From Candidatus Gallimonas faecavium (GTDB lineage: Bacteria; Bacillota; Clostridia; Christensenellales; Borkfalkiaceae), in assembly GCA_904391375.1 (NCBI GenBank), contig CAJFMF010000006.1, positions 1 through 34,238 on the forward strand: a stretch of 34,238 bases of DNA, given 5' to 3'. A program made the translations under genes and the position numbers. Positions 1-34,238 of this stretch are shown in pieces. Each line of letters opens with the position of its first letter. Within the stretch, counting starts at the first letter, position 1. The notes beneath the pieces are model-generated. The model worked only from the letters and a program-made list of their open reading frames with translations, did not search any database and was not told where the DNA came from.

Positions 1-1709
1 CCCGGACGATCGCCGCACGCATTGAAAATGCCGACGGAAGCTATGTCAATTACAGCACCGTGCAGGGCGCGATCAATGCCGCGAAGGCAAACGACGTCGT
101 AACCGTGATGGCGGGAACGTTTGACGAAGCTCTTGTCATTAACAAGGACATCACCCTTGTCGGTGCGGAGAACGGCGGGACGATCATTGCCGGGCCGAAG
201 GATTATTCCTCCATCTCGGTTGTGAAAGCGTCTGAGAGCGGGAACAACTCCGATCTGTATGCGATTGTCCTTGTGACGGGCGGCGCAAATGTTACGTTGG
301 AAAATATTACCGTACAGGGCAAGATTGACCAGTTCCTTGCAACTTACGGCAGCAAGGGAACGGTTGTCGGACTTGCAGTCTGCAACGCGTCCCTCACGGC
401 GGAGAACGTCAACGTTTACGATATTACGATCGCTGAATCCGACAATGCAAATTATTTCGGCGTGCAGACGGGAATTGCGGTACTGGCTTCTTCCGTGACG
501 CCCGATACTTACACGGTATCCTTCACGGGCGGCGAAGTGAAGGGCTTTGAGAAGGGAGGTTTTGTAATCCGCTCCGGGATCAAACTCTTCACGCTCAAGG
601 ATGCAACCGTTCTCGGCTGCGGCGAAACCGCTCTCATTGCGCAGAATGCGGTGCTGGGCGACGTTGAATATACGGGTGCTGATTCCGCAGCGGCGATCCT
701 GACGGTCGACATGCTGGCAAACGGCAAGACGCTCAACGGGTATTCTTTCGCGCTCGACGGCGACAATTCTGCCCTGGAAGAGGCACTTGCGGCAAGCAAT
801 ACCTTCTCCAACAGTGAAGTGAACTTCAGTGTTTATGACAGTGTGGCTCTGGTTGCCAGAAATGTCACGACCGGTGCTACGTATGCGACCATTTCGGCAG
901 CAATCGCGTCGGCAAGTGCGAACGACGTGTTGGAAGTGGCCAGCGCGGATCTTACGGCGCCTCTTCAGATCTCCGTGTCCATGACCATTCGCGGCGTGGG
1001 AGAGGGAGCAACGCTGTCCTTTGAAAACTGCGCGGCGATCCAACTCATGGCAGACGTCGATTTGACTCTGGAAAACATCACGCTGTTTACCGATGATGCA
1101 CAGGGTACCGAAGCGGGCGCCAATGCGGGTATTTCCTGCGGCGCAGGCAACCTTACCGTCAACCATGCGGTCAACCTGACCTTGACGGATGTTACGATCG
1201 ACGGTTTCGATTACGGCATCTATCTGTATGCGGCCAATAGCGAATCGAACAAACAGGCAACGATCGAGGCAACCCGCCTCACGGTGCAGAACAGCCTCGT
1301 CAAGGGCATTTATGCCGAAAACCTGACCAACTCCGTCTTTACCGACTGCCAGTTTATTGATAACGGAACGGATGCGAATCTTGTGGCAGATTCCTTCAAG
1401 CAGTGGGTGAGCGGTGTGGACATCAACCTGAAATACGGTGACTATGCAAATATCACCTTCACGGGCTGCACGTTCACGGGCAACGGAGCGAACAACGGCG
1501 CGGCGCTTCTCGTTAAGGCGCGTGACGATGGAAGCTATGCTTCCAACCCTGCAACACTTACGGGCGTCACGGTGACGGATTGCACGTTTACCGATAACAA
1601 CCTGAACATCGTTCTCGGCGAGAAAGACAAAAACAACAGCGGACCCGATAATGTCACGATTGACGATGAGACCCTCATCTCGCATGACTATCGTGCGCAG
1701 AATGTATAA
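1..1709 (+). CDS. Repeat-containing parallel beta-helix surface protein, 3' part only
   Basis: The reading frame is open from base 3 of the window, so the gene starts upstream and only its C-terminal part (about 569 residues) is seen. The GTG at 60 in the ORF track is an internal valine. At least two related modules are visible. The first opens with YSTVQGAINAAKANDVVTV, and the second, about 280 residues later, with ATYATISAAIASASANDVLEV. Each is followed by runs of short strands rich in T, N, G and V with 'VTLENITV'/'LTLENITL' turns, which is the pattern of right-handed parallel beta-helices (pectate-lyase-like, 'right-handed beta-helix region'). Family knowledge suggests carbohydrate binding or a cell-surface stalk. 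No catalytic residues can be assigned, and no C-terminal membrane anchor or LPXTG motif is present before the stop. An upstream signal peptide is likely but outside the window. The low lysine/arginine content fits an exported protein. Confidence 0.8.
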   Translation, partial: RTIAARIENADGSYVNYSTVQGAINAAKANDVVTVMAGTFDEALVINKDITLVGAENGGTIIAGPKDYSSISVVKASESGNNSDLYAIVLVTGGANVTLENITVQGKIDQFLATYGSKGTVVGLAVCNASLTAENVNVYDITIAESDNANYFGVQTGIAVLASSVTPDTYTVSFTGGEVKGFEKGGFVIRSGIKLFTLKDATVLGCGETALIAQNAVLGDVEYTGADSAAAILTVDMLANGKTLNGYSFALDGDNSALEEALAASNTFSNSEVNFSVYDSVALVARNVTTGATYATISAAIASASANDVLEVASADLTAPLQISVSMTIRGVGEGATLSFENCAAIQLMADVDLTLENITLFTDDAQGTEAGANAGISCGAGNLTVNHAVNLTLTDVTIDGFDYGIYLYAANSESNKQATIEATRLTVQNSLVKGIYAENLTNSVFTDCQFIDNGTDANLVADSFKQWVSGVDINLKYGDYANITFTGCTFTGNGANNGAALLVKARDDGSYASNPATLTGVTVTDCTFTDNNLNIVLGEKDKNNSGPDNVTIDDETLISHDYRAQNV

Positions 1710-1725
1710 GCATAATATCTGAGCC

Positions 1726-1765
1726 AATCAGGGCATATGGTACGCCATATGCCCTGATTTTTTGC
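1726..1765 (+). terminator. Strong intrinsic terminator after the beta-helix gene
   Basis: A perfect 15-bp inverted repeat, AATCAGGGCATATGG and its complement, closes on a TACG loop. It is followed directly by a T-rich tract (TTTTTT). It lies 17 bases after the stop codon. Confidence 0.93.
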
Positions 1766-1836
1766 ATAAAATATATCATTCGAAATGCAGCAGATTGCGG
1801 GAGACGAAATTGCGCAGGTTATCTTTGGACGAGGGA

Positions 1837-1865
1837 TTGCAAAATGGCGGGAGATATGGTATAAT
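1837..1865 (+). promoter_or_regulatory. SigA-type promoter of helD-yjjG
   Basis: TTGCAA (1837-1842), a 17-bp spacer, then TATAAT (1860-1865) preceded by an extended -10 TGG. This predicts a leader of about 26 bases before the GTG at 1898, carrying the ribosome binding site GAGGAGGG. Confidence 0.85.
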
Positions 1866-1897
1866 GGGGATAACGCCATGACGAGGAGGGAGAATGC

Positions 1898-4264
1898 GTG
1901 GACAAGCGCAAGTCTTTGCAAGAACTGCTTTGCCCGAAAATCAACGCCGATAAGGCGTGGTATCTCGCGCTCCTCGACGGGGACGCCCAAAGGACGTATG
2001 AGGAGACGCACCTTTCTGCCGTCCTGAAAATGCTCAAGCTCGTCCATATCGCGCGCTACCAGGCGCGCATCGCCAAAACGCGGGAGGAGATCGCCGCCAT
2101 TCGCGCCGGCGAGGACTACAGCGCCGAGGACTTCCGCGCCATTCAGGAAAAAAATGCCGAGATCGCCGCGCTCAAAAAGAAGATCGGCGAGTATCGTCCG
2201 TTCTTCTCCGAGCCGTATTTTGCGCGCATGGATGTCGTCGACGACAAAGAGGGCTACAACAGCTACTATATCGGCAGGCACGGAGACGTCAATCTCGAGA
2301 TCGTCGACTGGCGCGCACCGCTCGCCGTACGCTATTATCAGAAGAGCCGCGTTACCTTCACCATCAACGAATACGAGTACCGCACCGTCCTGCGCCGCGC
2401 GCTCAACGTGCGCAACGGCAAACTCATCGATTTCCGCAACGAATATCTCTCCGTCCGCGACGTCCTTACGCCCGAGGAGATCGGCGGACGGGACGACGAG
2501 ATCCTCTTCGATCCCTATCTGCGCGACATCATCCGCAGCCGCAAGGACGACGTCAAGGTGCGCGACATCATCCGCACCATTCAGGAAAAACAGTTCGACA
2601 TCATCACCCGCCCCGAGCGGGAGAGCTTTGTCCTGCAGGGCTGTGCGGGCAGCGGAAAGACCATGATCATGCTCCATCGTCTGAGCTATCTCATGTACAA
2701 CAACGAGAGCCTCCGCCCCGGCGACGTGCTGGTCATTACGCCGTCCGACAGCTTCAATGCCTTCATCGACGAACTCTCGCAGATGCTCGAACTGGAACGC
2801 GTCCGCACGACTACGTTGGGCGAATATTACTCCCGCGTCCTCTCGGGAGAGGGGATCGACCTCAAATCCCGCCTCGTCTCCGAGCGCGAGAATCCCGATT
2901 ACCTCGCCTATCTGTACTCCTCGGCCTTTACCGCGGACATACAAGCGCGCGTGGGCAGGATGTATGAGGAGATCCGCGGCCTGTTTACCGCCGCAGAGTG
3001 CCGCTCGGTCTCGGAGGCGGTTCTGGAGGACTGCGTACGGCGTCAGCAGAAGTTCGTGCGCGTCAAGAATGCGTCCGTGCGCGTACGCCGCGCCGTTCTC
3101 GGCGAACTGAAAGAGAGCAAGGAAGGGGGATTTTACTTCACCAAGCCCTTCCGCACGCTGATGAGCGCCTTCGTGCAGGCGGAGGACTTTCTGCGCTTTG
3201 TCCTGCAGGAGCCGCCGCGCACGCCCGACTATTTTTTCCGTCAGTTTGCCGAATTTTACCGCTGCGCCCATTTCATTGCCGCGGGCGGGGAGAAGATCTT
3301 TGCCCGTGCGGACGACGACCTCGCGGCGCTGCTCGTCACCATCGACAAGGAGATCTCCGATCTGCGCCGCTATCGGCAGAAGCGCGGAACGGAGGAGATC
3401 CTCACCTACGCCGACCGCATTGCCCGCCGCGAAGAACTCAAGGGCGAGACGGAAAAGATCCGCAAGGTGATCGCGGACATGGCGGAGGGGCTTGCCCTTT
3501 TCGGCGAGTTTTTCGCCGTATTACGCCATGCAAAGTACTGTGTCGACCTCGGAAAATGCGCAAACGGTGCCGATGTCGCCCGATGGCTGTATCGCGAGAC
3601 GGTGCGCAAATACAAGGCTAAATACGGCATGAAAGGTGTGTATCCCTCCGACGGCTATGCGCTCTGCGCCGTCCTGACGGCGGCGGGCAGGAAACTGCTT
3701 CCCCGCTACGGCCTCGTGTTCGTGGACGAGGGTCAGGACATCTCGGAAGGGGAATATGCCCTGCTCAAGGCCATTCATTCCGATGCGGCGTTCAACGTGT
3801 TCGGCGACTTAAAACAGAACATCACCCCGTGGCGCGGTATGAAAACGTGGCAGACGCTGTCGGAAAATGTGTACACGCTCGATCAGAACTACCGCAATAC
3901 CAACGAGATCGTGGCCTATGTCTCTTCGGTGCTCGACGCCGACATGAAGCCCATCGGACTCGAGGGCGCGCCCGTCGAAACCGTTTCGCCGCGCAAGCTG
4001 ACGGCCTTTTTCCGCGACAAGCAGGGGCTCAAAGCCGTCATCACGCGTGAGGAGTATCTCCCGCTCTTTGAAAAGCGCGGCATGAAACGCCCCGCCGCAG
4101 ACGGGAAACTCTCCCGCACGGCCGTCAATGTGCTGACCGTGTTCGAGAGCAAGGGGCTCGAGTTCTCCGCCGTTGCCGTGTACGACAAGGGCATGACCGA
4201 AAACGAAAAATACATCGCCTGTACGCGTGCGCTGCGCGAACTCGCCATCGTGGAGGACGCATGA
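1898..4264 (+). CDS. helD: HelD-like UvrD/Rep superfamily 1 ATPase (RNA polymerase recycling factor)
   Basis: 788 residues, close to the length of Bacillus subtilis HelD. The start is GTG, chosen because GAGGAGGG lies 7 bases upstream; the ATG at 1894 is out of frame. The N-terminal about 110 residues form a likely coiled coil (KNAEIAALKKKI), as expected for the arm HelD inserts into RNA polymerase. YYIGRHGDVNLEIVDWRAPL (about residues 120-145) is the HelD-specific segment. Walker A GCAGSGKT is near residue 248, Walker B VFVDEGQD near 608, the motif QNYRNTNEIV near 660 and FESKGLEFSAV near 745. Known family role: ATP-driven removal of RNA polymerase stalled on DNA or bound to nucleic acid; some HelD classes contribute to rifamycin tolerance. 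A generic UvrD-like helicase is the alternative, but the N-terminal arm and VDWRAP motif favour HelD. It overlaps the next gene by ATGA. Confidence 0.88.
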   Translation: MDKRKSLQELLCPKINADKAWYLALLDGDAQRTYEETHLSAVLKMLKLVHIARYQARIAKTREEIAAIRAGEDYSAEDFRAIQEKNAEIAALKKKIGEYRPFFSEPYFARMDVVDDKEGYNSYYIGRHGDVNLEIVDWRAPLAVRYYQKSRVTFTINEYEYRTVLRRALNVRNGKLIDFRNEYLSVRDVLTPEEIGGRDDEILFDPYLRDIIRSRKDDVKVRDIIRTIQEKQFDIITRPERESFVLQGCAGSGKTMIMLHRLSYLMYNNESLRPGDVLVITPSDSFNAFIDELSQMLELERVRTTTLGEYYSRVLSGEGIDLKSRLVSERENPDYLAYLYSSAFTADIQARVGRMYEEIRGLFTAAECRSVSEAVLEDCVRRQQKFVRVKNASVRVRRAVLGELKESKEGGFYFTKPFRTLMSAFVQAEDFLRFVLQEPPRTPDYFFRQFAEFYRCAHFIAAGGEKIFARADDDLAALLVTIDKEISDLRRYRQKRGTEEILTYADRIARREELKGETEKIRKVIADMAEGLALFGEFFAVLRHAKYCVDLGKCANGADVARWLYRETVRKYKAKYGMKGVYPSDGYALCAVLTAAGRKLLPRYGLVFVDEGQDISEGEYALLKAIHSDAAFNVFGDLKQNITPWRGMKTWQTLSENVYTLDQNYRNTNEIVAYVSSVLDADMKPIGLEGAPVETVSPRKLTAFFRDKQGLKAVITREEYLPLFEKRGMKRPAADGKLSRTAVNVLTVFESKGLEFSAVAVYDKGMTENEKYIACTRALRELAIVEDA

Positions 4265-4935
4265 AAAACCTCTTTTTGCTGGACGTGGACGACACGCTCC
4301 TCGACTTTCACCGCGCCGAGCGCGAACAGCTCATCGCCACGCTGCGCGAACACGGTATTCCCGCGGACGAACATACGGCCGATCGGTTCCACGTCATCAA
4401 CGACAGCCTCTGGAAAAAACTCGAGCGGGGGGAGACGACCCGCGCACGGCTTGTCGTCGAGCGCTTCGAGATCCTTCTTGCAGAGCTGGGCGTCGACGGC
4501 GACGCACAGGCGCTTGCGAAGTCCTTCTTCGAGGGAATGCCCGCCCGCGCCTATGCCTATGACGGCGCGATCGGGTTTTTGCGTACGCTCGCAGACAGCG
4601 GCAGAGTGTATGCCGTCACGAACGGCGCAAAGGCCTTGCAGCGCAGACGCATCGCCGCGGCTGGTCTCGCGCCCTACTTTACCGACCTGTTCATCTCCGA
4701 AGAGGTGGGCCACAACAAGCCATCCGAGGAGTACGTCCGATATGTCCTGACCCACATCTCCGACTTTAGCAGACAGTCCGCCGTCTATGTCGGCGACAGC
4801 CTGACCTCGGATATGGTCTGCGCCGAACGCATGGGCGTGGACTTCATCCTCTACCGCCCCGAACGCCCTGACGGCTATACGGGCCTGTATGCGCGCGACT
4901 ATTCCGATGTCCTTCGGTTGCTGCGCTCCCTCTGA
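4261..4935 (+). CDS. yjjG: YjjG/YfnB-type HAD nucleotidase
   Basis: 224 residues with all four HAD motifs: I DVDDTLLD (residues 8-15, nucleophile D8 and general acid D10), II VTNG (about 119-122), III the lysine in NKPSEEY (about 151) and IV VYVGDSLTSD (about 178-187). A helical cap lies between motifs I and II (class C1). The overall pattern (DxDDTLLDF near the N terminus, GHNKPSxEY, SLTSDM) fits the YjjG/YfnB family, which dephosphorylates nucleoside monophosphates, including non-canonical pyrimidines, and so acts as house-cleaning. The exact substrate is inferred. Its ATG lies inside the helD stop (ATGA), so the two genes are translationally coupled and share one promoter. It is cytoplasmic, with no signal peptide. 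A terminator follows 70 bases later. Confidence 0.85.
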   Translation: MKNLFLLDVDDTLLDFHRAEREQLIATLREHGIPADEHTADRFHVINDSLWKKLERGETTRARLVVERFEILLAELGVDGDAQALAKSFFEGMPARAYAYDGAIGFLRTLADSGRVYAVTNGAKALQRRRIAAAGLAPYFTDLFISEEVGHNKPSEEYVRYVLTHISDFSRQSAVYVGDSLTSDMVCAERMGVDFILYRPERPDGYTGLYARDYSDVLRLLRSL

Positions 4936-5004
4936 TAGAATCTTCCCTTGAAAGTGCGTTTCCCTTGAAATCTTTTCCTCTCGGAATGCGCTGTGTGTGT
5001 TTCT

Positions 5005-5031
5005 AGACCCGCTTTGCGGGTCTGTTTTTTT
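5005..5031 (+). terminator. Intrinsic terminator of helD-yjjG
   Basis: AGACCCGC-TTT-GCGGGTCT, a perfect 8-bp stem, followed by GTTTTTTT. Confidence 0.92.
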
Positions 5032-5265
5032 GTCAGGGTTGCGCTCGGAACGCGCGAAGCCGTTGCGCTGTTTCCGCTAGCAGGTATGGTTTTGTCAGGG
5101 GCGTTGCGTCCGAAAAAGGACAGCGCGGGCAAACAGATGGGGCGCAAGAGGGCGAGAAGACGCAGAGAAAAGGGGGGAAGGCGCTGTTTTTTCGGACGAC
5201 GGAGGGCGAACGGGGACGCCGAAACGGATTGTTTCGGGGCGGTCTGTTTTTTTGCGTTCGTATGC
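5032..5265 (+). other. Purine-rich spacer without a convincing gene
   Basis: About 230 bases between a terminator and a promoter. Two imperfect copies of a segment starting TTTGTCAGGG lie 62 bases apart (5031 and 5093 at TGTCAGGG). The second half is strongly G/A rich on the + strand. The 100-codon ORF here (4993-5295) is mostly Arg/Lys/Gly, has no ribosome binding site and runs through the terminator, so I do not call it a gene. Confidence 0.6.
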
Positions 5266-5296
5266 TTGACAAGACGGGTGGGGTATCGATTATAAT
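5266..5296 (+). promoter_or_regulatory. Promoter of the ABC exporter operon
   Basis: A perfect TTGACA (5266-5271) and a perfect TATAAT (5291-5296), separated by 19 bp, which is longer than the optimal 17. An overlapping GATTAT (5288) would give 16. Downstream, AAAGGAGG (5312-5319) serves the ATG at 5332. Confidence 0.75.
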
Positions 5297-5331
5297 GAGA
5301 GTGGCCGCGAGAAAGGAGGGACGAAGAAAGT

Positions 5332-6243
5332 ATGGCGGACAAGATCATTGAAGTGGAAAATCTGCAAAAGGCGTACGGCCATGTTCCGGCGGTCAAGGGA
5401 ATCACCTTTTCGGTGGACCGCGGCGAGATGTTTTCCTTTCTCGGCGTGAACGGTGCGGGCAAGAGTACGACGGTCAATATCCTGTGTACGCTTCTGCAAA
5501 AGGATGCGGGGCGCGTGCGCATTGCGGGGTATGATCTCGATACGCAGGCCGAGCACATCCGTCCCGTTCTCGGCGTGGTGTTCCAGGGCAGTCTCCTGGA
5601 CGATCTCCTTTCGGTGCGGGAAAACCTCACCGTGCGCGCGGCGTGCTACGGCATTCGCGGGAGGGCCTGGCTCAACCGCCTTGCGGAACTCGACGATCTC
5701 TTGTCGCTTTCGGACATCCTCAATCGTCCGTTCGGGCGGCTCTCGGGCGGACAGCGCCGCCGCGCGGACATTGCACGCGGACTTGTCAATTCTCCGCAGC
5801 TGCTCTTCCTGGACGAACCGACCACGGGACTGGATCCGCAGACCCGCAAGACGGTATGGGAGACGGTCGGCCGTCTGCGTCTGGAAACGGGCATGACCGT
5901 CTTTCTCACGACGCACTACATGGAGGAGGCCAATGCCTCCGATCGCGTGATCATTCTCGATGCGGGTCAGATCGTCGCCGACGACACGCCCGCACGCCTC
6001 AAAAATGCGTATTCGCGCAACTATCTCTGTCTGTATGGGACGGACATGGCGTCCTTGCAGGAGACGGGCATCCCCTTCGAAGAGGCAAACGGCGGCTTGC
6101 GCGCCGCCATGTCTCCCGCCGAAGCGCGCGCATTTCTTGCAGCGTACCCGGCGCTTTCCCGCGATTTTGAGTTCGTCAAGGGAGATATGGACGACGTGTT
6201 CCTTGCCGTCACCGGAAAAAAACTAGCGGAAGGGAGGGGTTAA
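5332..6243 (+). CDS. ABC-2 exporter ATPase (DrrA/CcmA-like), first system
   Basis: 303 residues. Walker A GVNGAGKST lies near residues 38-46, Q-loop VVFQGSLLDD near 82-91, signature LSGGQ near 136, Walker B LLFLDEPTTGLD near 157-168 and the switch histidine in TTHYMEEA near 195. The C-terminal about 80 residues form the extension typical of DrrA-type subunits, with APLL-like regulatory sequence replaced by lineage-specific sequence. It couples ATP hydrolysis to the permease encoded immediately downstream, whose ATG touches this stop codon (TAA then ATG). Substrate cannot be read from sequence; this class exports drugs, peptides, lipids or polysaccharide precursors. It is the first gene of a four-gene operon with its own promoter. 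Confidence 0.9.
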   Translation: MADKIIEVENLQKAYGHVPAVKGITFSVDRGEMFSFLGVNGAGKSTTVNILCTLLQKDAGRVRIAGYDLDTQAEHIRPVLGVVFQGSLLDDLLSVRENLTVRAACYGIRGRAWLNRLAELDDLLSLSDILNRPFGRLSGGQRRRADIARGLVNSPQLLFLDEPTTGLDPQTRKTVWETVGRLRLETGMTVFLTTHYMEEANASDRVIILDAGQIVADDTPARLKNAYSRNYLCLYGTDMASLQETGIPFEEANGGLRAAMSPAEARAFLAAYPALSRDFEFVKGDMDDVFLAVTGKKLAEGRG

Positions 6244-7149
6244 ATGAACGGATACGCGCTTTTGTCGCTCACGCGCCGTAACTTGAAAATATTCCTTAAA
6301 GACAAGGCAAATGTCTTTTTCTCCCTTCTCGCGCCCCTCATCGTGCTTGCGCTCTATGTGCTCTTTTTGGGAAGACTTCAGGAGGACGGCCTCCTTTCCG
6401 CGCTTGAGGGAATGGGCGTTACGGGGGCGGAGGGTCTCATCTCCGATTTTTCGGACAGCTGGATGCTTGCCGGCTGCATGTCCTGCGCGTGCATTACCGT
6501 GCCGCTCTGTGCATGCGGCATCATGATCCAGGATAAAACGCGGGGCATTTCCTCCGATCTTTTCATCTCTCCCGTCGCGAGATGGGTGACGCCCGCGGCG
6601 TATTTCTGTTCGGTCGTTGCGGCAGGTCTTGTGATCGGCGCCGTAGTGCTCTGCGTGTGCTTTGTCTGGCTTGCGGCGGCGGGCGCGTGGCTTCTGTCCT
6701 TCCGGGACGTGCTCGGCTGCATTGCATCGCTCGTGCTCTCCGTCGTTTCCTCCTCCACGCTGCTCGTCTTTGTAGTCGGGTTTTTCCGCTCGCAGGGGGC
6801 TTTTACGGCGCTCAACGTCATATTCGGTACCGTTGTCGGCTTTCTCATCGGCGCGTACATGCCCATCACCTATTTCCCGGAAGCGATTCAGCAGTTTACT
6901 TTCTTTCTTCCCGGAAGCTATACGGCAGGGCTGTTCCGCAATTTCATGATGCGCGGCCCGCTTGCGGAGATCGCCGGGCTTTCGCCTGCCTTTGCACAGG
7001 GGTTGGAGAGCGAATTTTCTCTCACGTTTGACTTTTTCGGCGCGGAGGTGGGCATCGGCGATATGTTCCTCGCTCTCGCCGTCGCAGCCGTCTTGTTTGC
7101 GGCGCTCAACGTACTCGTTGCGGTTCTGCGCCGCAGAAAAAAATCGTAA
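6244..7149 (+). CDS. ABC-2 type permease, first system
   Basis: 301 residues with an N-terminal cytoplasmic helix (SLTRRNLKIFLKDKANVFFS) and about six hydrophobic spans: roughly residues 20-41, 78-100, 118-145, 152-178, 183-205 and 262-290. The layout fits the ABC2_membrane family, as paired with DrrA-type ATPases. The segment YFPEAIQQFTFFLPGSYT before the last span is typical of the family's re-entrant or extracellular helix region. The start codon directly follows the upstream ATPase stop, with GGAAGGGAGGGG as ribosome binding site inside that gene. It therefore forms the membrane part of the first exporter. Substrate unknown. Confidence 0.88.
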   Translation: MNGYALLSLTRRNLKIFLKDKANVFFSLLAPLIVLALYVLFLGRLQEDGLLSALEGMGVTGAEGLISDFSDSWMLAGCMSCACITVPLCACGIMIQDKTRGISSDLFISPVARWVTPAAYFCSVVAAGLVIGAVVLCVCFVWLAAAGAWLLSFRDVLGCIASLVLSVVSSSTLLVFVVGFFRSQGAFTALNVIFGTVVGFLIGAYMPITYFPEAIQQFTFFLPGSYTAGLFRNFMMRGPLAEIAGLSPAFAQGLESEFSLTFDFFGAEVGIGDMFLALAVAAVLFAALNVLVAVLRRRKKS

Positions 7150-7160
7150 AGGAGAATCCC

Positions 7161-7967
7161 ATGCAGGAAACAATGTCCTCTCCCATCTGCGGCGAAGAGG
7201 TCGTGCGGGCGGAGAATCTGCGAAAGACGTTTACGCTTTCGCGCAAGCAGCAACGGCTGGAACACACGTCGTTTACGCGCAAAGTTGCCGTGGACGGACT
7301 TTCGTTTTCCGCCTACCGCGGCGAGATCTACGGACTTCTCGGCCCCAACGGCGCGGGAAAGACGACGACGCTGCGCATTTTGTCCACGCTCATCGCCCCC
7401 GATTCGGGCGACGCCCTCGTATGCGGGCATTCCGTCCTTCGGGAGCCGCAGAAGGTGCGCGACGTCATCGGGTTCATGACGAGCGAACTCAAACTGGAGG
7501 GGTTCTTTACGCCGTCCTATCTGTTTGACTTCTTCGGCGCCATGCACGGCGTGGAAAAGAGCGTGCTCGCAAAACGCAAAGGGGAGCTGTTCGAGCGCTT
7601 CGGCATCGACCGCTTTGCCGAGGTCAAGGTGCGCGACTTGTCCACGGGTATGCTGCAAAAAGTCTCCCTCGTCGTCGCCATTGTACACGATCCCGCCGTC
7701 ATCATCTTTGACGAACCGACAAACGGACTGGACGTGCTCACCGCCAAGGTCGTCATCGACTTCCTCGCCGAGCTCAAAAGCATGGGAAAGAGCATTCTCC
7801 TCTCCACGCACATCTTCTCGCTCGTCGAAAAACTGTGCGACAGAGTGGGGATCATCATCGACGGAAAAATGGCCGCGGACGGAAAACTCGCAGACGTATG
7901 CGGGGAAAAGAGCCTCGAGGACGCTTTCTTCGACCTCTACAAGTGCGTTAAGGGGGAGACGATATGA
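7161..7967 (+). CDS. ABC-2 exporter ATPase (NatA-like), second system
   Basis: 268 residues. Walker A GPNGAGKTT lies near 61-69, the signature is the variant LSTGM near 158, Walker B VIIFDEPTNGLD near 179-190, and the switch histidine is in LSTHIF near 214. The LSTGMLQKVSL signature and the downstream long-loop permease match the NatA branch (NatAB sodium/organic-cation or antibiotic exporters). A charged insertion (SRKQQRLEHTSF) sits between the A-loop strand and Walker A. AAAGGAGA precedes the ATG, and the gene overlaps the next by ATGA. The second system is not a duplicate of the first, since signature, length and permease partner all differ. Confidence 0.9.
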   Translation: MQETMSSPICGEEVVRAENLRKTFTLSRKQQRLEHTSFTRKVAVDGLSFSAYRGEIYGLLGPNGAGKTTTLRILSTLIAPDSGDALVCGHSVLREPQKVRDVIGFMTSELKLEGFFTPSYLFDFFGAMHGVEKSVLAKRKGELFERFGIDRFAEVKVRDLSTGMLQKVSLVVAIVHDPAVIIFDEPTNGLDVLTAKVVIDFLAELKSMGKSILLSTHIFSLVEKLCDRVGIIIDGKMAADGKLADVCGEKSLEDAFFDLYKCVKGETI

Positions 7968-9118
7968 AACTTCTCGCGCTCATGAAAAAGGAATTTGCGC
8001 GCTTTTTCGGCGATCCGAAACTGCTCGTGACCATGATCTTGCCCGGCGTGCTCATCTATTTCATCTATTCCGTCATGGGCTCTGCCATCTTCGGCGGCAC
8101 GGAGCCGCAGACGTATGCGTTTACGGTGTACGTCTCGGGAGAGTCCGCCGTGACCCGAACCATTCAATCGGCCGTCGAGGAGAACGGCTGGACGGCGGAA
8201 TTTCTCGCCATTCCCGCAGAGGGGGCGCAGACAGTCGATGAGGCGGCCGAAAAGGTGAACAGCGGCGAGGCAACGGCGCTTCTTGTCTTCAGCGAAGGCT
8301 TCGATGACGCGATCGCGGGCGGCGGGACGGCATCCGTTTTGCCTTCAGCCGATCTCTTGTATAACTCGGGCGAGGACGCGAGCAGCGCCTTTGCGTCGCT
8401 CGCGGGTGCGATCCTGGACGCCTACGGCCGGACCTTCGTCTTTACCATGACCGACTCCGCCGACGCTTCCGACATCGCCCGCAACATCGTGGCAGGCATT
8501 CTGCCCATGCTCATCGTCGTCTTTGTGTTCTCTGCCTGTATGTCGGTCACGCTCGAATCGGTCGCCGGCGAAAAGGAACGCGGCACGCTCGCCACGATCC
8601 TCGTCACTTCCGCCCGCCGTACCGATATCGCCCTCGGGAAAGTCCTCCCGCTCTCCTGCGTCTCCCTCATCGGCGCTGCCTCCAGCTTCCTCGGCGTCGT
8701 GCTCTCCCTGCCGACCCTCATGGGAATCTCGGTGGACGCCGCCGTCGCAGGCATCGGCGCTCTCGGCTATTTCCTGCTCTTTTTGCTCATCGTCTCTGTC
8801 GTGCCGCTCATCGTCTCGGCCATCGCCACCGTCTCCACGCTCTCGCGCACCGTCAAGGAGGCCTCCGGCTATACCAGCATCCTCATGATTCTTCTGATGG
8901 TGCTCTCCGTCGTCTCCGCGTTCGTCGCAGGCATCGGCGACTGGGTCGTCGCCGTCCCCGTTCTCAATGCCGTCGTCGCCTTGCAGGGTATCCTCACGGG
9001 CGCTCCCGTCCTCTGGAAATGCCTCGTCGCCTTCGGCTGCAACCTCGTCTATACGGCGCTCCTCGTCCTCGTCATTGCGCGCCTCTTTTCCAGCGAACGC
9101 GTCATGTTCGGGAAATAA
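7964..9118 (+). CDS. ABC-2 permease with large extracellular domain (NatB-like), second system
   Basis: 384 residues. An N-terminal amphipathic stretch leads into span 1 (VTMILPGVLIYFIYSVMGSA, about 23-42). An extracellular domain of about 140 residues follows, rich in A, E, T and S, with no hydrophobic spans. A bundle of five spans from about residue 180 to the C terminus contains SACMSVTLESVAGEKERGT, the conserved EKERGT loop of NatB/YhaP/YadG-type permeases. It overlaps the ATPase gene by four bases, so the two are coupled. It forms the membrane part of the second exporter. A Na+ or toxic-compound export role is suggested by family only. It is the last gene of the operon. Confidence 0.88.
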   Translation: MKLLALMKKEFARFFGDPKLLVTMILPGVLIYFIYSVMGSAIFGGTEPQTYAFTVYVSGESAVTRTIQSAVEENGWTAEFLAIPAEGAQTVDEAAEKVNSGEATALLVFSEGFDDAIAGGGTASVLPSADLLYNSGEDASSAFASLAGAILDAYGRTFVFTMTDSADASDIARNIVAGILPMLIVVFVFSACMSVTLESVAGEKERGTLATILVTSARRTDIALGKVLPLSCVSLIGAASSFLGVVLSLPTLMGISVDAAVAGIGALGYFLLFLLIVSVVPLIVSAIATVSTLSRTVKEASGYTSILMILLMVLSVVSAFVAGIGDWVVAVPVLNAVVALQGILTGAPVLWKCLVAFGCNLVYTALLVLVIARLFSSERVMFGK

Positions 9119-9140
9119 CCGTTTTTGCCACGGGCAAAAA

Positions 9141-9340
9141 ATTGCGGTTTGAAAGGGATTGTTTTACAGACAGCGAATCAAGGTGCGGAAGAGAGTTCCG
9201 CTCGGGCGGAGATTCGGGACTCGAGAGAGAGTTTCTCTCGGACAGCGAATCGGGACTCGGGAGAGGATCTTGTTTCGGACAGGAAATCGGAGCTTGAAAG
9301 TTTTCTGTTCTGGCTGAGAATCACGGTTTGAAAGAAATTG
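9141..9340 (+). repeat. Degenerate ~36-bp tandem repeats in the natB-parE spacer
   Basis: Five or more imperfect copies of a unit built around (G)GACAGCGAATCGGGACTCG, with the AATC/ATTC core ending at 9179, 9215, 9251, 9288 and 9322 (steps of 36, 36, 37 and 34). The + strand is purine rich. Small ORFs cross it in all frames because 36 is a multiple of 3, but none has a ribosome binding site, so I see no gene. A small perfect palindrome (TTTTTGCC-ACG-GGCAAAAA, 9122-9140) sits just after the natB-like stop. Confidence 0.75.
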
Positions 9341-9384
9341 TGCTTCGGACAAAAAAACGGCTCCGAACGGGAGCATATTCCGAC

Positions 9385-9413
9385 AAAAAAGAAGCGGCGG
9401 CGCTTCTTTTTTT
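9385..9413 (+). terminator. Terminator between the ABC operon and parE
   Basis: AAAAAAGAAGCG-GCGG-CGCTTCTTTTTT, a perfect 12-bp stem with an A-tract on one side and a T-tract on the other. It could work in both directions; on the + strand it closes the ABC operon. Confidence 0.88.
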
Positions 9414-9459
9414 GTTTGCGCTTTTTTCGCCAAAAACTACTAAATATTGCCCGAAGACC

Positions 9460-9488
9460 TTGCCATCGAACGCAAAATATGGTATAAT
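9460..9488 (+). promoter_or_regulatory. Promoter of the topoisomerase operon
   Basis: TTGCCA (9460-9465), 17 bp, TATAAT (9483-9488) with extended TGG. Leader about 30 bases, with GAGGT just before the ATG at 9525. This placement rules out the longer ORF-track start at 9447, which would begin upstream of the -10. Confidence 0.87.
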
Positions 9489-9524
9489 ATCCGAAACAGC
9501 GATTGTCTTTTTTACGAGGTATCT

Positions 9525-11582
9525 ATGGCTCAGCAGCATTATGACGCGGGCGATATCACCATTCTCGAGGGCTTGGACGCCGTCCGTCTGCGCCCGGGAA
9601 TGTATATCGGCTCGACGGGTGTAAGGGGACTTCATCATATCCTCTGGGAGATCGTCGATAACGCCATTGACGAGGCCGCTAACGGCTACTGCGACAAGAT
9701 CGACGTGCGCATCTATAAGGACGGAAGCGCCTCCGTCGAGGACAACGGACGGGGCATTCCCACCGACATTCACCCCAAGACCAAGGTCTCGGGCGTGCAG
9801 GTCGTCTTTACGCAGCTCCATGCGGGCGGAAAATTCGACGAGCACAACTATTCCTTTTCGGGCGGTCTGCACGGCGTCGGCGCGTCCGTCACCAACGCGC
9901 TCTCCAAATGGCTGAACGTGCGCGTCAACAAGGACGGCGACACCTGGGAGATGCAGTTCCACTCCTACTTCGACAAGGAGAAAAACAAATACGAGTCGGG
10001 GATTCCCGTCGAACCGCTGCATAAGACGGGGAAGTGCGGCAAGGCGCACGGGACGTTCGTGCATTTCATGCCCGACGACGCCGTCTTTTCCACTACGGAA
10101 TTTCAGCTCTCGACCGTTTCGCACCGCCTGCGCGAGCTGGCCTTCCTCAACAAGGGGCTGACCATCACGCTCACCGACGAGCGGATCACCGCGAACGAGT
10201 TCGTCGAAAACGACGACGAGGACCAGACCCGCCAGCTCGATCTCATGGGGGCGACGCAGCCCTATTCCGTGACCTTCTGCTACAACGGCGGGATCGCCGA
10301 TTTCGCGGCCTACCTCAACGAGGGAAAGAGCAAGCTCTATGCCCAGCCGCTCTACTACCGCGGCGAAAAGGACGGCATTCTCGTCGAGTTCGCCATTCAG
10401 CATACGGGCGAGTTCACCGAGAGCCTCTTCTCGTTCGTCAACAACATCCCCACGCCCGAGGGCGGCTATCATGAAATCGGCTTCCGCGGCGGCATTACCC
10501 GCATGCTCAACGACTACGCCCGCGACAGCAAACTGCTCAAGGACAAGGACGCCAATCTCCTCGGTGATGACTTCCGCGAAGGGCTCACCGCCGTGCTCTC
10601 CATCAAGATGAAGAACGTCCAGTTCGAGGGCCAGACCAAGACAAAGCTCGGCAATCCCGAAGCCCGCTCTCCCGTGGAGAGCTGCGTGGTGGAGGGCCTG
10701 CGCTCGCTTGCCGCCGACCCCAAGAACAAAAAGACCTTCGACGACATCATCAAAAAGGCACAGGGCGCCGCCCGCGTCCGAATCGCGGCGCGTCAGGCCA
10801 AGGATACGGCGCGCGCGAAAAACTCCATCGATTCGCTCACGCTCGTCGGCAAACTCGCCGCCTGCTCGGGCCGAAAGGCGGAGCTCAACGAACTGTTCAT
10901 CGTCGAGGGCGATTCCGCAGGCGGTACCGCCAAACAGGCACGCGTCAGACAGTATCAGTCCATTCTCCCTCTGCGCGGAAAACCGCTCAACGTCGAGAAA
11001 AAACGCCTCGATCAGGTGCTCGCCAACGAGGAGATCCGCACCATCATCTCCGCCCTCGGCGCAGGCGTCGGAAATGACTTCAACCTCGATAAGATCAACT
11101 ATCACAAGGTCATCATCCTCTCCGATGCCGACCAGGACGGCTTCCACATCCGCTGTATCCTGCTCACCTTCTTCTACCGCTATATGCGTCCGCTCGTCAA
11201 TGCCGGACACGTCTATATCGGCATGCCGCCGCTCTACAAGGTCTACAAACAGAACGGCAACGTCGAGGAATATGCCTACGACGATGCCGAATTGCAGGAG
11301 AAAATCGAAAAAGTGGGCAGGGGATACCTCATCCAGCGCTATAAGGGCCTCGGCGAAATGAGCGCCGAACAGCTCTGGGATACCACCATGGATCCCATGC
11401 GCCGCAACCTCACGCAGGTCACCATCGAGGACGCCGCCGCGGCAGAGGACATGATCACCACGCTCATGGGCGATCGCGTGGAGGGACGCAAGGAGTTCCT
11501 CAACCGCAACGCCAATTTCAACAAGACGGATACCTTCCTGGACCGCGTGAAACTCAAGAAGGAGGGCGCAAATGAAGACTGA
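9525..11582 (+). CDS. parE: Type IIA DNA topoisomerase subunit B (ParE/GyrB family, probably ParE)
   Basis: 685 residues from ATG 9525 ([20 protein letters not shown]). The GHKL ATPase domain contains [17 protein letters not shown] and [15 protein letters not shown]. The transducer domain includes the QTKTKLG loop. The TOPRIM domain holds EGDSAGG (catalytic Glu) and SDADQDG (metal-binding Asp residues), and the C-terminal tail has [14 protein letters not shown]. It forms an A2B2 enzyme with the next gene product and hydrolyses ATP to pass DNA through a double-strand break. The position next to SpoIIID and dehydratase genes, not dnaA-recF, and the partner's degenerate GyrA box suggest the second clostridial pair (topoisomerase IV) and not the main gyrase. 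GyrB versus ParE remains unproven. The length lacks the large insertion of proteobacterial GyrB. Confidence 0.9.
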
Positions 11583-14013
11583 TCCCAAAAAACAAGAGAC
11601 GCCAAAGGGGACTTTGTTCGTAACGCCTCTCGAAGAGGTGCTCCCGCAGTCCATGCTCCCGTATGCGGAGTTCGTCATCCTCGACCGCGCGCTTCCGCGC
11701 GTGGAGGACGGACTGAAACCCGTTCAGCGCCGCATTCTCTACACCATGTACGAGATGGGCCTCACGCCCGACAAGCCGCATAAAAAGTCGGCGCGTATCG
11801 TCGGCGATTGCATGGGTAAGTATCACCCGCACGGGGATTCTTCTGTCTACGATGCGATGGTGCGCATGGCGCAGGACTTCAACATGGGCCGCACCCTCGT
11901 CAACGGACACGGCAACTTCGGCTCGGTGGACGGCGACCCCGCCGCCGCCATGCGCTATACCGAAGCAAGACTCGAACCGCTCGCCCTCGAATTGCTGCGC
12001 GACATCGAGAAAAACACCGTTCCGTTCTCTCTCAACTTCGACGACTCCCTCAAAGAACCCGATATGCTGCCCGGCCGCTTCCCCAATCTTCTCGTCAACG
12101 GGGCATCGGGCATCGCCGTCGGCCTTGCCACCAATATTCCGCCGCATAACCTCGCCGAGTGCATCGACGGCATTGTCGCCTACATCGACAAGCCGACCAT
12201 CAGGCTCAACGAGATGCTCAAATATATCCCCGCGCCCGATTTCCCCACGGGCGGGTATATCATCGCCAACGAACTCAATCAGGGCTATAAGACGGGGAAG
12301 GGCCGCATTACCCTGCGCGCCAAGGTGCGCGTGGAGGACGGCGACAACGGCAAGAAAAACATCGTCATCACCGAGCTTCCCTACCAGGTGAACAAGGCGA
12401 CGCTTCTGCGCAAGATCGCCGATCTGCGCGAGGAGAAGAAAGAGGAGCTTGCCGCCATCTCGCGCGTGCAGGACGAGTCCGACCGCGAGGGCATCCGCGC
12501 CGTCGTGGAAGTGCGCCCCGAGGGCGACGTTCAGAAGATCCTCAGATTTCTCTACAAATACACCGATCTCGAGACGACGTTCGGCATCAACATGGTCGCC
12601 ATCGCAGGCGGAAAGCCCATGCTCATGGGCCTCATGGACATCATCCGCTATTACGTCAACTACCAGCGCGAAGTCGTGCTGCGGCGTACGCGGTTCGACC
12701 TCGCCGCCGCCAAGGAGCGCTGCCATATCCTCGAAGGTCTCATCATCGCCGTGCGCAACATCGACGAGGTCGTCAAGATCATCAAGAACGCCGACTCCAC
12801 TTCGGATGCCCGCGACAAACTGCGCAAGCGCTTCGATCTCTCCGAAAAACAGGCGCAGGCCATCCTCGATCTGCGCCTTGCCCGCCTCACCAAACTCGAG
12901 GTCTTCAAGCTGGAAGAGGAGCTTGCCCGTCTCAAAGAACTCATCGAAAAGCTGACGGCCATCGTCAACAGCCAGAGAAAACAGCTCGACGTCGTCAAAG
13001 AGGAGATTCTCGAGATCAAGAAAAAATACAAGACGCCCCGCAAATCCGTGCTCGTCTTCTCCGAGGACGAGGCAGAGGCCGAACGCGCCGACGTCAAGAC
13101 ACCCGGCGTGCAGTCCGTCGCCTGCATTACGGGGGACGGCAAACTCAAATGTATGTCGGAGCGCAACTTCACCGCCTCCAATAAGACGATCGGCGATTCC
13201 TCCAAACCGAATGCCGTCGTCCTCGGCGAGATTCCCCTTAAATCCGACGAACAGATCCTCGTCGTCTCCGACCGCGGCAACGTCTTCCGCCTGTACGGCG
13301 GCAATGCCGCCTGCAAGTTCTCCGATCCCGGCTTTACGCTCTCCGAACTCTTCGAGGACGCCGCCGAGGACGAACGCCCCGTCGCGCTCCTCCCCGGCGA
13401 ACCCGGAAACGGAAATCTCCTGTTCATCACCGCAAAGGGAATGCTCAAAAAGACCGCCTGGTCGGAGTATGCCGTCGGCAAGACCATGTATCAGGGCATC
13501 CGTCTCAATGAGGGCGATCGCGTCCTCACCGTTCAGCCCGACGTGGACGAAGAGGGTGAAACGGTGTTCTTCGTCACGCGCGGCGGGATTTGTCTCAACG
13601 CCAAAAAGGACGATATCCCCCTGCAGGGCAGGGTTTCGGGCGGCGTGAAGGGCATCAACCTGAAAGAGGGCGACGAGGTTGTCTTTGCTTCCCAGATCGA
13701 CGGCGAGGGCGAGATCGTCTTTGCCACGACGGACGGCAGATTCAAACGCGTTATCGCGGCGCAGATCGACCCGCTGCCGCGCTATCGCAAAGGCGTTCAG
13801 ATCTCTGCGTTGAAGACCGAAAAGATCCTCTTTGCCGACTACGTGCGCGAACCCTATGTCCTCGCAATCGTCCGCGACGACGGCACGATGACCGAACTCT
13901 GCACCGAGGACGTCCCCATCGACACCACAAGTACGCGCGGCCGCCCGCTCAAGGGCGTCAAATGGAAGCCGGTCTCTGTCTTTGCCATGAAGTACCGCAA
14001 AGTGGAAAACTGA
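11572..14013 (+). CDS. parC: Type IIA DNA topoisomerase subunit A (ParC/GyrA family, probably ParC)
   Basis: 813 residues. The winged-helix domain carries [17 protein letters not shown] and [13 protein letters not shown] (quinolone-resistance region, with the Ser and Asp of the susceptible type), and the active-site tyrosine lies in [10 protein letters not shown] long coiled-coil/tower region runs over about residues 350-490. The C-terminal beta-pinwheel follows from about residue 510. In the pinwheel the expected GyrA box (QRRGGKG type) is replaced by [11 protein letters not shown], which argues for relaxation/decatenation (topoisomerase IV-like) and against efficient negative supercoiling; this is inference. 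AAGGAGGG lies 5 bases before the ATG, and the start overlaps the parE stop by 11 bases, so the subunits are coupled for stoichiometric synthesis. Confidence 0.9.
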
Positions 14014-14192
14014 AAAGCGCGAAACGGAATAGCACGAAACGGACGGCCTTCGGTTTAACGTATTCGGCTTTTGAATGCTCTGCGTGCGCGGAGCGCCTGT
14101 CACGGCGTTCGGAGCGCTGCGCATGGTCAGATTGCCGGATATGTTTTTTAGAAAACTTCGTATGCGCGAAGCGCCTGACATCTTTATTGAAG

Positions 14193-14221
14193 AGCGGCAC
14201 CTTTTTCGGGGCCGCTTTTTT
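14193..14221 (+). terminator. Terminator after the topoisomerase operon
   Basis: AGCGGC paired with GCCGCT, with two further CC/GG pairs inside across one mismatch, followed by TTTTTT. The 180 bases before it hold a repeated 'TGCGCG(A/G)AGCGCCTG(A/T)CA' motif (about 14085 and 14163) and no gene. Confidence 0.82.
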
Positions 14222-14239
14222 CATTTTCCGCAAAAAAGT

Positions 14240-14268
14240 GCATAATCCCTCATGAACCGACATAGGAT
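14240..14268 (+). promoter_or_regulatory. Candidate sigma-E promoter of spoIIID
   Basis: GCATAAT (14240-14246), exactly 14 bp, then CATAGGAT (14261-14268). This resembles the sporulation sigma-E consensus (KMATATT, 14 bp, CATACA-T), with one mismatch in the -35 and two in the -10. In Bacillus spoIIID is transcribed by sigma-E, so the match is expected biologically. No SigA-type promoter is visible here. Confidence 0.5.
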
Positions 14269-14298
14269 TTACCAATGTGAATCAGCGGGGGAATGTCT

Positions 14299-14571
14299 AT
14301 GTGGGAGAGCATTGCACAACGTGCCATTGCGTGCGGAGAGTACATCGTGCGCACAAAATGCACCGTGCGGGCGTGCGCCGAACATTTCGGCATGAGCAAA
14401 TCGACGGTACATAAGGATACGGAACGGCTCGCCGCTTTGAACGGGACGCTCTGGGAACAGGTACGCGACGTCCTCGGCGTCAATCTGCGAGAGCGCCATC
14501 TGCGCGGAGGAGACGCCACGCGCCGAATGTACGCACGCCGCCGCGCCGACAAAACGAAAACGTCGCAATGA
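14299..14571 (+). CDS. spoIIID: Stage III sporulation transcriptional regulator SpoIIID
   Basis: 90 residues from ATG 14299. This start is preferred over ATG 14293 because AGCGGGGGA is about 6 bases away from it. The helix-turn-helix is CTVRACAEHFGMSKSTVHKD, the diagnostic SpoIIID motif, and RHLRGGDATRRMY is the conserved C-terminal basic region that adds minor-groove contacts. Compared with the Bacillus protein, one residue is missing after STVHKD (HKDTERL versus HKDLTERL). Known role: a mother-cell regulator that activates or represses genes after sigma-E. The gene stands alone, between a terminator and a 500-base spacer, and shows that the organism forms or descends from endospore formers. 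The basic tail ARRRADKTKTSQ is lineage-specific. Confidence 0.95.
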   Translation: MWESIAQRAIACGEYIVRTKCTVRACAEHFGMSKSTVHKDTERLAALNGTLWEQVRDVLGVNLRERHLRGGDATRRMYARRRADKTKTSQ

Positions 14572-14697
14572 CCGCGCACCGCGGCTTTCCGAAGGAAAAG
14601 CGGGCGAGATTTTTGTGAGGGGTGCGAAAATAAGTCTGCAACGGTTCTTTGAGCGCAAACGGGGAATGCAGAGGGAGAAATTCCGTGAAAGGCGCTA

Positions 14698-14950
14698 CCG
14701 CGCAGGGGGGCCTTGACGTAGAAGCACCGCGAAGGGCGGCTGGTTTGTATGGACGCCCAACACGGGAATGCCGCAAAGACCGTTACTGCGCAGGGGGGCT
14801 CAACGTGTAAACGCCGCGGAGGGCGTCGGCTATCGGTTGGCGGTGCAAACAGGCAGGACTGTCGCGAGCGGCTGATCGGTGCAGGGTGCCTTAATATGGA
14901 AGCGCCGCGAAGAGCGTACTGTCTGAGTGGAGTTGCAAGCGGAAAAATTT
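14698..14950 (+). repeat. Three degenerate ~90-bp tandem repeats
   Basis: Copies begin at about 14698, 14786 and 14877, with the internal GCGCAGGGGGG/GTGCAGGGTG core stepping by 88 and then 91 bases. It is followed in each by a conserved second block (GAAGCACCGCGAAGGGCG, AAACGCCGCGGAGGGCG, GAAGCGCCGCGAAGAGCG). No coding gene is supported. The + strand ORF from 14749 is only an upstream extension of the activase frame, and the minus-strand ORF shows the repeat as peptide repeats but has no start signals. Confidence 0.75.
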
Positions 14951-14952
14951 GC

Positions 14953-14990
14953 CTTCGGCGGGGACGTCGCGACGCGCGTCCCCGCCGAAG
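14953..14990. other. Perfect 14-bp GC-rich hairpin
   Basis: CTTCGGCGGGGACG and its exact complement CGTCCCCGCCGAAG enclose a 10-base loop (TCGCGACGCG). There is no T-tract on the + side; on the minus side GGCAAATTTTT follows, a poor terminator tail. It sits 50 bases upstream of the activase promoter. Possible roles are terminator, transcription-factor site or repeat-family hairpin. Confidence 0.7.
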
Positions 14991-15039
14991 TGCCGTGTCT
15001 TGCGGAAGAAGTTTCCCGTGTTTTTCACATTGGGAGCGC

Positions 15040-15068
15040 TTGTCAAGGTCTGACGATTGTGCTATAAT
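15040..15068 (+). promoter_or_regulatory. Promoter of the activase operon, placed for near-leaderless transcription
   Basis: TTGTCA (15040-15045), 17 bp, TATAAT (15063-15068). Initiation seven bases after the -10 would be at about 15075, only four bases before the ATG at 15079. Confidence 0.82.
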
Positions 15069-15078
15069 ACACATAACT

Positions 15079-18027
15079 ATGGAAGAGAAAACGACAGAAA
15101 AATATCTCGGGATCGACGTAGGATCCACGACGGTGAAGGCCTGTCTCATGGAGGAAGGGGGGAAGATCCTCTATTCCTCCTATGTGCGGCACTATTCGCG
15201 CGTGCGGGAATGCGTCCTCTCGGAATTGGAGAAGATCCGCCCGCTTGCACAGCGCTTTCATGTCTGTATCACCGGGTCGGCCGGGCTGGGCATCGCACAG
15301 CGGGGCAAAATTCCCTTCGTGCAGGAGGTGCAGGCGGCGTTCGGCGCCATCCGCAAGCTCTATCCCGATACCGACGTCGCCGTGGAACTGGGCGGCGAGG
15401 ACGCCAAGATCATCTTCGTCACGGGCGGCACCGAACAGCGCATGAACGGGAGCTGCGCGGGCGGCACGGGCGCATTCATCGACCAGATGGCCACGCTCCT
15501 AAACCTCTCGGTGGAGGAGATGGACGCGCTCGCCCTGAAAGCGGAGCGCGTCTATCCCATTGCCTCGCGGTGCGGGGTTTTCGCTAAATCCGACATTCAG
15601 CCCCTGCTCAATCAGGGCGTGAGCAAGGCGGACATCGCCGCCTCCATCTTTCAGGCCGTCGTCGATCAGACCGTATCCGGTCTCGCACAGGGACGCAGGA
15701 TCAAGGGAAAGGTGCTCTTCCTGGGCGGCCCGCTCTTCTTTCTCAAGAGCCTGCGCAAGGCGTTCAAGACGACCTTGCACCTCGACGACGAGCACGCCGT
15801 TTTTCCCGATACCGCGCCCTGCTTTATGTCCATCGGCGCGGCGCTCTACGCCGCCGACGAGCGCGAGGAATCGCTCGAGGAGCTCTCTTCCCGTCTCGCC
15901 GTTCTCCCCGACGTCGACAGCATCGCGGTGGGGGATCCGCTCTTTGCCGATCACGCCGAATACGACGCCTTCGTCGCCCGCCATATGCGCAGCGACCTCG
16001 ACTTTGAAAATATTCTCACCTACAGGGGAGACGCGTATCTGGGCATCGACTCCGGCTCGACGACGACCAAGCTCATGCTCATCACGCCCGACTGCAAAAT
16101 TCTCTACTCCCATTATCAGACCAACAACGGACAGCCGCTCGACATCGTGGCGGACAAGCTGCGCGAGATCTATTCGCTGATCGGAGAACGCATCGCCATC
16201 CGCGGTGCGTGCGTCACGGGCTACGGCGAGGACATGATGCGCGCCGCGCTCAAGATCGATTTCGGTGTCGTCGAGACGATGGCCCATTTCAAAGCGGCGC
16301 TTCATTTTAACCCTGACGTCGACTTCATTATCGACATCGGCGGGCAGGATATCAAGTGCTTTAAGGTCAAAAACCGCGCCATTGACTCGATCATGCTCAA
16401 CGAAGCGTGTTCGTCCGGGTGCGGCTCGTTCATCCAGACCTTCGCCAAGGCCATGGGCATGGAGATCGAAGAATTTTCCCGCCTCGGGCTGTTCGCCAAA
16501 CACCCCGTGGAGCTCGGCTCCCGCTGTACGGTGTTCATGAACAGTTCCGTCAAACAGGCGCAGAAGGAGGGGGCAAGCGTCGAGGATATCTCGGCGGGGC
16601 TCTCGTCGTCCATCGTCAAAAACGCCATCTACAAGGTCATCCGCGCGCGGACGCCAGACGAACTCGGAAATCATATCGTCGTCCAGGGCGGCACCTTCCT
16701 GAACGACGCCGTTTTGCGCTCCTTTGAGAAGGAGACGGGCAAAGAAGTCATCCGTCCCGCCATTGCGGGGCTCATGGGCGCGTTCGGCGCCGCACTCTAT
16801 GCCAAGGAAAATACGCCCGCGGACAAACTCATCAGCTCCATCGTCACCGAACCCGAACTGCGCGCCTTTTCTTATGCCTCCCGTTCGGTCACCTGCAAGG
16901 GCTGTACGTCCCATTGCACCGTCAATATTCTCACGTTTGCCGACGGCAGGCGCTTCATTTCGGGCAATAAATGCGAACGCGGGGCAGGCTTGCCCGTGCG
17001 CAAGGACGTCCCCGACATCTACAACTATAAATATGAAAAACTGCTTGCGCTCCCCGCGGAGAATGTCCCCGGCGCGCGCGGAACGGTGGGGCTTCCCGTG
17101 CAGCTCGTCATGTTTGAACAGCTTCCCCTGTGGACGGCCTTCTTCGAGACGTGCGGCTTCCGCGTCGTGCTCTCCGACCGCAGCTCCCGCGAACTCTACT
17201 TCCGCGGTCAGCACACCGTCGCGTCCGATACCGCCTGCTACCCCGCAAAACTCATGCACGGCCATATCGAGTCCCTTTTGGACAAGAACGTCGACTTCAT
17301 TTTCTATCCCTGCGAGAGCTATAACCTCGACGAACACGACTCCATCAACCACTATAACTGCCCTGTGGTCGCCTATTATCCGGAACTCCTCAAGGCAAAC
17401 AACGAGCGCCTGACGGAAGAGAACTTCGTCATGCCCTACCTCGACCCCAACAGCGAAAAGACGACGGTGCGCGCGCTGCACCGTGCGCTCGCACGCTGGA
17501 AACTGCCGTCTTCGCTCATCCGCCGCGCCTGGCGCGAAGGCCTTTCCGCCTATGCCGCCTTCCATGCGGACGTGGTGCGGGAGGGCAGACGCATTCTCGC
17601 GCAGGCTGAACAAGAGGGCAGACAGGTCATCGTCCTCGCCGGAAGACCCTATCACGCCGATCCCGAGATCAACCACGGAATCGGAAAACTCCTCAATTCG
17701 CTCGGGATCGCTGTCCTCTCCGAGGACGCCGTCTATGAGGAGGGCGATCTCGTCAAGGTCAACGTCCTCAATCAGTGGACCTACCACGCCCGCCTCTACC
17801 GTGCGGCCGAATTCGTCACTCGCCACAAGAATATCAACCTCGTGCAGCTCGTCTCCTTCGGGTGCGGCATCGACGCCATCACCACGGACGAGGTGCGCGC
17901 GATCCTGGAGAGCCGCGGAAAACTCTATACCCAGATCAAGATCGACGAGATCAATAACCTCGGCGTCGTCAAGATCCGTCTGCGTTCGTTGCTCGCCGCC
18001 ATTGAAGAACTCGGAAGAAAGTCATGA
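15079..18027 (+). CDS. Double-domain acyl-CoA dehydratase activase (BadF/HgdC ATPase x2 + DUF2229)
   Basis: 982 residues from ATG 15079; the ORF-track start at 14749 adds 110 low-complexity residues and precedes the promoter. Two ASKHA/BadF ATPase copies are seen. The first starts YLGIDVGSTTVK (residue 8), with cluster cysteines in GSCAGGTGAF (about 125) and SRCGVFAKSDI (about 164). The second starts YLGIDSGSTTTK (about 320), with ACSSGCGSF (about 443) and GSRCTVFMNSSV (about 480). Then comes CKGCTSHC (about 605) and NKCERG (about 631), a possible extra iron-sulfur site, leading into the DUF2229 region and an HgdB-like beginning (AGRPYHADPEINHG, about 855). Family role: ATP-driven one-electron injection into a 2-hydroxyacyl-CoA dehydratase or benzoyl-CoA reductase-like partner. 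The true substrate of this widespread large clostridial form is unknown. No ribosome binding site is visible. Confidence 0.88.
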   Translation: MEEKTTEKYLGIDVGSTTVKACLMEEGGKILYSSYVRHYSRVRECVLSELEKIRPLAQRFHVCITGSAGLGIAQRGKIPFVQEVQAAFGAIRKLYPDTDVAVELGGEDAKIIFVTGGTEQRMNGSCAGGTGAFIDQMATLLNLSVEEMDALALKAERVYPIASRCGVFAKSDIQPLLNQGVSKADIAASIFQAVVDQTVSGLAQGRRIKGKVLFLGGPLFFLKSLRKAFKTTLHLDDEHAVFPDTAPCFMSIGAALYAADEREESLEELSSRLAVLPDVDSIAVGDPLFADHAEYDAFVARHMRSDLDFENILTYRGDAYLGIDSGSTTTKLMLITPDCKILYSHYQTNNGQPLDIVADKLREIYSLIGERIAIRGACVTGYGEDMMRAALKIDFGVVETMAHFKAALHFNPDVDFIIDIGGQDIKCFKVKNRAIDSIMLNEACSSGCGSFIQTFAKAMGMEIEEFSRLGLFAKHPVELGSRCTVFMNSSVKQAQKEGASVEDISAGLSSSIVKNAIYKVIRARTPDELGNHIVVQGGTFLNDAVLRSFEKETGKEVIRPAIAGLMGAFGAALYAKENTPADKLISSIVTEPELRAFSYASRSVTCKGCTSHCTVNILTFADGRRFISGNKCERGAGLPVRKDVPDIYNYKYEKLLALPAENVPGARGTVGLPVQLVMFEQLPLWTAFFETCGFRVVLSDRSSRELYFRGQHTVASDTACYPAKLMHGHIESLLDKNVDFIFYPCESYNLDEHDSINHYNCPVVAYYPELLKANNERLTEENFVMPYLDPNSEKTTVRALHRALARWKLPSSLIRRAWREGLSAYAAFHADVVREGRRILAQAEQEGRQVIVLAGRPYHADPEINHGIGKLLNSLGIAVLSEDAVYEEGDLVKVNVLNQWTYHARLYRAAEFVTRHKNINLVQLVSFGCGIDAITTDEVRAILESRGKLYTQIKIDEINNLGVVKIRLRSLLAAIEELGRKS

Positions 18028-19325
18028 AAGAGAATACCCCGCAAAAACCGACGGCCGATTTCACCCGTCCTTATCCCGTGTTCACGCCTGCCATGAAGGC
18101 GACGCATACCATCCTCATTCCCGATATGCTTCCCTGGCATTTCGATCTGCTCGTACACGTCATGCGCCGCGCAGGCTACAAGGTGGAAGTGCTTCACAAC
18201 GAGGGCCGTGCCGTCATCGACGAAGGCCTCAAACACGTCCACAACGATACCTGCTTCCCCGCACTCTGCGTCATCGGACAGTATCTCAATGCCCTTAAAA
18301 GCGGCAAATATGACCCCGATCATACGGCGGTTCTCATCACGCAGTCGGGCGGCGGCTGCCGCGCCAGCAACTACATTCCCCTCATCCGAAAGGCGATGGC
18401 GGCGGAGTTTCCGCAGGTCCCCGTCCTCTCCCTGAACTTCTCGGGCCTGGAAAAGGGGAACGGATTAAAGCTCACCGTTCGCGACTTCTTCCGTCTCGCG
18501 TATTCCATTTTCTACGGCGATCTCATCATGACGTGCTTCAACCAGACCAAGCCCTATGAAAAGACGCCCGGAAGCTGCGCCCGCGTCCGCGCGCAGTGCG
18601 TGGAACAGATGAAACGCGCGCTCGATGACGGTTCCTACAAAAATCTCAAAAAGTGCGCGACGTATCTTCTGAAATCGTTCGCGGCCGTTCCTGTTTCCGA
18701 CGAAAAGAAGATCCGCGTCGGCATTGTCGGCGAAATTTACGTCAAGTATTCGCCGCTCGGGAACTCTCACCTCGAGGACTTTTTGCTCTCCGAAGGGTGC
18801 GAACCCGTCGTCCCAGCCCTCATGGATTTCATCTTGTACTGCGTCATCAACAACGTCAACGATGAAAAACTCTACGGCAAGGGGAAAAAGACCGCATGGC
18901 TCTTCGCCGTCGTCTATCGCTGGCTGTATGCGAAACAAAAGAAACTCATCGCCCTCATGAAAAAGACCCGCTTCGAGCCGCTTCATGACTTTGAACACCT
19001 CCGCCGCTGTGCCGATAAGGTGATCAACCAGGGCGTTAAAATGGGCGAGGGCTGGCTCATTCCCGCCGAAATGACCGCGCTCGCCGAGACGGGTACGGAT
19101 AACATCGTCTGCGCCCAGCCCTTCGGCTGTCTGCCCAATCACATTGCCGGCAAAGGTGCCGTGCGCGCCGTCAAACAGCTCCACCCCGACGTCAACATCG
19201 TCCCCGTGGACTACGATCCGTCGGCGACGCGCGTCAATCAGGAAAACCGCATCAAACTCATGCTCGCAACCGCCAAAGAACATACCCTCGATTTGAAATC
19301 TGCCGATCCCGCGAAGGCTCGGTGA
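18024..19325 (+). CDS. HgdB/DUF2229-associated dehydratase-like component, partner of the activase
   Basis: 433 residues, ATG overlapping the activase stop (ATGA). The protein reads as a 2-hydroxyglutaryl-CoA dehydratase D-component-like fold. HTILIPDMLPWHFDLLVHVM is near the N terminus, HVHNDTCFPALCVIGQY near 72 and SGGGCRASNY near 110, with CFNQTKPYE, IRVGIVGEIYVKYSPLGN and CAQPFGCLPNHIAGKG (about 350) later. Cysteines in these motifs are the expected ligands for a [4Fe-4S] cluster. In many Firmicutes this segment is the C-terminal part of one very long activase polypeptide, whereas here it is a separate gene. The likely role is the electron-accepting, substrate-handling half of the system; the substrate is not known. 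There is no export signal. A terminator follows. Confidence 0.82.
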   Translation: MKENTPQKPTADFTRPYPVFTPAMKATHTILIPDMLPWHFDLLVHVMRRAGYKVEVLHNEGRAVIDEGLKHVHNDTCFPALCVIGQYLNALKSGKYDPDHTAVLITQSGGGCRASNYIPLIRKAMAAEFPQVPVLSLNFSGLEKGNGLKLTVRDFFRLAYSIFYGDLIMTCFNQTKPYEKTPGSCARVRAQCVEQMKRALDDGSYKNLKKCATYLLKSFAAVPVSDEKKIRVGIVGEIYVKYSPLGNSHLEDFLLSEGCEPVVPALMDFILYCVINNVNDEKLYGKGKKTAWLFAVVYRWLYAKQKKLIALMKKTRFEPLHDFEHLRRCADKVINQGVKMGEGWLIPAEMTALAETGTDNIVCAQPFGCLPNHIAGKGAVRAVKQLHPDVNIVPVDYDPSATRVNQENRIKLMLATAKEHTLDLKSADPAKAR

Positions 19326-19342
19326 TCGTTCTTGGGTTTTAC

Positions 19343-19377
19343 AGACGTGCAGGTTACTCCCTGCGCGTCTTTTTTTG
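19343..19377 (+). terminator. Terminator of the activase operon
   Basis: AGACGTGCAGG and CCTGCGCGTCT form an 11-bp stem with one G-T pair and a six-base loop, followed by seven T residues. Confidence 0.92.
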
Positions 19378-19920
19378 TGCTGATTCTTTGTCGGGAAGCG
19401 TTGTGTTTGCGCGCGGAGGCGTGTTCCTGCGAAAATCGGGACGAGCAGAAGGGGACAGGGAAGAGAGGGGGGCGGTGTGTCATTTTGCGGGGAAAGCGCT
19501 GACGGGGGTGAGAGCATGGAGCGGGGCGGACGGAAGAGAAATGGAGGAAGGAGGGCTGGGGTGTTGTGCGGACTTTGACGGAGAATGCACTTTGATTACG
19601 GGAAGTTGCGGGTGAGCACAACGGAATGGCAATGGACGGTTGAAGCGGGCGAGAGCAACGGGATGGCAATAGACGGGCAAAAACGGGCGGAGCAAGGTGA
19701 TCGGGTGCGCTTTGGCGGGGCGACGTTACCTCGTGCAGAGTCCGGATTGCGCACGGGGGATAAGAAACGTGGCGGGGAATGGCGTACGGAAAAGAAGGAT
19801 GGCGGCAAACAGAGAAGAGAGAGTGCGGCCAAAGGTGAAAGAATGAAAAAAGCGGGGGGAGCAAGTGAGCGGCGCGGGACAACGGGACAAGACGCGATGC
19901 GCCATACAGAAAATCCGTGA
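19378..19920 (+). other. Long purine-rich spacer with a short repeat, no supported gene
   Basis: About 540 bases between two convergent operons. The + strand is markedly G/A rich. A unit GAGCAACGG(A/G)ATGGCAAT(G/A)GACGG occurs twice (about 19613 and 19652). ORFs in the track have no ribosome binding site and an amino-acid make-up of Arg, Gly, Glu and Lys or, in reverse, Pro, Ser and Arg, typical of noncoding purine-biased DNA. Confidence 0.6.
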
Positions 19921-19960
19921 CAAAAAGCGCCCCGAAAGCCGATCGGCTTTCGGGGCGCTT
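19921..19960 (-). terminator. Terminator of the GH43 gene
   Basis: A perfect 36-bp palindrome (AAGCGCCCCGAAAGCCGA and its complement, 19925-19960). In the minus direction it is followed by TTTTTG. It lies 41 bases past the GH43 stop. Confidence 0.88.
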
Positions 19961-20001
19961 GTCTGCGTCGCCTTGTTTTCAGACGGTTCTGCGGCAGGGT
20001 G

Positions 20002-21018
20002 TCAGTCGTTGATGCCCTTCTGCTTTTCGTTTTCATACGGGGTATTGTAGAGTTCGGCGGGGTTGAGCTTGAAAACGGGCTTTCCGTTTGCGTCGAACCC
20101 GACTTTCAGGACGTGTGCGTGGCGGTTGTGGTCGTCCAGCGGATCGCCGACGATCTTTTCATAGTCGCGGAAGTGCAAAAGCGTGAGCACTTCGTCGTCA
20201 TCGCCGCGTACGAACGTGTTGTGGCCGGGGCCGTAGACCTTGAGCGCCGCGTCCGTTTTGAGAACGGGCCAGCGTTCCTTTTCCCAGCTTCTCGGATCGA
20301 GCAGGTCGGAATTTTCGTCCGCGCTCAACATCCCCAGACAGTAGCACGCGCCCGTCGCCGAGGCGGAATACGTCACATAGATCTTTCCCTTCGTCTCGGG
20401 GCAATGCAGAACGGCAGGCCCTTCGTTTACCCAGAATCCGCCGTCGCGTTCCCAGTCATAATCGGGCGAGGTGATGCGCACGAACACCGTCTTTAACTTG
20501 GTGGGCGTCTCCAGTTCGGCGATCAGAAGATCGGAAATGGGTTTCTCCGCCCGCGCACATCCGAATTTCTGCGCCCAGATCGCATACCACCTGCCCTTGT
20601 TCTCCAAAACCGTCATGTCAAGCGAGAAGTCGGTGAACGGGTAGGGATCGTTGGCGGCGGGCTCGATCGGAACGGCCTCGCCCCAGTCGTCCGTCATCGG
20701 GTCGTCTCCCTTGCAGATGAGCGCATAGGGGCGAATGTCCCAGACGTCCGGCACATGCCCCGCGGAAAAGTAAATGATCCACTTTCCCATGACATAGTGC
20801 AGCTCGGGCGCCCATATGTGCGAGGCAAGTGCTCCCGTCTCGTGCTTCTTCCATACCGTGCGCACGGGTGCGGTCGCAATGCCGTTCACCGTGTCCGCGC
20901 TGGAGAGCTCGATACGGTCATACAGCGGACAGGTCGCCGTAAAATAATATTTGCCGTTGTACTTGCACAGATAGGGGTCTGCTCGCTGCGGCAGAAGAGG
21001 AGAGAGGTAGGTTGTCAT
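20002..21018 (-). CDS. Glycoside hydrolase family 43 (arabinofuranosidase/xylosidase-like)
   Basis: 338 residues from ATG 21018. The ORF-track GTG at 21030 is rejected because GTGAGGAA, the ribosome binding site, lies there. Five-bladed propeller motifs of GH43: RADPYLCKYNGKYYFTAT near the N terminus (catalytic base Asp about 14), HIWAPELHY (about 66), DFSLDMTVLENKGRWYAIWA (pKa-modulating Asp about 133), VNEGPAVL (general acid Glu about 196) and YGPGHNTFV (about 267). Known family activities are removal of arabinose or xylose units from plant polysaccharides. There is no signal peptide, so it is probably cytoplasmic and works on imported oligosaccharides. It is transcribed alone from its own promoter and closed by a perfect terminator. 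The exact subfamily cannot be assigned by eye. Confidence 0.88.
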   Translation of the reverse strand: MTTYLSPLLPQRADPYLCKYNGKYYFTATCPLYDRIELSSADTVNGIATAPVRTVWKKHETGALASHIWAPELHYVMGKWIIYFSAGHVPDVWDIRPYALICKGDDPMTDDWGEAVPIEPAANDPYPFTDFSLDMTVLENKGRWYAIWAQKFGCARAEKPISDLLIAELETPTKLKTVFVRITSPDYDWERDGGFWVNEGPAVLHCPETKGKIYVTYSASATGACYCLGMLSADENSDLLDPRSWEKERWPVLKTDAALKVYGPGHNTFVRGDDDEVLTLLHFRDYEKIVGDPLDDHNRHAHVLKVGFDANGKPVFKLNPAELYNTPYENEKQKGIND

Positions 21019-21078
21019 AAAGTTCCTCACAAGATAGTTTTTTTCGGAATGCGCGCGGGGCGCATCCGTCCTGTCTTT

Positions 21079-21107
21079 ACAATACTACACTTTCTCGCCC
21101 TTGTCAA
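21079..21107 (-). promoter_or_regulatory. Promoter of the GH43 gene
   Basis: Reading the minus strand: TTGACA (21107-21102), 17 bp, TATTGT (21084-21079). The leader of about 55 bases contains a small hairpin ATGCGC-CCCGC-GCGCAT (21065-21049) and the ribosome binding site. Confidence 0.75.
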
Positions 21108-21121
21108 CGGGGTCGTGCAAA

Positions 21122-23695
21122 TTATTTGCGCAATTTTTTATACTTTTCCCAGGGGAGCAAGAAGAGATATACCCCGAGAATGACAAGCGCAAGCACCGTC
21201 AGGATGATGATGAGCGAAATGCGCAGAACTTCCGCATTGTCGCGGTCGAGCATGGCTTCCGTCACCACCGCGCTGTATGCGGGATCGCTCACGAGATATG
21301 CCGTGAATGTGCCGTCCTCATTTTCGGCAAGACGCACCTGGACGCGCTCCGTAACCGTCTGCTGTGTCCCGTCTTCCGCCGTGAACACAATGCCGTCCGC
21401 ATTCGCTTTGAGATAGGCGAACTGGTATTCCTCGCCCTCCGTGAGCGAGGCGGGAATGTCCGAAAGATAGGACGCGGGAACCCATCCGCGTACCGTTTCG
21501 CGCGTAACGCTGTCGTCATATTCGATCAGAGCATAGGTGCGGTCGGGCGCTGTAAACGTCCCGAGAAGCTGCACCGCCGTGCCGCGCGCAAGGTTATTTG
21601 TCGCGAGCGGCGGGATTCCCTCCGTCGGCATGGGCTCGAGGCAGGGCGCATATGCGGCGCATACCGCATTGGAAAGCCACCGATCGCCGCTCTGCTCGGT
21701 GAAGGTGCCTTCCCGCGCAAGGATCGACTGCGCCTTGTACAGGCGTGCCGTATAGCTTCCGTCCGCTTCGGGGAACACGACGAGCGCATAGCCGCCCGCG
21801 CCTTCCGACGTCTCTGCCAGCAGGATTCCGCGGCGCTCTTCCACCGATCGGCCGTATCCGCGATAGGGGAAATAGGCGCTTTCCGAGGTGCGGAATTCCT
21901 CCAGATCGGTGTCAATGCCGACCGAACGCGCCGCAACGGTCACAAGAAGACCTTCCGCTTCGTGCAGCGAGAACGTCATCGCGCGCGCGCCGTCTTCCGC
22001 GATCTCGCCCAGCGTCGGGATTCCGTACAACGGCCCCGGCTGTCCCTCCGTGCTCGCATGGCTGACCACGACATAGTCCCCGAAGTTGAAATAGACCGCG
22101 TCGTCTTCGTATCCGAGCGCAAAGGAGCGGGGTGCCGTCTCGCCGCCCGCCGCATAGACAAAATCGCCGCCGTCCACCGAGGCAAACAGGACGCCGTTGC
22201 GGTACATGTCTTTGCCTAAAAGATAATAGAGATTGCCCTCGAAGTCCGCTTTCAGCGAGGTCGCCCCCGATGGCACGGCGTATCCGAGATCGGTCCCTTC
22301 TCCGCCCGCAAGAAAGGCCTCTTCCGTGAAGGAATACGCATTTCCGCTCGCATAGGAGACGTACAGCGAACCGTAGATGTCGCACGCAAGCCCCGTGGGG
22401 ACGGCGCTTCCGACTTCGACCGTCTCACCGCCCACAACGCCGCGCGAGCCGTTGCTCTTGATGTAATAGGTCTCGCCGTACAGCACGGCAAGCCCCGCAA
22501 TGTTCGCCCCCGAGAGCTGTGCCGACGTGAACGCCGTCTCGCCCGCCGCGTAGTCGCAGACATACACCTGCGCGCCCGAGGCATAGGCAATGCGCGATCC
22601 GTCCGTCGCGACCAGCGTGGGAGAGGTCTCGCACGGGACATAGGAATAGCTGTGCGCGGCAAGATCGTACACGCTCACGCGCGCATTGTCGGCGTCCGCC
22701 GTCACCAGAAGATCGCCCGCCCGCGCCGAGTCGGAGGCGTCCGAAAGACGGTTCACCGAGTCCGAGGCCGCCGCGATCTCATAGTCGGTAAAGGCTGCGG
22801 CGTTCTCCGTCACGGCGATCTCATGCACCGACGTCCCGCGGATACAGTAAAAATTGCCGTTCTCATAGGTGAGCGCGGACACGCCGCTCAGCGTCGGATC
22901 GGAGGACAGACAGACAGGGGTATCGCCCACCGCCGTCTGTCTGCGGAAAAATCCCGCCGCCGAGGAAAAATACAGGTACGTCCCGTCCGAACACACCGAC
23001 GAGATCCCGAGCCGATCGTTGTAATCCGCAATGTCAAATCCGTTGTAGTCCACGAACATCCCGTTTCCGTCCGAGTAGTACACCGTCCCGCCGACCACGC
23101 AGTAGAGCATATTGTTCGCCCACGTCAGCCACGGCTCCGTACCCGTCGAAAGGGTTCCGAGCGACGTCCCGTCACTCGAAAGATCGTCCAGCGAACGGCG
23201 CGCAAGCGTCATCTGACTCCCCGCAATGACCGCCGTGTACAGCGTGTTTCCCACAATGAGAAAGGTCGAACAGTTGAGCGGGTCAATGCGCTGCGCCGTC
23301 CCCGCCGTGCAGTCGTACTGCCAGAAGGAATTGGACGTCCCGCGCTGCGTGAAATACAGCTGCTCCCCCGAAAACTGGATCTTCGTGATCGTTGCGTCTG
23401 CCGTGTATGAGAGATAGGTCTCATTCGCTCCCCGTTCGTACAGATAGAGCGTGTTCCCGTCGGCAACGGCAATGTATTTTTCCGAAAATGCAACGTCGGC
23501 AGGATTTTCCAGCGCAAGATATTGCTCATAGCTCGCGGGAAGGAACAGCGACGCGTTCTCGACCGTGAGAACGGCTGGCTGCGTCGGCGCCGTTTCGGCT
23601 GCGGTTGCGGTTGTTCTTTGCGGGATTACGCCCGCCACCGTCCCCATCGCAAGCAGAACGGCAAGCGCGGCGCCCGCACTCTTTCGTATCGTCAT
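21122..23695 (-). CDS. Signal-anchored, propeller-like extracellular protein with C-terminal membrane span
   Basis: 857 residues. There is an N-terminal signal peptide (MTIRKSAGAALAVLLAMGT, with ATAAET as a likely cleavage region). Residues about 60-600 consist of repeated short units such as VGNTLYTAVIAG, YENGNFYCIRG and FEGNLYYLLGKD, the pattern of beta-propeller proteins (DUF5050-like). Near residues 690-750 ARGTAVQLLGTF...YALIEYDD...VRGWVPASYLS looks like a bacterial SH3 domain. A single membrane span (SLIIILTVLALVILGVYLFL) is followed by the positive tail PWEKYKKLRK. The body would face outside, anchored at the C terminus. The function is not known; cell-wall or sugar binding is a guess. 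Its promoter is placed exactly for leaderless transcription. Confidence 0.8.
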   Translation of the reverse strand: MTIRKSAGAALAVLLAMGTVAGVIPQRTTATAAETAPTQPAVLTVENASLFLPASYEQYLALENPADVAFSEKYIAVADGNTLYLYERGANETYLSYTADATITKIQFSGEQLYFTQRGTSNSFWQYDCTAGTAQRIDPLNCSTFLIVGNTLYTAVIAGSQMTLARRSLDDLSSDGTSLGTLSTGTEPWLTWANNMLYCVVGGTVYYSDGNGMFVDYNGFDIADYNDRLGISSVCSDGTYLYFSSAAGFFRRQTAVGDTPVCLSSDPTLSGVSALTYENGNFYCIRGTSVHEIAVTENAAAFTDYEIAAASDSVNRLSDASDSARAGDLLVTADADNARVSVYDLAAHSYSYVPCETSPTLVATDGSRIAYASGAQVYVCDYAAGETAFTSAQLSGANIAGLAVLYGETYYIKSNGSRGVVGGETVEVGSAVPTGLACDIYGSLYVSYASGNAYSFTEEAFLAGGEGTDLGYAVPSGATSLKADFEGNLYYLLGKDMYRNGVLFASVDGGDFVYAAGGETAPRSFALGYEDDAVYFNFGDYVVVSHASTEGQPGPLYGIPTLGEIAEDGARAMTFSLHEAEGLLVTVAARSVGIDTDLEEFRTSESAYFPYRGYGRSVEERRGILLAETSEGAGGYALVVFPEADGSYTARLYKAQSILAREGTFTEQSGDRWLSNAVCAAYAPCLEPMPTEGIPPLATNNLARGTAVQLLGTFTAPDRTYALIEYDDSVTRETVRGWVPASYLSDIPASLTEGEEYQFAYLKANADGIVFTAEDGTQQTVTERVQVRLAENEDGTFTAYLVSDPAYSAVVTEAMLDRDNAEVLRISLIIILTVLALVILGVYLFLLPWEKYKKLRK

Positions 23696-23701
23696 GCTCC
23701 C

Positions 23702-23730
23702 ATTATAACACGCGCGCGCGAAAAATACAA
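23702..23730 (-). promoter_or_regulatory. Promoter of the propeller surface-protein gene, +1 at the ATG
   Basis: Minus strand: TTGTAT (23730-23725), 17 bp containing a (CG)5 run, TGT then TATAAT (23707-23702), and six bases later the ATG at 23695. Initiation seven bases after the -10 would fall on the A of the ATG. Confidence 0.8.
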
Positions 23731-23747
23731 TTCTTCATCGCATTCTT

Positions 23748-23783
23748 CCCGAAAAAACTTTTCGGGCCTTTTTTTGCCCGAAA
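23748..23783 (+). terminator. Terminator-like hairpin with alternative pairing
   Basis: CCCGAAAA-AAC-TTTTCGGG (23748-23766) is followed by CCTTTTTTT on the + strand. The same TTCGGGC block can instead pair with GCCCGAA (23776-23782) across the T-tract. Incoming transcripts from either side could be stopped here. No gene lies immediately upstream on the + strand. Confidence 0.55.
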
Positions 23784-23900
23784 TTCGCCTTTTCCCGCGT
23801 TTGTCCGTCGGAAACAGCCGAATGATGGGATTTGACAGGGGGCGCGGAAGGGCAGGACAGCGGGAAGGGCCCGAACGGGAAATAAAGGGCGGGGGAGGCG

Positions 23901-23977
23901 CGGAGAGGCGAGGTGCGGAGAGGCGTGACGCGGAGAGGGGGAGGGCGCGGAGAGAGAAGGCACGGAGAAATGCAAAA
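23901..23977 (+). repeat. Five ~15-bp CGGAGAGG tandem repeats inside a 300-base purine tract
   Basis: CGGAGA units start at 23901, 23916, 23931, 23948 and 23963 (steps 15, 15, 17 and 15). They lie within 23830-24140, where the + strand is almost free of T. No ribosome binding site, promoter or gene is seen in this stretch. The minus-strand ORF across it is Pro/Ser/Arg only. Confidence 0.75.
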
Positions 23978-24203
23978 GGGGGCGTAGGAAAGGAGCGAGA
24001 AGAAACACGATAAGGGCGAGCTCAGGAAAGAGGGTAACGAGGGGACGGGAAAAGAGGAGGGGGCGGAAAACGAGGGAGGACGGTCGGCTCAAAGAGGGAT
24101 CGGGCAGGAAACGAGAGCGGCGGACAAGGGGACGCTTAAAAAGAGCATTGACGAAAACAATCAAATTATTTTGGCATACAGGCACCCATCTGGCAACATA
24201 AAA

Positions 24204-24212
24204 TGATATGAT
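24204..24212 (+). promoter_or_regulatory. Extended -10 promoter for the RinA-like gene
   Basis: TGATATGAT (TG-N-TATGAT) lies in an abrupt AT-rich island (about 24135-24235) that interrupts the GC-rich spacer. No good -35 is present at 17 bp, although TTGGCA (24171) and TTGACG (24149) lie nearby at wrong spacing, so an activator may be needed. Confidence 0.45.
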
Positions 24213-24274
24213 AAAAATACAAACAAATGTTCGGATTTCGTTCGCCCCATGGCGGACGAGAAAGGAGGTCCCGA

Positions 24275-24946
24275 ATGGCGTATGAATATGTCAAAGTCAT
24301 TCTGTATGCCTACCCGCATCTGGCGGCGCTTGCCGATGCGGCGGGCGTTGCGGCGGAAAACAAGGCGCTCCTGTCCTTCCGTTCGCGCAGGGGGACACTC
24401 GAGGAGATGGAGCGCGTGACGGAGGAGCTTGCGGTGCGTTCCCGTCTGCTGCGTGTGCGCACGGCGGCCGACGCCTTTGTGCGCAGCTGTTCCGAAGAGG
24501 AATGTTTTTTGCTCGAGTACCGATATTTTCGGCGCAGGAAAAAGCTCAAGGGGTATGCCGAGTTTGTCGTGCCCTGGTCGGAGCGGACGTATTTTCGCAG
24601 ACAGAGCGCTCTTTTGAAACGAGCCGCAAGCAGTTTTGCGGCGCAGGGCTGGACAAAAGAGGCCTATGACGAGGCATTTTCTTCGTATTCGCCCTTTTGC
24701 AAGCTCCTGCGGGCGATCGCGGACGGGCGGGAGAGCGCCGTCACGGCGCGGCGGGAAACGTGCGGATTGGTCTTTGCGGGGCGTCAGAATTCCTGCTGTT
24801 CGCGCGGAGGCTTTTTCCCGCGCAGCAAGATGACGGCAACCGCGACCGCGGCCACGCACGCCAGCACGATGACGACGATCTGCACCGCACCCGGAGCGTC
24901 GTTGCCCGCGGGCGGGACTTCTTCTCCTTCGCCGGACGTGCTCTGA
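24275..24946 (+). CDS. RinA/ArpU-like phage late-gene regulator candidate
   Basis: 223 residues from ATG 24275, set by AAAGGAGG six bases upstream; the ATG at 24227 has no such site. The conserved-looking core covers residues 1-155. A helical N terminus (AYEYVKVILYAYPHLAALAD) is followed by a long helix (TLEEMERVTEELAVRSRLL). CSEEECFLLEYRYFRRRKKLKGY then WSERTYFRRQSALLKRAA resembles the sigma-region-4/HTH portion of RinA/ArpU-type regulators that switch on phage packaging genes. It stands upstream of the virion genes, which fits. After about residue 165 the frame runs into sequence antisense to the next gene for 163 bases and becomes low complexity (TATATAATHASTM), so the natural end may have been lost. 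Assignment is by pattern; a host-conserved DNA-binding protein is the alternative. Confidence 0.6.
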   Translation: MAYEYVKVILYAYPHLAALADAAGVAAENKALLSFRSRRGTLEEMERVTEELAVRSRLLRVRTAADAFVRSCSEEECFLLEYRYFRRRKKLKGYAEFVVPWSERTYFRRQSALLKRAASSFAAQGWTKEAYDEAFSSYSPFCKLLRAIADGRESAVTARRETCGLVFAGRQNSCCSRGGFFPRSKMTATATAATHASTMTTICTAPGASLPAGGTSSPSPDVL

Positions 24947-25458
24947 AGGTAGTCGTCGTTGTGCTCGTATTCGGGCGGCGCGTCGGCGGGGATGTAGCCG
25001 AACTTGTCCCCCGAAAGGACATACAGATACAGCTGATCGCCTTCGTAGCGGTCGCCGTAGTAGACGAACGTGCGCTCGCTGCTCACAAATTCGTCCGTCC
25101 CGAGGCCGCCCGTGTCGGGCAATGTGTACGTCACGGTGATCTGTTTGCGCAGATAGGGACGCACGGGGACAAAGTCCACAAAGGTCAATGCGTCCGTGCG
25201 ACAGTAGCCAAGCAATTTCTTGTAGGGCGCGTCGTCCGTCTGATATTCCACCGTACAGAACAGCTCGCCCTCGTCGAGGACGCGCACATAGTAGGTCTGC
25301 GGCAGAAGAAAGAGCTTTTCGTCTTCGTCCGCGGAGGCGTAAAACCACACGTCCCCGACGGCAACGGCATAGCTGTCCTGCTCCGCCGCGGCGGCCGTCG
25401 TGCGCGCGGGCAGCAAAAGCGCCGCGAGCGCCAGGATAAAAACAATCCATCGTTTCAT
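24784..25458 (-). CDS. Small signal-anchored surface protein, propeller-protein-like topology
   Basis: 224 residues from ATG 25458; longer ORF-track starts cross the terminase ribosome binding site. The signal peptide is RWIVFILALAALLLPA, with a likely cut after TAAAAEQ. The body is beta-rich (VAVGDVWFYASADEDEKLFL, TYYVRVLDEGELFCTVEY, LLGYCRTDALTF), resembling an SH3-like domain. The region GEGEEVPPAGNDAPG is flexible, followed by a membrane span (VQIVVIVLACVAAVAVAVILL) and the tail GKKPPREQQEF. The order signal, SH3-like, linker, span, basic tail repeats that of the 857-residue protein upstream. Function unknown. It reads against the virion genes and its 3' end overlaps the RinA-like gene. 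No ribosome binding site is seen before the ATG. Confidence 0.72.
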   Translation of the reverse strand: MKRWIVFILALAALLLPARTTAAAAEQDSYAVAVGDVWFYASADEDEKLFLLPQTYYVRVLDEGELFCTVEYQTDDAPYKKLLGYCRTDALTFVDFVPVRPYLRKQITVTYTLPDTGGLGTDEFVSSERTFVYYGDRYEGDQLYLYVLSGDKFGYIPADAPPEYEHNDDYLQSTSGEGEEVPPAGNDAPGAVQIVVIVLACVAAVAVAVILLRGKKPPREQQEF

Positions 25459-25460
25459 AC

Positions 25461-25475
25461 GCGCTATCGTAGCGC
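25461..25475. promoter_or_regulatory. Palindrome between divergent genes, operator candidate
   Basis: GCGCTA-TCG-TAGCGC, perfect 6-bp arms, in the 44-base gap between the ATG of the anchored protein and the TTG of the terminase. It overlaps a possible minus-strand -10 (TACGAT). Confidence 0.45.
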
Positions 25476-25502
25476 ATTCCGACGTGCGGGAGGGGGAGAG
25501 TT

Positions 25503-26951
25503 TTGCCGAATGACAACGAATTATCGCTGAAACTGCGTGCCGTGGAAAAAGAGCTCGCGCGCAGAAGGGCGTCCGATCATCTCGCCCGCTACAATACGGG
25601 CCGAAAAAAACATAAAAAACAGCTTGCCTTTCACAAGTGTAAAAAACGCAATCGCTGGGTGTTCGGCGGAAACCGCTCGGGCAAGACGGAGTGCGGCGCG
25701 GTAGAGGCCGTCTGGATGGCCCGCGGCATTCACCCGTATCGGAAAAACCGCAAAGACGTGTTCGGCTGGGTGGTCTCGCCCACGCTACAGGTACAGCGGG
25801 ACGTCGCACAGAAAAAAATCCTCTACTACCTGCGCCCCGACTGGATCGCCGATATCGTCATGGTGAGCGGCAGAAAGGACAATCCCTCCGCGGGCATCGT
25901 CGATCAGATCGTCGTCAAAAACGTGTTCGGCGGAACGAGCGTCATCGGCTTCAAGAGCTGCGATCAGGGCAGAGAGCGCTTTCAGGGAAGCTCGCTCGAC
26001 TTCGTGTGGTTCGACGAGGAACCGCCCCGCGACATCTACGAGGAATGCCTCATGCGCGTCCTCGACAAGGAAGGGGACATCTTCGGCACCATGACGCCCC
26101 TCAAAGGCCTGACCTTCGTGTATGAGGAGATCTACCTCAACCGCGGCGAAAATCCCGAAGTCTGGTACGAATTCATGGAATGGGGCGACAATCCCTTTCT
26201 CTCCAAAAAAGAGATCGCCATGCTCTCCCAAAGCCTTGATCCCGCCACCCTCGAATCGCGCCGCTACGGCCGCTTTGCCGCACGCGAAGGCCTCGTCTAT
26301 CCCGAGTTCGACGAACGCGTCCATGTCATCGAACCCTTTCCCGTCCCCCCCGAATGGCAGGCAGGCATCGCCATCGACCCCGGCCTTAAAAACCCGCTTT
26401 CGGCTCATTTTTATGCCGTCGACTGGGACGGAAATGTCTACGTCATCGCCGAACATTATGCGGCGGGTCACGATATCGACTACCACGCTCACGCCATTTT
26501 GGAACTCAGCGCCCGCCTCGGCTGGAAACGTGATGCCCGCGGACGCGTGGAGGCGCTCATAGACTCCGCGGCTTCGCAACGCACCCTCGCGGCCGAAAAA
26601 TCGGTGTCGGAACTGTTCGCCGAACGCGGCATCCTCGCCGATATGCACGTCGACAAAGATCTCTTTACGGGCATCGAGCGCGTCAAGAGTTACCTCAATC
26701 GCGAGAACGGATTGCCCGATCTGTATGTCTTTTCGGGTTGTACCAATATGATCCGCGAATTCAAAAGCTACTTCTGGGGAAGCGGCGATACGCCCGTCAA
26801 ACGCGACGACCACGCAATGGACGAACTGCGCTACTTCCTCATGAGCCGACCGCGCCCCGTGCGCGAGGGAGAGACTCCCGGTCCCATTACCCGCGACAAG
26901 GAACGCCGCATCCGCGCTCTCCTGCGCGCCAGACGGACGGGCAGACATTGA
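25503..26951 (+). CDS. Phage terminase large subunit
   Basis: 482 residues from a TTG start; GGAGGGGGAG lies about 5 bases upstream and no ATG fits. ATPase domain: Walker A GGNRSGKT (about residues 55-62) after RWVF, and Walker B LDFVWFDEEPP (about 169-179) with the catalytic Glu pair. RNase-H-like nuclease domain: AIDPG (about 290, metal Asp), ALIDSAASQR (about 350) and DHAMDELRY (about 436-444, last metal Asp). All expected catalytic residues are present, so the motor looks functional. Role: ATP-driven DNA packaging into proheads through the portal, and DNA cutting. It is the first gene of the structural operon, divergent from the anchored protein. A 313-base repeat-bearing spacer, unusual for phage late genes, separates it from the next gene. 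Confidence 0.93.
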   Translation: MPNDNELSLKLRAVEKELARRRASDHLARYNTGRKKHKKQLAFHKCKKRNRWVFGGNRSGKTECGAVEAVWMARGIHPYRKNRKDVFGWVVSPTLQVQRDVAQKKILYYLRPDWIADIVMVSGRKDNPSAGIVDQIVVKNVFGGTSVIGFKSCDQGRERFQGSSLDFVWFDEEPPRDIYEECLMRVLDKEGDIFGTMTPLKGLTFVYEEIYLNRGENPEVWYEFMEWGDNPFLSKKEIAMLSQSLDPATLESRRYGRFAAREGLVYPEFDERVHVIEPFPVPPEWQAGIAIDPGLKNPLSAHFYAVDWDGNVYVIAEHYAAGHDIDYHAHAILELSARLGWKRDARGRVEALIDSAASQRTLAAEKSVSELFAERGILADMHVDKDLFTGIERVKSYLNRENGLPDLYVFSGCTNMIREFKSYFWGSGDTPVKRDDHAMDELRYFLMSRPRPVREGETPGPITRDKERRIRALLRARRTGRH

Positions 26952-27048
26952 ACGGGTTTTTGCGCCCCCTTGCCCGAAGCGAGGGGAAAGTCGCAAAAAG
27001 CACGGGCGGCGTCAGACAAAACAGGACACAGGGGGTTCCAAGAGGCGG

Positions 27049-27200
27049 GCGGAATGTTGCCCCGCGGGTCGTTGTGTACGGGCGGAAAGTATCCCGAGAG
27101 CGTTGCGCGGTGGGAAAGTGTACCCGTGGGACGCTGCGCAGGGGCGAGAGAGCGCCGCGCGAGCGGAAAGTGTGCCGCGGGACGTCGTTGCGCGGGGGCA
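27049..27200 (+). repeat. Degenerate GCGGAAAGTG...GGGACG repeats between terminase and the small-terminase-like gene
   Basis: About four imperfect copies of GCGGAAAGTGTGCCGCGGGACGTTGCGC are visible. GGAA/GGAAAG cores lie at about 27050, 27085, 27114 and 27166. The spacer 26952-27250 (about 300 bases) has no gene with a ribosome binding site. Confidence 0.6.
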
Positions 27201-27250
27201 AAAGCGCGCCGCAGGATGCCGCACAAATTTTTATGCAAGGAGGACGGTCT

Positions 27251-27268
27251 GTGCAAGACAGCGTATGA
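27251..27268 (+). CDS. Five-codon leader ORF coupled to the small-terminase-like gene
   Basis: AAGGAGGA (27237-27244) sits six bases before GTG CAA GAC AGC GTA TGA. Its stop overlaps the next gene's ATG as ATGA. The ribosome binding site is too far (about 20 bases) to serve the ATG at 27265 directly, so translation may restart there. Inferred from spacing only. Confidence 0.4.
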   Translation: MQDSV

Positions 27269-27537
27269 TGCAGGATGACAAAGTGAGAGACGCGGTACTC
27301 AAAGTCGCCCTCGGCTTTCAGGTGGAGGAGGTGACGGAGGAGTATGACGCGCGGGACGGGGAACTGAAACTCGTCAAACGGCGGGAGACCCGAAAGGACA
27401 TTCCGCCCGACTTAAAGGCAGTCAGGCTTCTGCTGGAGGGGACGGACTATTCCGCGCTCTCCGACGAGGAGCTGGAGGCGGAGCGCGAAAAACTCATCGG
27501 CGCGCTCGCTGCGGAGCAGAAGGAGAAACCATCATGA
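27265..27537 (+). CDS. Terminase small subunit-like protein lacking the DNA-binding head
   Basis: 90 residues (MMQDDKVRDAVLKVALGFQV). The segment AVLKVALGFQVEEVTEEYD...GELKLVKRRETRKDIPPDLKAVRLLLEG matches the C-terminal half of many phage small terminases, where a 'ALxRAxGY..EEV' helix leads through a charged hairpin to 'PPDxxAxxxLL'. The usual N-terminal helix-turn-helix that reads pac/cos DNA is absent. The upstream in-frame extension to 27103 is repeat sequence, not that domain. Usually this gene precedes the large subunit; here it follows it. LSDEELEAEREKLIGALAAEQ at the end is a coil. It overlaps the portal gene by ATGA. It may help assemble the motor, with DNA recognition lost or moved to another protein. 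Confidence 0.6.
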   Translation: MMQDDKVRDAVLKVALGFQVEEVTEEYDARDGELKLVKRRETRKDIPPDLKAVRLLLEGTDYSALSDEELEAEREKLIGALAAEQKEKPS

Positions 27538-29390
27538 CAGAGAAAGAAAAACTCAGGGAACGGCAGGAAAAACAGCGCGTCGAGGCGCTCGTGCGGGACG
27601 TCCGTTCCGACTTCGAGCGGCGGCGCAGGGCCCGCAGGACGCTCGAACGGGGCTGGGAGCTCAACATGAACTTTGTGAGCGGCAACCAGTTCTGCGACAT
27701 CAATCCCGCGGGGGAACTCGAGGAAGAGGCCGCGACGTTCTACTGGCAGTCGCGCCGCTGTTTCAATCACATCGCGCCCACGCTGGATACGCGTCTGGCG
27801 CGGCTCGCCAAGGTGCGCCCGTCGCTCGAAGTGCGCGCCTTCTCGGACGCCGACGACGACATGAAGACCGCGCGGCTTTGTTCCAACATCCTGCGCGCGG
27901 TCAAAAACCGCATCGACCTCGACGGCATTGTCTCGGCCGCGACCCTCTGGTCGGAGACGTGCGGCACGTCGTTTTACAAGATCGTGTGGAACCACGAGGA
28001 CGGAAAGGTCATCGGCGCCGACGCCGAAGGGCATTCGGTGCGCGAAGGCGACGTCAACGTCGTCGCGCTCTCGCCCTTTGAAGTCTACCCCGATGCGCTG
28101 ACCGCCGAGAGCATGCAGGAGGTCAACAGCCTCATCCACGCCAAGGCCGTCCCCGTGTCCTATCTTCGCGATAAATTCGGCGTGGAAGTGCCCGGCACTT
28201 CCATCTCCGATTTCCCGCTCGCACCCTATGCTTCGGCGAGCGGCTGGAAGCGTCCCGCGGACGGGAAAGACCGGCCCGTCCTCGAGGATGCGGTCATTCT
28301 CATCGAACGGTATACCCGCCCCGACGGCGAACATCCCAAGGGGCGGCTGGAAATCGTGGCGGCTGACAAACTGTTGTACGAGGGAGACCTTCCCTACGAG
28401 AACGGCGACCGCGGCGAACGCGTCCTGCCCTTCGTGCGGCAGACGTGCATCGCGCTCCCGGGGGCTTTCTTCGGGACGAGCGTCGTCGATCGCATGATCC
28501 CGCTTCAGCGGGCGTACAATGCGGTCAGAAACCGCAAGCACGAGTTTTTGAATCGGCTCTCGACGGGGGTCATCGCCGTGGAGGACGGCTCGGTGGACGC
28601 CGAGGAACTTGCGGAGGACGGGCTGTATCCCGGGAAGGTGCTCGTCTACCGCAGGGGATCGGAAAAACCGGGCTTCCTCGATTGCGGCAGCATTCCCGCA
28701 GAGTTCGAGAAAGAGGAGGAGCGGCTCGCGAATGAGTTCGTGCTCGTCTCGGGCATGAGCGAGATCTCGCGCAATTCCGCGAACCCGACGAACGTCACGT
28801 CGGCAACCGGACTGCAGCTCCTCCTCGACCAGGACACCAACCGGATGCAGCTGAGCGCGGAGAGCGTCGGACGTGCGGTCAGAGAGGCGGGAAAGCAGAT
28901 CCTGCACCTCTACAAGCAGTTCGCCGGCGCGCGCCGCGTGCTGCGCATGACGGGGACGGGCGGGGATACCGAACTCTTTGCGTTCTCACAGAGCGACATC
29001 TCGGCGGACGACGTTCAGTTCGAGCCGGGATTCGAGCGGACGGCGGATCAGAAAAAGGAGGACATCCTTTCCCTCCTTTCGCTCGGGCTCCTGCAGGATG
29101 CGGAGGGGAAACTCTCGGACGATACCAGAAACCGCGTGCTGGAAGCCATCGGGTTCGGTTCGTTCGAGAACGCGCGGGACATCTCGCATCTCCACCTCAA
29201 AAAGGCGGAACGTGAGAACCTCCTGCTGGCGCAGACCGATGTGGAGGCGGACGCCTACGATGATCACGCCCTGCATCGCACCGAACACGTCCGGGCATTG
29301 CTCTCGGGCGCGGAAAAAGATGAGGCGGTCCGCGCAAGGATCATGCGCCACCTTGCGTCGCACCGCGAAAAAGAAGGAGGAAAAGTATGA
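27534..29390 (+). CDS. Phage portal protein (short-tail, P22-type)
   Basis: 618 residues, the size of P22-like portals. The N-terminal helical clip/wing region is EKLRERQEKQRVEALVRDV, then WELNMNFVSGNQFCDI and RRCFNHIAPTLDTRLARLAKVRP, a common portal pattern. The stem/core part includes QRAYNAVRNRKHEFLNRLSTG and, later, NVTSATGLQLLLDQDTNRMQ, followed by helices ending in AEKDEAVRARIMRHLASHREKEGGK. The dodecameric portal forms the vertex through which the terminase pumps DNA and to which connector proteins attach. AAGGAGAAACC precedes the ATG; the start overlaps the previous gene (ATGA) and the stop overlaps the scaffold gene (ATGA). No frameshift or internal stop is seen, so it looks maintained. 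Confidence 0.85.
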   Translation: MTEKEKLRERQEKQRVEALVRDVRSDFERRRRARRTLERGWELNMNFVSGNQFCDINPAGELEEEAATFYWQSRRCFNHIAPTLDTRLARLAKVRPSLEVRAFSDADDDMKTARLCSNILRAVKNRIDLDGIVSAATLWSETCGTSFYKIVWNHEDGKVIGADAEGHSVREGDVNVVALSPFEVYPDALTAESMQEVNSLIHAKAVPVSYLRDKFGVEVPGTSISDFPLAPYASASGWKRPADGKDRPVLEDAVILIERYTRPDGEHPKGRLEIVAADKLLYEGDLPYENGDRGERVLPFVRQTCIALPGAFFGTSVVDRMIPLQRAYNAVRNRKHEFLNRLSTGVIAVEDGSVDAEELAEDGLYPGKVLVYRRGSEKPGFLDCGSIPAEFEKEEERLANEFVLVSGMSEISRNSANPTNVTSATGLQLLLDQDTNRMQLSAESVGRAVREAGKQILHLYKQFAGARRVLRMTGTGGDTELFAFSQSDISADDVQFEPGFERTADQKKEDILSLLSLGLLQDAEGKLSDDTRNRVLEAIGFGSFENARDISHLHLKKAERENLLLAQTDVEADAYDDHALHRTEHVRALLSGAEKDEAVRARIMRHLASHREKEGGKV

Positions 29391-29815
29391 CGGAAGAGGA
29401 GAACAAGGCGGAGAAACCCGCGGAGGCCGCAGTGCCCAACCTCGGAAAATTTCAGAACGTGGATGCCCTCATGCGCGCCTATCAGGAGCTGGAGGCGGAA
29501 TTCACCCGTCGCAGTCAACGCCTGAAGGCTCTTGAGGCAGCTGCAAAGCAGCCTGCGCAGGAGCAGGGCTCGCCCGCGACGGCGCCCGAAACGCCCGTCG
29601 CGGAGGCGGACAGCGAAGCGCTGCTGCGCGCCGTCAGAGGGAACGAAGAGGTATGCGCGCGCATCGTGGGGGAATACCTCGCGTCGCTCTCGGGCGTACC
29701 CCTTCTGGCGGGGACGGGCGCAGGAATCGTCGCACCCGTCGAGAGGGCCACGACGCTCAAACAGGCCGGCGCTCTCGCGCTCGGCTATCTCAAACATCGT
29801 AAAAACGGAGGTTAA
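29387..29815 (+). CDS. Probable scaffolding protein
   Basis: 142 residues, acidic at the N terminus (MTEEENKAEKPAEAA). LGKFQNVDALMRAYQELEAEFTRRSQRLKAL (read in part) is the pattern seen in short clostridial phage scaffolds, where an amphipathic coil is preceded by 'GKF.....L..AY..LE.EFT'. A Pro/Ala/Glu linker (QPAQEQGSPATAPETPVAEA) leads to a helical C terminus with LGYLKHRKNGG, the basic end expected to contact capsid subunits. Its place between portal and capsid genes supports the role. It overlaps the portal gene by four bases. Function is inferred from position and composition. Confidence 0.68.
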   Translation: MTEEENKAEKPAEAAVPNLGKFQNVDALMRAYQELEAEFTRRSQRLKALEAAAKQPAQEQGSPATAPETPVAEADSEALLRAVRGNEEVCARIVGEYLASLSGVPLLAGTGAGIVAPVERATTLKQAGALALGYLKHRKNGG

Positions 29816-29820
29816 TTTTT

Positions 29821-30975
29821 ATGGTTACGACCACTTCGGCAGACGGCGTCCTGAAGTCTTATTACCTGGATGCCGTGGCAGAACAGCTCAACAAGACGGC
29901 AAATCCCTTGCTTGCCGCCATCGAACAGACGTCCTCGGACGTCTGGGGAAAGGACGTCCGCAAGGCCGCCGTGTACGGCGTCCACGGCGGCGTCGGCGCG
30001 GGCACCGAGGACGGAGCCCTGCCCGCTACGTCGGGTGGCGGCTATGCCCAGCTCACCGCAACGCTCAAAAATCTCTACGGCAGGATCGAGATCTCCGATA
30101 AGGCCGTGCGCGCTTCCCGCGGCGACGAGGGCGCGTTCGTCGACCTGCTCAATACCGAAATGGAACAGCTCATCAAGAGCTCGTCCTTCAACTTCGGCAG
30201 AATGCTCTTCGGCGACGGGAGCGGAAAACTCGGCACCGTCAGCAGCGTTTCCGGTACCACTTACACTATGGACAGCGTCCGCAACTTTGCGGTCGGCATG
30301 ATCGTCGACATCATCGGCTCCGGCGGCGAAAGCGTCGCAACGGCACGCACCGTCACGGGCGTCGACTATGCGAACGGCACCATCACGCTCTCGGGCGCTT
30401 CCGCCACGAACGCGGGAAACTGCGGCGTCTACGTCCAGAACTCGCGCGATCAGGAGATCACCGGCCTCGGCGCCATCTTCTCTTCGTCCGAGACCCTCTA
30501 CGGGCTCACGCGTGCCGATCATCCCTGGCTCAATCCCGTCAAGGTCGAGGTCGAAGGCGCCATCACCGAAAATGCCGTCCAGAAGGCCATCGACCTCGTC
30601 GAGGAGAGCGCCGGAAGCAAGGTGAACTTCATCGTCTGCTCGTGGGGCGTACGGCGCGCTCTCTTCAAGGTGCTCTCCGCCTATCGCCAGATCGATACCG
30701 TCGAGCTCGCAGGCGGCGCAAAGGCCATCACCTTCAACGGCATTCCCGTCGTCGCCGACCGCTTCTGCCCTTCGGGAACGATGTACCTTCTGAACACCGA
30801 CGACTTCCGCCTGCACCAGCTCTGCGACTGGCAGTGGCTGGAAGGGGAGAACGGCAGAATCCTCGCACAGGTCCCCGGCAAGCCCGTCTATACGGCGACG
30901 CTCGTCAAGTACGCCGAACTCCTGTGCAGCCGTCCCTGCGGACAGGCCGTCCTCACGGGCATCACCGAAGAATAA
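29821..30975 (+). CDS. Phage major capsid protein (probable HK97 fold)
   Basis: 384 residues, GGAGG 9 bases before the ATG. The sequence runs VLKSYYLDAVAEQLN, NPLLAAIEQTS, a glycine-rich loop (GVHGGVGAGTEDGALP), LKNLYGRIEISDKAVRAS, EMEQLIKSSSFNFGRMLFGD, a 120-residue beta-rich domain, then VNFIVCSWGVRRALFKVLS and AITFNGIPVVADRFCPSGTMYLLN. The last block (surface strand, 'G.PV..D...P.G...L') is the typical end of HK97-like capsid proteins. No separate protease gene is present, so maturation must be protease-free or use other proteases. It is the highest-output gene expected in the operon. Confidence 0.85.
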   Translation: MVTTTSADGVLKSYYLDAVAEQLNKTANPLLAAIEQTSSDVWGKDVRKAAVYGVHGGVGAGTEDGALPATSGGGYAQLTATLKNLYGRIEISDKAVRASRGDEGAFVDLLNTEMEQLIKSSSFNFGRMLFGDGSGKLGTVSSVSGTTYTMDSVRNFAVGMIVDIIGSGGESVATARTVTGVDYANGTITLSGASATNAGNCGVYVQNSRDQEITGLGAIFSSSETLYGLTRADHPWLNPVKVEVEGAITENAVQKAIDLVEESAGSKVNFIVCSWGVRRALFKVLSAYRQIDTVELAGGAKAITFNGIPVVADRFCPSGTMYLLNTDDFRLHQLCDWQWLEGENGRILAQVPGKPVYTATLVKYAELLCSRPCGQAVLTGITEE

Positions 30976-30991
30976 GCAAAGGAGGGACGGT

Positions 30992-31555
30992 ATGCTCATC
31001 AAAGACGTACTCATTCTGGCCGCAGAGGAGCTCGGACGGGCGGACTTCGTCCCTCTCATCGAGCAGGCCGCCGCATCGTCTGCCGCGCCCGACGGCGAGA
31101 TCGCGACGCTGCTGCGCTGCTATCAGCTCGTCGAAAACGAAGTCGCCCTCGACCATTTTCCCCTCCGCGCAGAGGAGTCCTTTCTTCCCGCGGATGACGC
31201 CGTGCTCTTTACGCGCTTTTCCAAGGCACCCGTGGACGTGCTCGACGTCCGCGATGCCTGCGGGCGGCGCGTGGCGTTCACCGTCTATCCTTCCCGTCTC
31301 CTCCTGCCGCGCGGAACGGGCGAGGTGACCGTCGTCTATTCCTATGCCCCGACGTGCGCGGAGATCGGCGACCAGACGGCGTTCTCCGACAAGATCTCGG
31401 CGCGCCTGCTCTCCTACGGGGTGGCGTGCGAGTACCTGCTCGCGGGCGGACGGTACGCTGAAGCAGCCGTCTGGGATGAGAAATTCCATGCCGCCCTCAG
31501 CGCCGCAGGCCTGGAGCGCAGGAAACTCTCCGTTCCCGCAAGGAGGTGGGTATGA
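30992..31555 (+). CDS. Head-to-tail connector / head completion protein (P22 gp4-like position)
   Basis: 187 residues, AAAGGAGGG eight bases before the ATG. MLIKDVLILAAEELGR, then LLRCYQLVENEVALDHFPL are helices like those of gp6/gp15/gp4-type connectors that ring the portal. The middle part, DVLDVRDACGRRVAFTVYPSRLLLPRGTGEVTVVYSYAP (read in parts), is beta-rich. The C terminus has SARLLSYGVACEYLLAGGRYAEAAVWDEKFHAAL, a helix pair common in clostridial phage connectors. Its location after the capsid gene and before a propeller protein supports the call. It overlaps the next gene by ATGA. The exact family cannot be named without a search. Confidence 0.65.
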   Translation: MLIKDVLILAAEELGRADFVPLIEQAAASSAAPDGEIATLLRCYQLVENEVALDHFPLRAEESFLPADDAVLFTRFSKAPVDVLDVRDACGRRVAFTVYPSRLLLPRGTGEVTVVYSYAPTCAEIGDQTAFSDKISARLLSYGVACEYLLAGGRYAEAAVWDEKFHAALSAAGLERRKLSVPARRWV

Positions 31556-32835
31556 GCGTTCCTTCCAACAGACGGCACATCGTGCGCTTCAAAGCCGCCT
31601 CCATGCGGGCGGGCGAAGGACGCGTGCGCGCCCTCCGCCTCGATCATCTGCGGGAGGAAAAAGGTGCGCTCGTGTGTGCGGAAGGGGAGAGCACGGCGAC
31701 AACACTTCCCTCGCTCACCACCGACATCTGGTGCGTCGGGGACCGACTTCTCGCCTATCGTGCCTCCCGCAAGACGCTCACCGTGCTCATGAACAACCGT
31801 ATGTACCTTGTCGGTGAGGAGGTCATCCGCGTCGCGGAGATCGTCGAATCGAGCGGGGCAAAGAGCATCTTTGTCATCTGCCCCGACGGACTTTACCTGT
31901 TCTCCAATGTCGGCGTTTCGACGACCAAGTACGACCCTGCCCCCACGACGACCAACCTCGTTCTGTTCCACGAGCGCGTCATCGGGGCGGCGGGACAGCA
32001 GATGCGCTATACCGCTCCTTCGGACATCCGAAGCTGGGTGAACTACGGCGAACAGACTGCGGGTTGGTGCGACCTTCTCCCCACGGGCGGGGATGTCGTG
32101 GATGTCGTCGGAATGCGCGGAAATGTGTACTTCCTGCGCGAACACGGTATCACCTGTCTGACGGGCTATGTGGACGTGTATAACTTCCGACTGGAGGATA
32201 TTCCGTTCGGCATGGGACGCATTGTCAGCCATGCGGCGGTGATCGGCGAAAAGGCGTATTTTTTCACCGAGTGCGGCCTGTGCTGCTTCGACGGGTCGCG
32301 GACGGAACGCGCGCCCGGCGCCATGGACGAAGAGATCGATCTGTCCAACATCCTGCGCGTGCAGATGGCGGGGGAGCGGATCTTTGCCGCTTCCGTCGGA
32401 CTGACGGACGGAAGCCAGGCGCTCTATCTCTATGAGCCTGCACGCGAGCGCGGCCGCTTCGTCCGGCGCAACTTTGAGAACTTCACGGCGGGAGACGACA
32501 TCTATCTCATGCGCGGCACCGCGGCGTATCGTCTGACGGGGCGCGCGCTTCCCTCCGGCGGTTCCTGCTGTCTGACGGCAACGTTTGCCCTCGGCGATCT
32601 CGGCGAGGGGGAAAAGCGGCTGGAAGGGGTGTTCCTCGACGGAAAGGGCAGCTTCGAGGTCGAGGCGGTCGGCGAGGACGGCATCGCGCGTTCGCGCACG
32701 GGGGAAGCAGGGCAATGGATCGATTTTCCCGCAAGCGTTCGCGGGGAAACCGTGACATTGCGCATTCAATCCTCCGATGTTGATCTCTCGATCGGGGAAA
32801 TTCTTCTTCGGGTTCGGCGGGAGGACAGAGTATGA
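31552..32835 (+). CDS. Beta-propeller-like neck/stabilisation protein (P22 gp10-like)
   Basis: 427 residues from ATG 31552, set by AAGGAGG five bases upstream; GTG 31546 is part of that site. The body is a series of repeated beta units: WCVGDRLLAYRASRKTL, KSIFVICPDGLYLFSN, VVGMRGNVYFLREHGIT, GEKAYFFTECGLCCFDG, GERIFAASVGLTDG. This is the pattern of a six- or seven-bladed propeller, as in the P22 gp10 'packaged DNA stabilisation' family, which plugs the portal after packaging. The C-terminal about 100 residues (ALGDLGEGEKRLEGVFLDG, VTLRIQSSDVDLSIGEILLRV) form a separate beta-sandwich. It is coupled by four-base overlaps on both sides. A receptor-binding function is the alternative. Confidence 0.6.
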   Translation: MSVPSNRRHIVRFKAASMRAGEGRVRALRLDHLREEKGALVCAEGESTATTLPSLTTDIWCVGDRLLAYRASRKTLTVLMNNRMYLVGEEVIRVAEIVESSGAKSIFVICPDGLYLFSNVGVSTTKYDPAPTTTNLVLFHERVIGAAGQQMRYTAPSDIRSWVNYGEQTAGWCDLLPTGGDVVDVVGMRGNVYFLREHGITCLTGYVDVYNFRLEDIPFGMGRIVSHAAVIGEKAYFFTECGLCCFDGSRTERAPGAMDEEIDLSNILRVQMAGERIFAASVGLTDGSQALYLYEPARERGRFVRRNFENFTAGDDIYLMRGTAAYRLTGRALPSGGSCCLTATFALGDLGEGEKRLEGVFLDGKGSFEVEAVGEDGIARSRTGEAGQWIDFPASVRGETVTLRIQSSDVDLSIGEILLRVRREDRV

Positions 32836-33323
32836 CCATTGACATCATTGATCTGACCGATCCCGAATACGCCGACCTCAACGCCGTACAGCTCTCGATG
32901 GTGCGCGTGGCGCAGGGGAAAAAGGACGACATTCTCGCCCGCGCGGAAGAGGAAAAGACGCAGCTCAAAAATCAGCTCATCGCCAACAATTTCGCGCGTT
33001 CCTCCGTCTTTGAATACACCGAACAGCGCATCGACGATGCGGCGACGGCAGAGGTGGAGGTCGTCAAAGAGGACCTTCTCTATCAGCTCGCGTATGAATC
33101 GCTCGGCACCGAGGGGAATGAGATGGGGCCTTACCGCTATCCCGAGAATCCCAATTACAACCTCACGGCTTCCCAGCGGTTCCTCGTCGTGCGCAACTAC
33201 TACATGGACGTGACGGACGATCCCAATGCCCGTTTGCAGTCCTATTCGATGGATTCCCTCGCGCGGACCTATCTCGGCGAATTCTATTCGACGCTCTATG
33301 ACCTTCTCGCCTCGTATTGCTGA
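32832..33323 (+). CDS. Conserved-looking protein of unknown function, last gene of the virion operon
   Basis: 163 residues that I cannot assign to a family. The N-terminal third is helical and likely coiled coil (AQGKKDDILARAEEEKTQLK, EVVKEDLLYQLAYESLG). The second half is dense in aromatic and proline residues (GPYRYPENPNYNLTASQRF, RNYYMDVTDDPNARLQSYS, YLGEFYSTLYDLL) and looks well folded. The protein ends in a single cysteine (ASYC). There is no signal peptide or membrane span. It starts inside the previous stop (ATGA), so it is made with the propeller protein. Its location suggests a neck or tip protein, a plug, or an ejection protein. Confidence 0.7.
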   Translation: MTIDIIDLTDPEYADLNAVQLSMVRVAQGKKDDILARAEEEKTQLKNQLIANNFARSSVFEYTEQRIDDAATAEVEVVKEDLLYQLAYESLGTEGNEMGPYRYPENPNYNLTASQRFLVVRNYYMDVTDDPNARLQSYSMDSLARTYLGEFYSTLYDLLASYC

Positions 33324-33364
33324 GCGGGAGCGTTTCTCCTCGTAATGTCAGGAGAACCCCGCTC
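33322..33364 (+). other. Large stem-loop at the stop codon of the virion operon
   Basis: GAGCGGG pairs with CCCGCTC and, after an internal loop, TTCTCCT with AGGAGAA around CGTAATGTC. There is no T-tract. With the terminator 60 bases on, it makes a structured 3' UTR of about 135 bases. Confidence 0.6.
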
Positions 33365-33423
33365 GCAGAAGGCGGGCGCATACGGCATGCACGGTAAGCC
33401 ATCAAAACCGTTTTCAAACGGCG

Positions 33424-33457
33424 CAGACCCCGAAAGTTTCGGGGTCTGTTGTTTTAT
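33424..33457 (+). terminator. Terminator of the virion operon
   Basis: CAGACCCCGA and TCGGGGTCTG, with extra A-T pairs toward a small loop, followed by TTGTTTTATT. Confidence 0.87.
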
Positions 33458-33482
33458 TCTGAAAAATCCGCCCGATTTTATG

Positions 33483-33511
33483 TTGACAACCGCATGGAAA
33501 TATAGTATAAT
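33483..33511 (+). promoter_or_regulatory. Consensus promoter of the tRNA gene
   Basis: TTGACA (33483-33488), 17 bp, TATAAT (33506-33511): a perfect match in both boxes, as expected for a stable RNA gene. Confidence 0.93.
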
Positions 33512-33523
33512 CACATTACCGAT

Positions 33524-33599
33524 GGGGTTATAGCGCAGTTGGTAGCGCGTTTGAATGGCATTCAAAAGGTCAGGGGTTCGACTCCCCTTAGCTCCACCA
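33524..33599 (+). tRNA. tRNA-Ala (anticodon GGC)
   Basis: 76 bases that fold as a cloverleaf. Acceptor GGGGTTA/TAGCTCC has two G-T pairs, the D-arm is GCGC/GCGC, the anticodon stem is TTTGA/TCAAA with loop ATGGCAT, the T-arm is AGGGG/CCCCT with TTCGACT, and CCA is encoded. The anticodon GGC reads GCC alanine codons, which this GC-rich genome uses often. The 3' half is overlapped on the other strand by the recombinase remnant. Confidence 0.96.
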
Positions 33600-34179
33600 A
33601 ACGCGACGTATACGCACACTCTGCGTTTATGTCAGAAAAAGAAACCGCTTTGTCGGTTTCTTTTTCATTTTCGGGCATTTTTTGGGCAATTTCGCCGTCG
33701 TCGCCGTGTCCGTCGGGATAATCGGGGAAAAGCAGGTTTAAGAGCAGTTCGCCCTGTTGCCCGCCTTTTAGGTGGAACAACACTTTCATTTTATCGTCGT
33801 ACAGTATCACCCTATAAATGAACGTGTCTATCAGGTCTTTGCGGCTCTTGGTCTTGGAATAGTCAAGTGTGCGGAAGTGCGACAACCCTTTGCGAATGTC
33901 GGCGTAACTGTAATTTATCTGCATTGCCTTTTCGTTGGCGATTGTGTCTTGCAGTTCCTTGTTTTCGTTCTCTAACTTCTCAATTTGCGACAGAATGGTG
34001 TCGGCAATCTTGCCGAGCATTAACGCCTGCATAAGATTGTTTATCGCCTTTTGGTTTTCCGCGACAAGGTTTTCAAGCCGTTTTATCTCGGTGTCGTTCT
34101 GCTCCGACTGGATAAGCAAATAAGTTTCTGCGGCAACAAGGTCAATAAATTCGTCGGTCAAAACGCCGTATTTAACTGC
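33562..34179 (-). pseudogene. C-terminal remnant of a serine site-specific recombinase
   Basis: About 206 codons are open, beginning just after an in-frame TAG (34180-34182). The first usable codon in the track is TTG 34161. Features match the C-terminal part of large serine recombinases: a coiled coil (IKRLENLVAENQKAINNLMQ, SQIEKLENENKELQDTI), then DIRKGLSHFR and RKDLIDTFIYRVILYDDKMK followed by FHLKGG, the classic 'IDxFIxxVxLYDDK' block. The catalytic N-terminal domain (with its serine) and zinc-ribbon region are absent before the stop. The last residues (LVELRGVEPLTF) are only the tRNA-Ala gene read backwards. The DNA is visibly more A/T-rich than its neighbours, consistent with foreign origin. 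Whether more of the gene lies past the window edge, split by an insertion, cannot be seen. Confidence 0.75.
33635..33666. terminator. Bidirectional terminator between tRNA-Ala and the recombinase remnant
   Basis: GAAAAAGAAACCG and CGGTTTCTTTTTC, a perfect 13-bp stem with loop CTTTGT. It has T-rich and A-rich flanks so it can act on both strands; on the + strand it is 36 bases after the tRNA. Confidence 0.85.
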
Positions 34180-34217
34180 CTATCCCCGCCGCCGCAGTGA
34201 GATGTCAACGGGATATA

Positions 34218-34238
34218 CTTTTCCGCAACGCGGAAAAG
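34218..34238. repeat. Perfect palindrome at the window edge
   Basis: CTTTTCCGC-AAC-GCGGAAAAG, 9-bp arms, ends on the last base of the window, so the arms may be longer. It lies just upstream of the interrupted recombinase frame. Confidence 0.7.

Follow-up and report, generated by a model that had tools for sequence, protein, structure and literature searches.

Leaderless mRNAs are read by ribosomes that load directly onto the 5'-terminal AUG, either as 70S ribosomes or as 30S subunits with IF2. In Actinobacteria and Deinococcus-Thermus, ~20–40% of genes are leaderless (PMC3160421); in the same study, Zheng et al. 2011 found the leaderless (TA-led) genes of Firmicutes to be concentrated in Lactobacillales and Mycoplasma. 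Transcription start maps of Clostridia and their relatives record few of them. In C. phytofermentans, 4% of sites are potentially leaderless, and the genes concerned generally keep an upstream start and a typical ribosome-binding site (PMC5171806); in C. autoethanogenum the figure is about 2% (PMC6873888). C. difficile has 15 potentially leaderless genes (PMC7438776), and Sporomusa seven (PMC12456013). The maps of cultured Clostridia leave open whether close relatives differ. A literature search that paired leaderless genes with Christensenellales found nothing relevant; the leaderless mRNA is a known kind of message, of which we found no earlier report for this lineage.

The window—the whole stretch of 34,238 nucleotides that was analysed, from Candidatus Gallimonas faecavium—encodes an 857-residue protein whose gene is very probably transcribed leaderless, by way of a promoter of the sigma-70 type that is fused to its ATG. 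The first-pass annotation had proposed such a promoter, TTGTAT followed by a 17-bp spacer, a −10 element, GGGAGC and ATG, and exactly this layout is present on the minus strand at 23730–23693, with a TG in front of the TATAAT. The features are as follows.

23760–23783, minus: terminator-like hairpin TTTCGGGC-AAAAAAAG-GCCCGAAA, followed by T6 at 23757–23752
23735–23737, minus: in-frame stop TGA upstream of the ATG
23725–23730, minus: −35 element TTGTAT, its TTG invariant in 30/30 orthologs
23708–23724, minus: promoter spacer TTTTCGCGCGCGCGTGT, 17 bp, with a conserved alternating CG tract at 23720–23711 and, at 23710–23709, the TG that extends the −10
23702–23707, minus: −10 element TATAAT, invariant in 30/30 orthologs
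23696–23701, minus: discriminator GGGAGC, the 6 bases between −10 and ATG; letters vary between species; predicted not to be transcribed
23693–23695, minus: start codon ATG, predicted from the spacing to carry +1 on its A, with the pyrimidine C at −1
21122–23695, minus: 857-residue secreted, C-terminally membrane-anchored beta-propeller-type protein, with signal peptide, beta-rich body and C-terminal TM helix (~821–846)

The −35 element matches TTGACA at three of six positions, a poor fit to the consensus, and for this reason it is missed by a consensus promoter scan. The −10 element stands ~10 bp before the start codon, the above-chance placement by which leaderless genes are recognized, and the geometry agrees with the earlier proposal that, at standard spacing, the first A of the start codon is +1; the exact position is inferred from the −10 spacing of 6 and from the pyrimidine–A initiator signature described below. 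RNA polymerase would recognize the extended −10 together with the weak −35, and would begin transcription on that A. A message starting there has no 5' leader, and hence no Shine–Dalgarno (SD) site, and by analogy with the leaderless mRNAs of other bacteria the ribosome would load directly on its terminal AUG. A minor share of transcripts with leaders of 1–5 nt is possible.

Comparison with orthologs bears this out. Upstream regions were read in 30 species of the genus, the window included, and the promoter core—TTG at −35, TG, and TATAAT—is unchanged in all of them. TATAAT lies 6 bases from the ATG in 22 of the 30, 8 in five, 9 in two and 10 in one, and the bases that make up this distance carry low information at most positions even where the length of 6 is held. 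An SD 4-mer more than 2 nt from the ATG occurs in none of the 30 orthologs, and at 1–2 nt in only two. In an alignment of six species, conservation sets in abruptly at the −35 and there is none upstream. With the core kept, the intervening letters variable and no usable SD, selection appears to couple the promoter to the start codon. The spacings of 8–10 in eight orthologs mean that a strictly zero-length leader is not universal; leaders of 1–5 nt are likely in those species, with ~2–4 nt expected.

The GGGAG of the discriminator deserves a word. It is 1 nt from the ATG, whereas SD-led genes carry a GGAGG-like block 5–10 nt before the start, and GGAG is found there in only two of the 30 orthologs. 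We regard it as incidental, in keeping with the annotation's view that this sole purine block lies outside the message; a role as ribosome site is ruled out by its lack of conservation.

Nor is the gene alone in its own genome (1.64 Mb, 87.7% complete, from a genus with GC of 0.58–0.59). TATAATN3-9ATG occurs there at 88 sites and its reversed form at 10. Of the 88 sites, 35 are spaced at exactly 6, compared with 8.8 on average for each of the remaining spacings (p ~4e-9). A pyrimidine occupies −1 at 34 of these 35 sites compared with 122 of 176 SD-led ATGs (Fisher p 2e-4), and is, to judge from these sequences, a transcription-initiator signature. The fuller form TGNTATAATN5YATG is present 13 times, never reversed and once at spacing 16; when 199 other genomes of the phylum are set beside it, none reaches this count, and second place goes to a larger genome with 10. 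A chance origin of the arrangement is ruled out by the excess at spacing 6 over reversed patterns and other spacings.

Gene-start statistics, drawn from a 427-kb portion of this genome and samples of two others, with genes called by a simple codon-usage caller, give the same picture. In the 427 kb, the distance from TATAAT to the start peaks at 6, is nearly empty from 11 to 25, and peaks again at 26–36. SD blocks in this genome peak 6–8 nt before the start, from which it follows that SD use dominates and most genes are SD-led; the leaderless share, as a rough estimate from sequence, would be ~2–5% of genes, the G034 sample being at the low end. Members of the spacing-6 class include UvrC, MnmE, AroA, diaminopimelate decarboxylase, RsmG, endonuclease III (Nth), PrmA, RuvX and a CDF transporter, among others, and many have TTGACA-like −35 boxes 17 bp upstream. 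NCBIfam profiles begin near residue 1 of several spacing-6 starts (Nth 3/3, TrmL 1/1, LepA 3/1, TruA 3/2, PrmA 3/1, MnmE 2/3), and on these matches the sites sit on real gene starts.

The same geometry recurs across the genus, for which 41 genomes were sampled, the named relatives being uncultured MAGs. TATAAT-6-ATG occurs 1496 times in the 41 genomes, or 1397 times in 40 without G003, versus 75 reversed over all 41; TATAAT-6-GTG occurs 152 times versus the same 75. In six of the genomes there are 21–40 matches per genome at spacing 6 versus 3–7 at spacing 16. Read from these counts, the spacing-6 class appears ATG-specific, close to ATG-only, with AUG preferred over GUG and UUG, and the excess of ATG over GTG agrees with the need of leaderless translation for an AUG, a requirement cited in PMC5622118. 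Leaderless placement is retained in orthologs of several other genes of the class, those in L028, L007 and L087 among them. Beyond the genus, LepA, TruA, Lgt and others have the spacing-6 geometry in G064, a genome of GC 0.35 that belongs to another family of the order, and the excess at spacing 6 is strong in four families (f1, f6, f16 and f32) and absent in two (f4 and f23).

Not every match is a leaderless start. Some within the genus are incidental, such as that in the gyrB-type gene of G004, where an in-frame ATG falls 6 bases after TATAAT and relatives use an SD leader. The 99 matches of G003, left out of the lower total, come mainly from a dispersed palindromic repeat that contains TATAATAAGGACATGTTTCGAC and is present in dozens of copies, on contigs L201, L205, L207 and L215, for example. 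In pattern counts this repeat mimics leaderless starts, and it must therefore be masked.

The protein itself is something of an orphan. No Pfam or NCBIfam family was found for it, and matches occur in 35 of 61 genomes searched, all within its own genus and in some relatives (G012, G003) more than one in tandem. Its ATG opens a signal peptide, MTIRKSAGAALAVLLAMG, read from the sequence; this, along with the N-termini of the orthologs, marks the ATG at 23695 as very probably the true N-terminus. In the AlphaFold model (mean pLDDT 85) the body is almost entirely beta, and residues 821–846 form a C-terminal helix. Foldseek returns beta-propeller proteins, PorZ first, with low whole-chain TM-scores, and a sequence search against solved structures gave one match, at chance level. 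A candidate SH3-like segment can be read near 705–745. It is likely to be a binding or sensing protein anchored at the surface.

Other accounts of the start of this gene have to be weighed. Polymerase might begin on a G of GGGAG instead, giving an ultra-short leader of 2–6 nt and near-leaderless translation; the discriminator, with purines at five of its six positions, would allow this, and the orthologs with spacings of 8–10 imply leaders of ~2–4 nt. We think it unlikely here, given the pyrimidine–A at −1/+1 in 34 of the 35 genomic spacing-6 sites and the spacing of exactly 6 kept in 22 of 30 orthologs despite varying letters. The start might also lie far upstream, with the ATG used in a longer leader by non-SD initiation and the TATAAT promoter secondary. 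There is a weak promoter-like site, TTGCCA-17-CAAAAT with TG, at 24196–24168, ~470 nt upstream, but between it and the gene stands the terminator-like hairpin, which on its sequence would block read-through ahead of the −35. Hairpin and T6 end at 23752, 21 bp before TTGTAT, and this leaves little space for an upstream transcription start. The upstream sequence, moreover, is unconserved, in contrast to the promoter core, and we consider the idea very improbable. The annotation had named an upstream start with a normal ribosome site as the result that would overturn its reading, and such a start finds no support: none of the orthologs has an SD at usable spacing, conservation stops at the −35, and the hairpin is just upstream. 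Also upstream of the gene, at 23840–24000 of the window, is a purine-rich repetitive stretch of GCGGAGAGGCG-like units on the plus strand.

The annotation's other reservation, a real start codon further downstream, would turn the short stretch before it into a leader. An in-frame ATG at codon 17 (Met17) is available in the window. Initiation there would, however, cost the protein most of the signal peptide that the first ATG opens, and the orthologs share that first ATG, a mostly basic N-terminus, and a near-fixed distance from the −10; we put the chance of it close to nil. In the other direction, the 13 codons that separate the ATG from the upstream in-frame TGA (23737–23735) contain no ATG, GTG or TTG. 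Leaderless transcription from the fused promoter, as first proposed, is favored by promoter, spacing, ortholog conservation, lack of an SD, hairpin and genome-wide class alike, to the extent that sequence can speak to it.

One feature of the promoter is peculiar. The alternating CGCGCGCGCG tract of its spacer (window 23711–23720, minus) is conserved in most orthologs, and in five genomes the same CG promoter core precedes gyrB-type genes (L117, L135, L136, L138, L146), genes that are mostly leadered, with an SD visible in some. Across the genus, CGCGCGCG is enriched close to TATAAT: among the matches listed, 89 of 127 lie within 9 bp of it and 32 at exactly 3 bp, a TG accompanying 24 of the 32. 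In the genome of the window, the majority of the other leaderless promoters have no CG spacer. Conceivably the tract acts as a switch, either responsive to supercoiling (and possibly Z-forming) or bound by a regulator, and by way of one shared promoter core links both gyrase and the leaderless gene for the surface protein to DNA topology, but we offer this as a doubtful speculation.

Just downstream of the gene, at 20002–21030 on the minus strand, is a GH43-family glycoside hydrolase with a promoter-like site of its own, TTGACA-17-TATTGT, at 21107–21079. An Rfam scan of the window returned tRNA only. Positions 25503–34161 form a prophage-like stretch, which includes:

25503–26951, plus: terminase large subunit
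27534–29390, plus: P22/SU10-like portal
29821–30975, plus: major head protein
33524–33596, plus: tRNA
33562–34161, minus: integrase-like fragment at the contig end

What comparative genomics adds is a standing set of a few dozen leaderless genes, of rigid promoter-to-AUG geometry, maintained beside ordinary SD genes in a clostridial lineage that is uncultured. For work on leaderless initiation in Gram-positive anaerobes, the spacing-6 class supplies clean test genes. There is a practical side, too: leaderless starts may be misplaced by gene finders that count on a ribosome site.

That leaderless genes are uncommon in Firmicutes, as the annotation had remarked, holds for the published maps, but within this genus they form a regular minority class. 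The genes described here resemble the TA-led genes of Zheng et al. (PMC3160421), which have a −10 ~10 bp before the start and no SD, and in Firmicutes a TATAAT with, in some genomes, a TG peak; they differ from those Firmicutes cases in belonging to a clostridial order that is uncultured and, within this genus, to GC-rich genomes (0.58–0.59). With the maps of C. phytofermentans, C. difficile, Sporomusa and C. autoethanogenum they have in common a low single-digit share of genes, but unlike in C. phytofermentans the −10 box occupies the position of the ribosome-binding site, and different species preserve this arrangement. They share with the leaderless mRNAs of Actinobacteria and Deinococcus-Thermus a promoter fused to the start codon, and differ from them in making up roughly 2–5% of genes and in being close to ATG-only.
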